Shown here piece after piece: positions 1-51,453 of a stretch of 51,453 nucleotides of DNA. This DNA comes from Clostridia bacterium. Lineage in GTDB: Bacteria > Bacillota > Clostridia > Christensenellales > Aristaeellaceae. Each line of letters begins with the position of its first letter. The first letter of the stretch is position 1. The notes beneath the pieces are model-generated. The model worked only from the letters and a program-made list of their open reading frames with translations, made no database searches and had not been told where the DNA came from. The stretch is from the NCBI GenBank assembly GCA_017512905.1, contig JAFWEL010000097.1, forward strand, positions 1 through 51,453. Reading direction: 5' to 3'. Both the position numbers and the translations under genes were made by a program.

Positions 1-83
1 CATGGGACTTTGAATTCCGTACATCGTTTTCTCGCGGGAACGTATGTTTTATCCTGGCTGTAACGTTCCGTGCGCGGCTTTTC

Positions 84-120
84 CTGTTCCCTGTTCCCTG
101 TTCCCTGTTCCCTGTTCCCT
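84..120. repeat. 7-bp tandem repeat (CTGTTCC)n
   Basis: Five head-to-tail copies of CTGTTCC are directly visible. The same unit, on the other strand (GGAACAG), returns at 51361-51388. It is a simple-sequence tract in an intergenic region with no coding sense. Confidence 0.85.
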
Positions 121-266
121 CATCTCCCCGACAAATCAGAACTTACATAACTGAAAACCAAGAACAGAATCACCGTCCCTGCCCGCGCCCCATGCCCGTT
201 CAAACCCGTTGTCAAAAAAAGGTCTGTCCTGTATCCAATTTGTGTCGAATTCATCGGCCCCTGTGG
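121..266. other. Non-coding stretch with half of a palindromic repeat
   Basis: No credible gene is seen before 308. Positions 130-141 (GACAAATCAGAA) match one arm of the 35-bp palindrome found whole at 7923, 26042 and 29159, so this may be a decayed copy. The rest shows no clear structure. Confidence 0.5.
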
Positions 267-275
267 TGGTATAAT
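267..275 (+). promoter_or_regulatory. Extended -10 promoter of the HTH gene
   Basis: TGG followed by TATAAT at 270-275 forms an extended -10 (TGnTATAAT). No good -35 hexamer lies 16-18 bp upstream, which fits an extended -10 promoter. The HTH gene starts 32 bp downstream. Confidence 0.6.
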
Positions 276-307
276 TGAGCTTACCACATCATCGGGGAGA
301 CGATATC

Positions 308-514
308 ATGACCATATCCTATTCCAGGCTGTGGCGTCTGTTGGAGCGCCGGGGCTATGCCCGCAAGGATATCATATGGCTTGCCGGAATCAGTGAAAGC
401 ACCTATCGAAAGCTGCTAACCGGGGACGCGACCCGACTGGATGTGCTGGGGCGCATCTGCGCCGCCCTCAAGGTGGACATCGGGGATGTCTGCAGCTTCA
501 GGGAGTATGTATAA
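308..514 (+). CDS. Small Cro/C1-type HTH regulator
   Basis: A 68-residue protein that is almost entirely one helix-turn-helix domain of the Cro/C1 (XRE, YozG-like) kind. It has an N-terminal helix, then GISESTYRKLLTGD as the turn and recognition helix, and RICAALKVDIGDV as the typical closing helices. It is probably a DNA-binding repressor or a regulator of nearby genes; its target is unknown. The ATG at 308 is preferred because GGGGAGA lies 7 nt upstream; a TTG at 275 in the same frame has no ribosome site and overlaps the -10. The gene sits 84 bp before cysE in the same direction and could be co-transcribed with it. Confidence 0.8.
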   Translation: MTISYSRLWRLLERRGYARKDIIWLAGISESTYRKLLTGDATRLDVLGRICAALKVDIGDVCSFREYV

Positions 515-598
515 GCGCATCCGGACATAGTAGGATACAAAGCCATTGAAGGCCCGGTCACCGCGTCCGGGCATCCTGATGAAAGGCGGGCTTTTACC

Positions 599-1552
599 AT
601 GAGCCAGCAATCCGAACCCTTTGAAAAACGCATCCAGGCCTTGACCGACCGCATCCTCTCGGATTACGGAAACGAGCGGGTCATCGACCGTCTGGAGATG
701 TTCACCCAGCCCGACCGGCTGGTCATCGAGGCTTTGATCGAAAAGCTGTTCCGGCTGGTGTTCCCCGGGTATTACCGGGACTATACTTATCGCATCTACA
801 ACCCGAAGAACAACCTCTCGGCGCTGATCGAGGACATCGCCTTCCACCTGAACCGCCAGATCGGCATCGCCCTGCGAGGCAGCGGGCGGCCCTTTGAGGG
901 GGGCATCGATGCCGTCGCCGAGGACCTGACCGCGGCCTTTTTGGAAAAGCTGCCCCAGATCCGGGCCTATGTGGAAACGGACCTCCAGGCCGCCTACGAC
1001 GGTGACCCCGCCGCCGCCGACAAGGCGGAGGTGATCATCGCCTATCCCGGCCTTTACGCCATCACCGTCTACCGCCTGGCCCACGTGCTCTACCAGCTGG
1101 AGGTGCCCCTGATCCCCCGGATCATGACGGAATACGCCCACAGCCGCACCGGCATCGACATCCACCCCGGGGCGCAGATCGGCCGATACTTCTTCATCGA
1201 CCACGGCACCGGCATCGTCGTCGGCGAGACCACCGTCATCGGCGACTATGTGAAGCTCTACCAGGGCGTCACCCTGGGCGCGCTGTCCACCCGGGGCGGC
1301 CAGAAGCTGCACGGCAAGCGCCGCCACCCCACCATCGAGGACAACGTGACCATCTATGCCGGCGCGTCCATACTGGGCGGGGACACCGTGATCGGCCACG
1401 ATTCCGTCATCGGCAGCAACGTGTTCATCACCCACCCCATCGCCCCCGGCACCCGCGTCAGCGTCAAGAACCAGGAGCTGCTGTTCAAGAGCGGCCGGGG
1501 CTTCGTGCTCCAGCCCGAGGACCCGGAGAACGACCCGGCCCGGATCATGTGA
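599..1552 (+). CDS. cysE: Serine O-acetyltransferase
   Basis: Transfers acetyl from acetyl-CoA to L-serine, giving O-acetylserine for cysteine synthesis in the cytoplasm. The 317-residue protein has a long helical N-terminal region and a C-terminal left-handed beta-helix of hexapeptide repeats from about residue 180. Visible family signatures are HPGAQIG, FIDHGTGIVVGET, GVTLGALS and the histidine-rich HGKRRHPTIEDNV. Its length is like the longer EpsC/SatA forms rather than the ~220-residue Bacillus CysE. No cysK is next to it. The start is an ATG 7-8 nt after AAAGGCGGG. Confidence in the family is high; the exact subtype is inferred. Confidence 0.93.
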   Translation: MSQQSEPFEKRIQALTDRILSDYGNERVIDRLEMFTQPDRLVIEALIEKLFRLVFPGYYRDYTYRIYNPKNNLSALIEDIAFHLNRQIGIALRGSGRPFEGGIDAVAEDLTAAFLEKLPQIRAYVETDLQAAYDGDPAAADKAEVIIAYPGLYAITVYRLAHVLYQLEVPLIPRIMTEYAHSRTGIDIHPGAQIGRYFFIDHGTGIVVGETTVIGDYVKLYQGVTLGALSTRGGQKLHGKRRHPTIEDNVTIYAGASILGGDTVIGHDSVIGSNVFITHPIAPGTRVSVKNQELLFKSGRGFVLQPEDPENDPARIM

Positions 1553-1560
1553 CCCAATAA

Positions 1561-1603
1561 CGCGAAAGCCCTGTCCGCCATTCAGGCGGACAGGGCTTTC
1601 GCG
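1561..1603. terminator. Strong intergenic hairpin after cysE
   Basis: A perfect 19-bp stem (1561-1579 with 1585-1603) and a 5-nt loop lie between convergent cysE and the DUF1292 gene. There is no long T run, but its position fits a bidirectional terminator. Confidence 0.75.
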
Positions 1604-1612
1604 TGCGCGGGC

Positions 1613-1909
1613 TTATTCATCGTCCTCCAACGCCTCGTCGTCGAAGTCCTTGGACTCGAATATCTTCAACAGCTTCTCGGCCAGCGCGTCGTCGATGGGC
1701 ACAAACTCCTCCTGGTCCTCGCCCACGGGTACGACCTCCATGATGAACACCTCCACGGGCTCATCCTCGTTGCCGTCGTTGTCGTCCTCCACGTATTCGG
1801 TGAGCAGCGCGTATTCCTTGCCCTCGTAGGCCAGGTAATCCAGGACCTCCATGGTCATCTGGTTGCCGGCATCGTCCTCAAATACGACAAGATCCCTTTC
1901 CTCATCCAT
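1613..1909 (-). CDS. DUF1292 (YrzB-like) acidic protein
   Basis: A 98-residue, strongly acidic cytoplasmic protein. The N-terminal half (DLVVFEDDAGNQMTMEVLDYLAYEGKEYALL) is the DUF1292 domain common in Firmicutes, often encoded near ruvX/yrrK. The function is unknown. The C-terminus is a run of Asp and Glu residues. Two in-frame ATGs follow the GGAGG: the one at 1918 is only 1 nt away, while the one at 1909 is 10 nt away and fits better. It lies alone here between cysE and the SIMPL gene rather than in the usual ruvX context. Confidence 0.85.
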   Translation of the reverse strand: MDEERDLVVFEDDAGNQMTMEVLDYLAYEGKEYALLTEYVEDDNDGNEDEPVEVFIMEVVPVGEDQEEFVPIDDALAEKLLKIFESKDFDDEALEDDE

Positions 1910-1933
1910 GTCGTCCATGCCTCCAATCGTCAT

Positions 1934-1990
1934 CAGTGCGGGGCGTCCACCCCGCACTGATATTATAGTCGATGGGCCGGCGTTGCGCAA
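1934..1990 (-). promoter_or_regulatory. Promoter and leader hairpin of the DUF1292 gene
   Basis: On the minus strand, TTGCGC (1990-1985), a 17-bp spacer and TATAAT (1967-1962) form a SigA-type promoter. A perfect 10-bp stem (1934-1943 with 1950-1959, 6-nt loop) follows at the predicted transcript start, so the mRNA may begin with a hairpin. Confidence 0.6.
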
Positions 1991-2043
1991 GTGGGCGGCG
2001 TTTATTTTACGCGCACAACCCACAGCCTTCACCTACTGGAGGG

Positions 2044-2748
2044 CTATTCGCCGTCCTCCAGCGCAAAGGTGATGCTCACGGTAGCGGAGACGTTCTGCAT
2101 CCCGGCCAGCACACCGGTGCCCGCGCCCGCGTCCTCCTCGGCGGCGACGTTCTTGGCATAGAAATCGCCGTTGACATAACCCGAGTCCGCACTGTCCCGA
2201 ATCTCCAGGATGTCCCCCAGCTTCAGGCCCGCGGCCTCGGCCAGCACCCCGGCCTTCGCTTTGGCGCTGTCCACCGCCAGCCGCAGCGCCTGGGCGGCGG
2301 CCTCCTCCGTCTCGACGGCGCTGAACTCCACGTAATCCAGGCTGTTTGCCCCCGCGGCGAAGGCCGCGTCGATGTACGCTCCCGTATTGCCCACGTCCGC
2401 CACCGTCACATAAAGGGTGTTGCTGGCGGTGTAGCCGCTGATGCTGTCGTTCTCGTCGTAGTTGTAATTGGGATAGATGCCGATGCCGTTGGTGCTGATG
2501 GCCTCCTCCGCCACGCCCATGGCCTTCAGGGCCTCGATGATGGCGGCGATTTTCTCGTTCACCCGGGTCTGGGCCGCCGCGAGCTCCGTATCGGTCTCCC
2601 GCACGCCCAGGCAGATGCCCGCACGATCGGACTTCACCTTTACGCTACCCACGCCCTGCACCGTGATGGTGCTCTGGGCCAGCGCCGCCGGCGCAGCCAG
2701 CAGCATCGCCATCGCCACGAGGACGGCAAGTATTCTATTCAGCTTCAT
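2044..2748 (-). CDS. SIMPL-domain (DUF541) secreted protein
   Basis: A 234-residue exported protein. Residues 1-24 are a Sec signal peptide ending in AALA. The rest is the SIMPL/DUF541 fold, seen in ITVQGVGSVKVKSDRAGICLGV, the helix ELAAAQTRVNEKIAAIIEALK, and the C-terminal VSATVSITFALED strand. Family members (for example BP26, YggE) are periplasmic or extracellular and form ring-shaped oligomers; their role is often linked to oxidative stress but is not settled. The start has AGGAGG 8 nt upstream. It lies 65 bp after the anti-sigma gene on the same strand and may belong to that operon. Confidence 0.88.
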   Translation of the reverse strand: MKLNRILAVLVAMAMLLAAPAALAQSTITVQGVGSVKVKSDRAGICLGVRETDTELAAAQTRVNEKIAAIIEALKAMGVAEEAISTNGIGIYPNYNYDENDSISGYTASNTLYVTVADVGNTGAYIDAAFAAGANSLDYVEFSAVETEEAAAQALRLAVDSAKAKAGVLAEAAGLKLGDILEIRDSADSGYVNGDFYAKNVAAEEDAGAGTGVLAGMQNVSATVSITFALEDGE

Positions 2749-2812
2749 GGTATACCTCCTGTATTCTCCAAATATAATGTAACGGCGGCCTCCGACCGCC
2801 GCTGCATTTCCT

Positions 2813-3631
2813 TTACTGTTCCGTGAGCGCCAGCAGCACCAGCAGCCGGCCGCTGCCTGTCAGTTCAGGCACTTCAACAGCCTTGCCGGAAGCGTCCAGG
2901 GGCGCGACGGCATTCAGGAAATCCCCGGCGTTCTCCGCGGCGATTTCCACATATACGTCTGCCGCGCCATCCCCGGCGGCCTGCACATCGGCGACGGCCT
3001 CGTATTCCTGGGCCAGATCACGGATGCGGTCACAGGCGGTCTCCACGTCCTTTACCCGCAGGGCCAGCTCACAGGCCGGCGCGGGCAGGCCCGCGGCTTC
3101 CGACTCCATCGCCAGGCCCATGGCGGTCTCCCCGATGGCCACGGCCTCATCCGCCATGCCGTCGGCCTCCACCACTGCGCCGGAAGCGCCGTCGACCATC
3201 CCGTTGGACGCGATGCCGGAAGCCAGCGCCGGCGCGTCGGCGCGCTCCTCCAGGGCCATCGGCGCGACCGCGTCCGCCTCATAGGTGGCGGCATTCTGCT
3301 TGGGCGCTCCCCTCAGCGTAAGGGCCGCGCCAACGCCCACCAGCACCACTGCCGCGGCGGCCGCGGAAGCGATCCAACGCCGCAGCGGCTTCGGCCTTTG
3401 CGCCTTTGCCGCCTCGCGCACCGCGCCGCGCCACCGGGCCTGGGCCTCCAGAGGCACGTCGATCTCCGGTTCCATCTGCGCAAACAGGGCTTTCATTTGA
3501 AGCGTCGAGCGAATCGCCGCCGCGCATGCCGGGCATTCCCGCCCGTGCGCCTCCAGGGCGCTGCGTTGTTCGTCGCTCAATGCGTCGTCCATCAGCAAAT
3601 CCAGCATGCCGTTGACCTGTGTACAATCCAT
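2813..3631 (-). CDS. Zinc-finger anti-sigma factor
   Basis: A 272-residue single-pass membrane protein. The N-terminal domain carries the zf-HC2/ZAS signature (H29-xxx-C33-xx-C36) expected to bind and hold the ECF sigma factor. A membrane helix follows at about residues 88-108. The outer part has a low-complexity Ala/Glu/Met stretch, then a DUF4349-like segment (ALRVKDVETACDRIRDLAQEYEAVADVQ). The gene follows the sigma factor by 54 bp, the usual sigma/anti-sigma order, so it most likely keeps that factor inactive until an envelope signal arrives. The start has AAAGGAGGG 6 nt upstream. Confidence 0.87.
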   Translation of the reverse strand: MDCTQVNGMLDLLMDDALSDEQRSALEAHGRECPACAAAIRSTLQMKALFAQMEPEIDVPLEAQARWRGAVREAAKAQRPKPLRRWIASAAAAAVVLVGVGAALTLRGAPKQNAATYEADAVAPMALEERADAPALASGIASNGMVDGASGAVVEADGMADEAVAIGETAMGLAMESEAAGLPAPACELALRVKDVETACDRIRDLAQEYEAVADVQAAGDGAADVYVEIAAENAGDFLNAVAPLDASGKAVEVPELTGSGRLLVLLALTEQ

Positions 3632-3685
3632 CGAAAGCCCTCCTTTCCCCCATAGTCATATCCATTGTAATTCATTCGTCGATGC

Positions 3686-4258
3686 TTAGACGTCCACTCT
3701 GTCAAAAAGTTCCGGCTTCGACGCGATTTTTTCCCGCAGCTTTTCCCGGCCACGGCTGATCCTGGACTTTATGGTGCCCACATTGGCGTCCAGCATCCGG
3801 GCGATCTCGTCGTAGGAGTAGCCCTCCACGTCCCGCAGCACCACGGCGGCGCGCATGTCCTCGGGCAGCTCATGGATGTACGCCTGCAGCTGCCGCCGCA
3901 TGTCGCCCAGCATGGCGGACTTTTCCGGGGTCTGGCCCGGATCCACCGGCGCCCAGCCCGCGTCGTACAGGCCGTCCAGCGAGGTGTTGGGGCGGTTCTT
4001 GCGCCGGCGCAGCTCGTCCAGGCAGGTGTTCATCGTGATGCGGTAAACCCAGGTCGAAAAGGAGGACTGGGCCTTGAAGCCGTTGATCGCGCGATAAATG
4101 CGCAGCATCGCCTCCTGCAGGCAATCCTGCGCGTCCTCCGGGTTGCCGCACATGCGAAGGGCAACCGCGTACATGCGCCGCTCGTGCATGCCCATCAGCG
4201 TATTGAATGCCGCGGCGTCGCCCGCGCCCGCGCGCTGGATCAGTCTGCTCTCCTCCAT
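3686..4258 (-). CDS. ECF RNA polymerase sigma factor (SigW-like)
   Basis: A 190-residue group 4 sigma factor. Region 2 is visible in AFNTLMGMHERRMYAVALRMCGNPEDAQDCLQEAMLRIYRAI and region 4 in LPEDMRAAVVLRDVEGYSYDEIARMLDANVGTIKSRISRGREKLRE. It directs RNA polymerase to a small set of promoters, probably envelope-stress genes. Its partner is the downstream zinc-finger anti-sigma factor. The ATG at 4258 follows GGAGGTG by 8 nt; an upstream in-frame start lacks a site. The recognised promoter is unknown; its own promoter looks SigA-type rather than ECF-type. Confidence 0.92.
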   Translation of the reverse strand: MEESRLIQRAGAGDAAAFNTLMGMHERRMYAVALRMCGNPEDAQDCLQEAMLRIYRAINGFKAQSSFSTWVYRITMNTCLDELRRRKNRPNTSLDGLYDAGWAPVDPGQTPEKSAMLGDMRRQLQAYIHELPEDMRAAVVLRDVEGYSYDEIARMLDANVGTIKSRISRGREKLREKIASKPELFDRVDV

Positions 4259-4296
4259 GGCCGCTTCACCTCCGCTCATGCTCAGCTTTGTGTCCC

Positions 4297-4325
4297 ATTA
4301 TACACCATACCGTCCACAATTGCAA
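4297..4325 (-). promoter_or_regulatory. SigA-type promoter of the sigma/anti-sigma operon
   Basis: On the minus strand TTGCAA (4325-4320), a 17-bp spacer and TATAAT (4302-4297) are in good positions 39 bp before the sigma-factor start. Confidence 0.65.
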
Positions 4326-4378
4326 AGCTTTGTTTCCCGGCGTTGATCCAGCCGCCTTGTAATGTTTTTTCGCAGGGG

Positions 4379-4407
4379 TTGATTTTTCCCGAAAAATAAG
4401 GTATACT
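4379..4407 (+). promoter_or_regulatory. Promoter of tRNA-Leu
   Basis: TTGATT (4379-4384), 17 bp, then TATACT (4402-4407) precede the tRNA by 33 bp. Confidence 0.7.
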
Positions 4408-4440
4408 GGTTATTGTTCGATCACGTGATCGTGATTATTC

Positions 4441-4520
4441 GCCGGTGTGGCGGAATTGGCAGACGCACCGCACTCAAAATGCGGCGGGAAACCATGCCGG
4501 TTCGAGTCCGGCCACCGGCA
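4441..4520 (+). tRNA. tRNA-Leu (anticodon CAA)
   Basis: A complete cloverleaf can be drawn: acceptor stem 4441-4447 with 4513-4519, D stem 4450-4452 with 4464-4466, anticodon stem 4468-4472 with 4480-4484, loop CTCAAAA giving CAA at 4475-4477, and T arm 4496-4512. The D loop sequence is the usual leucine form. The variable region is only 11 nt, with a GG-GAAA-CC core and a C/A mismatch at its base, which is short for a class II tRNA. CCA is not encoded. It reads UUG codons. Confidence 0.95.
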
Positions 4521-4528
4521 CTTGCGGC

Positions 4529-4563
4529 AAACCCCGGGACATTTCGTCCCGGGGTTTGTTTTT
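4529..4563 (+). terminator. Rho-independent terminator of tRNA-Leu
   Basis: A perfect 12-bp stem (4529-4540 with 4546-4557) with a 5-nt loop is followed by a T-rich run. It could also stop transcripts coming from the L,D-transpeptidase gene on the other strand. Confidence 0.9.
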
Positions 4564-4573
4564 GCCGTCATCA

Positions 4574-4731
4574 TATAAGCTCAATCTAAAAGTGAACCTC
4601 AGCGGAGCAGATTTTTCGTTCTGCCTAAGTCGAGCGGAGGGAGGAGATGCAGCGCATCGTTGACCGCAGCGAGACAACGGCAAGGCGGAAAAGATGCCCG
4701 CAGAGGGTTGCATTTTAGATTGAGATCAGTA
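4574..4731. mobile_element. MITE-like element, copy 1
   Basis: About 158 bp, roughly 90% alike by eye to the copies at 14996 and 43131. The ends are inverted repeats with the shared core CTCAATCTAAA. There is no coding potential. A possible 3-bp target duplication TCA flanks it (4571-4573 and 4732-4734); the right one is the stop codon of the L,D-transpeptidase read on the minus strand. An internal GCAGA/TCTGC hairpin is present in all copies. Confidence 0.8.
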
Positions 4732-6612
4732 TCAGTAGATGATGATCACCAGGCTGCCGTGGCGGCAATGCTCGAACAGCCACTTCGCGTCCTTCACCTT
4801 CAGGCGTATGCAGCCGTGGGACGCCTTCTGCCCCAGGGCATAGAGCGAGCCCTCCCGCAGCGTATCGGGGTCCTTCTTGTCGTACAGCACCGAGTGGAAC
4901 ATGATGTTGCCTTCCACCTCGAAGGAATAGCGGGCCCAGATGTCCAGCTTGGAGAAGTGGTGCCACACGTTCACGGGACCACCGTCCAGGAAGATACCCC
5001 TGGGCGTAGCGTTTCCCAGGCCGGTGGAACAGATGAAGGTCTGGACCAGCTCGTATTCCCCGGCATCGTTCAGCGCGTAGACGTAGACCCGCTGGTCGTC
5101 GATGCTCACCTCGACCCGGTAGGGCAGCTTCTTGCAGGCGGCGTCCGGGGAGAACAGCCGGTTCAGGGTCGCCGTATCCGCGTTGCCGGTGGCGGGCAGG
5201 CCGTTGGCCGCCTGGAAGTCCTTCAGGGCGATCCGGGTCTTTTCGCCGAAGGTGCCATCCACGCCACCCCTGGACAGGAAAAACAGCGTATGCAGGCGGC
5301 GCTGCACCCGGCTGGTCATCAGGGCATCGTCAGCGGTGAACACGCCGGGCAGGTCGGTCAGCAGGCCGCCGCACAGCAGCTCCTGGGCCTCCACCGTCAG
5401 CATCCCGCTGTTTTCATAGAGGAACGCCCGGGGGCTGCCGATGGACAACAGATATTCGTGCAGCTGTTCGACGCCCTTGACGAGGCCTGGCCCGTAGATG
5501 CCGTCCGGCAGACTGATTGTCAGGCCGCCGTCGACCATCGCCTGTTGGACCTCCCGCACCGCGACGCCCCTGTCGCCCTCGGCGATGGCATGGATTACGA
5601 AGTGCTCGGCCACCGGCGCGTCCTGGCTGAACAGGGCATCGATAAAGGCCTTGTCATAGGCGCTGCCCCCGAGGCCCGCCGCGGATCGAAACGCCTCCGC
5701 GGCGCTGACGGCGTAATCGTCCATCACGTCGTCCGCCACGGCGTCCATGTAGCCCAGGGCCGCCAGGCGGCGCTCCACCCGAAGGACCTCGTCCCCCTGC
5801 TCCCCCGGTTGGATATCCGCCAGGTAGGTGGAATATTCCGGGTCGTACAGCAGCATCAGCGTCACCGGCGTGGCCTCGCCCGTGGGTTCGATGCCCAGCC
5901 CTTCATCGCTGCCCTGGGCCTGGAGATGGCTCTGGAAGCGCTTGACCGCGGCCTTGGTCCCGGTGCCGTAGCTGCCGTCCGCCGCGCCCTCGAGAAAGCC
6001 GAACTGGATCAGCTTTTCCTGGAGCGCGACGACCTCGTCGCCCTTCGAGCCGCCGGTGAGGCGCTTGGGCAGTAACCGCGCACTGTCCGAGAACAGCACC
6101 TCACGGGTCCGGTCGTCGGGAATGCCGGTGGCCTCCAGGCCATGGATGGTCTGGAACTGCTCCATCGCCGCCCGGGACCGCTCGCCGAAAGCCCCGTCGG
6201 CGCTGCCCCGCAGGTAGCCCAGGTCGATCAGCCGCTGCTGGAGGGCCCGGACATCGCCCACCTGGACGACAATCCCGGAAAGGGCCTTCCGCGTGGCCTC
6301 GTCCGGCTCGCCCGTCGCCTCGAGGCCGTGTTCATTCTGGAAGCGCTTCAGCGCGGAGGCGGTCATCGGGCCATAGAGCCCGTCCGCCGCGCCGTACAGA
6401 TAGCCCAGGTCGATCAGCATCTGCTGGGTCTCGACGAGCTGCTCCCGGGACACCCCGGCCGTTTCATCGCCACCATCCGCCGCCGGGGCGACCGTCGCCT
6501 GACCGGCAATCGGCGCGTCCCCGGGACTCCCGGCTTCCGCCGCGCAACCGCCGCCCGCAACCGCGAGCCCCAGCGCCGCCAGAATCGCCATGCTCCTGAT
6601 CGTGTATTTCAT
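4732..6612 (-). CDS. L,D-transpeptidase with peptidoglycan-binding repeats
   Basis: A 626-residue exported enzyme expected to make 3-3 cross-links in peptidoglycan or attach proteins to it. Residues 1-25 are a signal peptide; Cys at residue 24 follows GGG, so it might be a lipoprotein, but the lipobox is poor. Six PG_binding_1-like repeats follow (each with xDGxxGxxTxxAxxxFQ), clearest at about 55-112, 115-173 and 440-500. The C-terminal YkuD domain from about residue 505 ends with the catalytic SHGCIRLKVKDA motif. The stop codon touches the MITE copy 1 boundary. Six repeats is more than most relatives carry. Confidence 0.93.
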   Translation of the reverse strand: MKYTIRSMAILAALGLAVAGGGCAAEAGSPGDAPIAGQATVAPAADGGDETAGVSREQLVETQQMLIDLGYLYGAADGLYGPMTASALKRFQNEHGLEATGEPDEATRKALSGIVVQVGDVRALQQRLIDLGYLRGSADGAFGERSRAAMEQFQTIHGLEATGIPDDRTREVLFSDSARLLPKRLTGGSKGDEVVALQEKLIQFGFLEGAADGSYGTGTKAAVKRFQSHLQAQGSDEGLGIEPTGEATPVTLMLLYDPEYSTYLADIQPGEQGDEVLRVERRLAALGYMDAVADDVMDDYAVSAAEAFRSAAGLGGSAYDKAFIDALFSQDAPVAEHFVIHAIAEGDRGVAVREVQQAMVDGGLTISLPDGIYGPGLVKGVEQLHEYLLSIGSPRAFLYENSGMLTVEAQELLCGGLLTDLPGVFTADDALMTSRVQRRLHTLFFLSRGGVDGTFGEKTRIALKDFQAANGLPATGNADTATLNRLFSPDAACKKLPYRVEVSIDDQRVYVYALNDAGEYELVQTFICSTGLGNATPRGIFLDGGPVNVWHHFSKLDIWARYSFEVEGNIMFHSVLYDKKDPDTLREGSLYALGQKASHGCIRLKVKDAKWLFEHCRHGSLVIIIY

Positions 6613-6788
6613 AGAGTATAACCTCTGTCAGTCAGATTTTGTTCCTTATATATTATATTCCGCTCGCCATTTCTTCAAGCCACCTATTGTTACGAAACAC
6701 GCAACAATCGCTGTCAACGGGGTTAAATGTAAAGTAGCCCCCAAAAGCGTGGATTTTCAGGCAAAATTTAGAATTAATCATTTTTATG

Positions 6789-6817
6789 TAGACATAAGCC
6801 CGCTCTTTTGATACAAT
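6789..6817 (+). promoter_or_regulatory. Promoter of the DUF3048 gene
   Basis: TAGACA (6789-6794), 17 bp, TACAAT (6812-6817) lie 55 bp before the ATG. Confidence 0.65.
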
Positions 6818-6872
6818 ATAGTGTGATGGGTAGTGTATTCACCCAACAAGTTTGAAAGGAGCAACACTTTCT

Positions 6873-7847
6873 ATGAAGAGAATCGCATGTTTTGCCCTGG
6901 CGCTTGCGCTAATGCTGGCTTGCGTGGCCATGGCTGAGGGCACTTCTATCACCACCGGCAGGCCCACCAGTGAGCCCGCCCACACGATGGTCTGCCAGAT
7001 GGACAACGAGCCCCCGGCCCGTCCCCAGGTTGGCATCGGCTCCGCCGATATCGTGTATGAAACCGAAACCTATAACGGCGGCTATACCCGTTATACCGCG
7101 GTGTTCAACGACACCATCCCCGACCAGATCGAAGCCATCCGCTCCGCCCGCATCGTGCACGCCGATATCTACAGCGAGTACAACGGCGCCTTCATCCACT
7201 TCGGTGGCCAGAAGTACGAGGGCAGCAGCGTCTATGATTACTTCGGAACCCTGAACATCGGCAAGCGCTGGGACGGCATCGGCTATGACAACGGCAGCCA
7301 GACGAGCGACTTCTATCGCGACCACAGCCGCCGCGCCCCCAACAACGTGATCTGCCGCCTGCACAACCTGTTTGAGAAGACCGACTGGTCCGGCATCACC
7401 TGCAAGAGCCCCCTGAAGTTCAGCGCCCAGGCCGTCATCCCCGCCGCCGGCGAGGAAGTCACCAGCTTCAGCATCCCCTATCGCAATGGCTACACCCCCT
7501 CCTATGAGTGGGATCCTTCCATCGCGAAGTATCGCCGCCTGTACAACGGCAAGCCCTATGTGGACGGCGCTACCAACGAGCAGGTGACCTGCGACAACGT
7601 CATCGTGCAGAGCATGGAGTATTCCTGGTACAACGGCGAATCCGATCGCCCGAAGGTGACCACCACCGGCACCAACAAGTGCCACTACTTCATCGGCAGC
7701 AAGCACTTCACCGGCTACTGGGTGCGCGACAGCATCAGCCAGAACACCACCTATTTTGATGACAACGGCAACGAGGTCCTCCTCAACCCCGGCGTCACCT
7801 TCATCCAGCTGCTCAAGACCGAAAAGAGCGTCGAGATCAACGGCTGA
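6873..7847 (+). CDS. DUF3048 secreted protein (YerB-like)
   Basis: A 324-residue exported protein. Residues 1-21 are a signal peptide ending AMA. The DUF3048 core is visible in MVCQMDNEPPARPQVGIGSADIVYE, TRYTAVFNDTIPDQIEAIRSARIVH and the C-terminal CHYFIGSKHFTGYWVRD and GVTFIQLLK. YerB of Bacillus is a lipoprotein of unknown function; this one has no lipobox Cys. The ATG at 6873 follows AAAGGAG by 11 nt; the TTG at 6852 overlaps that site and is rejected. It is monocistronic with its own promoter and terminator. Confidence 0.88.
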   Translation: MKRIACFALALALMLACVAMAEGTSITTGRPTSEPAHTMVCQMDNEPPARPQVGIGSADIVYETETYNGGYTRYTAVFNDTIPDQIEAIRSARIVHADIYSEYNGAFIHFGGQKYEGSSVYDYFGTLNIGKRWDGIGYDNGSQTSDFYRDHSRRAPNNVICRLHNLFEKTDWSGITCKSPLKFSAQAVIPAAGEEVTSFSIPYRNGYTPSYEWDPSIAKYRRLYNGKPYVDGATNEQVTCDNVIVQSMEYSWYNGESDRPKVTTTGTNKCHYFIGSKHFTGYWVRDSISQNTTYFDDNGNEVLLNPGVTFIQLLKTEKSVEING

Positions 7848-7861
7848 TAATATGACGATAC

Positions 7862-7888
7862 AAACCCCGCCGAACGGCGGGGTTTTTT
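7862..7888 (+). terminator. Terminator of the DUF3048 gene
   Basis: A 7-bp GC stem (7865-7871 with 7876-7882), a 4-nt loop and six T residues. Confidence 0.92.
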
Positions 7889-7922
7889 ATTGGATTGGCG
7901 CAGGTGTTGGATCATGCTGGGA

Positions 7923-7957
7923 AATTCTGATTTGTCGCAACGCGACAAATCAGAATT
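7923..7957. repeat. 35-bp palindromic repeat, copy 1
   Basis: A perfect 16-bp inverted repeat (left arm AATTCTGATTTGTCGC, 3-nt loop AAC). Identical at 26042-26076, near-identical at 29159-29195, with single arms at 130-141 and 51314-51327. Confidence 0.9.
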
Positions 7958-7984
7958 CGTGTACGACCATACAGTAGCTGGCAC

Positions 7985-8018
7985 ACAAAAAATCCCATGC
8001 GCACATGGGATTTTTTGT
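7985..8018. terminator. Bidirectional terminator before the dehydrogenase 3' end
   Basis: A 15-bp stem (7985-7999 with 8004-8018), 4-nt loop, with A-rich and T-rich flanks so that it can work on both strands. It is 16 bp past the stop of the minus-strand dehydrogenase gene. Confidence 0.88.
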
Positions 8019-8033
8019 TCTGTTCCAATAGAA

Positions 8034-9290
8034 TTAAATTGATTCCGCGTTGGCCAACAGGTAGGCCTCGGCCTCGCCGCACCACAGGTTGTTGTTCCTG
8101 CTACAGATCTCGGCCAGCCTGGCGAACAGGGGGTTCGACTTCCCCGCCTCGGCGAAATCGTCGATGGCGGTGAGGGGCAGGTTGATGTTGGTGTAAATCA
8201 GCTTCTTGCCGCCGGGGATCTTCGGCAGGTTCAGGGTGGTCTCCGCCACGGCGTTCAGGCCGCCGACGTGGGTGATCATGCCGCTGGGGTTCATCTTCCC
8301 TTCGGCGATCATCTCCAGGGCCTCCATCATGTCGGCGGTGTTGCCACCGGAGGTGCCCACCAGGTGATGCGCGGCATAGTGGACGTTGTAGAAGTTGAAA
8401 TTGGCGCTGAGGGCGGGATTGGTGGGGCCGGCGAAGAAGTTCAGGCAGCCGTCGTAGGCCAGTATGGCGTCGCCCTGTTCGATGACGGCAGGCACCGGCG
8501 CGAACACCATCACGTCGTCGTAGCCCTTGCCGCCGGAGATCTCCATCAGCGTCTCAACGGCGTTTTCACGGGTGTTGGCATAGACCAGCTTTACGCCGTG
8601 CTTCGCGGCGTCCTCCACCGTATAGATGGAAGCGGCGCGGTCCAGGCGCGGCTGGTCGATGTCGGTCACCACCAGCAGGCCCGGCTTGCGGTCACAGTGG
8701 ATGGCGTAGTCGATGGCGCCCAGGCCCATCGGGCCCGCGCCGGCCAGGATGGCCAGGTTGCCGCCCTCCTTGATGCCCATTTCATGGGTGTAGACGCCCT
8801 GTTTGGTGTGGTACTGGGCATGGAAGGTGCCGATGATGCAGCTCAGGGGCTCGGACAGGGAGCCATAGAAGTACTCATTGGCCCGGTATTTCAACAGGCA
8901 ATCCTGCTCCATGACCTCGGGAAGCAGCACGGCATACTGGCTGTCGCCGCCGCAGAACTCGAAGGCATAGCCAGGGGTCTGCATCGTGCCCTTGTAGGAA
9001 ATCGCCGGCTGGATGGTGAACTTGTCCCCCTCCGCATACTTGCCCTGCCACTTCGCGCCGACCTTTTCGATGATGCCGCAGAATTCATGGCCGACGATGG
9101 CGGGATGCTCGGCAATATCCGCGGGCACGCGCTTGTGGTTGGAGCCCTGTATGGCCGCCTTGTAGCTGGACATGCAGATGGAATCGGAAACCACCTTCAC
9201 CAGAATTTCGTCGTCCTTGATCTCCGGCAGCTCAAAGGTGTCCAGCCTCAGATCGTTCTGTCCATGCAAACGTACTGCTTTGTTTAACAT
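8034..9290 (-). CDS. Zinc-binding alcohol dehydrogenase, SorE-like
   Basis: A 418-residue medium-chain dehydrogenase/reductase that should oxidise or reduce a sugar (or sugar phosphate) or polyol with NAD(P). The GroES-like domain has GHEFCGIIEKVG (zinc-site glutamate region); the Rossmann domain has LAGAGPMGLGAIDYA and the acidic end of beta2, VTDIDQPRLDRA. The middle and C-terminal sequence resembles proteins annotated as L-sorbose-1-phosphate reductase, so that is the best guess, but the substrate is not shown by context: no PTS or kinase lies nearby. The ATG at 9290 follows AAGGAGG by 7 nt. The frame stays open upstream only because of high GC. Confidence 0.82.
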   Translation of the reverse strand: MLNKAVRLHGQNDLRLDTFELPEIKDDEILVKVVSDSICMSSYKAAIQGSNHKRVPADIAEHPAIVGHEFCGIIEKVGAKWQGKYAEGDKFTIQPAISYKGTMQTPGYAFEFCGGDSQYAVLLPEVMEQDCLLKYRANEYFYGSLSEPLSCIIGTFHAQYHTKQGVYTHEMGIKEGGNLAILAGAGPMGLGAIDYAIHCDRKPGLLVVTDIDQPRLDRAASIYTVEDAAKHGVKLVYANTRENAVETLMEISGGKGYDDVMVFAPVPAVIEQGDAILAYDGCLNFFAGPTNPALSANFNFYNVHYAAHHLVGTSGGNTADMMEALEMIAEGKMNPSGMITHVGGLNAVAETTLNLPKIPGGKKLIYTNINLPLTAIDDFAEAGKSNPLFARLAEICSRNNNLWCGEAEAYLLANAESI

Positions 9291-9339
9291 GCTTTTTCCT
9301 CCTTGACTTTCCACGTATATATTTACAGGTTCACATCCA

Positions 9340-10368
9340 TCAATGCCTTCCGCGACCCGCGCCGCCGCCGCTGCTGCGTCCGCCGCCACCCATGCCGCCG
9401 CCGAAGCCGGAGGACCGGCTGGACGAGGAGGAGCGGAAGCCGCCGCCGGAGGAAGACCGGGAGCTGCCGAAGAACGAGCTGCCGCCGCCAAGGCCGCCGA
9501 AGAATCCGCCGCCGGACGTAGGTCTCGGGCGCGGAGGCGCGACGCGGACCGTCGGTCCGGTATGCCACACCGTCCGGGTGGGGCCGTAGCCAAGGCCCAT
9601 GGGCGGTGGCGGCGGTGGCGCCACGACCCGCACACGGCGGCGGGCCTGACGTCCCTTGCTCACCAGCACCACCAGCACGATGATCAGGATCACCGCCAGC
9701 ACGATGCCGAAGCCGATGCCGGAATCGTCGTCCTCGTGGTAATCGCGATAGCCGTCGTTGACGGCGCTCTTGCGGCGGGTGCCGCTGTAGCCGCCGAAGC
9801 CCTCGTCCGCGCTGTTTTGCGCGACGTACTGCCGGTAGGCCGCGATGCCGTCAGCGGCGGTCACATCGGCGTTGTAGGTGGTAGCGATGCGCTCGAACAC
9901 CGCCTCGAAGAACTTCCTGACGCCGTTTTCATAATTCCTGGCGGCGAAATCCCTTTCGAGGTAGTCGTCGTAGTATTCCTTGATCGTGGACGCCGAAAAG
10001 CGCCGGTCCAGGCCGGAGCCCGTCCGGGCGTAATAGTCGTCGTCATTGATGGCCAGCAGCAGCAGGAAGCCGTTGTTCTTGGCCGCGTCGCCGATGCCCC
10101 AGCTGTTGAACAGCTCGTAGGCGTAATCGTCGATGGCGTCGCGGCCGGTGCTGTCCACCGTAACCACGACGATCTGCGCGCCGCAGGCGTCATAGAGCAG
10201 CTTGTTGGCGAAGAAGATCTCGCCCTTCAGCTCCTCCGACAGCACGTTGGCGTTGTCGAGATAGTAGAAATCCGGGCCGGGCGATACGGTCTTGGCCAGC
10301 GCCGGCGCGCAGAGCATCGCCAGCAATGCCAGCGCCAAGACGCATACCCGGAACAGTTTTTTGTTCAT
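9340..10368 (-). CDS. TPM-domain (YgcG-like) membrane protein
   Basis: A 342-residue exported protein. The signal peptide ends at ALA (about residue 26). The TPM domain covers about 30-160, with FYYLDNANVLSEELKGEIFFANKLLYDACGAQIVVVTVDS and YARTGSGLDRRFSASTIKEYYDDYL. One membrane helix (GIVLAVILIIVLVVLV) is at about 220-237. The tail is Arg/Pro, then Ser/Gly-rich low complexity. TPM proteins often sit next to LemA-type genes, as here. The start codon ATG 10368 is 2 nt after the previous gene's stop, and its GGAGG lies inside that gene's last codons, suggesting translational coupling. The role is unknown; an envelope quality-control function is a common idea. Confidence 0.87.
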   Translation of the reverse strand: MNKKLFRVCVLALALLAMLCAPALAKTVSPGPDFYYLDNANVLSEELKGEIFFANKLLYDACGAQIVVVTVDSTGRDAIDDYAYELFNSWGIGDAAKNNGFLLLLAINDDDYYARTGSGLDRRFSASTIKEYYDDYLERDFAARNYENGVRKFFEAVFERIATTYNADVTAADGIAAYRQYVAQNSADEGFGGYSGTRRKSAVNDGYRDYHEDDDSGIGFGIVLAVILIIVLVVLVSKGRQARRRVRVVAPPPPPPMGLGYGPTRTVWHTGPTVRVAPPRPRPTSGGGFFGGLGGGSSFFGSSRSSSGGGFRSSSSSRSSGFGGGMGGGGRSSGGGAGRGRH

Positions 10369-10370
10369 GG

Positions 10371-10925
10371 TCAACCTCCGAAGGTGTTCAGCGCGCCCTG
10401 GCCGGTGATGCTGGCCACCAGGCCGCCCGGCACACCGCTGATCAGGTCGTTGTAGGAGGCCGCCAGCTTGCCGTAATCGTCATACTTGATCATGTTGACG
10501 TTTTCCCAGAAGTTGTCGTAGGCCACCTTGAAGTTTTTGAAGTCGTCGCCCTTGGCGGCCTTGTACATGGCGTCGTAGAGCTGATCCACCGCGGTCTTCA
10601 GCGCGGTGAAGGCGTCGTTGCGGGCGTGGGTGTCCGCCTCCGTCGCCACCTTCTGGCCCAGCTGGGCCACGTTGTCGATCAGCGGCGAGGACTCCATGTG
10701 CAGCCCCGCCTCCGACGCCATCAGCGCGGCGTTCTCGGCGGCGGAATCCAGGTAGGCGTCCACGCTGTGGCGGGTGGTCTGGCTGGGGTCCGCGCCGCGG
10801 TCGTACACCGCCAGCACCTTGCTCCGCTCACGGGCCAGGCCCATGCCACCCAGGCCGAATATGCTGACCAGCACACTGAGCGCCAGCACCACACAGGCCA
10901 CCTTTCTGTTTTCTGAAAACCGCAT
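10371..10925 (-). CDS. LemA-like small membrane protein
   Basis: A 184-residue protein with one N-terminal membrane helix (VACVVLALSVLVSIFGLGGMG) and a helical outer domain. Its size, topology, internal helices (RNDAFTALKTAVDQLYDAMYKAAKG) and position just before a TPM gene recall LemA, but the classic LemA signature is not present, so the family call is tentative. The ATG 10925 has GGAAGGAAG 8 nt upstream; a GTG three codons earlier overlaps that site. Confidence 0.6.
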   Translation of the reverse strand: MRFSENRKVACVVLALSVLVSIFGLGGMGLARERSKVLAVYDRGADPSQTTRHSVDAYLDSAAENAALMASEAGLHMESSPLIDNVAQLGQKVATEADTHARNDAFTALKTAVDQLYDAMYKAAKGDDFKNFKVAYDNFWENVNMIKYDDYGKLAASYNDLISGVPGGLVASITGQGALNTFGG

Positions 10926-10975
10926 GTTGAACACTTCCTTCCGATGCGGCAGGGCCGCGCTCAGGTCGTTATTTT

Positions 10976-11009
10976 ATTGGAATGGCGCACGGTCGCTCGC
11001 CATTCCAAT
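10976..11009. terminator. Hairpin between the telA gene and the LemA-like gene
   Basis: A 12-bp inverted repeat (10976-10987 with 10998-11009). It lies 21 bp past the TelA stop on the minus strand, without a clear T run, so it may attenuate rather than stop transcription. Confidence 0.5.
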
Positions 11010-11029
11010 TTGAATATTCCCACAGGGTT

Positions 11030-12208
11030 TTACCGCATCTCCATGATCTTGGCGCGCAGCTCGCCCTCGATGGTGGCCAGCTCCTGCTCGGCGGCGCGGC
11101 GCTTCTCCTTGCCCTGCTGCTGGATCTCCAGCACCTCGTCCATGGTGTCGATGAGCAGCTTGTTGGTGTGCTTCAGGGTCTCGATGTCCACCATGCCGCG
11201 CTCGGCTTCCTTGGCGGTCTCCACCGTGGCCATGTGCAGCTTCTCGGCGTTCTTGGTCAGCAGGTCGTTGGTCAGGTCGGTCACCGCCCGCTGGGCCTTC
11301 ATGGCGTTTTCGGTGTGGGCCAGGCCCAGCGCCAGCACCATCTGGCTCTTCCACAGCGGGATGGTGTTGACCAGGGAGGTCTGGATCTTCTCGGCCATGA
11401 TCTGGTTGCTGGACTGGATCAGGCGGATCTGGGGCGCCATCTGGATGGAGATGTTGCGGGTCAGCTCCAGGTCGTACAGCTTCTTTTCAAAGCGGTCGGC
11501 CTTGTCCGCCAGGTCCTTGGCGAACTGGGCGTCCTCGGGCAGGCCGGAGGCCGCGGCCTTGTCGCGGGCCTGCTGGACCTCGTTGGCGCGGAAGGACTCC
11601 AGGCGCTTCTTGCCCGCCACGATGTACATGGACAGCTCCTTGAAGTACACCAGGTTCTGGTCGTACAGCTTATCCAGCATGGCGATGTCCTTGAGCAGCT
11701 GGATCTGGTGCTGCTCCAGGCCCTCGACGATCTTGTTGACGTTGACCTCGGTGTGGTCGTACTTGGCCTTCATCAGCTCCAGCTTGTTCACCTGCTTCTT
11801 GAACAGGCCGAACAGGCCGCCCTTGTCCGCGTCGTCGGTATCGAAGCTCTTCAGCTCCATCACCAGGTTGGCGATCATATTGCCGACCTCGTCCAGGTCC
11901 TTGGTCTGCACGTTCTTCAGGGCCGCGTCGGAGAACTGGGAGATGTTCTGCTGGGCCGCCGCGCCGTAGGAGAACACCAGGTTGCTGTCGCGCACGTCGA
12001 TCTTCTTGGAGAAGTCGTCGATCATCTGCTGTTCCTCTTCGGTGAAGCTCTGCATATCCAGCGTGGCCTGCTGAACCTCCTGCTTGGCCTGAACCTCGGC
12101 CTTTTCCAGCGCCTCGGTGGCCTGCTGCGCCGCCTGAACGGCGCTGTCCAGTTCCTTTTTGTTCTCGTCCTCGAAGGGTTCAAGGGTCAGCTTGATTTCG
12201 TCTGCCAT
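11030..12208 (-). CDS. telA: TelA-family toxic anion resistance protein
   Basis: A 392-residue, mostly helical cytoplasmic protein of the TelA/KlaA (YaaN) family. Typical stretches are EEEQQMIDDFSKKIDVRDSNLVFSYGAAAQQNISQFSD, IRLIQSSNQIMAEKIQTSLVNTIPLWKSQMVLALGL and DLLTKNAEKLHMATVETAKEAERGMVDIETLKHTNKLLIDTMDEV. Family members are tied to tellurite, nisin or bacteriocin tolerance and envelope stress; the molecular role is not known. The gene follows xpaC by 57 bp, as in Bacillus (xpaC-yaaN). The start has GGAGG 8 nt upstream. Confidence 0.93.
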   Translation of the reverse strand: MADEIKLTLEPFEDENKKELDSAVQAAQQATEALEKAEVQAKQEVQQATLDMQSFTEEEQQMIDDFSKKIDVRDSNLVFSYGAAAQQNISQFSDAALKNVQTKDLDEVGNMIANLVMELKSFDTDDADKGGLFGLFKKQVNKLELMKAKYDHTEVNVNKIVEGLEQHQIQLLKDIAMLDKLYDQNLVYFKELSMYIVAGKKRLESFRANEVQQARDKAAASGLPEDAQFAKDLADKADRFEKKLYDLELTRNISIQMAPQIRLIQSSNQIMAEKIQTSLVNTIPLWKSQMVLALGLAHTENAMKAQRAVTDLTNDLLTKNAEKLHMATVETAKEAERGMVDIETLKHTNKLLIDTMDEVLEIQQQGKEKRRAAEQELATIEGELRAKIMEMR

Positions 12209-12265
12209 GGTGATAACCTCCTAATAATATGTCATTGTAATGGGCGTATATGGATTGGTCCGGGC

Positions 12266-13012
12266 TCAGTGGCCGCCGAGGGTCAGCCGGATGCCCTCCT
12301 TCGTGGTCTTCTCCTCCTCCACGGGCGCGGCGGGGGCGGCCTGGGCCTCGGGGGCGGGCCGGCCCACGGCGTCGCGTATGGAATTCATGTCGGTCTTGAT
12401 CAGGTTGTCGCCGGAGAGCATGGTCTGCATCACCTTGATCTCGGCGTCGATATCCATCTCGTCATCCTTGTACAGGTTGTCGGCGCACTTTTCAAAGGCG
12501 TTCGCCGCGAGGGCCATGCTGGATTCGATGGTCTTCATCGCGGAGGTGATGTTCTCGCCCTTGGAGGGGGCGTTCATCAGCACCTGGTACTGCTCCATCA
12601 GCTTTTCAGAGGTGGGCAGGTAGTAGCTCATGAAGCGACGCACCAGCGCGACCTTGCGCGGGTCGCGGCTGAGCTCGTTGAAGATCTGCTGTCCGGCGGC
12701 GTACATGCGGTCCAGCTCCCGGGTGATCTTCGGGTCCGGGATGGCCTCGTTGGCCTTGCGCAGGTTCTCCAGGCGCTGACGGGCGACCTCGATCTCCCGG
12801 TCCACGGCGGCGTCGCCGGTGGTGATCTGCTGCTCCACCTCGCGGCCGGGGAACAGCACCGAGCCGCCGAAGTAAGCGCCCACCGACAGCGCGGCGGTCA
12901 CCAGCAGACCCGGCAGCTTCATCAGGAACTTGGGCAGGACCAGTCCCACCACCAGCCAGACCGCGGCCGCGATATAGATCGGAATCGCCGATTTGATGTG
13001 TACCTTTTTCAT
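12266..13012 (-). CDS. xpaC: XpaC-family protein (5-bromo-4-chloroindolyl phosphate hydrolysis)
   Basis: A 248-residue protein with two close N-terminal membrane helices (IPIYIAAAVWLVVGLVLP and GLLVTAALSVGAYFGGSVLF) and a helical cytoplasmic part of the XpaC domain (KITRELDRMYAAGQQIFNEL, FMSYYLPTSEKLMEQYQVL, IESSMALAANAFEKCADNLY). XpaC was named from phosphatase-substrate hydrolysis in Bacillus, but an enzyme activity is not certain. It heads the cluster xpaC-telA-LemA-like-TPM. The start has AGGAGG 9 nt upstream. Confidence 0.9.
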   Translation of the reverse strand: MKKVHIKSAIPIYIAAAVWLVVGLVLPKFLMKLPGLLVTAALSVGAYFGGSVLFPGREVEQQITTGDAAVDREIEVARQRLENLRKANEAIPDPKITRELDRMYAAGQQIFNELSRDPRKVALVRRFMSYYLPTSEKLMEQYQVLMNAPSKGENITSAMKTIESSMALAANAFEKCADNLYKDDEMDIDAEIKVMQTMLSGDNLIKTDMNSIRDAVGRPAPEAQAAPAAPVEEEKTTKEGIRLTLGGH

Positions 13013-13063
13013 GTCAGAGCGCCTCCTGTTCGGGCTTTATGTTCGTAGGTTGTGTATTGAGCG

Positions 13064-13150
13064 GATCCTTCGACCGCGCTGCGCTCCGCTCAGGGCGCCA
13101 GATTGCGTCGATGCCATTCTGAGCGCGGGCGCAGCCGGAGTCGAAGAATC
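13064..13150. repeat. ~90-bp imperfect palindromic repeat, copy 1
   Basis: The two arms (GATCCTTCGAC... and ...GTCGAAGAATC) can pair over most of their length. The second copy is at 19390-19482. It lies between exonuclease III and xpaC and has no coding sense. Confidence 0.75.
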
Positions 13151-13156
13151 TTCCAA

Positions 13157-13930
13157 TCATATATCCCCCGTCTCCGCCGCGCGGATGTCCAGCTCCACCG
13201 GGCAGTGGTCGCTGCCCATGATGTCCGGATGGATCTTCGCGTCGATCATCCGGTCCTTCAGCTTTTCAGAGACGATGAAATAGTCGATGCGCCACCCGGC
13301 GTTCCGGGAGCGGGCCCCGCCGATGTAGCTCCACCAGCTGTAGGCCCCGGTGACGTTCGGGTAGAAGTAGCGGAAGCTGTCGATGAACCCGGCCTCCAGC
13401 AGCGCGGTCAGCTTGCTCCGCTCCTCGTCGGTGAAGCCGGCGTTTTTGTGGTTGGTCTTGGGGTTCTTCAGATCGATCTCCTGATGCGCCACGTTCAGAT
13501 CGCCGGTGAGGATCACCGGCTTCACCGCGTCCAGCGCTACCAAATAGGCCTTGAAGTCGTCCTCCCACTGCATGCGATAGTCCAGCCGTTTGAGCTCGTT
13601 CTGGCTGTTGGGGGTGTAGCAGCACACCAGGTAGAAGTCCTGAAATTCACAGGTGATCACCCGGCCCTCGTGGTCGTGCAGGTCGATGCCGATGCCCGTC
13701 TTTACCGACAGCATAGGCACCCGGGAGAACACCGCCGTGCCGGAATAGCCCTTCCGGTCGGCGCAGTTCATCACCTGCTCGTAGCCGGGCAGCGCCACGT
13801 CGCACTGGCCCTTCTGCATCTTGATTTCCTGGAGGCAGATCACATCGGCGTCCAGGCTGTTCACGCTGTCATAGAAGCCCTTTTGCAGCACCGCCCGCAG
13901 GCCGTTGACGTTCCAGGAGATCATTTTCAC
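13157..13930 (-). CDS. xth: Exodeoxyribonuclease III
   Basis: A 257-residue Mg-dependent AP endonuclease and 3'-5' exonuclease of base excision repair. Family motifs are [19 protein letters not shown] (metal Glu), [22 protein letters not shown] (Asp/Asn of the active site) and [11 protein letters not shown] (catalytic Asp-His). The GTG start at 13930 gives MKMISWN, which matches how relatives begin; an ATG at 13924 is an alternative, and neither has a strong ribosome site. It is closer to the ExoA group of Firmicutes than to E. coli XthA by general look. Confidence 0.94.
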
Positions 13931-14074
13931 GAAGATAACACCATCCCAAATGCCTTTGTGCTATAATACCGGCGGGAAAAGCAGCCCTGCTTCCCCATTA
14001 CATGCATTATAACACACTTTCTTCCTTTTGCAAACCTATTTTATTCAAAATCACAAATTTGGAGATGATCTGCG

Positions 14075-14839
14075 ATGACACTCAATGAAAAAGCCGCGCT
14101 GGCGGAGCGGGCCGCCCGGGCCTCGGGCGAAATGCTGGAGCATCATGGCGCTTTCAAGGTGAAGCGCAAGAGCGAAAACGACTTTGTCACCGAGATGGAC
14201 TACAAGAGCGAGGCGCTAATCCGGGAGATGCTGCTCACCGCCTGCCCCGAGGACCAGTTCTTCGGCGAGGAGGGCGGCGGTCCCAGCGCCGCCACGGGCC
14301 GGTGGATCGTGGACCCCATCGATGGCACTGCCAACTTCATGCGCGGGCAGCGGCTGTACACGATCTCCATCGCCTACGAGCACGACGGCATCCTCCGAAT
14401 CGGCTGCGTCTACTGTCCCGGCACCGACGAGCTGTTCCTGGCGGTGCAGGGCCAGGGCGCGACGCTGAACGGACGGCCCATCCACGTCTCGGATACGCCC
14501 CTGGGCGACGCCATCGTCCACCTGGGCTTCGGCGTCCGCCATCCCGGGGACCGGGAACGCACCCTGGCCGTGTTCCCGGCATTGCTGCGCGCGGTCAGCG
14601 ACGTGCGCCGCACCGGCTCCGCCGCCTACGACCTGTGCTGCGTGGCCTCCGGCCGAGCCGACGCCTACCTGGAGCTGGGCATCAACCTGTACGACTACGG
14701 CGCGGGCTATGTGATCCTCACTGAGGCCGGCGGCAGGTTCACCGGCTGGAACGACGGCGAGGACGGCCTGCTCAGCGGAAACCCCCTGGCGAGCAACGGA
14801 ACGATACACGAGGAGCTTCGGGATATTGTGAAGATGTGA
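14075..14839 (+). CDS. Inositol monophosphatase family protein (SuhB-like)
   Basis: A 254-residue Mg-dependent sugar- or inositol-phosphate phosphatase. The two family motifs are clear: FFGEEGG followed by WIVDPIDGTANF (metal ligands Glu, Asp, Asp), and near the end INLYDYGAGYVILTEAGG, where the usual WD is YD. The substrate could be myo-inositol-1-phosphate, fructose-1,6-bisphosphate or a 3'-phosphonucleotide; sequence alone does not decide. The start has GGAGATG 7 nt upstream. It stands alone, with an AT-richer non-coding stretch after it (14840-14995) in which nothing else is seen. Confidence 0.9.
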   Translation: MTLNEKAALAERAARASGEMLEHHGAFKVKRKSENDFVTEMDYKSEALIREMLLTACPEDQFFGEEGGGPSAATGRWIVDPIDGTANFMRGQRLYTISIAYEHDGILRIGCVYCPGTDELFLAVQGQGATLNGRPIHVSDTPLGDAIVHLGFGVRHPGDRERTLAVFPALLRAVSDVRRTGSAAYDLCCVASGRADAYLELGINLYDYGAGYVILTEAGGRFTGWNDGEDGLLSGNPLASNGTIHEELRDIVKM

Positions 14840-14995
14840 TGGTGCTGATAAATGCTGAATCAATCTTTCTACACCGAAATGGTGCAAAAAATGCCTGTCA
14901 ATACAGGAAAATGAGCGAATAAACAGTCAAGTTGTACCCAATAGAACAGGAATAGGCTAAGGAAGTCGCTATAGGAACGCCTCCATCAGTTGTAA

Positions 14996-15154
14996 TACTA
15001 AGCTCAATCTAAAAGCAAACCTATGCGGAGCAGATTTTTCGTTCTGCCTAAGCGGAGCGGAGGGAGGCGATGCAGGGCATCGTTGACCGCAGCGAGGCAA
15101 CGGCAGGGCGGAAAAGATGCCTGCAGAGGGTTGCAGTTTAGATTGAGATTAGTA
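14996..15154. mobile_element. MITE-like element, copy 2
   Basis: 159 bp with TACTAAGCTCAATCTAAA at one end and the inverted counterpart (TTTAGATTGAGATTAGTA) at the other. It may be flanked by a 3-bp TAA duplication (14993-14995 and 15155-15157). It is the best-kept copy in terms of its ends. No transposase. Confidence 0.82.
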
Positions 15155-15500
15155 TAAACACTGCTCTTCGAACACCCGGGAGGAACTCGCAGAGGCTATA
15201 CAGCATGGCTGCAAGGATCAGGCAGAGCGAGTGGGAGAAGGCATTGTCTGCCTGTTTATCCGCCATCATCAGGAACAGGTCACCAAAGCTCCATTGGTCT
15301 ATGGCGCTTCTCTGCTCCAGGGTGAAGAGGATTTCAGGTGTTCCTGCTGAATGCCTCCTTCCATCGTCCGGTTCGCATTTGCATATATATGCTCCGGTCC
15401 GCAAGCGCCATTGCAGCATGTTATTTGAGATGAGGCTATTGATCAGCGCTACCAGGGGCTCCGGAGGCCCTTCCCGTTCATTCGCCGGGGACGGCGCCAT
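15138..15500 (-). CDS. Hypothetical ORF coupled to oppC, ending inside the MITE
   Basis: A 120-residue open frame whose ATG overlaps the oppC stop (TGATG), so translation could be coupled. The middle (ILFTLEQRSAIDQWSFGDLFLMMADKQADNAFSHSLCLILAAMLYSL) has protein-like composition, with a possible membrane helix. The last residues (ILISI) and the stop come from MITE copy 2, so a longer gene may have been cut. I do not recognise any family. The region is less GC-rich than its neighbours. It could also be chance; nothing better is seen in this interval. Confidence 0.35.
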   Translation of the reverse strand: MAPSPANEREGPPEPLVALINSLISNNMLQWRLRTGAYICKCEPDDGRRHSAGTPEILFTLEQRSAIDQWSFGDLFLMMADKQADNAFSHSLCLILAAMLYSLCEFLPGVRRAVFILISI

Positions 15501-16444
15501 CACAGGTTGCGCTCGCCGCGGTTGACCTCGCCCCGCAGGGCGTTGCCGATGTTGGTCATGCACACCAGCGTCACCACCAGGAACAGGCCGGGAATGAGTA
15601 TGATCCACCACGCGCCGGTCAGCAGCGCCCGATCCGCGTTGGAAAGCATGCTGCCCCAGGAGATGATCTCCAGCGGCAGGCCCAGGCCCATGAAGCTCAG
15701 CGTCGATTCCGAGGCGATGGCCCCACGCACGTTCATCACCACCATGAACATGATGCTGGACAGGAAGTTCGGCGCGAAGTGATGGATGAGCACGTGCATG
15801 AAGCCGCCGCCCATGCACCTGGAGGCGACCACGTATTCGCTCTGCCGCAGCTGCCGGACCTCGGTGCGCACCACCTTGGCGATGGTGGGCCAGCTGGTGA
15901 CGCCCAGCACGACGGAGATGGAGACGACGTTGGCCGGGCCCAGTATGGCCTGGAGGAAGATCACGATCAGCAGCGACGGTACGCTGAGGAAGATCTCCGT
16001 CACGCGCATCATCAGCGTGTCCAGCCACACCGGCCCCGCGCCGCTGACGGTGCCGTAGACCACCGCGATGACCGTGGACAGCGCCGTAGCCAGCACACCA
16101 ATGAGCAGCGATACCCGTCCGCCGTGCCAGATCATGGCGAATATGCTTCGACCCATCATGTCGGTGCCGAAGGGATACTGGGCGCAGGGAGCCTTGGCCG
16201 GGGACGCCAGGTCCATGTAGCTCGCGTCCCCCGGCGCGATGATGTTCGCCAACAGGCACCCCAGGGCGATGATCGCCAGCACCGCGATGGACACCCAGGG
16301 CAGCCGGACCTTTCGCCCCGATACCGGCCGCGGCATATCATGGGTGTCCAGGCGGCCCACCACCTTGAACCGCAGTTCCCCGGCGAGCTGGGCCTCTGTA
16401 GGCATGGGATGAAGGTGTTGGACGTGAAGGGCCTCATGGCTCAT
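15500..16444 (-). CDS. oppC: Oligopeptide ABC transporter permease (OppC/DppC)
   Basis: A 314-residue inner permease subunit. An N-terminal membrane helix (VSIAVLAIIALGCLLANII) is followed by the periplasm-facing loop typical of OppC (APCAQYPFGTDMMGRSIFAMIWHGGRVSLLIG) and five more helices. The EAA-type loop for contact with the ATPases is ASRCMGGGFMHVLIHHFAPNF. The ATG 16444 overlaps the end of oppB by 11 bp. It works with OppB, OppD, OppF and OppA encoded upstream. Confidence 0.92.
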   Translation of the reverse strand: MSHEALHVQHLHPMPTEAQLAGELRFKVVGRLDTHDMPRPVSGRKVRLPWVSIAVLAIIALGCLLANIIAPGDASYMDLASPAKAPCAQYPFGTDMMGRSIFAMIWHGGRVSLLIGVLATALSTVIAVVYGTVSGAGPVWLDTLMMRVTEIFLSVPSLLIVIFLQAILGPANVVSISVVLGVTSWPTIAKVVRTEVRQLRQSEYVVASRCMGGGFMHVLIHHFAPNFLSSIMFMVVMNVRGAIASESTLSFMGLGLPLEIISWGSMLSNADRALLTGAWWIILIPGLFLVVTLVCMTNIGNALRGEVNRGERNL

Positions 16445-17438
16445 TCGTCGGCACCTCCAATCCCTCCGACGCGCGGATGCGCGGGTCGATGCGCTCATTG
16501 ATGATCTGCCCCAGCATGTTGGCGAAGATGATCACCACGCCCGTCAGCATGCACAGTACCATCAGCATGTTGTAATCCTTCCAGCGGGCACTCTCATAGG
16601 ACAGCGTACCGATGCCGGGATAGGAGAACACCGTCTCGATGATGTAGGTGCCGCCCAGGATATGAGGCACCGATATCGCCATCAGGCTGATGTAGGAAGG
16701 CAGTATGCCCCGCAGGCAGTGGCGGAACAGGATCTGCCCCCGGCTCAGGCCCTTCGACTTGGCCAACAGCACATAGTCCGCCCGGATCTCCTCCAGCAGC
16801 TTGTTTCTTATCATATAAGCGTAATACCACAGATGGCTCAAAATCATCACCGCCATGGGCAGGATCAGGTGGCGCAGCCGGTCGCCGATGTCGTTCTCTT
16901 TGCCAATGGTATAAGCTCCGCTGGAGGGCAGCAGCCGCCAGATCACGCTGAAGAACAGTATCAGCACCAGCGACAGCCAGAATTCCGGCACACAGCTCAA
17001 TACCGTGCCCGCCTTGCTGATGATCTTATCCAGCCAGCTCTCCTCCCGCCAGGCGCAGAGGATCCCCAGCAGCAGCGCCAGCACAAAGGTCAGCAGGAAC
17101 CCCGGCAGACCCAACAGCAGTGTATTGCCAATACGGGCGGCGATCACGTCCAGCACGTCCTGCTTGTACTTGTAGGAGATGCCAAACTCGCCCCGCAGCG
17201 CCCCCTCCAGCCAGCGCACGTACTGCGTCGTTAACGGCGCGTTCAGTCCCAGGCGCTCCATGGTCTGCCGGCGCTCCGCGGGCGACATCTTCTCGGTGCG
17301 CTCGCCGTAGTAGGACACCAGCGGGTCCCCCGGGGACAGCCGGGACACGGCGAAAACAATGACGGACAGCGCAAGCACACTGGCCAGGAATATGGCCAGC
17401 TTTTTTATGAGATAAGGAATCCAGTTTTTCCGCGTCAT
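16434..17438 (-). CDS. oppB: Oligopeptide ABC transporter permease (OppB/DppB)
   Basis: A 334-residue permease with six membrane helices. It opens with the usual KLAIFLASVLALSVIVFAVSRLSPGDP and has the family loop LRHCLRG-like segment (KSKGLSRGQILFRHCLRGIL) that docks on the ATPases. It pairs with OppC to form the membrane channel. It starts 4 bp after the oppF stop, with GGAG inside the end of oppF as its likely ribosome site. Confidence 0.93.
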   Translation of the reverse strand: MTRKNWIPYLIKKLAIFLASVLALSVIVFAVSRLSPGDPLVSYYGERTEKMSPAERRQTMERLGLNAPLTTQYVRWLEGALRGEFGISYKYKQDVLDVIAARIGNTLLLGLPGFLLTFVLALLLGILCAWREESWLDKIISKAGTVLSCVPEFWLSLVLILFFSVIWRLLPSSGAYTIGKENDIGDRLRHLILPMAVMILSHLWYYAYMIRNKLLEEIRADYVLLAKSKGLSRGQILFRHCLRGILPSYISLMAISVPHILGGTYIIETVFSYPGIGTLSYESARWKDYNMLMVLCMLTGVVIIFANMLGQIINERIDPRIRASEGLEVPTNEP

Positions 17439-17442
17439 GCCG

Positions 17443-18336
17443 TCATCGCTCCATCAGTACATAGTGGTCGAAGCCGACCCTTGTCCATTCCTGCCGGGTG
17501 ACGTATTCAGGCGCATGGTAGACGGGAATCTCCCGGCTCCGCTCCCGCCTCGGGTCGGGGATGGGCATGGCGGCCAGCAGCGCCTTTGTGTAGGGGTGCT
17601 GGGGGGAATCGTACAGCTGTCTTGTGGGCGCGAGCTCCACCAGCCGACCCTTGGACATCACCCCCACCCGGTCGCACAGGAATTCCACCATCGCCAGGTC
17701 GTGGGCGATGAACAGGAACGTGAAGCCGTGCTCGGCCTGCAGGTGCTTGAACAGGTTGACGATCTGCGCCTGTATGGACACGTCCAGCGACGCGATGGGC
17801 TCGTCGGCCACGATCAGCTTCGGCTTCATCAAAAGCGCCCGGGCGATGCTGACCCGCTGGCGCTGGCCGCCGGAGAGCTCGCCGGGTCGGGATTCCAGAA
17901 CGCCCGGGTCGAGGCCCACAAAGTCCAGGTTTTGTATGAGCAGCTTTTCCCGCGCCTCCCGGTCCCGGGAGAGGCCGTGGATGTCCAGGGGCTCGGACAG
18001 TATGCGCCGCACGCTCATCCGGGGGTTCAGCGCGGAGCCGGAGTCCTGGAAGATGATCTGCCGCTCCTTTTGCAGCCTGACGTTTTCATCGCGGGAGAGC
18101 TTTGCGGCGTTCACGTCGATGCCGTCGTAGATGACCCGGCCCCCGGTGGGCTTCAGGATGCCCATGACGCACCGCGCCACCGTGGATTTTCCGGAGCCGG
18201 ACTCCCCCACCAGGCCCAGGATCTCGCCCCGGTCGATGGCAAAGGACACGTCTTTCAACGCGTCGATGGCGATTTTGCGGGTCAGGTGGAAGCGGTGGGA
18301 CAGGTGTTCCACGCGCACGTAGTCACTGTTCAGCAT
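17443..18336 (-). CDS. oppF: Oligopeptide ABC transporter ATP-binding protein (OppF/AppF)
   Basis: A 297-residue ATPase. Walker A is GESGSGKST, the signature is LSGGQRQRVSIARALLMKP, Walker B is KLIVADEPIASLD, and the switch His is in FIAHDL. The C-terminal Opp/Dpp extension (oligo_HPY) is present in short form (PYTKALLAAMPIPDP). The ATG at 18336 follows GGAGG by 5 nt and overlaps the end of oppD by 14 bp; an ATG four codons earlier has no site. Confidence 0.92.
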   Translation of the reverse strand: MLNSDYVRVEHLSHRFHLTRKIAIDALKDVSFAIDRGEILGLVGESGSGKSTVARCVMGILKPTGGRVIYDGIDVNAAKLSRDENVRLQKERQIIFQDSGSALNPRMSVRRILSEPLDIHGLSRDREAREKLLIQNLDFVGLDPGVLESRPGELSGGQRQRVSIARALLMKPKLIVADEPIASLDVSIQAQIVNLFKHLQAEHGFTFLFIAHDLAMVEFLCDRVGVMSKGRLVELAPTRQLYDSPQHPYTKALLAAMPIPDPRRERSREIPVYHAPEYVTRQEWTRVGFDHYVLMER

Positions 18337-19342
18337 GGGGTCCTCCATGAATGGGCGATTGTACCTTCGGCGCGGCGGGGTCCAGCAGCCAGGTCGCCGC
18401 CGAATGGGTTTCGCTGATCCTGAACATCGGCGGCTGCTCCAGGTAGTCGATGCCCAGCGCGTAGGGATTCCGGCAGGCAAAGGCGTCTCCCCGGGGCGGA
18501 TGAATGAGTGATGGGGGCATGCCGGGGATGGCGTTCAGCATATCCCGCCCCCTGGACCAGGCGGGCAGGGCCTGAAGCAGCCCCCAGGTATAGGGGTGGC
18601 GCGGGTCGTAGAAAATGTCCTCCACTGTGCCCAGCTCCACAATGCGGCCCGCGTACATCACCGCCACCAGGTCCGCCACCCGGGCCACCACGCCCAGGTC
18701 GTGGGTGACGAACAGCGTGGCGGTGTGCAGCGTGGCCTGTATTTCCCGGAACAGGTCGAGGATTTGCGCCTGTATGGTCACGTCCAGCGCCGTGGTGGGC
18801 TCGTCCGCGAACAGTATGCGGGGATTGGAGGCCAGGGCAATGGCCATCACGCTGCGCTGGCGCATACCGCCGGAAAAGTTGTATGGGTAGAGCCTGCTGC
18901 GCTCCTCGGCGCGCTCGATGCCCACCAGCTCCATCATCTCCACGGCGCGCCTGTGGGCGTCTGTCCGGGAAATGCGCCGGTTGTGGACCCGCACGGCCTC
19001 GGCGATCTGGTCGCCCACGGGCATGACTGGGTTCAGCGTGGTCATGGGATCCTGGAACACCATGGCGAACATGCGGCCGCGCAGCTTGCGCATATCCCGC
19101 TCGCCGTAGTTCGTGATATCCACGCCATCCGCCATGATGCTGCCGGATTTGATCTTCGCCGTGCGTGGCAGCAGCTTCATCACGCTGCGGCACAACACGC
19201 TCTTTCCGCACCCGGATTCCCCCACCAGCGCCAGCACCTTGCCCTCCGGCAGGGAAAGGGACACGTCCCGCACCGCCTGCACCTCGCCCTCAGGGGTGTC
19301 AAAGCTGACGGAAAGGTCATTGATTTCAAGCAGATTGGACAT
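18323..19342 (-). CDS. oppD: Oligopeptide ABC transporter ATP-binding protein (OppD/DppD)
   Basis: A 339-residue ATPase with Walker A GESGCGKS, signature [19 protein letters not shown], Walker [13 protein letters not shown] and [10 protein letters not shown]. The C-terminal oligo_HPY domain holds the Cys-containing [14 protein letters not shown] stretch typical of OppD; only part of the usual four-Cys cluster is seen. It partners with OppF. It lies 196 bp after oppA with repeat copy 2 of the 90-bp family between, so read-through from oppA may be reduced. Confidence 0.92.
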
Positions 19343-19389
19343 GAAGCACTCCCGTTGCTGGTTTTATCATGTTTGTCAGAAACAGACAA

Positions 19390-19482
19390 GATCCTTCGAC
19401 TTCGCTTCGCTCCGCTCAGGATGACAGGTTTGCACAGCAGGGTTGTCATTCTGAGCGAAGGCGCAGCCGGAGTCGAAGAATC
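19390..19482. repeat. ~90-bp imperfect palindromic repeat, copy 2
   Basis: Arms GATCCTTCGACTTCGCTTCG... and ...GGAGTCGAAGAATC can form a long hairpin. Copy 1 is at 13064-13150. Here it sits between oppA and oppD inside an apparent operon. Confidence 0.78.
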
Positions 19483-19538
19483 CTTGTATTATTGCTCATT
19501 TAACGGCATCGGCAAGTCAGCAGCAAATGATTGGAAGC

Positions 19539-21059
19539 TCAGCCTTCCAGCGTCCATTCCGCCACGTTCCAGAAGATGCCCACGCCGTGGTGGCCCAGCA
19601 CCGTGTCAGCGGTGATGCCCTTCACCCGGGCGTCCACCACGTAGTCCGCGTCGATGTAGCAGAAAAAGGTGTAGGCGGGATCGTTGGCCAGCGCCACCTG
19701 GAAGTCCGCATAGGCCTTGGCGCGCGCTTCGCTGTCAAAGGTGCTGCGGGCGGCCAGCAGGGCGGCGTCCACGTCGGCGTTGGAATAGCCGGAGTAGTTG
19801 TTGCCCTGGTCGGTGCCGAACACCTTAAAGGTGTGGTCGTCGGCGTCGAAGGGGCTGCCCCAGCCGATCAGGAAGGCGTACTGCGTACCCCAGTCCACGG
19901 AGGCGGGGATCTCGACCTGCATATCGATTCCCACTTCCTTCAGCTGCTGGGAAGCGATCTGGGCCAGGTCGATGCGCACCTGGTCGCCGGCGCGGCAGTT
20001 GATCGGGAAGGAAATCTTCTCGCCGTTGCGATAGAAGAAGCCGTCCTCGCCGCGCTCGCAGCCGATGGACTCAAGGATTTCTACCGCCTTTTCGGGGTTG
20101 TAGTCGTAGTGCTCCACATCGGGATTGTTGTAGATGTTGCGCTGCAGCGGGCCGTAGGCCACGTCGCCCTGGCCCAGCAGCACCGCCTGGATCATCGCCT
20201 CGCGGTCGATGGCGTAGTTGATGGCGGGAATAATATCCTTGTTCTCCTGCCAGTAGGGATTCCAGAAGTTGAACAGTATGCCGCGGTAGTCGCTGGTCTT
20301 CATGCGATAGATGGCGTACTGGTCGTCGCCCTCGAACAGCTGGGCGTCCTTCGGGGTGACTTGGGCCATGTTCAGCTCGCCGGACTTGAGCTGCAGGGCC
20401 TTCACGTTGTCATCCTCGACGATCTTGAACACCACCGTGTCGATGTTCGGCGTGCCCAGGAAGTAGTTTTCATTCTTCGTCAGCGTGATGGCCTGGCCCT
20501 CGTCCCAGCGCTCCAGCTTGTAGGGGCCGGTGCCGACGGGGGCGCGGAAGTACGAGCTGGTCTGCATGTCCTCGCCCTCCAGCAGGTGCTTGGGCAGGAT
20601 GCCGATGGTCATGTACTCCAGGAAGGCGGCGTTGTTGCCCTCCAGCTCGAATTCCACCGTGTTGTCGTCCACCACGCGGATTTCCTTCACGTCGTTATAG
20701 TTGGAAGCGATCTCGGATTCATTGGCCGGGTCCATGATGGCCTCGATGGTAAACTTCACGTCCTCGGCGGTGAAGGGCTCGCCGTCGTGGAAGGTTACGC
20801 CCTTGGCCAGGTGGAAGGTGTAGGTGTGGGTGGGTTCGTCGTAATCCCAGCTTTCGGCCAGGCAGGGCACCACATTGTTGTCGGCGTCGTGAGCCGTCAG
20901 GCCGTTGAAGATGAGCAGGTTGATCTCGCCATGCTCGTCGATGGCCGGATTGATGCGGGTGTAGTCGCCGCTGCCGTACACCAGCGTGCCTTCGGCCAGG
21001 GCGGACGCCGCGGACAGCAGCATCAGCGTCGCGATCAGGAGCGCAAGGATCTTCTTCAT
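19539..21059 (-). CDS. oppA: Oligopeptide-binding protein of the Opp ABC transporter
   Basis: A 506-residue SBP_bac_5 family protein that captures peptides (or nickel or similar ligands) outside the membrane. The signal peptide (1-22) ends ASALAE. Family features are LVYGSGDYTRINPAIDEHGEINLLIFNGL, PCLAESWDYDEPTHTYTFHLAKGVTFHDGEPFTAEDVKFT and INYAIDREAMIQAVLLGQG. Notably there is no lipobox Cys, although Gram-positive binding proteins are normally lipoproteins. It heads the opp operon and has GGAGAG 8 nt before its ATG. Ligand identity is not visible. Confidence 0.92.
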   Translation of the reverse strand: MKKILALLIATLMLLSAASALAEGTLVYGSGDYTRINPAIDEHGEINLLIFNGLTAHDADNNVVPCLAESWDYDEPTHTYTFHLAKGVTFHDGEPFTAEDVKFTIEAIMDPANESEIASNYNDVKEIRVVDDNTVEFELEGNNAAFLEYMTIGILPKHLLEGEDMQTSSYFRAPVGTGPYKLERWDEGQAITLTKNENYFLGTPNIDTVVFKIVEDDNVKALQLKSGELNMAQVTPKDAQLFEGDDQYAIYRMKTSDYRGILFNFWNPYWQENKDIIPAINYAIDREAMIQAVLLGQGDVAYGPLQRNIYNNPDVEHYDYNPEKAVEILESIGCERGEDGFFYRNGEKISFPINCRAGDQVRIDLAQIASQQLKEVGIDMQVEIPASVDWGTQYAFLIGWGSPFDADDHTFKVFGTDQGNNYSGYSNADVDAALLAARSTFDSEARAKAYADFQVALANDPAYTFFCYIDADYVVDARVKGITADTVLGHHGVGIFWNVAEWTLEG

Positions 21060-21260
21060 GATGGTTTCTCTCCTTTTTCTGATTTACATCGCCGCGGTGA
21101 TTGACCATGCCTCTATTGTAATGGGCGGCGACGGCGATTCGCAAGCTCCCCGGGGGGATATTGAAGCGGGATTTAACCATCTATTAATCTGGCTGATCGA
21201 GGGAAGATGCCTGGTCGCGGGCGGGTGGCCGCTCGCCGGATGGCCCCGAGCATGCCGAAA

Positions 21261-21285
21261 CGGGGGCGGCACATCGCCGCCCCCG
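21261..21285 (-). terminator. Terminator after the sugar-binding protein gene
   Basis: A 10-bp GC stem (21261-21270 with 21276-21285), followed on the minus strand by TTTCGG. It is 30 bp past the stop of the gene at 21315. The rest of 21060-21260 shows no gene. Confidence 0.7.
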
Positions 21286-21314
21286 CATGGATGGGTTCAG
21301 GTCTTGTTCAGATG

Positions 21315-22988
21315 TTATTCGGCCACCGCGACCTTGGCGTCCACCTCGGGCTGATAGGTCTCGCAATCGAAGGCGTAGAGCTGCTCATAGCCGAAGCCGT
21401 TCAGCTGCTCGATCATCTCGTCCCACAGGGCCTCGAACTCGTCGTCGGACTCGCAGAAGATCAGGTTCCAGGTGTACTCGCACAGCTGCTTGTTCACGTC
21501 CACGCGCAGGGCGGCGATGTCGTTGTCGTCGGGCCTGGGGGTGAAGTCCACGCTGGGGCTGGCCAGCAGCTGGTTGTTCTTCTTCATGTAGTCCACGGAA
21601 TCCTCGGCGTCGAAGGTCTCCTGCCATTCCCGCTTCATGTCGGTCATGGTCATGTCCTTGTAGGACTGCCAGTACTTCTGGGCGAAGCGCTCGCCGGTGA
21701 TGTCGTTGACGCACAGGGCGGAAACGATCCACTGGTTGATCTGGTTGTTGCCGTCGTTGTAGCCACCCTCGCCGTACTCCTCGGGCACGGGCAGGTTGTC
21801 CATCAGGGCGTTATCCTTGTAGGGCACATACTTGCCGTCGTCGCCGACGATGTAGTTCAGGCCCTCGATGCCGCAGTGCTGGAAGGAAGCGCCTTCGGGG
21901 CTGGCGTACCAGTCCAGGAACTCCATGATGCGGTCGTACTTTTCACCTTCCACCTGGGCGCCGATGCCGAACATGCGGTCGGAGCCGAAGTAGCGGTCCG
22001 CGTCCGCATAGAAGAACATGTCGCCCACGGGGATGAAGATGAAGCCGGTGCCGGCGTTCAGGCGATCCACGCTGTTCCAGAAGCCGGTCTGCCAGCTGTA
22101 CCACATCAGGTCGGCGCGGCCCGTGGACAGCTTGTTGGCCACGTCGTCCCAGGGCTGCTCGCCGGACTCGGGATCGACAATGCCCATCTGATAGGCCTTG
22201 TTCAGGAACTTGGTGATCTTGTAGTAGGCGGCGTCGCGGTCATAGACCTTGGTGAAGGTGTTGTCCGGCTTCAGGATCGCGCTCTGCTTCAGCTTCTCGC
22301 CGTACCAGGTGGTCAGCTGCACCACGTTCGCGATGCCGATCATGTTGTCGTTGCCATCCCAGTCGCGCCACAGCGTAAAGGGATAGGCGGGATCGCCCTC
22401 CTCGTTGGTGGGATGGACCTCGTGGATCTTGGCCAGGCAGTCCAGCAGGTCGTCCAGGTTCTCCAGCTTCGGCCTGCCCACCTTGGTGTACAGATCCCAG
22501 CGGATCATCGGGGAGGAGTAGATCACGTCGTCGGTGATGGACGTGGGAGAGGTGTCGGTCATCTCGGAGGGAATGCCGTAGTACACGCCGTCCTCGCCGG
22601 TCAGGCCCTTGTTGTAGGCGTCGATCTGAGTCTTGAACTTCATGATGTTCTCGCACTCGGGCAACTTATCGCTGATATCGCGCACCAGGCCCGAGTCCAG
22701 CAGGTCGGAGAAGTCCTTCTTGTCCACGACGACCAGGTCGCCCAGGTTGCCCGTCTGGGCGCGGGTGGCGAACACCTCGTTGCCCACGACCTGGGGCGCG
22801 ATGATGTTCAGTTCGATGTTGAAGCGGTCCTTGATGACCTTGGCAAACCAGCCGGACTGGGTGCCGTTGTAGTTGGCGGCCGCGTCGTAGACGTCGATGA
22901 CCAGCGGAGCTTCCTCGGCCACCGCGCTGAACAGGCCCATGGAAAGCACCATGGCCAACACCAGCAGGACAGAGATAAACCGTTTCAT
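21315..22988 (-). CDS. Extracellular solute-binding protein (LplA-type)
   Basis: A 557-residue binding protein of the large LipO/LplA kind that partners with LplB/LplC permeases for complex or oligomeric sugars. The signal peptide (1-24) ends FSAVAE, again with no lipobox Cys. Typical stretches are the N-terminal VIDVYDAAANYNGTQSGWFAKVIKDRFNIELNI, YGIPSEM and the C-terminal EYTWNLIFCESDDEFEALWDEMIEQLNGFG. The start ATG has AAGGAGGGG 4 nt upstream; the frame upstream is open but is not the protein. It is the last gene of the operon lplB-lplC-SBP. Confidence 0.9.
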   Translation of the reverse strand: MKRFISVLLVLAMVLSMGLFSAVAEEAPLVIDVYDAAANYNGTQSGWFAKVIKDRFNIELNIIAPQVVGNEVFATRAQTGNLGDLVVVDKKDFSDLLDSGLVRDISDKLPECENIMKFKTQIDAYNKGLTGEDGVYYGIPSEMTDTSPTSITDDVIYSSPMIRWDLYTKVGRPKLENLDDLLDCLAKIHEVHPTNEEGDPAYPFTLWRDWDGNDNMIGIANVVQLTTWYGEKLKQSAILKPDNTFTKVYDRDAAYYKITKFLNKAYQMGIVDPESGEQPWDDVANKLSTGRADLMWYSWQTGFWNSVDRLNAGTGFIFIPVGDMFFYADADRYFGSDRMFGIGAQVEGEKYDRIMEFLDWYASPEGASFQHCGIEGLNYIVGDDGKYVPYKDNALMDNLPVPEEYGEGGYNDGNNQINQWIVSALCVNDITGERFAQKYWQSYKDMTMTDMKREWQETFDAEDSVDYMKKNNQLLASPSVDFTPRPDDNDIAALRVDVNKQLCEYTWNLIFCESDDEFEALWDEMIEQLNGFGYEQLYAFDCETYQPEVDAKVAVAE

Positions 22989-23041
22989 AATACCCCTCCT
23001 TATGTTATGTGATAAAAGGCCGAAGCCTTTGTATCCTTTTT

Positions 23042-23971
23042 TTATCCCTTCACCGCGCCGATCATGATGCCCTTGGTGAAGAAACGCTGGAAGAACGGGT
23101 AGACCAGCATCACCGGCAACACCACCACCACGGTGACCGTCATGCGCACCGAGGTGGCGGTGGCGGCGCGGGCCAGCGTGGCTGCCAAATTGCTGGAAGA
23201 GGTGGTGCTGCTGATCAGCGCTTTCAGGCTGTTCGCCTGGTTGATGTACTGGAACAGCACGTATTGCAGCGTGTTCAGCTTGTCGGTGTTGGTCATCAGC
23301 AGCAGCGTATCCTGGAAGGCGTTCCACTGGTTTACCGCCGCGAAGATGGCGATGGTGGCCAGGATCGGCTTGATGACCGGCAGCATGATGCTGAAGAATA
23401 TCCGCAGCGTACCCGCGCCGTCGATCTCCCCCGCGTCCTGAAGCTCACGGGGCACCGATTCGCAGAATGTCTTGCACAGTATGATGTAGAAGGGCTGGAT
23501 GATCGTGGGGAAGATGTAGCCCCAGAAGTTGTTGGTCATGCCCAGCTTGTCCATGGTCAGGTACCAGGGGATGATGCCGGCGTTGAAGTACATCGTCACC
23601 ACCACGAAGCGGTACCAGAACTTGCGCTTCCACAGCGTCTCGCGGGTGAACATATAGCCCAGGAAGCCGGCCACGATCACCGTCAGCGCCGTGCCGACCA
23701 CAGTCCTGAGCACAGAGATCTTTGCCGCGTCCAGCAGGCCGGGGATCTTGGTCACGTTGATGTAGTTCTGAAAGTGGATCTGCATCGGATAGAGGATGAC
23801 CTTGCCGCGCTCGGACAGATTGTTGGCGCTGATGGAGTTGATGAAGATATAGTAGAACGGATAGATGCACACGAAGGCGAAGATCGCATAGACCACGTAG
23901 GTGATCATGCTGATCAGCCGATCCGTAAAGCTCCTGTCCAGCTGTACGTCGTTGGGTTCCCGTTTGCTCAT
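23042..23971 (-). CDS. lplC: Sugar ABC transporter permease (LplC/YtcP-type)
   Basis: A 309-residue permease with six membrane helices. Family marks are ISMITYVVYAIFAFVCIYPFYYIFINSIS, the EAA loop PRELQDAGEIDGAGTLRIFFSIMLPVIKP and the end FFTKGIMIGAVKG, which is the usual C-terminus of this family. It forms the channel with LplB. The start has GGGAGGG 7 nt upstream. No ATPase gene is nearby; these systems commonly borrow a shared MsmK-type ATPase encoded elsewhere. Confidence 0.92.
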   Translation of the reverse strand: MSKREPNDVQLDRSFTDRLISMITYVVYAIFAFVCIYPFYYIFINSISANNLSERGKVILYPMQIHFQNYINVTKIPGLLDAAKISVLRTVVGTALTVIVAGFLGYMFTRETLWKRKFWYRFVVVTMYFNAGIIPWYLTMDKLGMTNNFWGYIFPTIIQPFYIILCKTFCESVPRELQDAGEIDGAGTLRIFFSIMLPVIKPILATIAIFAAVNQWNAFQDTLLLMTNTDKLNTLQYVLFQYINQANSLKALISSTTSSSNLAATLARAATATSVRMTVTVVVVLPVMLVYPFFQRFFTKGIMIGAVKG

Positions 23972-24030
23972 GGCCTATCCCTCCCGAAAGTCTGTCCCAT
24001 TGGGAAAACCGATCGCTTTCCAGGCTGGCC

Positions 24031-24948
24031 TCAGATGAAGCCATCGCCCCGTATCAGCTTGGAAACCGTATTGGTCACGGCGAGCAAGGCCACGCTGACG
24101 AGGCTCTTGAGCATACTGATGGCCGTGGACAGCGGGTAATTTTTGATGCTGCTGCGGGCGTAGTTATAGACGTACAGGTCCAGCACCTCTATGTATTTTC
24201 GGTTGAAGTCGTTCTGGAACACATAGTACTGCTCCATGCCGTTGCTCAGGAAGCTGGCGATGTTCAGCATGACGATGACGAAGTAAGTGGGCAATATGCT
24301 GGGAATGATGATGTGCCCGATGATCTGCATGCGAGTCGCGCCGTCCACCCGGGCAGCCTCCAGCATCTGCTCGTCGATGCCGGTGATGGCGGCCAGGTAC
24401 ATGATCGCTGCCCAGCCGGCGTTCTTCCACGTCAGCCACAGCCACATCTTGAACCACAGGTGATCCTTGGATTTCAGGAACGATATAGGCTTTTCGATCA
24501 GCTTCAGATCCATCAGCACCGAATTCACCGCGCCGTTGGAGCCGAATACGTTAAAGGCGATGGAGAACACCAGCACCCAGCTGATAAAGTTGGGCAGCGT
24601 GGTCACGGTCTGCACGAACTTCTGGTACGGACGGCACTTGATCTCATTGAGAAACACCGCGAAGATCATCGGGAACCAGGAGAACAGCAGCGATATGCCG
24701 CTCATGGCAAAGGTATTGCGCAGCACCCGCAGCACGTCCGCCGTGCGCACGGGGTTGGACACGATGTAATGGAACCACTTGAGGCCCACAAAGGTCTCGG
24801 CGCTGATGGGCTTGGGCGGCTGGTAGTCATGGAAGGCATATATCCAGCCGTACAGCGGAAAATAGGAAAAAACCAGCACAAGCAATATGAACGGCAGGAT
24901 ATAAAGGAATTCCCTGTAGGAACGGGCCTTTTTCGGATCGGTACGCAT
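24031..24948 (-). CDS. lplB: Sugar ABC transporter permease (LplB-type)
   Basis: A 305-residue permease. It starts REFLYILPFILLVLVFSYFPLYGWIYAFHDYQP and has the EAA loop EAARVDGATRMQIIGHIIIPSILP and the C-terminal LIRGDGFI, all standard for LplB. The ATG 24948 follows GGGAGGTG by 5 nt; earlier in-frame ATGs at 25032, 25014 and 24999 have no such site. It is first in its operon and divergent from the AraC regulator gene. Confidence 0.92.
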   Translation of the reverse strand: MRTDPKKARSYREFLYILPFILLVLVFSYFPLYGWIYAFHDYQPPKPISAETFVGLKWFHYIVSNPVRTADVLRVLRNTFAMSGISLLFSWFPMIFAVFLNEIKCRPYQKFVQTVTTLPNFISWVLVFSIAFNVFGSNGAVNSVLMDLKLIEKPISFLKSKDHLWFKMWLWLTWKNAGWAAIMYLAAITGIDEQMLEAARVDGATRMQIIGHIIIPSILPTYFVIVMLNIASFLSNGMEQYYVFQNDFNRKYIEVLDLYVYNYARSSIKNYPLSTAISMLKSLVSVALLAVTNTVSKLIRGDGFI

Positions 24949-25083
24949 GCGGGCACCTCCCAACCGGCGTTCGACGCGAAGGTTCGCGTCCTGATTCATG
25001 GACAGGTTCGGCATCGATTGGTAACCATTCATTAATATAATATCAGTGCAACCCTTAACATACAAGTCAAAAGCAGGCAAAAG

Positions 25084-25167
25084 AGGGGACAAAAATAGCC
25101 TACGCAAAAAATGAGTTTTCAAACGACAAGATTTGATATATAATATACACAGGGGACAAAAACAGCC
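25084..25167. promoter_or_regulatory. Divergent promoter region with direct-repeat operator
   Basis: AGGGGACAAAAATAGCC (25084-25100) and AGGGGACAAAAACAGCC (25151-25167) match at 16 of 17 positions and are 67 bp apart, flanking a TATAAT at 25139-25144 (with TTTTCA 17 bp upstream). This fits binding of an AraC-type regulator between araC and lplB. Confidence 0.6.
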
Positions 25168-25187
25168 ATCCGGGGAGGACATACTCC

Positions 25188-26009
25188 ATGACCGTATTTT
25201 ATGAAGCGCGGGATGAAAACCTTTTCATCGGCCCGATGACCCGCTATCCCTATCCGCTGCACATCCATGAGCTCGTGGAGCTGGCCTGTGTGCTGCGGGG
25301 CGAGGTGACGATGCAGATCGACGGCCGGGTCTATACGCTGCTTCCCGGGGACATCGCCGTGGTGTTCCCGCTGATCCCCCACAGCTTTGACCGGCTGAGC
25401 CCGGACACCGTGGGCCTGGCCGCCTTCTTCCTGGCCGACACCATCCCTCAACTCACCCCCGCCCTTCTCAACGCGCTGCCCGAATCGCCGGTACTGCGCA
25501 GCGAGGCGGTGAACGCCGAGGCGCGCCTGGCCGTCGACCGGCTGGCGCGCATACCGGAGGGCGAGGCCTCTCCCTCCCGGATGGCGTACCTGCACCTGCT
25601 GGTCGCCAACGCCCTGAGCGAAATGCATTTGCGGCCCATCGCCACCTACGGCGAGCAGGGTCTGGCCTACCGCATATTCAAATACATCTCTGACCACGCC
25701 TGCGAAGCCATCACCCTTGACAACACGGCCCGGGGCCTGGGCATCAGCGCCTCCCATCTGTCCCACCTGTTTTCCCAGCGCTTCCACATCAACTTCCGGC
25801 GCTTCGTCAATGCCATCCGCATCGACCGGGCAAAGCTGCTGATGCGCGATCCCCGCATGACCCTCACATCCATCTGCTACAGCTGCGGCTATGGGAACAT
25901 CCGCACCTTCCGCCGCGCCTTCCTCCGGGAAACAGGCATGCTGCCCAGCGAATACTGTCAAAAGCAGCGCGGCACTGAGGACCCATGCCGCGCCGCTCTG
26001 CCCGAATGA
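25188..26009 (+). CDS. AraC-family transcriptional regulator
   Basis: A 273-residue regulator. The N-terminal cupin domain (LHIHELVELACVLRGEVTMQIDGRVYTLLPGDIAVVFPLIPHSF) should sense a sugar or its derivative. The C-terminal double HTH (about 180-265) holds LDNTARGLGISASHLSHLFSQRF and SICYSCGYGNIRTFRRAFLRETGMLPSEY. It is divergent from lplB and, by the usual rule, controls that importer, probably through the 17-bp direct repeats in between. The start has GGGGAGGAC about 8 nt upstream. Confidence 0.92.
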   Translation: MTVFYEARDENLFIGPMTRYPYPLHIHELVELACVLRGEVTMQIDGRVYTLLPGDIAVVFPLIPHSFDRLSPDTVGLAAFFLADTIPQLTPALLNALPESPVLRSEAVNAEARLAVDRLARIPEGEASPSRMAYLHLLVANALSEMHLRPIATYGEQGLAYRIFKYISDHACEAITLDNTARGLGISASHLSHLFSQRFHINFRRFVNAIRIDRAKLLMRDPRMTLTSICYSCGYGNIRTFRRAFLRETGMLPSEYCQKQRGTEDPCRAALPE

Positions 26010-26041
26010 AATGCGAATGGGGTATTATTCCGTCATATACA

Positions 26042-26076
26042 AATTCTGATTTGTCGCAACGCGACAAATCAGAATT
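26042..26076. repeat. 35-bp palindromic repeat, copy 2
   Basis: Identical to copy 1 at 7923-7957 in both arms and loop. It lies between the convergent araC and tetR genes and may work as a terminator. Confidence 0.9.
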
Positions 26077-26103
26077 CGTCATCCCATACAGACAAAATAA
26101 ATA

Positions 26104-26652
26104 TCAAAACAACTGACCGGACAGGAGTGTCATCAGCAGTGCCTCCAGCTGGCCGGCGCTGCTGGAGCAGCCCTCCTGGGCGTATCGTCGCGCCACGCAG
26201 GCGATGCCCCCGGCGTAGAAGGATGCGGCGTAGCTGCGGGTACAGGGGTCGGCCTTCGGCAGGAAATCATTACAGCTGTCCATCGCTTCGAAGAAGGTGT
26301 CGTAGAGCAGGTAGTCGATGTGGTTGTCCACCAGCAGCCGGATCAGCCCCTGATTGCGCAGCATATATGCGCTGTAGCCCCGGCACAGCTGGCGCAGCAG
26401 GTCTCCCCGGCAGGCCGCCGGCTTCGGCCCGTCCAGTGCCGGGCTGTCGCAGGCGTTCGCCTGGAGCGTGAAAACCATCACGTTTTCCCGGCTGGTAAAC
26501 AGGGTGTAGAAGGTCTGCCGGGAAATGCCCGCCGCCTTGCAGACCTCGCTGACGGTGATCTGCGCAAAGGGCTTCTGACCCAGCAGCGCCATCATCGCGT
26601 TGGCGATCTGCCGCTGGGATTGCAGCGCCGTCTTGTTGGTTCCACAGTACAT
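26104..26652 (-). CDS. TetR-family regulator divergent from lon
   Basis: A 182-residue regulator. The N-terminal HTH is QITVSEVCKAAGISRQTFYTLFTSRENVM at about residues 30-60; the C-terminal ligand or dimer domain is typical of small TetR proteins with several Cys residues. The ATG 26652 follows GAGGTG by 5 nt. It is transcribed away from lon from overlapping promoters that contain two TTGACA-N2-TGTCAA palindromes, so it most likely represses both itself and lon. The inducer is unknown. Confidence 0.88.
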   Translation of the reverse strand: MYCGTNKTALQSQRQIANAMMALLGQKPFAQITVSEVCKAAGISRQTFYTLFTSRENVMVFTLQANACDSPALDGPKPAACRGDLLRQLCRGYSAYMLRNQGLIRLLVDNHIDYLLYDTFFEAMDSCNDFLPKADPCTRSYAASFYAGGIACVARRYAQEGCSSSAGQLEALLMTLLSGQLF

Positions 26653-26680
26653 AAGCGCACCTCGTTTGTGAATTGTAAAT

Positions 26681-26750
26681 ATTATAGCAAAATACTTGAC
26701 ATCTGTCAATGTTAGTTGTATTATATTCGCAACCTTGACAGGTGTCAAGG
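26681..26750. promoter_or_regulatory. Overlapping divergent promoters with two TetR-type operators
   Basis: Plus strand (lon): TTGACA 26696-26701, 17 bp, TATTAT 26719-26724. Minus strand (tetR): TTGACA 26709-26704, 17 bp, TATAAT 26686-26681. The two -35 hexamers are the two arms of one palindrome, TTGACATCTGTCAA (26696-26709). A second palindrome CCTTGACAGGTGTCAAGG (26733-26750) lies at the predicted lon transcript start. Confidence 0.85.
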
Positions 26751-26767
26751 TGAAAGGAGGCTGCAAC

Positions 26768-29068
26768 ATGACGATTCTGCCCATTTATAATATCATCGCC
26801 CTGCCCGGTGCGAAGCTTTGGCTGCAAACCGAGATCTATAACCAGTTCACCGACAGGACGCCCACCGTCGGTGAGCGCGTGACCCTGCTGGCCCAGAAGG
26901 AAGAAAGGGACTGGAGCCAGGCGACGGTGGACAACTTCCAGCCCATCGGTGTGGTGGGCACCGTGTCCGTCGTCAACGACAACGGCTTCATGTGCATCGA
27001 CCTGCAAAATCGCGTGAACGTGCAAGAGATCACCCGTCTGCCCGGCGGCAGCTTCTCCATGACCCTCTCCCGCCGGGCGGACATGGACGACCTGGACCGG
27101 GAGGATGCCCGGCGCAGGCTCACCGAGGTGAAGGACCGGGTGCTGGCCTTTTCCAAAGGGCAGCAGTGGGAGGGCATGATTCGCAATTTCGCCGCCCATT
27201 GGGACAACCTGTGGACGGTGGGCGTATCCCTTTCCCCCTGGCTGAGCCTGCCCGCGGAGGAGCGCTACGCGCTGATCGCCGAGGACAGCCTGCAAAGGCG
27301 GTTCGATCTGCTGGAGCGCATGCTGATGGAGGGCCTGGAGCGCATTGATGTGCAGGTGGAGGCCCGATCCGCCCAGAAGGAGGACCACGAAAAGCTGTAC
27401 CGGGAATCCGCCATCAAGAAGCAGATCGAATACCTGCAAAAGGAGCTGGACGCCATGCACCCGGAGAACGTCTCCGAAGCGCGGCGGCTGGAGCTGAAGC
27501 TGGAGGAGGCCGGCATGAACGAGGCGGCGCTCAAGGAGGGTCGCAAGGTGCTGAACCGGCTAAAGGGCGAGGGCTCCAACAGCCCCGAGGCGGGCATGCT
27601 CACCGACTGGCTGGACCTGCTCACCAGCCTGCCCTGGAAGAAAGCCGAAGCGAAGCCGATTTCCATGGACGACGCCCGGGCGGCGCTGAACGCGGGCCAT
27701 TCCGGGCTGGACAGGGTGAAGAAGCGCATCCTCCAGCAGATCGCGGTGATGCGCCTGAAGGGAAAGCAGAGCGGCTCCATCCTCTGCTTCGTGGGCGCGC
27801 CCGGCACCGGCAAGACGAGCATCGGCGAATCCATCGCCAGGGCGCTGGGCCGGGAATACGTGCGGGTGTCACTGGGCGGCGTGCGGGACGAGGCCGACAT
27901 CCGCGGCCACCGGCGCACCTATATCGGGGCCATGCCCGGTCGCATCATCGACGGCATCCACAAGTGCGGGGCGAACAACCCGGTGATGGTGCTGGACGAG
28001 GTGGACAAGCTGTCCCAGTCCTATAACGGCGACCCGGCCAGCGCGCTGCTGGAGGTGCTGGACCCGGAGCAGAACTTCTCCTTCACCGACCACTACCTGA
28101 ACGTGCCCTTCGACCTGTCCGACGTGCTGTTCATCTGCACGGCGAACACGCTGGACACGATCCCGGAGCCGCTGATCAACCGCATGGAGGTCATCCGCTT
28201 CCAGGGGTACACGCCCATCGAGAAGCACGCCATCGCCGTCGAGCACCTGCTGCCCCGGGCCATGGAGGCGGTGGGCATCCCGGAGGGCGCGCTGACGGTC
28301 ACGGACGCGGCCATCGACGCCATCATCGAAAACTACACCCGGGAGGCGGGCGTGCGCGGCCTGAAGAAGCGGATGGACCAGCTGTGCCGCGGCGCGGCGG
28401 TGGCGCTGGTGGACGACGCCGGCGCGAAGCTGTCCGTCACCCCCGACAACCTGGCGGAATATATGGACGCGAGCCCCATCCGCCGCAAGCACGTGCCGGA
28501 ATCCGCCAAGCCCGGCATCGTCACCGGCCTGGCCTGGACCCCGGTGGGCGGCGACATCCTCTATATCCAGACGCTGCTGACCCGGGGGTCCGGGAAGATT
28601 ACCGTCACCGGCCAGCTGGGCGACGTGATGAAGGAGTCGGCCCAGATCGCCGTGAGCCTGGTGAAGGCCCTGCTGCCGGAGCCGGCCCAGGCGCTGGACG
28701 GCAGCGATTTGCACATCCACGTGCCCGACGGCGCGACGCCCAAGGACGGCCCCTCAGCGGGCATCACGCTGACCACCGCCCTGGCCTCCCTGCTGACCGG
28801 CGTCCCGGTGCCGCCCGACGTGGCCATGACCGGCGAGGTGTCGCTGCAGGGCGACGTCAACCCCATCGGCGGTCTGCCCGAAAAGCTGATGGCCGCCCAG
28901 CGCAGCGGCGTGACCCGGGTATTCATTCCCAGGGACAACGTGGACGACCTGAAGGACGTGGCCGAGGAGGTCCGGCAGGCGCTGAGGATCACCCCCGTCT
29001 CCACCGTGGAGGAGGTGCTCGTGGCGCTGGAGATCCCCGTCAACCCCGCCATGCCCCGGGCCATCTGA
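26768..29068 (+). CDS. lon: ATP-dependent Lon protease
   Basis: A 766-residue cytoplasmic AAA+ protease of the LonA type that unfolds and degrades damaged or regulatory proteins. The N-terminal substrate domain covers about 1-190, then a coiled coil (EKLYRESAIKKQIEYLQKELDAM), Walker A GAPGTGKTS, Walker B MVLDEVDK, sensor region CTANTLDTIPEPL, and the protease domain with catalytic Ser in KDGPSAGIT and Lys in NPIGGLPEKLMAAQRSG. The length is normal. The ATG follows AAAGGAGG by 7 nt. Control by an adjacent TetR protein is unusual, and this may be a second Lon of the cell. Confidence 0.96.
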   Translation: MTILPIYNIIALPGAKLWLQTEIYNQFTDRTPTVGERVTLLAQKEERDWSQATVDNFQPIGVVGTVSVVNDNGFMCIDLQNRVNVQEITRLPGGSFSMTLSRRADMDDLDREDARRRLTEVKDRVLAFSKGQQWEGMIRNFAAHWDNLWTVGVSLSPWLSLPAEERYALIAEDSLQRRFDLLERMLMEGLERIDVQVEARSAQKEDHEKLYRESAIKKQIEYLQKELDAMHPENVSEARRLELKLEEAGMNEAALKEGRKVLNRLKGEGSNSPEAGMLTDWLDLLTSLPWKKAEAKPISMDDARAALNAGHSGLDRVKKRILQQIAVMRLKGKQSGSILCFVGAPGTGKTSIGESIARALGREYVRVSLGGVRDEADIRGHRRTYIGAMPGRIIDGIHKCGANNPVMVLDEVDKLSQSYNGDPASALLEVLDPEQNFSFTDHYLNVPFDLSDVLFICTANTLDTIPEPLINRMEVIRFQGYTPIEKHAIAVEHLLPRAMEAVGIPEGALTVTDAAIDAIIENYTREAGVRGLKKRMDQLCRGAAVALVDDAGAKLSVTPDNLAEYMDASPIRRKHVPESAKPGIVTGLAWTPVGGDILYIQTLLTRGSGKITVTGQLGDVMKESAQIAVSLVKALLPEPAQALDGSDLHIHVPDGATPKDGPSAGITLTTALASLLTGVPVPPDVAMTGEVSLQGDVNPIGGLPEKLMAAQRSGVTRVFIPRDNVDDLKDVAEEVRQALRITPVSTVEEVLVALEIPVNPAMPRAI

Positions 29069-29083
29069 CCCGGCCGACGCCAT

Positions 29084-29147
29084 AAACCGCCGCCCACACC
29101 CCACGCCGAAGCGCCTTCGCGCTGGCAGGGTTGTGGGCGGCGGTTTT
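29084..29147 (+). terminator. Terminator of lon
   Basis: A 15-bp outer stem (29084-29098 with 29132-29146) with a smaller inner hairpin and a short T run. Confidence 0.85.
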
Positions 29148-29158
29148 GAGGAATACGG

Positions 29159-29195
29159 AAATTCTGATTTATCGCGTTGCGACAAATCAGAATTT
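29159..29195. repeat. 35-bp palindromic repeat, copy 3
   Basis: The same palindrome as at 7923 and 26042 with one changed pair (G-T) and loop GTT. It lies next to the broken end of the sugar-binding-protein pseudogene. Confidence 0.88.
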
Positions 29196-29249
29196 CCCCC
29201 ACCCTGACAAATTGCTTTGCTTCCAAAAAACAGGCCGGGGAGATTGCTT

Positions 29250-30216
29250 CCCAGCCCAGGGCCTCATAGCGGGCCAGCTGGACGTCGCCGGAGGACAGCC
29301 ACGCGGCCAGCGCGTCGCAGGCGGCCAGCTTGGCGTCGTCGGTCTGGGGCTTCACGCCCAGCATCTTGAAGCCGCCGAAACCGGACAGCTGGTAGCCGTC
29401 GATGGTGGGCAGCTTGGCGGCGGCGTAGTTGTCGCCGAAGAGCGCCTTGGCGGCCTCGGAATCCCAGGTGCCGTCCACGGTCGCGGCCACGTTGGTGGCG
29501 TTGGAGATGGAGGAGCCGTTGACGAAGGCGGGGCTCGCGGCCACCTTGATGATGCTCTTGAAGGCCTTCAGGCCGTTCTCGGAGGCGTAGTCCACGTTGC
29601 ACTTTGTCAGGTTGCCTTCGTTGTCGGAATCATAGGTCAGGGTGCAGCCCGCGCCAAAGAAGAAGGCGGTCTGGTACCAGCCGGAGTTCAGCTCCATGTA
29701 GAAGCTCTTGCCCGCGGCCTCGCAGTCGGCCAGGATCTGCGCCAGGGTGGAGGGATCGGTGACGACGCTCTTGTCGTAGTACAGGAAATAGCCGTTGTCG
29801 CTGGTCAGCGGATAGGCGTACATCTCGTCGCCCATGGTGACGGCGGAAACAGCGCCCGCGTCGTTCTCGGCCTTGACGGTCTCGGCGTTGCCGGGCTCCA
29901 CGACCTCCACCGCGCCGGCGGCCACCATGCGGGCCAGCTGGTCCTGGGCAAAGCCAAAGATGTCGGCGGCGGCTTCCACGTCGGTGATGGCCTTGCTGGC
30001 GGCGTCGCCCTCGCCCACCGCTTCGACGGTCACGTTCATATCGGCATATTCAGGGTTGGCCGCCTTGAAGGCATCGATCTGCCCGACGGTAAAGTCCACG
30101 GCCGCGTCGGCCACCCAAACCTTCAGATCGCCGCTGTAGCCGCCCTCGGCGAACGCGGAAGCTCACAGCGTCAGGGCCAGCGCGAAGGTCAGTACCAGTG
30201 CAAACAGCTTTTTCAT
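29250..30216 (-). pseudogene. Broken ABC sugar-binding protein gene
   Basis: The frame starts well (ATG 30216, AAGGAGG 6 nt upstream) with a signal peptide, but codon 18 is TGA (30165-30163), where relatives have a Cys or similar. After it the frame is intact: ASAFAEGGYSGDLKVWVADA, then a family 1 solute-binding (maltose-type) domain to QLARYEALGW near 29251. There the homology stops, about 80-100 residues early by comparison with the family, and repeat sequence begins. Both the stop and the lost 3' end argue for decay. No permease genes accompany it. Confidence 0.85.
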
Positions 30217-30329
30217 GGTAATCCTCCTTCATGTGTTGTTTTCCGCGGGCATTGCCCGCACATTGAACGCCATTATTATTGCATTCCGTTAAATAAATGT
30301 CAAAGGTTTTAGGACATCCGGACGGTTTT

Positions 30330-33300
30330 TCAGCGAATGATTGATCGCCGCCTGAGAGCGAGCAGCAGCGCCAGGGCCACGATCGCCACGGCGAGGGTGA
30401 GCGCCAGGTGGCTGTGGTCGCCGGTGTCCACCCCGTCCCGGACGGTGAGGACGACCTCCCGGCTGACGATCCGGTCGCCCCCGGCGTCGGTGACGACGCA
30501 GCGGAAGCGCGCGCCGTCCCACCTCTTTTCAATGTCCTTCCGGCTCAGGGTCGGCTGTGTGAAGCCGGGCAGGTCCACCCACTGTTCATGCTTGGGGTCC
30601 CACACCTGCCACTGGTAGCTATAGGGCGGCTTGCCGCCGGCGACCTCCACCTGGAAGGTCACGTCCTCCCCCGACTGGGCGGTCACGTCCCCGGGCTGCT
30701 TTGTGAAGCGCAGCGGGTCGCTTCCGCCGCGGGGGTAGATGGTGAAGCCGTTGTTCAGCACGGCGGTTTCCTTGATGCCCCGGGGGGTGAATTCGAACCG
30801 GGCGGACTGCACCTTGTCGGGGTCGAACAGCGCCTTCAGCGGCACGGAGATGGTGGTGGTCGTCCCGGCGGCCATCGCCTCGGGCCTGTAGGGCAGGCTG
30901 ACGTACGCCGGCTCGCTGCTGTTGTCCAGGTACATGGCGCAGGTCAGCTCAATCGCCTCATTGTTGTGATAGTAGTTGTGCAGCGTGATGTCCAGGATCT
31001 CGTCGCCCTTGTGATCGGTGCGCAGCCGGTGGCTGACGTCGATGTCGTGGACGTCGAAGTTGATCTCCAGGCTCTCGGGCGCGTCCACCTCCAGCGCGTA
31101 CAGGCTCACCGCGTCCTCGCCGGCGTTGGCGGCCAGCTCGTCCCGGTTTTGAAGCTCCAGCTTCCCGGTCTGTTCGTTCAGGGCGTAGTCCAGCCGGTGG
31201 ACGCCGTACTCCGCCAGCTTTTTCCGGTTCACCGCGGCGGTGGCGTTGCTCACCGTGCCCGCCTCGGCGAACAGCTCCGGATTCGTCTTCGCCAGGGCGG
31301 AGGCGGCCAGGTAGTTGTCGTAGACAGAGATATTGCACAGCTTCAGCCGCAAGTCGTAATTGCCGTGCCAGTCGTCGGGAACCTTGATGTTGCCCACGAA
31401 GCAGCCCATGGACCCGGGCACCAGCACGTCGGTGGACACGTAGCTGGAGCTGTTGCCCGCGTCCCTGTTGTTGGCCGACGACCAAATGGCCTGGGAAAAC
31501 CAGGTGCTGATCGCGTTTTCCTTCACGGTCCAGTCGTTCCGGCGGGGTGAATACTGGAAGTCCTTGTCCCGGTAGATGGCCTGCTCGCCGGTGGCCACGG
31601 TCCTTTCCCCGCCGTGGAACACCTTTGTATAGCTGCGGGCGGGAATCAGCAGGCCGGCGTGCAGGGTCTCGACCTTCTCGATTTCGTTGCCGTCCTTGTC
31701 CAGCAGCATCGCATCCACATCAAAGCTGCCGATGCCCATGTTGCCGTCGTTCAGCGCGGTGAACTGGGTGCGCAGGAAGTCGCCCTGGAGCGCCGTGGTC
31801 TCGATCATCGCCGCCTTTTGCAGCTTCATGGAGGTCGCCAGCGTGATGTCAAATTTGTACAACGTCGCATCCGGGATGCTCTGATCCTGCTCACCGGTAT
31901 CCGGTTTGACGGTGATATAGCCCACCTTATTGTCCGTCAGCGTGATCTCCTGGGGCACCGCCTTGTATTTCTGGCCATTATAGTCGACATCCGGCAGCGT
32001 GAACTCGGCGATCACCAGCTCGTCGGAAAAGGAATTGGTGGACGAATCGTAATACACGCCATTGATGCGCCAGACGTCCGGGTCGCTGTCCTTTGCCTTC
32101 GGCGCGGTGGACAGCCAGTAGAGGTACTGGGAAGCGCCGATGGACACGGCGTGGAATTCGGTGGCGGGGATGCTGAGGTCGTAATCCTTATAGGTAATGC
32201 TCACATCCCCCTTGTACACGGCTTCCTCCGAGCCATTTGTTATGCTCTTGGGCGCGACATAGATGCTCTTCAGGCGGTTTTCCACCCGGTCGCCCACCGT
32301 CTCCTGGTCCAGGTAGAATATCGTCTGGGAGAAGTTCTTCCCATCCGGAGCCAGCTGCTGGAGCAGCTCGAAGCTGCTGATGTTCCCCTCCGCCAGATCA
32401 ATGGCGTTCACGCAACGATCGCTCTCGAACCGGATATGGCCTTCCGACTTTTGTTCCATAGGATTAGCCGCCCATTTGTGGTTCATATAGTAATCGTGCA
32501 GCACGATATGGCAGGGCTGCTGGCCATAATTTCGCACCTCCAGCGCGACAAAGCCGGGAACCTTGGGATAGCGGGGATTGATCTCGGCGCCGTCGAAATC
32601 CAGGTTCATGCTGCGCATGTTCGAATGCAGCTGCACCCGTTTATAGGTGTAGCCCCCAATCAGCCGGCCCACATCCCCATAATCGTTGTGTACAAGGGCG
32701 TCCCCGCGAATCTCCATCACATCCTTGTCGGGCAGGATGTAAAACAGGTCGAACTGGGACGTCTTCTCATCGTCGTTCTGGCCGAACAGCGAACCGTAGA
32801 CCTCCACCTGGTTCATGCCGCTCTCTCCGGCCCACTCGATTTTGGGATGGCTGCATATCGGGGACAGGAAATTATCTACGGTAGGAAGCCAGGGGTATAA
32901 GAGAACTTTATTTATTGATAAGGGGATTATGGGCAACTTGATAACGTCGTTGAACTCCACATAGCAAACGACAATATTTGGATCCTGTTCCGTTCCGCCG
33001 GGTATGGGCTTGCCGTTTTCGTCTATCGATCTGGCGAGCACGGCGATCAGATGCAGGTACCTGCCGTCGTTGTAAACATCATAGCCGCATACCTTGTACT
33101 CATTATAATGGACAAACCGTTTGTATAGGTTACCAATAATAAAATCCCCGAGCGCGACATACCCCCATTTCCTGCTCTCGATAATGAGCTCGCGATCCGT
33201 GGTTGAATGCTTCATATAGAATAAAATTTCGTTACCACTGTAATTCACAGCCCGGATATCTGTGCCCTGAAATCTCGTTATCACGCGCTTCGCCGCCGGC

Positions 33301-35873
33301 GCCATCGCCGGATAGCGCGCCGGCTCGGTGCCCACGATGTCCACCTGTGGCGCTTTTGGGTCGTCCCCGGCATCGTCGTTGGCGTAGGCGGCGAACAGGC
33401 CCGCGGCCGCGTTGGCGTTGCTGCCGTTCGGGTAGACCTGGTACACGGGCGAATCCCATGCAGTCCGGGAATACTTGATCCAGAAGATCTCAAACCCGAC
33501 GGACACGATGGCCTGGAGGGTGATGGTGAAGGTGACGGGCGAATCCAGGTTGAGCGCCAAGATGATGTTGATCATGCCCATTGCGGAGACCCACGCCGAG
33601 GCCAGGCCCTTGATTCCAAAGCCCAGCGTGGCCGTCAGCGATATGCGAATGGTGATGGTGATGTTCTTGAGCGGCTTGAAGTGCGGGTCGTAGGGCTTGC
33701 CGTCCTTGTCCACCTTGAAGGTGACGTGAAAGCCGTCGACGCCGATGCCCGCGGAGAGGCTGAACACATAGCCGATGTACAGCGGCACGGGGCCGATGGT
33801 GAGCATCTGGGTGTATTCCTGGGTGAACACCACGTTGAGGCCCGCCATGAAGCTGAAGGCTCCCAGCGTTTTGGAGCCGTCCTCTTCAAATTTGCCCGAG
33901 CCGGCCACAAACGCGCCGAAATCCAGCTTCATGCGGGCCTGTCCCTCAATGGGCAGGATGCCCCTGTACATATTGCTGGCCATGCCGGTGGCCTGCTTCT
34001 TTTGGGCCACGCTGACCGCGTGCTCGTACCGCTTCATGGCCTTGTCGTAGTGCTCGGCCTCCGTGTTCTTCCAGGAGAATTTCTCCGTAGCGGATTGGGG
34101 AACCAGCGAGCTGCCCCAGGACACGGTGACATAGCCGACGGGGTCGTAAAACACCTTCGGCAGATTCTCCTCAAAGGGCAGGTTCACGCTCAGCTTGCCC
34201 CCGATGACGGGGATGTTGAAATCAAAGCCGAAGCCGCTGCCCAGGACCGAGGTCATGGGGTTGATGGGCTCCTGGCCGGTATAGATGGGCTGGTCCACCT
34301 TGGCGCGGATGGGCGTCAGCTTGGTATTGATCCTTTCCCCGGTCTCCCGGATGGTGAAATAGGGGGAATCCTCCCTGATCAGGCCGGTGGCCAGGCAGCG
34401 CTTGAAATCAGCGGTGTAAACATACCGGGTGCGGGTGTCCGAATCCCTGACGGGATCCTGTGTCGGCTTCATCTCCACCCACCGGGTCGCCAAATTGTCA
34501 TAATCGTAAGCCTTATAATGCAGCGTCGGGTTCACGGGGCGCTCGCCTTTGGCGTGGACGATTTCCAGCACGAAGCTGATTTGGGCGTCGTTCACCGGGG
34601 AAATCTCGGTCTTCTTGTCATCGTAGAGTATGTCGAAATTATTGAAGGTGCAGGAATAGGCATAGGGCTTGACGCTGCCTTCCGCGTTGCTCTGTACGGC
34701 TTCGCCCTCCGTCTCCGGGCCGGTCAGCGGCGTCAGGTCATAGATCAGGGGCGTGCCCTGGGTCACCAGCGCCCAGGGAATGTAAAAGCTGCGGTAGCCG
34801 GCGGCGCTGGCGTCCACCTCGATGATCAGCTCCATGCCGTAATCGTAGTCGTTGACGAACTTGGTGGCGTCGAACACGATGTTGCCGGTTTTTTCGGCCG
34901 AAACGCCCTCGATCACCGTATCGGGGTTGTTGTAGTCCTTCACCGTCGCCCTGACGCCGGCCAGGGGCACGCCATCGACGCCGTGGAACTCCAGGGCGAA
35001 CTCGTTCTTGTCGATGACCGTGATGTAAACGTCCCCGGGGTCGGCGTTGCCCAGCACGCTGCCGCCCGCCCCCAGCCGCGACAGGCGGGTGTCATTGCCC
35101 ACGACGCGGACCTGGTTGGCGGACACGTTGACGGTCTGCGGTTCGTCCACCGAGGTCAACAGCGCGTGCAGCCACCGGGAAAATTCCGGCTCTGTTTCAC
35201 CGTCGATGACGCTCTGGCAGATCTGCATCTCCCGCCGCTCCTGCCGGTCGAAGTCCAGCACCTGGCCGCGCAGGTCGGCCAGGGCGTCGGTGGCCTCGCG
35301 GACGCGCTGGGACAGGCGCAGCTGCTCGGTCTCGTACAGGCTGCCCGACCGGTTGGCCAGCGTCTCGGCAGTGCTCTCGATCAGCGCGGTGTAATCGCCC
35401 AGGCGATCCCTCAGGAAGTGGGCACTCTCCTCGATGACCTCGGTGTCGAACATGAACTGGCGCAGCCTGTCCCCGTAGCCTGCAAATTCACCCGAGGTGA
35501 ATTTTGCGTAGGACGCCGGGTCGTCGGCCTGCATCCGCTCCAGCAGGCTGTCGGCGCGGCTGAACACGCTGACCACGTTGTAGAACTCCTTGGTCAGCTT
35601 GTCATCCAGCCAGTCGATGAGGGTCTGGGCGTCCCAGGTGTCCTCGGGCTCCATGCCGCTGTGATAGACGGTCTCCCTGGCCGCCAGCCGGAGCGTTGCC
35701 GCGCCGTCGGCGTTGGACTGGGGATAGTCCGGGTCCTGGCGCAGGCCGGCGATTTGCAGCGCGCGGTTCAGCTCGGCCTCGGTGATGGGATCGACGGTCT
35801 TTGCGAAGGCCGTCCAGGGCAGCGCCTGGGAGAGCATAACGAGAGCGAGAATCAGGGCGAATGCTTTTTTCAT
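30330..35873 (-). CDS. Giant exported, membrane-anchored protein with C-terminal Ig-like domain
   Basis: An 1847-residue protein I cannot assign to a family. Seen in order: signal peptide (1-24, ending TAFA), a helical and coiled-coil-prone region (about 80-250), a carboxypeptidase-regulatory-like beta segment (VDGVPLAGVRATVKDYNNPDTVIEG, about 290-320), a hydrophobic Gly-rich beta region (about 570-830), long beta-rich stretches, an Ig-like domain (about 1724-1813, TAQSGEDVTFQVEVAGGKPPYSYQWQV), one membrane helix (about 1822-1839) and an RRR tail. The end recalls a sortase signal (TGD, helix, Arg) but lacks LPxTG. It starts 22 bp after the foldase gene with GGAGG 7 nt upstream, so the foldase may help it fold outside the cell. 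An adhesin or surface-scaffold role is inference. Confidence 0.85.
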   Translation of the reverse strand: MKKAFALILALVMLSQALPWTAFAKTVDPITEAELNRALQIAGLRQDPDYPQSNADGAATLRLAARETVYHSGMEPEDTWDAQTLIDWLDDKLTKEFYNVVSVFSRADSLLERMQADDPASYAKFTSGEFAGYGDRLRQFMFDTEVIEESAHFLRDRLGDYTALIESTAETLANRSGSLYETEQLRLSQRVREATDALADLRGQVLDFDRQERREMQICQSVIDGETEPEFSRWLHALLTSVDEPQTVNVSANQVRVVGNDTRLSRLGAGGSVLGNADPGDVYITVIDKNEFALEFHGVDGVPLAGVRATVKDYNNPDTVIEGVSAEKTGNIVFDATKFVNDYDYGMELIIEVDASAAGYRSFYIPWALVTQGTPLIYDLTPLTGPETEGEAVQSNAEGSVKPYAYSCTFNNFDILYDDKKTEISPVNDAQISFVLEIVHAKGERPVNPTLHYKAYDYDNLATRWVEMKPTQDPVRDSDTRTRYVYTADFKRCLATGLIREDSPYFTIRETGERINTKLTPIRAKVDQPIYTGQEPINPMTSVLGSGFGFDFNIPVIGGKLSVNLPFEENLPKVFYDPVGYVTVSWGSSLVPQSATEKFSWKNTEAEHYDKAMKRYEHAVSVAQKKQATGMASNMYRGILPIEGQARMKLDFGAFVAGSGKFEEDGSKTLGAFSFMAGLNVVFTQEYTQMLTIGPVPLYIGYVFSLSAGIGVDGFHVTFKVDKDGKPYDPHFKPLKNITITIRISLTATLGFGIKGLASAWVSAMGMINIILALNLDSPVTFTITLQAIVSVGFEIFWIKYSRTAWDSPVYQVYPNGSNANAAAGLFAAYANDDAGDDPKAPQVDIVGTEPARYPAMAPAAKRVITRFQGTDIRAVNYSGNEILFYMKHSTTDRELIIESRKWGYVALGDFIIGNLYKRFVHYNEYKVCGYDVYNDGRYLHLIAVLARSIDENGKPIPGGTEQDPNIVVCYVEFNDVIKLPIIPLSINKVLLYPWLPTVDNFLSPICSHPKIEWAGESGMNQVEVYGSLFGQNDDEKTSQFDLFYILPDKDVMEIRGDALVHNDYGDVGRLIGGYTYKRVQLHSNMRSMNLDFDGAEINPRYPKVPGFVALEVRNYGQQPCHIVLHDYYMNHKWAANPMEQKSEGHIRFESDRCVNAIDLAEGNISSFELLQQLAPDGKNFSQTIFYLDQETVGDRVENRLKSIYVAPKSITNGSEEAVYKGDVSITYKDYDLSIPATEFHAVSIGASQYLYWLSTAPKAKDSDPDVWRINGVYYDSSTNSFSDELVIAEFTLPDVDYNGQKYKAVPQEITLTDNKVGYITVKPDTGEQDQSIPDATLYKFDITLATSMKLQKAAMIETTALQGDFLRTQFTALNDGNMGIGSFDVDAMLLDKDGNEIEKVETLHAGLLIPARSYTKVFHGGERTVATGEQAIYRDKDFQYSPRRNDWTVKENAISTWFSQAIWSSANNRDAGNSSSYVSTDVLVPGSMGCFVGNIKVPDDWHGNYDLRLKLCNISVYDNYLAASALAKTNPELFAEAGTVSNATAAVNRKKLAEYGVHRLDYALNEQTGKLELQNRDELAANAGEDAVSLYALEVDAPESLEINFDVHDIDVSHRLRTDHKGDEILDITLHNYYHNNEAIELTCAMYLDNSSEPAYVSLPYRPEAMAAGTTTTISVPLKALFDPDKVQSARFEFTPRGIKETAVLNNGFTIYPRGGSDPLRFTKQPGDVTAQSGEDVTFQVEVAGGKPPYSYQWQVWDPKHEQWVDLPGFTQPTLSRKDIEKRWDGARFRCVVTDAGGDRIVSREVVLTVRDGVDTGDHSHLALTLAVAIVALALLLALRRRSIIR

Positions 35874-35895
35874 GGGGTTGCCTCCGTCGTCCGTA

Positions 35896-37212
35896 TCAGT
35901 CGTCCAGCAGCTCGGGGTGGGTTTCGATCTCGTATTCGTTCCTCCAGTCCTCCATCTGCTTTTCCAGCTCCAGGGTCTGGTAGTAGTACAGCGCGGAGGC
36001 GTTGAGGGCGCTGCGCTCCTCGGCGGTCAGCTGGTGAGGGCCGGCGGGGATGTCGGAGGCGTAGTAGAGGATGTGTATGCCCATGTCCGTCAGGACGGGT
36101 CCCGAGGTGTCGCCGGGCTTTTCCAGCTTCCCGACGGCCTCCAGGAATTCACCGGGCCAGTTCTTCGAATCCGGATGGATGGGATAGCCGCCCTTGTCCA
36201 GGTTCTGCTCGTTTTTATCGGTGGAATACTTGTTGATGATGGAATTGAAGTCGATGCCCGCGTCGATCTCGGCGTTGATGGCGTCCACGGTTTCCCGGAC
36301 CAGCGGCAGGGCCAGCGCCTTCCGCTTGTCCGCATAGGCCTGTTGGGCGGACTTCAGGGCTTCCAGCGCTTCGTCATATTGGGCCCGGGGTTCGGCCACG
36401 TCGTCCCAGCTGTCGCCGGAGAGTGCGGCCTCGGTGACCTTCTGGATCGCGTCGGCCACGGCCCGCGCCGCCTCGTTGACGTGGGCGTTCTCGTTCCTCA
36501 GGCCCCGGGTCACTTCATCGGGGTAGTCCAGCAGCACCTGCTGGATGGCACGGTAGCCCGCCGGGGTGTAGAAGGCTTCGTTTTGATTTGCCAGAATTTC
36601 CTGCTCGTAAAGATCCAGGTCGTTTTCGTAGCGCTGCCGGTCGGGCAGCAGGAATTCGGCCTCGTAGTATTTCTCAACCATGTCCTCGGTGAGGGTCATG
36701 TTGGGGCAGAACAGCTCCACCGCCCGGTGGCGGCGCTCGTTGGCCTTCAATTCCTCGAAGATGGCGTCTGAGGTATAGCCCTGCTCCTGCATGAACTCGG
36801 TCACCTGCTCCTCGGTGAAGCCCTGGTCGGGCTGCTGCTGGGCCTGCTGCCAGAGGCCCTGCCACATGGCCTCGTACTGGCTCATCGCCGTGGCCCGGAG
36901 GGTCTCCTCCTCCTCGTCGGTGAAGCTGTTTTGTCCCGCGTCCCGCAGCTTCATCTCGATCAGGCCCACGCCGATGAAGCGCTGTATGGTCTCATCCCGC
37001 TGCCGAAGCTTTTCCTCGTCCGTCAGGTATTCCTGGGACAGCATTTCCGACAGGGTGACGTCCGTCTCCACGGCGCTTTCCAGCTGGCTTTTCGTGAAGG
37101 TCACATCCCCCACCCGCACCACGACGGGGTCCTCCCCGGCCTCCGCCAGCGCCGGACACAGCCCCATCGCCAGCAACAGCGCGGCCAGCGCAACGCAGCG
37201 CACTCTGTTCAT
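35896..37212 (-). CDS. PrsA/SurA-like peptidyl-prolyl isomerase foldase
   Basis: A 438-residue exported chaperone. The signal peptide ends PALAEA (about 1-23). A SurA/PrsA-type helical N-domain follows (VRVGDVTFTKSQLESAVE, IGVGLIEMKLRDAG). The parvulin (rotamase) domain begins at YRAIQQVLLDYP, is interrupted by a long helical insert (about 265-345) and finishes with FNSIINKYSTDKNEQNLDKGGYPI and LEKPGDTSGPVLTDMGIHILYYAS. No lipobox Cys is present, unlike Bacillus PrsA. The ATG at 37212 follows AAAGGTGG by 8 nt; the GTG at 37224 overlaps that site. It lies first in a two-gene operon with the giant protein. Confidence 0.87.
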   Translation of the reverse strand: MNRVRCVALAALLLAMGLCPALAEAGEDPVVVRVGDVTFTKSQLESAVETDVTLSEMLSQEYLTDEEKLRQRDETIQRFIGVGLIEMKLRDAGQNSFTDEEEETLRATAMSQYEAMWQGLWQQAQQQPDQGFTEEQVTEFMQEQGYTSDAIFEELKANERRHRAVELFCPNMTLTEDMVEKYYEAEFLLPDRQRYENDLDLYEQEILANQNEAFYTPAGYRAIQQVLLDYPDEVTRGLRNENAHVNEAARAVADAIQKVTEAALSGDSWDDVAEPRAQYDEALEALKSAQQAYADKRKALALPLVRETVDAINAEIDAGIDFNSIINKYSTDKNEQNLDKGGYPIHPDSKNWPGEFLEAVGKLEKPGDTSGPVLTDMGIHILYYASDIPAGPHQLTAEERSALNASALYYYQTLELEKQMEDWRNEYEIETHPELLDD

Positions 37213-37367
37213 CCCATAGCCCACCTTTCCAATGCCGCCGCCGGCGGTATGATGACATTAATCAGATGTAGTATAGCAGGTATTTGAACGGATTTCGACA
37301 GTCGTCTACAAAAAGCCACAATTAATCCGATATATTACCTATTTTTATTTTTTGGGTCATCTTTGCC

Positions 37368-37401
37368 TGTGACGCAACTGTGACGCGCCCCGGGGTATAA
37401 T
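37368..37401 (+). promoter_or_regulatory. Tandem TGTGACGC box promoter 1
   Basis: TGTGACGC at 37368-37375 and 37379-37386 (11-bp period), then TATAAT at 37396-37401, followed by GGCCCC. The -35 position has no consensus hexamer, as in activator-dependent promoters. The same arrangement with the same spacing is at 41651-41684. Confidence 0.72.
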
Positions 37402-37439
37402 GGCCCCATCGAAAGGACAAGACAAAGGAGGCGTTTGAG

Positions 37440-37550
37440 ATGCGCGCTGTGATCCTGGCCGCGTTGGGCGTGTTGGCGATCGCCCTCTTCCCCGTATATA
37501 TTATCGGCAACCTCATCTATCGTCTGACGAAGCGGTCTGTGCGGGTATAA
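37440..37550 (+). CDS. 36-residue membrane peptide
   Basis: A short gene with a strong ribosome site (AAAGGAGG 8 nt before the ATG) and its own promoter. The peptide begins MRAVILAALGVLAIALF, forms one membrane helix over about residues 3-27 and ends with a basic tail (RLTKRSVRV). I recognise no family. It could be a regulator or stabiliser of a membrane protein, or a peptide toxin without visible antitoxin. It diverges from the foldase operon and is convergent with the second L,D-transpeptidase gene. Confidence 0.72.
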   Translation: MRAVILAALGVLAIALFPVYIIGNLIYRLTKRSVRV

Positions 37551-37628
37551 ATCCACCTTTTCCCCGTGGGAAACGTTTGGCTCCCCCGGTTTTTTTACTG
37601 TTTTCGCATATGCTTTGGCAAAAGCAGC

Positions 37629-37657
37629 GGCCACCCGCCCTGAAAGGGCTGGTGGCC
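37629..37657 (-). terminator. Terminator between the small peptide and L,D-transpeptidase genes
   Basis: An imperfect hairpin (GGCCACC 37629-37635 with GGTGGCC 37651-37657, plus an inner 5-bp stem) lies 26 bp past the stop of the transpeptidase gene on the minus strand, followed there by a T-rich stretch. Confidence 0.65.
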
Positions 37658-37682
37658 ACAATTGTCTGCCTTGTTGTACCGC

Positions 37683-38933
37683 TTAAAGCGCGCCGTTCAT
37701 GTTTTCCAGCGTGTCGATCACGACGACGCAATCCTCCCGGACGTTCTGCATCACGAGCTTCATGATGTTCTCCGGCAGGGCCACGCAGCCGCCCGTATAG
37801 GGCTTGCTGGGGCCGAAGCAGTGCAGGAAGATGGCGGAGCCCCGGCCGGGGGTGCCGTCCTCGTTGAAGCTGATGTTCAGGCAATACTGGTACTGATACT
37901 CGTAATCGACGATGTGCTCGCTGTCATCCATGGCCAGCTCGGGGCAATCGTTGATGTTCACCATCTCATTGTAGTGGTAATCGGGGTCGCCGGACCAGTA
38001 GATGTCGTCGTCCACCTGGACATAGGGGATGGCGCAGCCGGGGTCGGCGGCGATGCCGAAGGCCCTGTTGAAGCGGTATACGCCCACGGGGGTCTGGCCG
38101 CAGCCCTCCACGTGGTCCGCATCCAGGCACAGGCCGTTCTTGCCCACGAAGCCGGGGGTGGAGAGGATCTGCTTCCAGTTGCCGTCCCCGTCCTTCTGGT
38201 GCATCGAGATGCTGGCGGTGGTCCGGTCCATGGCCATGGCGGCCACCACGAACAGCTGGTCGGCGTCCTGGGCGGCAGGCAGGCTGGCCACCCATTCCGG
38301 GGAGTCCACCACCGGCTGGAGGTCGGCATGCAGCCCGTTGTCCGCCGGGGCGGGCTGGTCATCCATCGGCTCATAGGTGATGGCGTTGTCGGTGGCGTAG
38401 AGGTTGATCAGTTCGTCGGCGGCCTCCTCGGTGATCGCCTGGCCGTCCTGAAGGCAGATCGCCTCGGCGTTGTCGCCGTCGGGACCGTGGAAGGGCTGGT
38501 AGGTGTCCAGCTTCGTGACCGGCTCCAGCGCCCCGTCCGCGGCGCGGTAGACCTCGTAGTGGCCCTCGCCGGACAGGCGGGAAAAGTGGGTCAGCGTGTG
38601 GGCCTCCGGGTTGGCGTAGAAGATGTCGCCGCCCGCGCCGCCGGCCTCCAGCACCGGCTTGGCCGCGCCGTTGTCATACAGATAGACCACCGCCTTGTCC
38701 TCGGCGGTGATGAACGCCTCCCGGGTGGTGGAAACCAGCAGCACCGGCACGCCGTCGCCGTTGATGTCCACGAAGGCATGGTAGGGGTATTCGGCGGTCA
38801 CGGCCTTGTCGGCCAGCACGTCCATGTACCAGTCGCTGTCCGCGCCCTCGGCCATACCCGCCTCGGCCACGGCGGCGGTCATCGCCATCATCGCGATGAG
38901 CATCGCCAGCACCAGAATCAGCAGCTTCTTCAT
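37683..38933 (-). CDS. Secreted L,D-transpeptidase (YkuD domain)
   Basis: A 416-residue exported enzyme. The signal peptide ends AAVAEA. The first half (about 25-200) is an unassigned domain with FG-GAP-like wording (YHAFVDINGDGVPVLLVST, IFYANPEAHTLTHFSRL). The C-terminal YkuD domain has GFVGKNGLCLDADHVEGCGQTPVGVYRF and the catalytic HCFGPSKPYTGGCVALP (nucleophile Cys in GGC). It should act on cell-wall peptides, like the enzyme at 4732. Two ATGs stand in tandem; the second (38933) is 7 nt after AAGGAGG, the first only 4. It may form 3-3 cross-links or cleave them. Confidence 0.88.
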   Translation of the reverse strand: MKKLLILVLAMLIAMMAMTAAVAEAGMAEGADSDWYMDVLADKAVTAEYPYHAFVDINGDGVPVLLVSTTREAFITAEDKAVVYLYDNGAAKPVLEAGGAGGDIFYANPEAHTLTHFSRLSGEGHYEVYRAADGALEPVTKLDTYQPFHGPDGDNAEAICLQDGQAITEEAADELINLYATDNAITYEPMDDQPAPADNGLHADLQPVVDSPEWVASLPAAQDADQLFVVAAMAMDRTTASISMHQKDGDGNWKQILSTPGFVGKNGLCLDADHVEGCGQTPVGVYRFNRAFGIAADPGCAIPYVQVDDDIYWSGDPDYHYNEMVNINDCPELAMDDSEHIVDYEYQYQYCLNISFNEDGTPGRGSAIFLHCFGPSKPYTGGCVALPENIMKLVMQNVREDCVVVIDTLENMNGAL

Positions 38934-38975
38934 CATGATTCCTCCTTTGCCGCACAGGCGGCGTCAATAAGCCAC

Positions 38976-39018
38976 GGGGCGTGGCTCCAAACGCAAGGCC
39001 GCTTTGGAACCACGCCCC
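38976..39018 (-). terminator. Terminator of the SH3/Cys-repeat protein operon
   Basis: A 16-bp stem with one mismatch (38976-38991 with 39003-39018) lies 16 bp past the stop at 39035. Confidence 0.8.
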
Positions 39019-39034
39019 CTTATCATACGTGCCG

Positions 39035-41215
39035 TTACGGCATGTAACCCCGCTCGATCGCGACCACCTTGCCGCCCTCGATGCGCACGGTGGTGTTGTA
39101 CTGATCGAAGGTGTCATACCGAGCGGCCATCATGGCGTCCACCATGCCCTCGTAATCCGCCTTCACCGGATCAGCCTCGATATCGGAGCTGTCGGTGTAG
39201 GTGGCGGAGGGATCGACCTCCAGCGTGGTCACGCCGCGATCCGTGAAGGCGGAGATGTCGTCGTCGCCGCAGAAGCGCCACAGGTCGCCCTCTTCCACGG
39301 GATCCAGGTCGATGCCGCCCTTGAGGAGGCCGCCGTTGATCTGCACCTTGTCGCCGATCTCGATGGTTTCGATCACCACGGTCTCGCCGTTGACGACGAT
39401 GGAATCACCGGCCTTCAGGCTTTCCAGCTCGTTGATGTCGTACATGTCCTCGCTGAAGACGTGCACCGCGTTCATGTAAGTGCCGGAGGCGCCCTTCATC
39501 ACGTCGCCGCGGTTGAAGGCCACCGGATAGATGCCGTCCTCCAGGTGGTTGACGTCCATCCCGCGGTCCAGGGGCGCGACGGTCTTGGGCTCGTTGGCCG
39601 CGGCGGAATCGAAGCTCACCACGTTGCTCAGCCACTTTTCGCCGGTCTCGTCGACCACCGCCATGGCGGCGAAGTTCAGGTTGCCCTCGCCCCAGGCGTT
39701 GGCGGCGCGGAAGCTGCCGGAGACGCTGTTGGCGGAATCGGCCTTCAGCTTTTCGCCGTCGATGACCATCGTCAGGTTGTCCTTGCTGAAATCGGCGTTG
39801 TCGCCGAAGGTCAGCAGCAGCGCGTTGAACATGCAGTCCTCGCTGCCCATGTTGTACAGCGACCAGCTGTAGGTCGTCACGTCGCTGTCCGCCGCCTCAT
39901 CGGTGGAGGGGGTCACGGTCAGCACCAGGTTCACCGGGGTGTCCAGGCCGCTCTGGGTCATGGCGGCGTCGCTGGTCTCCAGCCAGGCGTTGACCAGGGC
40001 GTCCACGTCCGCGGGACGCACGCTGCCCTTCTGGAAGGTCAGGCCGTGGGCCTCGTCAAAGCCGGTGAAGGCGGTGTCCAGCTTCTTGCCGTAGATGCCG
40101 TCAAAGCCGCCGGCGTCGTAGCCCACCTGCTTGAGCATCTGCTGGATGGCGCGCACGGCCTCGCCGCGGTCGCCGTAGTCGATCACCTCGCCGGGCTCGA
40201 CGGTCTCGTGCTGCTCGAAGCCGCAGCCACGGCACACGCGCATGCGCTCGCCGGCCTCGGCGCGGGTCATTTCCTTCACGGTCTCCCAGGGGCCGAAGTC
40301 GTGCTCCAGGTCCTCCAGGGTCTGGGGCCAGCCGATGCCGTCGGGGTTCAGGCCGCGGTCCTGCTGGTACTTCATCAGGGCCTTCTCGGAGCCGCCGCCG
40401 AAGATGCCGTCGGCGCCGCCGGCGTTCAGGTAATTCTGCTCCACCAGCAGCTGCTGCATGTGGCGCACGGCGTCGCCGCGGTCGCCCCGGCGCAGGGTGC
40501 CCTCGGGATCATAGCTCTGGGCCTTGGTGGTATAGCCGCAGTTCTTGCAGACCTGGGCGCGCTGGCCGGCGGAATGGTCGGTGGCCTCGACGGTCACCTG
40601 CCACTCGTAATCGTGGGGCAGCATGTCCATCGCCCGGGTGTCCACCTTGTTGCAGACCTTGCAGACCCGCTCCTTCTCGCCCTTGGCGGTGCAGGTGGGC
40701 TCCTTGGTCACGGTCCAGTTGCCATACTGATGGTCGGCGTAGAAGCGCTCGGACTCCACCTCGCCGCAGTTCTTGCAGGTGCGCTGGCGGGTGCCCTTTA
40801 CGGTGCAGGTGGCCGCCTTGGTCACCTTCCAGCTGCCCCAGCTGTGGCCGGTCTTCTTAACGGTCTCCCGCTGCGTTTCGCCGCAGTATTTGCAGGTGCG
40901 CTCGCGGGTGCCGCTGTGGGTGCAGGTGGCCTTCTTGACGGTGTGCCAGCTGCCCCACTTGTGGGGGCAGGTGTCGCTGAGGTACTTGGCCTGGACCCAG
41001 CCGTAGCGGCACTCATAGAAGCCGTCCACATAATCGGTGATGGTCAGGGGATGGCCGACATGCAGCTGCATGGTGACGCGGGAATGCTTGTTCGGGTCCT
41101 GGTAGGCGTTGCAGTCCTTCTTGACATACATCGTCCAGGTGGATGCCGCCACAGCGGGCACGGCCAGCGCCACGATGAGCGCCAGCGCAAAGACAGCCAT
41201 TGCTATCCTTTTCAT
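39035..41215 (-). CDS. Secreted SH3 / Cys-repeat / peptidoglycan-binding protein
   Basis: A 726-residue exported protein. Signal peptide 1-23 (ending VAA); bacterial SH3-like domain about 27-80; four Cys repeats about 84-232 with pattern H-x-W-xx-W...C...G...R-x-C-xx-C-G (the fourth has lost its first Cys); PG_binding_1 domain about 243-300; a fifth repeat about 304-335; a second PG_binding_1 about 345-395; a beta-rich domain about 425-545; and a C-terminal domain about 559-726 that is homologous to the protein at 41744. Together these say cell-wall attachment; the C-terminal domain is of unknown function. The ATG 41215 follows AAGGAGG by 8 nt, 14 bp after the upstream SH3 gene. Confidence 0.85.
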   Translation of the reverse strand: MKRIAMAVFALALIVALAVPAVAASTWTMYVKKDCNAYQDPNKHSRVTMQLHVGHPLTITDYVDGFYECRYGWVQAKYLSDTCPHKWGSWHTVKKATCTHSGTRERTCKYCGETQRETVKKTGHSWGSWKVTKAATCTVKGTRQRTCKNCGEVESERFYADHQYGNWTVTKEPTCTAKGEKERVCKVCNKVDTRAMDMLPHDYEWQVTVEATDHSAGQRAQVCKNCGYTTKAQSYDPEGTLRRGDRGDAVRHMQQLLVEQNYLNAGGADGIFGGGSEKALMKYQQDRGLNPDGIGWPQTLEDLEHDFGPWETVKEMTRAEAGERMRVCRGCGFEQHETVEPGEVIDYGDRGEAVRAIQQMLKQVGYDAGGFDGIYGKKLDTAFTGFDEAHGLTFQKGSVRPADVDALVNAWLETSDAAMTQSGLDTPVNLVLTVTPSTDEAADSDVTTYSWSLYNMGSEDCMFNALLLTFGDNADFSKDNLTMVIDGEKLKADSANSVSGSFRAANAWGEGNLNFAAMAVVDETGEKWLSNVVSFDSAAANEPKTVAPLDRGMDVNHLEDGIYPVAFNRGDVMKGASGTYMNAVHVFSEDMYDINELESLKAGDSIVVNGETVVIETIEIGDKVQINGGLLKGGIDLDPVEEGDLWRFCGDDDISAFTDRGVTTLEVDPSATYTDSSDIEADPVKADYEGMVDAMMAARYDTFDQYNTTVRIEGGKVVAIERGYMP

Positions 41216-41229
41216 TGTCATAACCTCCT

Positions 41230-41541
41230 TCAGTTCCAACAGCCTTCAGCGTACTTGGAGCAAACCCAGCCCTCGACGCTCTTCGTCTGGCTGACGGCCA
41301 CCTTGACCTTGGCCCAGTAATAGCCCCTGTCGTCCTTGACGATCTGCTTGCTGGAGACGGGGACCTCATCGAGATAGCCCAGGGTGGTGACCACGGGATA
41401 CTGTGTACCCGGGCCGGTGCGCACGTTGACGCCCTTGCCCAGGGAACGGACGAAGGGCCGCTTCTTTCCGCCGGTCACATTTCCCAGGGCATCCAGGTCC
41501 AGTTCCTCGATCCCCTGTTGGAAAAACAGCTTCTCTTCCAT
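41230..41541 (-). CDS. SH3-domain protein with double-glycine leader
   Basis: A 103-residue protein. The first 25 residues look like a bacteriocin-type leader: GIEELDLDALGNVTGG with GG at 24-25 and hydrophobic residues at -4 (V22), -7 (L19), -12 (L14) and -15 (I11), the pattern cut by C39 peptidase ABC exporters. The rest is an SH3b domain (GKGVNVRTGPGTQYPVVTTLGYLDEV ... GYYWAKV ... GWVCSKYAEGCWN). There is no Sec signal peptide. The start has AGGAGG 8 nt upstream. It is upstream of and co-transcribed with the 726-residue surface protein. No C39 exporter gene is in the window. Confidence 0.82.
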   Translation of the reverse strand: MEEKLFFQQGIEELDLDALGNVTGGKKRPFVRSLGKGVNVRTGPGTQYPVVTTLGYLDEVPVSSKQIVKDDRGYYWAKVKVAVSQTKSVEGWVCSKYAEGCWN

Positions 41542-41568
41542 AAGTTTGTCCTCCTGTTGATGGCTATT

Positions 41569-41597
41569 ATTATCGCACAAAAGTATGGCAATTGCAA
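41569..41597 (-). promoter_or_regulatory. Promoter of the SH3-leader operon
   Basis: On the minus strand TTGCAA (41597-41592), 17 bp, GATAAT (41574-41569), 27 bp before the ATG at 41541. Confidence 0.6.
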
Positions 41598-41650
41598 TCC
41601 AAAGATACGATTTAACATTTCTGTATATCGCCCGGGGATGATCCGGGCGG

Positions 41651-41684
41651 TGTGACGCTTCTGTGACCCTTCGCGTGCTATACT
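41651..41684 (+). promoter_or_regulatory. Tandem TGTGACGC box promoter 2
   Basis: TGTGACGC 41651-41658, TGTGACCC 41662-41669, then TATACT 41679-41684 and GGCCCC. Repeat period (11 bp) and distance to the -10 (17 bp from the second repeat start) are identical to promoter 1 at 37368. Confidence 0.72.
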
Positions 41685-41743
41685 GGCCCCGCAATCAAGC
41701 AAACGACCGCGGCGAAACCGCCGCATATAAGGAGGCAATGAAA

Positions 41744-42367
41744 ATGAAGAAAATGATTTCCGCGCTGCTGGCGCTGGCCCTGATGCTGTGCGCCTTCGCG
41801 ATGGCCGAGGCCATCGTGCCCCAGTTCTCCTTCGACCCCAACGAGGGCACCTACCCCGCCGCCTTCAACCGGGACGAGATCAAGGACGGCAACCTGTATA
41901 ACGTCAAGCTGTACACCGAGGACAACTACGACATCGTGGACGTCTCCAGGATGGCCGTGGGCGACACCTTCGAGGCCGAGGGCAACACCATCACCATCGA
42001 GACCCTCGAGAAGGACGAGTTCGGCAACATCAACATCAACGGCGGCTTCGAGGCGGAAAACGGCTACACGCTGACCACCGAGGAGGACACCAACGGCTTT
42101 ACCACCACCGGCTACAACGACTTCTGCACCTATACCGAGCGCGGCACCTGCAACCTGGAGCTGGCCGAAAACGTGACCTTCACCGACAGCGCCGACATCG
42201 ACGCCGACGCCCTGCTCAACGGCAAGGAAGCCCTGACCGTCACCGGCATCGAGGCCGTCACCCAGGCCATCGCCGAAGCCCAGATCGACAGCTTCGACAG
42301 CCACAACACCGAAATCGTCATCCAGGACGGCAAGGTGGTTCAGATCAACCGGCGCTTTAACCCGTAA
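41744..42367 (+). CDS. Secreted protein of a novel domain shared with the 39035-41215 gene
   Basis: A 207-residue exported protein: signal peptide 1-20 (ending AMA), then one domain (about 30-207). It aligns over its whole length with the C-terminus of the 726-residue neighbour: TYPAAFNRDEI against IYPVAFNRGDV, YDIVDVSRMAVGDTF against YDINELESLKAGDSI, ITIETLE against VVIETIE, TFTDSADIDAD against TYTDSSDIEAD, and the end DSFDSHNTEIVIQDGKVVQINRRFNP against DTFDQYNTTVRIEGGKVVAIERGYMP. The family is unknown to me. The ATG 41744 follows AAGGAGG by 8 nt. It has its own TGTGACGC-box promoter and is divergent from the SH3 operon. Confidence 0.85.
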   Translation: MKKMISALLALALMLCAFAMAEAIVPQFSFDPNEGTYPAAFNRDEIKDGNLYNVKLYTEDNYDIVDVSRMAVGDTFEAEGNTITIETLEKDEFGNININGGFEAENGYTLTTEEDTNGFTTTGYNDFCTYTERGTCNLELAENVTFTDSADIDADALLNGKEALTVTGIEAVTQAIAEAQIDSFDSHNTEIVIQDGKVVQINRRFNP

Positions 42368-42402
42368 TCGGGTTTACCTAAAATCAAATCCCTCCTCAAA
42401 TA

Positions 42403-42432
42403 CCGGCTCCCACGCATGAACGCGGGAGCCGG
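42403..42432 (+). terminator. Hairpin after the secreted-domain gene
   Basis: A 9-bp GC-rich stem (42403-42411 with 42424-42432) lies 35 bp past the stop; there is no T run. Confidence 0.55.
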
Positions 42433-42537
42433 CCCTGTCCGGTTCCGCTGCCCCGCTCCGGCGTTTATTTTACGTTAAAAGTCGCAATTATGAGGAAACG
42501 GCAGGCCTGACTTATCCGATTCGTTTCATTTGTATGT

Positions 42538-42543
42538 TATAAT
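42538..42543 (+). promoter_or_regulatory. -10 box of the DUF5684 gene
   Basis: TATAAT at 42538-42543, 71 bp before the ATG. No clear -35 is seen. Confidence 0.45.
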
Positions 42544-42614
42544 GCCCGGCGGTGAAGGCAAAGCCTTCCGATACCCTATATTCCATCTCATGGGGAGAGA
42601 AAGGAGACTATGAA

Positions 42615-43136
42615 ATGAATATCTTTCCCGTAGCCCTGGCGGAGGATACCGCCGAGCTGTCCATGGCCCTGGAGGGCCTGACCAAGGAGGAGGCCGCCAT
42701 CGGCGGCGCGGCCGTGGGCATCGCCTTCGGCATGCTCATCATCATCGGCATCGTGTGGTTTGTGTTCCAGGCCATCGCCGACTGGAAAATCTTCACCAAG
42801 GCCGGCGAGCCCGGCTGGAAGTCCCTGATCCCGATCTACAACGTCTACGTGGAATACGAACTGTGCTGGAACGGCCTGATGGGCCTGGTTTACATGGTGG
42901 CCTTGATCGCCGCCAACGTGCTGACCTCGGGCCAGGTCGTCCGGAACTGGCAGGTCATCGCCGCCGGCGTCATCGCTGTCGTCGCGCTGGTCCTGCACAT
43001 CATCCAGTCCATGAAGCTGTCCCGGTCCTTCGGCAAGGGCACGGGCTTCTGCATTCTGCTGGTCCTCTTCGGGCCCATCGCCCGCCTGGTACTGGGCTTC
43101 GGCAGTGCCCGTTACATCGGCAAGGAGAAATACTGA
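42615..43136 (+). CDS. DUF5684-type small membrane protein
   Basis: A 173-residue membrane protein with about four helices. The motif WKIFTKAGEPGWKSLIPIYNVYVEYELCW and the end LSRSFGKGTGFCILLVLFGPIARLVLGFGSARYIG are typical of the DUF5684 family, often near signal peptidase or secretion genes, with unknown function. The ATG 42615 follows AAAGGAG by 8 nt. The last codon and TGA stop (43131-43136) coincide with the first bases of MITE copy 3, so the native C-terminus may have been changed slightly. A terminator lies past the element at 43315. Confidence 0.85.
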   Translation: MNIFPVALAEDTAELSMALEGLTKEEAAIGGAAVGIAFGMLIIIGIVWFVFQAIADWKIFTKAGEPGWKSLIPIYNVYVEYELCWNGLMGLVYMVALIAANVLTSGQVVRNWQVIAAGVIAVVALVLHIIQSMKLSRSFGKGTGFCILLVLFGPIARLVLGFGSARYIGKEKY

Positions 43137-43291
43137 TCTCAATCCAAACCGCAACCCTCTGCGGGCCTCTTTTCCGCCCTGCCGTTGCCTCGCTTCGGTC
43201 AACGATGCCCTGCATCGCCTCCCCCCGCTCCGCTTGGGCAGAACGAAAAATCTGCTCCGCATGGGTTTACTTTTAGATCGAGCTGAGTATA
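43131..43291. mobile_element. MITE-like element, copy 3 (inverted relative to copies 1 and 2)
   Basis: About 161 bp, the reverse complement of the other copies, with ends TACTGATCTCAATCC and its inverted partner. It supplies the stop codon of the DUF5684 gene. No clear target duplication (AAA on the left, TAA on the right). Confidence 0.8.
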
Positions 43292-43314
43292 AAGCACCAG
43301 CGCCATTGCGCAAT

Positions 43315-43365
43315 CCGGCGGCGTCGAACGCGGTATCATGTACCGCCCTCGACGCCGCCGGTTTA
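43315..43365. terminator. Terminator between DUF5684 and methyltransferase-STAS genes
   Basis: A perfect 13-bp stem (43315-43327 with 43349-43361) followed by TTTATTG; it serves convergent genes. Confidence 0.85.
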
Positions 43366-43402
43366 TTGTCGATATTGCCATACCTTCAGCAGAAGGTACT
43401 GT

Positions 43403-44686
43403 TCAGGCGTTTGCAAATCCTGCCTGCCCGGAACCCAGCAGGAAATGGTCGAAGCCGGTCGTCTCCAGGATCTCCCGGACCTCGTCGCTTACGCCGGTCA
43501 TCTCAAAATTGGCCTTGTCCTCCAGCGACTTGTACATCATCAGCAGGACGCGCAGGCCGGCGGAGGACACGTAGGGCATCCGGCTCACATCCACGTGAAT
43601 CGCCCGGATCCCGCTGCCGGCGTCCTGGAACCGCTTCAACAGCTCCGGCGCGGTGATGGTGTCCATGCGGCCCTGGATGGCCACCTGGAAGGTCCCGTCC
43701 CTGACCTCGCTGACGACCCTGAAGGGAAGGTTGGCCTCCGCCGGCGCGGGTTTCCCCGCCCCGCCTTGCGCCACGGTGAACTCCCAGAACATCATCTTCC
43801 GGAACACCTCCCGCACCGCCGGCTCCACCTGGGGATTCCCGTCCAGCGCGCCGAAATGCCCGGGCAGGTAGTCGGCCATGCAGACCTCCCGCAGCTCAAA
43901 GCCCATCCGCCGGATGAAATCCCTGACCTTGGCTTCATCGGGATCGAAGAACACGTTGTCGTTGAGCCTGACGTCCGCGGTGGTGGCGGCGGCGCGGTTG
44001 GTGACCGCCGCGTACATCGCGGTCAGCCGGGGATCGTGGTCCAGCGCGGCGGCGACGATCTCCTTGTCGTGGAGGAAATACGCCCGGTCCGTGACCACCC
44101 AGCTCCCGCCGTGCTTCTGGAGCAGGCGGCGGAGGTTGGAGAACACCGTCTCCAGCTCGGGCTGGTCGAAATACATCAGCAGCCCCTCGGTGGTCACGAG
44201 GAGGTTGCGGCTGGCTTCGGGCAGCGCGGCCTCCAGGGATTCGTAATTGGTCGCGTCCACGGCGCGATAGCCGACGGCTTCATGCCTTCCGACGATCGAC
44301 TCCACCGCGGGGCCCATGGCGTCGACCACCGCGGGAAGGTCGCAGCCCCGGTAAGCCCTCCCCTCCCGGGCCATGCGAATGCCCCGGGAGGTATAGCCGC
44401 AGGGCAGGTCCACGACCTGGCGGTCCGCCCTTTCCCCAATCAGCCGGTTCACCCCATAGAACCGGGATTCGATGAGTATGGTATACGCGGGGAAAAGCCG
44501 CTTGACCTGCTCGTGCATCTCCTTCGGCACGGGCTTGCTCGACATCTGGGCGCCGAAGGCCGGAAAGCCCAGCACGTCCAGAAGCCGCTGAGCGTCCTCG
44601 TCGCCCACGGCCGCGACCAGCTGAACGCAGGACTTCGCCGTGTTGAATACGGGATTGACAAGCTCCCTGAGCTCCTGATTGTCCAT
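43403..44686 (-). CDS. Methyltransferase (LCM-type) fused to a STAS domain
   Basis: A 427-residue cytoplasmic protein. Residues about 1-320 form a class I SAM-dependent methyltransferase of the leucine carboxyl methyltransferase/PPM family: VVDLPCGYTSRGI for SAM binding, GRAYRGCDLPAVVDAM, and NLLVTTEGLLMYFDQPELETVFSNL. Residues about 328-425 are a STAS domain (FQVAIQGRMDTITAPELL, IHVDVSRMPYVSSAGLRVLLMMY), keeping the Ser that SpoIIAA-like anti-anti-sigma factors have phosphorylated. The fusion suggests partner-switching control of methylation or the reverse. The ATG 44686 follows GGAGG by 5 nt. No kinase is adjacent. The target of methylation is unknown. Confidence 0.85.
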   Translation of the reverse strand: MDNQELRELVNPVFNTAKSCVQLVAAVGDEDAQRLLDVLGFPAFGAQMSSKPVPKEMHEQVKRLFPAYTILIESRFYGVNRLIGERADRQVVDLPCGYTSRGIRMAREGRAYRGCDLPAVVDAMGPAVESIVGRHEAVGYRAVDATNYESLEAALPEASRNLLVTTEGLLMYFDQPELETVFSNLRRLLQKHGGSWVVTDRAYFLHDKEIVAAALDHDPRLTAMYAAVTNRAAATTADVRLNDNVFFDPDEAKVRDFIRRMGFELREVCMADYLPGHFGALDGNPQVEPAVREVFRKMMFWEFTVAQGGAGKPAPAEANLPFRVVSEVRDGTFQVAIQGRMDTITAPELLKRFQDAGSGIRAIHVDVSRMPYVSSAGLRVLLMMYKSLEDKANFEMTGVSDEVREILETTGFDHFLLGSGQAGFANA

Positions 44687-44730
44687 AAATACCTCCATTC
44701 CATCTCATGGCAGGCCGTGCATCGCACGGC

Positions 44731-44770
44731 GAAAGAAAACCGCGGTGTCTGACTGACGTTCACCGCGGTT
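44731..44770 (-). terminator. Terminator of the RNase H-like/TPR operon
   Basis: A 10-bp stem (44738-44747 with 44761-44770), followed on the minus strand by a TTTTCTTTC run. Between it and the TPR stop (44771-44909) nothing else is seen. Confidence 0.8.
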
Positions 44771-44909
44771 CCATGATAGCATATTATCGGCATTCCCGCA
44801 ACCGTTTTGGGGAAAGAGGGCGCGTCTGCATCCTCTCCTCGCCCGGCGTCCTGTATCGCCTTTCATTGGTCTGGGCCTTTGGCGTGGGAAGCCTGAATCG
44901 GCATTGACT

Positions 44910-45695
44910 TCACGCCACTTCCGCCGCCAGCGCGTCGATCATCTCCCGGGTCACCGGACAGATAGCGCTGATATACAGCGTATCCCGCATCTCCAGCAGC
45001 TTGCGCGCGCCGGCGTCGTCGCCGTTTTGGTGCAGCATCCGCGCCAGGTAGTAGATCGTGGTGATCTGCCGGGGCTTCTGGGCGTGGGCCTTTTTGTAAT
45101 ATTTCAGCGCCTGGGCACGGTAGGCCGCCGCCTTTTCCCCGTCCCGCTCGGCCTCCGCCATCACTTCGTGGAGCTGGGCCATGTTGTCCAGCGTGGCGGC
45201 GTCCTCGTCGTCGTAGTCCATGGCCTGGCGGTTGAATTCCAGGGCGGGCCCGAATTCGCCGGTCTGCCGGGCCTTGTCCACCCAATACATACCCAGCGTG
45301 CCGTAGATGCTGCCGTTCATTTTGTGGGCGGCGGCGCGGCCGATGGTCTCGATAGCCCGGTCCAGCTGGCCAGCGTGCCACAGGCAGATCGAATACTGTA
45401 TGCGCAGCTGGAACCAGTCCCCGTCGGACAGGCCCTTCTGCCGGCTCATGCCCTCCATCAGCTCCCGGGCCCTTTCAAATTCGCCCTCCCGCATCAGCAG
45501 CAGTGTATACGCCTGCATGATGTTCGGGGCCGTGTTGCCCTGGCGCACCGCTTCGTCGTACAGCTTCAGCGCCGCCTGGTACTTCTCCTTCGCCTGGGCC
45601 ACCTTGCCCTCCCCCGCCAGCTTGTTGGCGTCCACGTGGAGGTGGTAGGCCCGGTTGCCGTTATAGGCGGCCTTGGCCGCGTCAAAAAAACCCAT
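44910..45695 (-). CDS. TPR-repeat protein
   Basis: A 261-residue soluble protein made of helical pairs of the tetratricopeptide type, e.g. AKEKYQAALKLYDEAVRQG, GEFERARELMEGMSRQKG, GQLDRAIETIGRAAAHK and AAAYRAQALKYYKKAHAQKP. It should be a protein-binding scaffold; the partner is unknown. Its ATG overlaps the stop of the RNase H-like gene (TGATG), with GGAGG 7 nt before, so the two are translated together and may act together. Confidence 0.85.
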   Translation of the reverse strand: MGFFDAAKAAYNGNRAYHLHVDANKLAGEGKVAQAKEKYQAALKLYDEAVRQGNTAPNIMQAYTLLLMREGEFERARELMEGMSRQKGLSDGDWFQLRIQYSICLWHAGQLDRAIETIGRAAAHKMNGSIYGTLGMYWVDKARQTGEFGPALEFNRQAMDYDDEDAATLDNMAQLHEVMAEAERDGEKAAAYRAQALKYYKKAHAQKPRQITTIYYLARMLHQNGDDAGARKLLEMRDTLYISAICPVTREMIDALAAEVA

Positions 45696-46843
45696 CAGTC
45701 TGCCTCCGTATGCTGTGTCATCTTTCGCCGGATGCGGTCCAACCGCTTCGCCAGCAGCTCCGCAGGTTCGCCGTCCGGGTATTTTTCCGATTGCAGCGCG
45801 TATTCCAGCGCCTTGGGATACTCCCTTCGCCGGTGCTCGCAGAGCTTGGACAGCTCCACGCACACCGCCCCGGGCATCTGTCGCCGCCGCAGCATTTGCA
45901 TCAGCACCTCTTCCGCGCCGCTCCAGTCGCCGGATCTGCGGCACAGGCCGTACAGCCGCCAATTTGCGGATCCGGCGATGCGCTCCCCCGACAGCGCCGC
46001 CAGCGTACCGGCGGGCCGGGGCTTTGCGGAGGCGCGGTACAGCTCCCGGGCGGTCTTCAGCTCGCCCTGGCGCTCCAGCGACCTGCCCATGGAAAACAGG
46101 TCCCGCTGGTCCGAGAGCAGTTCGGGCTTGTCGTTGACCGCGCACAGCCGTACCAGCAGCTTCGCCAGCGTGGCGATGTCCTGGCGGTTGTGGCGCACGA
46201 TGTCGTCCAACAGCGCCTCCTCCCCGGTCTTCAGAAACTGAAAGAACCGGGCAGGCACCTCGCTGCCCGGCAGGTCGTCCTCCCGGGGCATGCCCAGGAT
46301 CTCCGATTCGATGTTGCAGAGCCGGCAGCTGCCGATCCGCAGCTTCCAGGCCCGTCGCGAGGGATACAGCAGGTCCAGGTTTTCCAGCGGCCGCCACCGG
46401 TCCCGCATCCGGTTCATCGTGAAGCGGGTTTCCAGCAGGGGCATGTCAAAGTTGCGGCCGTTGAAGGTACAAACGTTGTCGAAGTCCGCCATGCGCCGAC
46501 CCAGGCGGTCCAGCAGCGCCGGCTCGTCGGCGTATTCCCGCAGCATCAGCTGCTCGATCACCAGCGCATCGTCCTCGACCCAGCCCACGCCCACCAGGAA
46601 CGCCACCGTGCCCGCGCCGCCGGACAGGCCGGTGGTCTCGGTGTCCAGAAACAGGCAGCGGCGGATGTCAAAGCGCGGCCCGCACCAGCCGATGCGCCGC
46701 AGTCCGGTGGAGGGCAGGTCGAAGATCGCCGGGTCCAGCGGCTCCCGGCTGACATGGCAAACCACGCCGCCCCTGCGCGGCGTCGCCGCGACGGGAGCCG
46801 ACGAGCGCATCATGTTCAGCTTTGCCCGAAGCCCGGACGCCAT
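45695..46843 (-). CDS. RNase H-like exonuclease-fold protein (YprB-type)
   Basis: A 382-residue protein. The RNase_H_2/DnaQ-like domain covers about 55-235: CLFLDTETTGLSGGAGTVAFLVGVG (catalytic D-x-E), NVCTFNGRNFDMPLLETRF (second Asp) and HNRQDIATLAKLL (third Asp region). The C-terminal part is helical and TPR-like. Relatives such as YprB of Bacillus are encoded beside a DEAD helicase (YprA), which is not seen here. The ATG 46843 is 10 nt after GGAGGGGG. It likely cuts or trims nucleic acid; the substrate is unknown. Confidence 0.87.
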   Translation of the reverse strand: MASGLRAKLNMMRSSAPVAATPRRGGVVCHVSREPLDPAIFDLPSTGLRRIGWCGPRFDIRRCLFLDTETTGLSGGAGTVAFLVGVGWVEDDALVIEQLMLREYADEPALLDRLGRRMADFDNVCTFNGRNFDMPLLETRFTMNRMRDRWRPLENLDLLYPSRRAWKLRIGSCRLCNIESEILGMPREDDLPGSEVPARFFQFLKTGEEALLDDIVRHNRQDIATLAKLLVRLCAVNDKPELLSDQRDLFSMGRSLERQGELKTARELYRASAKPRPAGTLAALSGERIAGSANWRLYGLCRRSGDWSGAEEVLMQMLRRRQMPGAVCVELSKLCEHRRREYPKALEYALQSEKYPDGEPAELLAKRLDRIRRKMTQHTEAD

Positions 46844-46884
46844 GCCGCCATCACCCCCTCCTATTGTAAATACCCCGGGGCCGA

Positions 46885-46913
46885 TTGTCAAGCGGCGAAA
46901 AGTGTGGTATCAT
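46885..46913 (+). promoter_or_regulatory. Promoter of the thiol peroxidase gene
   Basis: TTGTCA (46885-46890), 17 bp, TATCAT (46908-46913), 33 bp before the ATG. Confidence 0.6.
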
Positions 46914-46946
46914 GGGAAATGAACAATGTCACAGGAGGTACAGCAC

Positions 46947-47432
46947 ATGCTCAGCATCGGAAAAGTCGCGCCGGATTTCACCCTGCCGGATCAGAACGGC
47001 GTCTTGCACACCCTTTCGGATTATCACGGCCGCAAGGTCATCCTCTACTTCTACCCCAGGGACAACACCGCCGGCTGCACGAAGCAGGCCTGCAACTTCA
47101 AGGCGCTGATGCCCCAGTTCAGCGAAAAGGGCGCGGTGATCCTGGGCGTCAGCAAGGACTCCGTGGCCTCCCACAAGCGCTTTGAGGAACAGCACGGACT
47201 GCCCTTCACGCTGCTCTCCGACGAGGAAAAGACGGTGATCCAGGCCTACGACGTGTGGAAGGAGAAGAAGAACTACGGCAAGGTGTCCATGGGCGTGGTG
47301 CGCACCACCTACCTGATCGACGAAAACGGCATCATCGTGCGCGCCTACGACAAGGTCAAGGCCGCCGACAACCCCGCCCAGATGCTGGAGGAGCTGGAGA
47401 CGCTGGATATCATCGAAAGGCTGGACAAGTAG
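46947..47432 (+). CDS. bcp: Thioredoxin-dependent thiol peroxidase (Bcp/PrxQ)
   Basis: A 161-residue atypical 2-Cys peroxiredoxin that reduces peroxides using thioredoxin. It has the AhpC/TSA fold with FYPRDNTAGCTKQAC: peroxidatic Cys44 and resolving Cys49, the spacing typical of Bcp. Also visible are FTLLSDEEKTV and GVVRTTYLIDENG. The ATG 46947 follows AGGAGGT by 7 nt; the frame's earlier ATG at 46926 overlaps that site. Single gene with its own promoter and terminator. Confidence 0.95.
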   Translation: MLSIGKVAPDFTLPDQNGVLHTLSDYHGRKVILYFYPRDNTAGCTKQACNFKALMPQFSEKGAVILGVSKDSVASHKRFEEQHGLPFTLLSDEEKTVIQAYDVWKEKKNYGKVSMGVVRTTYLIDENGIIVRAYDKVKAADNPAQMLEELETLDIIERLDK

Positions 47433-47487
47433 CAGCACGGGGCTTGGCCGGCGGACGCCGTTCCGCGGGCCGCTCTGTCAATATAAA

Positions 47488-47553
47488 ACCCTTCGCTTCC
47501 CTCGGGATGACACGGCTTTTGCCATCATCCCGGGGGGAGCGAAGGGTCTTTTT
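47488..47553 (+). terminator. Terminator of bcp
   Basis: A long hairpin (arms about 47488-47510 and 47524-47546, a few mismatches) ends in TCTTTTTAT. The arms resemble the 90-bp palindromic repeats at 13064 and 19390, so a repeat may have been taken over as terminator. Confidence 0.8.
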
Positions 47554-47594
47554 ATGTTGGTATTTGTTCCGTCGTTGGGGGATGCTTCCGTTCT

Positions 47595-48086
47595 CTACTC
47601 GGTCTGCATGGGAATGTACAGCTTCTGGGCGACGGCCGTGATGTCGAACCCGTCCAGGTCGGCGGCGGCGGCGCTGACGGAATACATCAGGCCGGTGAGG
47701 TCGTCGTACCAGAGGCATACGTCCACGGTGTTATCGCCGTCATGGGCGCGGCGGACGACGCCCTTGCAACGGCCCACCTCGCATTCATCCTCGGCCTCCC
47801 AGGTATAATACAGGCCGGAGATGTCCTCGAAGGCCTCGGTGGGGGCAATGCGGGCGGTGTAGTCCATGCCCTGCCAGGTGAACTGCACCTGGCCCATCTG
47901 GGCCTCCTCCATCATCTGCCAGGACACATTCGTCGCGCCGTCGGGCAGGCCCAGCTGCAGCCCCAGCGCGTCCATCAGCCCCTGGGCCGTGGTCTGGGAC
48001 CAGGGGTTGGCGAGTCCCGCCTCGGCCAGCGCGGTCCCGCAAAGCAGGACCATCAGCGCCATTAAAATCGATACAAGCTTCTTCAT
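47595..48086 (-). CDS. Small secreted protein of unknown function
   Basis: A 163-residue exported protein with a signal peptide ending GTALAEA (1-22). The mature part has NPWSQTTAQGLMDALGLQLGLPDGATNVSWQM and a single Cys pair (CEVGRC). I recognise no named family with certainty; similar short secreted proteins are frequent in gut Clostridia. It starts 18 bp after the DHH gene on the same strand and is probably co-transcribed. Confidence 0.78.
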   Translation of the reverse strand: MKKLVSILMALMVLLCGTALAEAGLANPWSQTTAQGLMDALGLQLGLPDGATNVSWQMMEEAQMGQVQFTWQGMDYTARIAPTEAFEDISGLYYTWEAEDECEVGRCKGVVRRAHDGDNTVDVCLWYDDLTGLMYSVSAAAADLDGFDITAVAQKLYIPMQTE

Positions 48087-48104
48087 GGCTCAGCACTCCT
48101 TGAC

Positions 48105-49034
48105 TCAGCCGTTCAGGGCGGCGATGATATCGGGCAGCTGGCTGTCCACCACGTCGTTCTCCAGCTGGCAGGTGCCGGCGTTGTGGTGGCCGCCGCCGCC
48201 ATACTTCAGGCACAGCTCGCCGATATCCACCTTGGACGCCTTGTTCACGATGGACTTGCCGATCATCACGGCGGTGTTCTGCTTGCGGAAGCCCCAGGCC
48301 ACGTGGACCGAGATCTGGGCCTCGGGGTACAGCGCGTAGATCATGAAGCGGTTGCCCGCGTGGATGATCTCCTCGTTGCGCAGGTCCAGCACGATGACCT
48401 TGTCGTGGAGCACGGCGATGCGCTTGAGCTGCTCCACGAACATCTCCGCCTGCTCGTTGTACAGGTCCACGCGCTCCTTGACGTCGGGCAGGGCCAGGAT
48501 CTCGTCGATGTTGTGCTCCATGCAGTAGCTGATCAGCTGCATCATCAGGTCGTAGTTGGAGATGCGAAACTGGCGGAAGCGGCCCAGGCCCGTGCGCGGG
48601 TCCATCAGGTAATGCAGCAGCACCCATCCGGTGGGATGGAGGATCTCATCCACGGTGAAATCGGCGCTGTCGCCCTTGTCCACCGCCTCCATCAGCTCGT
48701 CGCTGACGTTGGGGAAGGCGGCCTTGCCGCCGTAGTAGTCGTAGACTACCCGCGCCGCGCTGCGGGCATTGGGGTCGATGATCAGCTTGCCGCCGGTCTC
48801 CTGGGCCTTCAGCCGGTCCATCTCGGATTCATGATGGTCAAAGGCGATGCCCACACGGGGATCATAGGGCAGATTGGTGGTAATGTCGTTGGCTGTCAGC
48901 TCGACCTTGCCATCCTGCACATCCTTGGGATGCACAAACTTGATCTCATCCACCAGGTCCAGCTCGCGAAGCATCATCGCGCAGGCCAGGCCGTCAAAAT
49001 CGCTGCGGGTCACCAATCTCCTCTTCTGTTCCAT
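48105..49034 (-). CDS. DHH-family phosphoesterase
   Basis: A 309-residue cytoplasmic metal-dependent phosphoesterase. Motifs: SDFDGLACAMML (motif I), GIAFDHHESEMD (the DHH motif), and the C-terminal DHHA1-like glycine/histidine motif KYGGGGHHNAGTCQ. Relatives hydrolyse polyphosphate, pyrophosphate, short oligonucleotides or cyclic dinucleotides; the exact substrate is not visible. It lacks sensor or membrane domains, so it is not GdpP. The start has GGAGGT 5 nt upstream. Confidence 0.9.
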   Translation of the reverse strand: MEQKRRLVTRSDFDGLACAMMLRELDLVDEIKFVHPKDVQDGKVELTANDITTNLPYDPRVGIAFDHHESEMDRLKAQETGGKLIIDPNARSAARVVYDYYGGKAAFPNVSDELMEAVDKGDSADFTVDEILHPTGWVLLHYLMDPRTGLGRFRQFRISNYDLMMQLISYCMEHNIDEILALPDVKERVDLYNEQAEMFVEQLKRIAVLHDKVIVLDLRNEEIIHAGNRFMIYALYPEAQISVHVAWGFRKQNTAVMIGKSIVNKASKVDIGELCLKYGGGGHHNAGTCQLENDVVDSQLPDIIAALNG

Positions 49035-49147
49035 AACGTACCTCCACTTTGTTCAAGCCATATGCTGCACATGATCGCGCATGCTATGTTCCTATTATAT
49101 CAGATTGCGTTTGTACCGGTCAAGAGCAAGATTTGCCCCGGGGCGGA

Positions 49148-49402
49148 TTATCCGTCCTCTCCCCCCTTGCAGTCCAGCTCCACCAGGATCACATCGTCGC
49201 CGATGCGGCGCACCCTTGACCAGTCGATGACGCAGCCCTCCCGGTCCTGCTTCAAAAAACCCAGCACCCCGCCGGTGCGCCCCGGCACCACCAACGCCTG
49301 GACGCAGGCGGAGTCGTTCAGGATCAGGTCGATCGGCTTGCCCAGCTTCCTGCCATCGCAGATGTTGACGACGTCCTTTCGGCGGATCTCCGAGAAGCTC
49401 AT
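49148..49402 (-). CDS. YlmC/YmxH-family sporulation-linked PRC-barrel protein
   Basis: An 84-residue protein with a PRC-barrel-like fold: MSFSEIRRKDVVNICDGRKLGKPIDLILN, then GVLGFLKQDREGCVIDWSRVRRIGDDVILVEL. YlmC/YmxH genes commonly lie beside sigE/sigG in sporulating Firmicutes; here it is divergent from spoIIGA-sigE. The role is unknown. The ATG 49402 follows GGGAGGGG by 5 nt. Confidence 0.88.
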   Translation of the reverse strand: MSFSEIRRKDVVNICDGRKLGKPIDLILNDSACVQALVVPGRTGGVLGFLKQDREGCVIDWSRVRRIGDDVILVELDCKGGEDG

Positions 49403-49527
49403 GCCATCCCCTCCCGGATTTATCCTATGAGGGGAGTGCCGTCCGGGTTCCGGGAATGGTGGCGAATATCCGCTTTCGAACGCGCACGGGGCATTTTCCC
49501 GCGAAAAGGATCGACTTTTCCCAATTG

Positions 49528-49741
49528 TTCGACAAAGCCCCGGGAAACCCCGGAAGCACGCGAGGCGCGGCATCGCCCGCCGGCCGACCCCTCCTCGACC
49601 CGGGGAAGCGTCCGCCCCATGGGGCGACATCCCTGTCGAAAGGGCCGTGCCGGGGCGATAAATGGGGCGAATCCGGGCGATATTTTACCCAACCCCATCG
49701 ACACCAGATTCTTGAGATTCATGGGGCCCATTGGCTATGAT
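49528..49741 (+). promoter_or_regulatory. spoIIG promoter region with Spo0A-like boxes
   Basis: Two exact 0A boxes (TTCGACA 49528-49534, TGTCGAA 49634-49640) and one near match (ATCGACA 49697-49703) lie upstream of TTGAGA (49712-49717), 18 bp, TATGAT (49736-49741). This fits control of spoIIG by phosphorylated Spo0A. The remainder of 49403-49762 holds no gene. Confidence 0.62.
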
Positions 49742-49762
49742 GTTTGGGCGAGGTGATTGACG

Positions 49763-50497
49763 GTGAGCATCGAGGGTTACCTGGCGATCAACCTGACGGC
49801 GGATTTCTCGCTGCTGGCCGCCGTCAGCCGGGCCATGGGCCTGTTCAGCTGGCGTGGCGTACTGGCCGGGGACGGGGTGTGCGCCGCCTTCGCCGTACTC
49901 GCCGTCGCCTGTCCCGGGCTGCGGACCTTCGCCGCGCTGGCGTCCCCGGCGGCGGCGGCGCTGGTCATCACCCGCCGGGCCGCCCCCAGGCTGTGGGCCA
50001 TATTTACGCTGACGCTGTTCGCCCAGGCGCTGCTCTGTGCCGGTCTCGCCCGGCTGCTGCCGCCCGCCGCGCCATGGGCCGCGCCGGCCTGCCTGGGCCT
50101 GGGCGCGCTGATCACGCTGGCGGTGAACGTCGGGCGGCCCGCCGGCAGCGGGGACTGGCAGGTGGCGCTGTGCCTGGCCTCGGGCGGCAGGCGGGTTCGG
50201 TTTTCCGCCCTGATCGACACTGGGAACCGCCTGCGGGAGCCCCTGTCCGGCCTGCCGGTGCTCATCGCCGAGGCGGCGCTGGTGCAGGACATACTGCCCG
50301 GGACGGGCTACCGCACGCTGGTCTACGGCGCCATCGGCGGCGACGGGCGGATGGCCTGCTTCCGTCCCGACGCCCTGTGGATCTGCCGTGGAGGCCGCAA
50401 GCGCCGGGGGCCGGAGGTCTGGGTGGCCGTATCGCCCGAGCCCCTGCCCGGGCTTTGCCAGGCCCTCGCCCCGCCCGTATTCGCAAGCTATTACTGA
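49763..50497 (+). CDS. spoIIGA: Sigma-E processing peptidase SpoIIGA
   Basis: A 244-residue membrane aspartic protease that activates pro-sigma-E in the mother cell. The N-terminal half is hydrophobic (several helices, about 1-125); the protease domain contains [22 protein letters not shown] with the catalytic Asp in DTGN. It is shorter than Bacillus SpoIIGA (about 309 residues). GTG 49763 is chosen because GAGGTG lies 7 nt upstream; TTG 49757 is 1 nt from that site. sigE follows after 25 bp. Confidence 0.9.
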
Positions 50498-50522
50498 TAT
50501 CAAGCATAAAGGGGGATATACC

Positions 50523-51230
50523 ATGGCTCTCAAATCGATTCGCCAGTCCATATTCGGGCTCATCGTCCAGATTCGCCGGGGCTCCGTCTGCTACATCGGC
50601 GGCAGCGACCTGCTGCCGCCGCCCCTTTCCCGGGAGGAGGAGATCGCGCTGATGCGCCGCTGCAACGCCGGGGACACCGTCGCCCGGGCCACGCTGATCG
50701 AGCGGAACCTGCGCCTGGTGGTGTACATATCCCGGAGATTCGAGAACACCGGCATCAGCATCGAGGACCTGATCTCCATCGGGGCCATCGGGCTGATCAA
50801 GGCGGTCAACTCCTTCGACCCGGACAAGAACATCAAGCTGGCCACCTACGCCTCCCGGTGCATCGAGAACGAGATCCTGATGGTGCTGCGCAAGTCAAAC
50901 CGGCTGAAGTCGGAGGTATCCTTCGACGAACCGCTGAACACCGACTGGGACGGCAACGAGCTGCTGCTGTCGGACATACTGGGCACCGAGCCGGACCTGG
51001 TCAGCAAGGACCTGGACGCCGACGTGGAAAAGCAGATGCTGCACACCGCCATCGACAAGCTGAACGACAGGGAGAAGTACATCGTCGGCCTGCGCTACGG
51101 CCTGGGCACAGACAAGGAGCACACCCAGAAGGAGGTGGCGGACATGATGGGCATCTCCCAGAGCTACATATCGAGGCTGGAAAAGCGCATCATCGGCAAG
51201 CTGCGGGAGGAGATGCTGAAGATGGCGTGA
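50523..51230 (+). CDS. sigE: RNA polymerase sporulation sigma factor SigE
   Basis: A 235-residue mother-cell sigma factor. The N-terminal pro-sequence (about 1-27) is followed by [21 protein letters not shown], region 2 ([59 protein letters not shown]) and region 4 with the [28 protein letters not shown]. It is made inactive and cut by SpoIIGA. The ribosome site AAAGGGGG is 7 nt before the ATG. sigG, which often follows, is not within the remaining 220 bp. Confidence 0.96.
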
Positions 51231-51243
51231 GCCCGAACAGAAT

Positions 51244-51274
51244 GACCGGCTGTCGCCAATGGCGACAGCCGGTC
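51244..51274 (+). terminator. Terminator of spoIIGA-sigE
   Basis: A perfect 14-bp stem (51244-51257 with 51261-51274) and 3-nt loop, 14 bp past the sigE stop. No long T run follows, but the position fits. It suggests that sigE ends its operon. Confidence 0.8.
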
Positions 51275-51313
51275 AGCTCTGTATTCCTGCTGTAACTGTT
51301 CAGTCGCAAGCAT

Positions 51314-51327
51314 ATTCTGATTTATCG
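51314..51327. repeat. Single arm of the 35-bp palindrome
   Basis: ATTCTGATTTATCG matches the left arm of copies at 7923, 26042 and 29159; the other arm is missing here. Confidence 0.5.
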
Positions 51328-51360
51328 GGGTGTTGGTGGAATCGCAAAGTGTAGTGCAAA

Positions 51361-51388
51361 GGGAACAGGGAACAGTCAACAGGGAACA
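51361..51388. repeat. 7-bp tandem repeat (GGAACAG)n
   Basis: Four imperfect copies of GGGAACA (one reads GTCAACA); the same unit as at 84-120 on the opposite strand. Confidence 0.75.
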
Positions 51389-51453
51389 GGAATGGCTGCT
51401 GCCGCGAACACATCGAAATCGTTCGTGTTGTAGCGGCGGCCCCTGGGCCGCCA

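Follow-up and report, generated by a model that had tools for sequence, protein, structure and literature searches.

The window examined in this study is the whole 51,453-nucleotide stretch of contig JAFWEL010000097.1 from a Clostridia bacterium. Its reverse strand carries a small gene (hereafter the window gene), in which a double-glycine leader precedes an SH3 domain, and three further genes downstream:

41550..41555, reverse strand: AGGAGG, ribosome-binding-site-like, 5′ of the ATG, read from the 20 nt before the ATG
41541..41230, reverse strand: leader-SH3 ORF, ATG start, 103 codons (103 aa), TGA stop
41467..41541, reverse strand: double-glycine leader, 25 residues (M1-G25), kept in orthologs
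41233..41466, reverse strand: mature SH3b (SH3_3) domain, 78 aa, from Pfam match and structure model
41230-41232, reverse strand: TGA stop codon of the leader-SH3 ORF
39035..41221, reverse strand: Sec-type neighbour, 8 nt downstream (TGA to next ATG), signal peptide by eye
37683..38936, reverse strand: YkuD L,D-transpeptidase-like neighbour (23.6 bits, cut-off 23.4), wall-related context
35896..37224, reverse strand: neighbour with a PpiC-type peptidyl-prolyl isomerase domain, from a domain match, context

The neighbour at 39035..41221 has a weak SH3_3 match, below the cut-off, and PG_binding_1 in two stretches, and it probably forms one operon with the window gene in this genome. The original prediction regarded it as a Sec-exported partner. 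In the window, where the two genes lie 8 nt apart, the pairing stands; at the three orthologs of the window gene the neighbours are different ones, so the Sec-exported protein is not a conserved partner and the idea of a conserved pair was rejected. Two other window genes are recorded here as side observations. The divergent signal-peptide protein at 41744-42367 (forward strand) is homologous to the last 167 residues of 39035-41221 (reverse strand), with 34% identity over 178 columns (E 1e-27), and at 43403-44698 (reverse strand) a methyltransferase-like region (sub-cutoff LCM and Methyltransf_25 matches) is fused to a C-terminal STAS domain.

The double-glycine leader and its SH3 cargo

The window leader ends in G24-G25 (positions -2 and -1) and has I, L, L and V at positions -15, -12, -7 and -4, respectively, which bears out the hydrophobic pattern originally predicted and complies with the leader rule in print (-4/-7/-12/-15; PMC7018657). 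The predicted SH3b nature of the cargo is likewise confirmed, as Pfam SH3_3 (PF08239) matches residues 37-97 at 39.0 bits, above the cut-off of 27. The mature protein has a computed pI of 9.7, and its cysteines are Cys94 and Cys101. In an AlphaFold2 model built from 7 sequences, pLDDT is below 50 over residues 1-26, while the ten-residue means for residues 31 to 100 are 81-90, i.e. a confident barrel follows after about residue 30. With this model, Foldseek returned no match at E 0.001; the top matches were bacterial SH3 structures from Clostridium perfringens (2krs, E 5.7e-3; 2kt8, E 1.5e-2).

Chance was assessed with a leader HMM trained on the family alignment after removal of the window gene and of both its orthologs present there. 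The window leader scored 4.4 bits, the highest of 650 frames in the window, and this score was matched or beaten by 4 of 32,500 shuffled frames. The window leader taken alone is weak evidence, and the case for a real leader stands on conservation; the observation as a whole is confirmed.

The same genome contains six leader-SH3 genes detected with the full-length profile at E 2.8e-26 or better, namely: C134 (the window gene), C160, C11, C107, C41 and C70. A direct search of the genome gave three of them besides the window gene, and profiles added the rest. The search for further proteins with this leader, proposed at the outset, thus yielded five genes by profile and additionally C203, whose cargo is SH3-like by eye and has no SH3 match in Pfam. 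Three orthologs of the window gene (67-72% identity) all keep the leader; their genomes are MAGs of uncultured Clostridiales bacterium, isolates RUG11052, RUG103 and RUG12338, a label that we take to denote rumen genomes. Leaderless homologs had been named in advance as evidence against the leader, and the orthologs and paralogs that were read all retain it.

The 64 loci picked for holding family matches or exporters contain 47 leader-bearing ORFs. One has 742 aa; the other 46 are short (89-106 aa), and one of these is truncated at the end of its contig. The leaders read have 18-30 aa and the mature proteins 66-78 residues. Thirty-seven family proteins, which entered the alignment as leader or family search matches, have invariant L-12, G-2 and G-1; position -7 is L or M in 37/37, position -4 is V or I in 36/37, and position +1 is K in 31/37. 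SH3_3 is found in 34 of the 37 at E 0.01 or better, and Pfam at E 0.01 detects nothing in these members besides SH3 and leader families. Two orthologs excepted, the aligned proteins are 26-43% identical to the window protein. Five of the 46 short ORFs belong to the VHDLRNF type, of which the one member tested had no SH3 match in Pfam. The structure models of this member are poor (66.5 for the best, 39-49 for the other four), and its top Foldseek matches are nearly all SH3.

For the window gene and its orthologs (4 sequences), dN/dS is 0.25 in the leader and 0.16 in the mature part, i.e. both parts are under purifying selection. Across five subfamilies of 4 to 17 sequences each, the range is 0.18-0.44 for leaders and 0.16-0.48 for mature parts, the mature part being looser than the leader in two of them (NIHELPG and VHDLRNF). 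The idea of a constant leader in front of a varying SH3 domain holds between subfamilies; within them, by percent identity, the mature part is the better conserved in three and about equal to the leader in the other two. By these estimates, leader and mature parts are both constrained, and no subfamily resembles a fast-changing weapon.

Association with a C39 exporter

The genome of the window encodes the C39 peptidase ABC exporter on which the original prediction depended. It scores 914.1 bits against TIGR03796 (NHLM_micro_ABC1; cut-off 853.3), the Cys, His and Asp of the C39 site are seen by eye in its N-terminal C39 domain (L005:9543 onward), and the PDB entries of PCAT1 match it at 332-336 bits. 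Together with the leader, its presence supports the proposal that the window protein is a likely C39 substrate. The assembly contains the exporter region twice, on contigs that are 99.99% identical over 12.1 kb. Directly upstream of ABC1 is a 148-aa HlyD-like protein that scores far under the TIGR03794 cut-off; all three HlyD-like proteins tested are short (137-148 aa; 26.7-33.3 bits, cut-off 156.2) and are not full HlyD-type fusion proteins by this measure. ABC2 (TIGR03797) was not found above its cut-off in this genome, where the best score of 357.4 belongs to ABC1 itself and the assembly is broken: one exporter contig stops about 600 bases past ABC1, and in the other copy an IS481-type transposase follows ABC1. 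This transposase (L160:8086-9226 on C124; 189.9 bits, below the cut-off of 224) occupies the position that ABC2 has in relatives; the second copy of the region is at the end of L005 (C115).

In genome G015, ABC1 is followed by ABC2 (725.6 bits, cut-off 709.4), a 164-aa protein without a family match and a response regulator (PF00072). Judged by ORF starts, the gene order in G014, G019 and G026 is like that of the G015 operon. Separately, a gene for a clostripain-family protease is found near the exporter operon of G002.

Of the 17 genomes that have both the exporter and leader genes, 7 (G002, G007, G012, G014, G015, G019 and G026) carry a leader gene immediately upstream of the exporter operon or adjacent to it, compared to 0.07 expected by random placement. 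The linked gene is of the VHDLRNF type in three of the seven cases; for the SH3 type alone, linkage is seen in 4 of 14 genomes (G007, G012, G014 and G015), with 0.07 again expected. These expectations rest on per-genome gene counts made by hand, of which those of G004, G007 and G008 are off by one, leaving the order of magnitude unaffected. In G007 the contig breaks off past the HlyD-like gene, and the presence of the exporter there is therefore presumed. The fullest arrangement is found in G014, with a run of leader-SH3 (the ortholog of the window gene, in first place), leader-VHDLRNF, leader-SH3, a short HlyD-like gene, ABC1 and ABC2. In G015, the ortholog of the window gene lies beside the same exporter operon. 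Neither the third ortholog (in G010) nor the window gene itself is linked to an exporter, and in the genome of the window none of the leader-SH3 genes was observed next to the exporter.

The exporter is present in 19 of the 28 genomes of the genus. Leader-SH3 or SH3-like genes are found in 17 of these 19 genomes versus 1 of the 9 exporter-less ones (Fisher p 1.2e-4). If the three genomes with only the VHDLRNF type are counted as lacking such genes, the figures become 14/19 versus 1/9 (p 0.0036); both p values ignore shared ancestry, as they carry no phylogenetic correction. The eight exporter-less absences hold among the matches listed, which extend to about E 5e-13, and the leader-only profile at E 0.1 missed the G024 gene. 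This gene (L149:2196-2507, reverse strand, C35) is an intact leader-SH3 gene in a genome that is 88% complete and in which no C39 exporter was detected. Its counterpart in exporter-less G016 (L151, C35) was not counted as leader-SH3 because of a stop codon in the leader region, and the state of the gene in G016 and G024 may reflect decay after loss of the exporter. Similarly, a leader-only match in exporter-less G023 (L179) was not counted, as the ORF stops soon after GG. Conversely, in G021 and G022 the exporter is present and no leader-SH3 gene was detected, and G031 (75% complete) has leader proteins and no detected C39 exporter.

SH3 domains in the genus are also found on proteins with Sec-type signal peptides. 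These include multi-SH3 proteins without a GG leader in G016 (L152, C10) and G021 (L029, C46). In exporter-less G016, the small SH3 frames encode proteins with a Sec-type signal peptide and two SH3 domains; exporter-less G024 has three small SH3 frames, of which two are fragments of such proteins at contig ends. Thus, the Sec route is evidently usable for an SH3 domain. Judged from the N-termini, the genus uses two routes, with single SH3 domains on the GG leader and multi-SH3 proteins on Sec, which poses the question of why the single domains go via C39.

A proposed route to the cell wall

The nature of the cargo was surveyed with a leader-only profile over 24 genomes. Leaders of the same kind precede LysM domains in G033 (of the four genes read, three were Pfam-tested) and G044 (one gene, Pfam-tested), and by eye in G031. 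SH3-like cargo, below the Pfam cut-off, occurs beside the LysM type in G031 and G044. The leader of one LysM precursor passes the Pfam type-A lantibiotic cut-off (24.7 vs 21.7). SH3b and LysM are different folds that have peptidoglycan binding in common. As both would bind peptidoglycan, the wall is the most likely site of action.

We consider it likely that the leader-SH3 genes encode an exported, non-lytic family of wall-bound proteins that bypasses Sec, with the leader cut by the C39 exporter and the SH3b domain binding peptidoglycan. This reading draws on the leader, the domain, the exporter, the family, the linkage in relatives, the co-occurrence and the purifying selection, all of them features of sequence. 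Points against it are the lack of linkage and of a detected ABC2 in the genome of the window, the relatives in which a leader gene or the exporter was detected alone, and the use of Sec-type signal peptides by other SH3 proteins of the genus. In PCAT transporters, three or four hydrophobic leader residues dock in a groove of the C39 domain, the GG lies in a narrow active site, and the cargo is unstructured in the cavity (PMC6959990, PMC6363468, PMC7018657); the docking residues described for PCAT1 and LahT match the positions of the window leader (PMC6959990, PMC6363468). From this fit and from the size of the cargo, we propose cleavage, export, folding outside and peptidoglycan binding. The precursor would dock by its leader in the genome's own C39-peptidase ABC exporter (NHLM_micro_ABC1/PCAT type), which would cut after GG at residue 25 to leave KKRPFVR as the start of the mature protein, and the 78-residue SH3b domain would cross unfolded. 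As to size, a comparison is offered by the microcin V transporter, which we take to be of the C39 type. In that system, unrelated small proteins of 26-66 residues are exported, and export is poor at 116 (PMC10231218). Once outside, the SH3b domain would fold, possibly with a Cys94-Cys101 disulfide, and bind peptidoglycan as a non-lytic wall protein, wall binding being assumed from the domain family. The bound wall would be the producer's own, which is the least certain step. The window protein would then be one of a genus-wide set, with LysM on the same kind of leader in sister lineages.

Of the two possibilities raised at the outset, a surface system or a killing system, the evidence favours the first. 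In a bacteriocin-like weapon, the exported SH3b domain would attach to the walls of competing cells and damage those cells, by itself or together with a partner. Leader and exporter are indeed of the bacteriocin type, there are several paralogs per genome, and endolysins often use SH3b for targeting (PMC11637818, PMC12634807). Even so, this reading is unlikely, as Pfam shows no lytic domain in the 37 family members, the mature parts are under purifying selection, the tested neighbours of exporter operons include no lytic or modification gene, the clostripain-family protease near that of G002 notwithstanding, and the sister lineages have LysM cargo.

An equally improbable alternative is that the small domains act as a shield or decoy, covering sites on the producer's peptidoglycan and blocking the lysins of phages or neighbours. 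It shares the wall-binding logic of the surface reading, and the diverged SH3b subfamilies together with the LysM alternatives could cover different sites; against it, a search of the phages and plasmids collections at E 0.01 found nothing similar to the window protein. A phage or plasmid origin of the window gene was rejected on the same result. Signalling, with the SH3 domain sensed outside the cell, would find a place for the response regulator after the G015 exporter operon and for the ORFs with a similar start at that place in G014, G019 and G026. Nevertheless, a folded domain of some 70 residues that binds the wall would be an odd signal, and the few neighbours tested for sensors gave one HisKA protein, near the G002 operon, which makes this reading very improbable. 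Finally, the SH3-like protein could be cytosolic and its GG leader fortuitous. The few high-scoring shuffled frames might point to this reading, but the genus-wide conservation, exporter linkage and exporter co-occurrence of the family contradict it, and it is almost certainly wrong.

Envelope proteins linked to C39 exporters are already known from other bacteria. MAM of Faecalibacterium duncaniae (PMC12184118) is, like leader-SH3, a GG-leader protein of a gut bacterium with V at -4; a PCAT gene is adjacent in most Faecalibacterium species, the mature protein is abundant in the envelope, and the authors use peptide data and modelling to argue for its export by the PCAT. MAM differs in its leader pattern and in a mature part predicted to form three helices, and SH3 does not figure in the main text of that paper. 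The EbfG1-4 proteins of Synechococcus elongatus (PMC9981879) are also small GG-motif proteins, whose secretion involves the C39-family PteB, and EbfG4 is located at the cell surface as well as within the matrix. Unlike leader-SH3, they are cyanobacterial, some are amyloid, and they are described as having no domain of known-function proteins.

CtA, the substrate of PCAT1 in Clostridium thermocellum (PMC6959990; PDB 6v9z), has a similar layout, with a 24-residue GG leader and a 66-residue cargo. Its leader aligns weakly with the family leader profile (E 0.14-0.28). CtA was rejected as an SH3 relative: the full-length profile did extend past the leader (E 0.13), whereas a profile of the leader plus 26 residues aligned the CtA leader alone, and we therefore claim no kinship beyond the leader. 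The NHLP/Nif11 precursors have the exporter family in common with leader-SH3 (TIGR03796, plus TIGR03797 in G015), and the motif at the end of their leaders is similar; in the published description, the TIGR03794/03796/03797 NHLM exporter accompanies long-leader precursors that give rise to modified peptides (PMC2887384). The long leaders of these precursors measure 66-85 aa in anaerobes (PMC4289311), versus 18-30 aa here, and their cores are variable, rich in Cys, Ser and Thr and meant for modification, whereas the leader-SH3 cargo is a domain. The window protein is not an NHLP/N11P precursor, given its 25-aa leader, its SH3 cargo and the lack of a maturase among the neighbours tested, and NCBIfam gave no nitrile-hydratase- or Nif11-like long-leader match for it or three of its paralogs.

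We found no description of GG-leader SH3b or LysM proteins in the literature searched (open-licence PMC papers). As far as these searches show, C39 cargo consisting of single peptidoglycan-binding modules, encoded by a set of several genes, is apparently new. We suggest, more tentatively, a C39 exporter devoted mainly to a lineage-specific library of such modules that would coat the producer's own wall, perhaps as a shield against lysins; we see this as a possible but doubtful extension. In genome mining, a C39 exporter is usually taken to indicate a bacteriocin or a modified peptide. If the surface reading is correct, the role of these exporters would widen to small domains that bind the wall, either SH3b or LysM, which would call for caution in naming such loci bacteriocin clusters, and the leader and exporter pair could be used for putting small proteins on the cell wall.

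Spread and further leader-bearing ORFs

The spread of the family was sampled in 391 Clostridia genomes, drawn evenly. At E 1e-9, a threshold that would miss divergent members such as those of G031 and G044, the full leader-SH3 profile matched in 9 genomes; among these, only the genome of the window has matches that start before profile position 21, i.e. that include the leader. The leader-only profile at E 0.001 matched in 3 of the 390 other genomes (G141, G238 and G399), and no SH3 was recognised by eye in the cargo of G141 and G238. A leader-LysM profile matched 214 of the 391, swamped by ordinary LysM repeats.

Several leader-bearing ORFs have other kinds of cargo. The 742-aa protein (L123:2740-4965, reverse strand; G001:C82), far larger than the remaining leader cargo, has a GG leader followed by a hydrophobic stretch, and its gene adjoins a leader-SH3 gene. 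It has no NCBIfam match at E 0.01 and only a sub-cutoff match in Pfam; relatives with similar starts are found in G012 (L190, L194 and L200). In G019 (C39), L186 1578 (reverse strand) encodes a leader of the same kind; its cargo, roughly 50 residues long, contains two CxxC pairs and by eye resembles a zinc ribbon. Tandem leader proteins in G033 (C30; L199 2154 and 1575, reverse strand) have the common cargo start HPFE.CFGD, which by eye is unlike SH3 and unlike LysM. At the small end, the leader of L192 1486 (forward strand; G019:C1) is followed by four residues, WELE, and those of L183 (G021:C56) and L184 (G024:C26) have 18-19-residue tails; these short-tailed ORFs are possibly small peptides using the same exporter.
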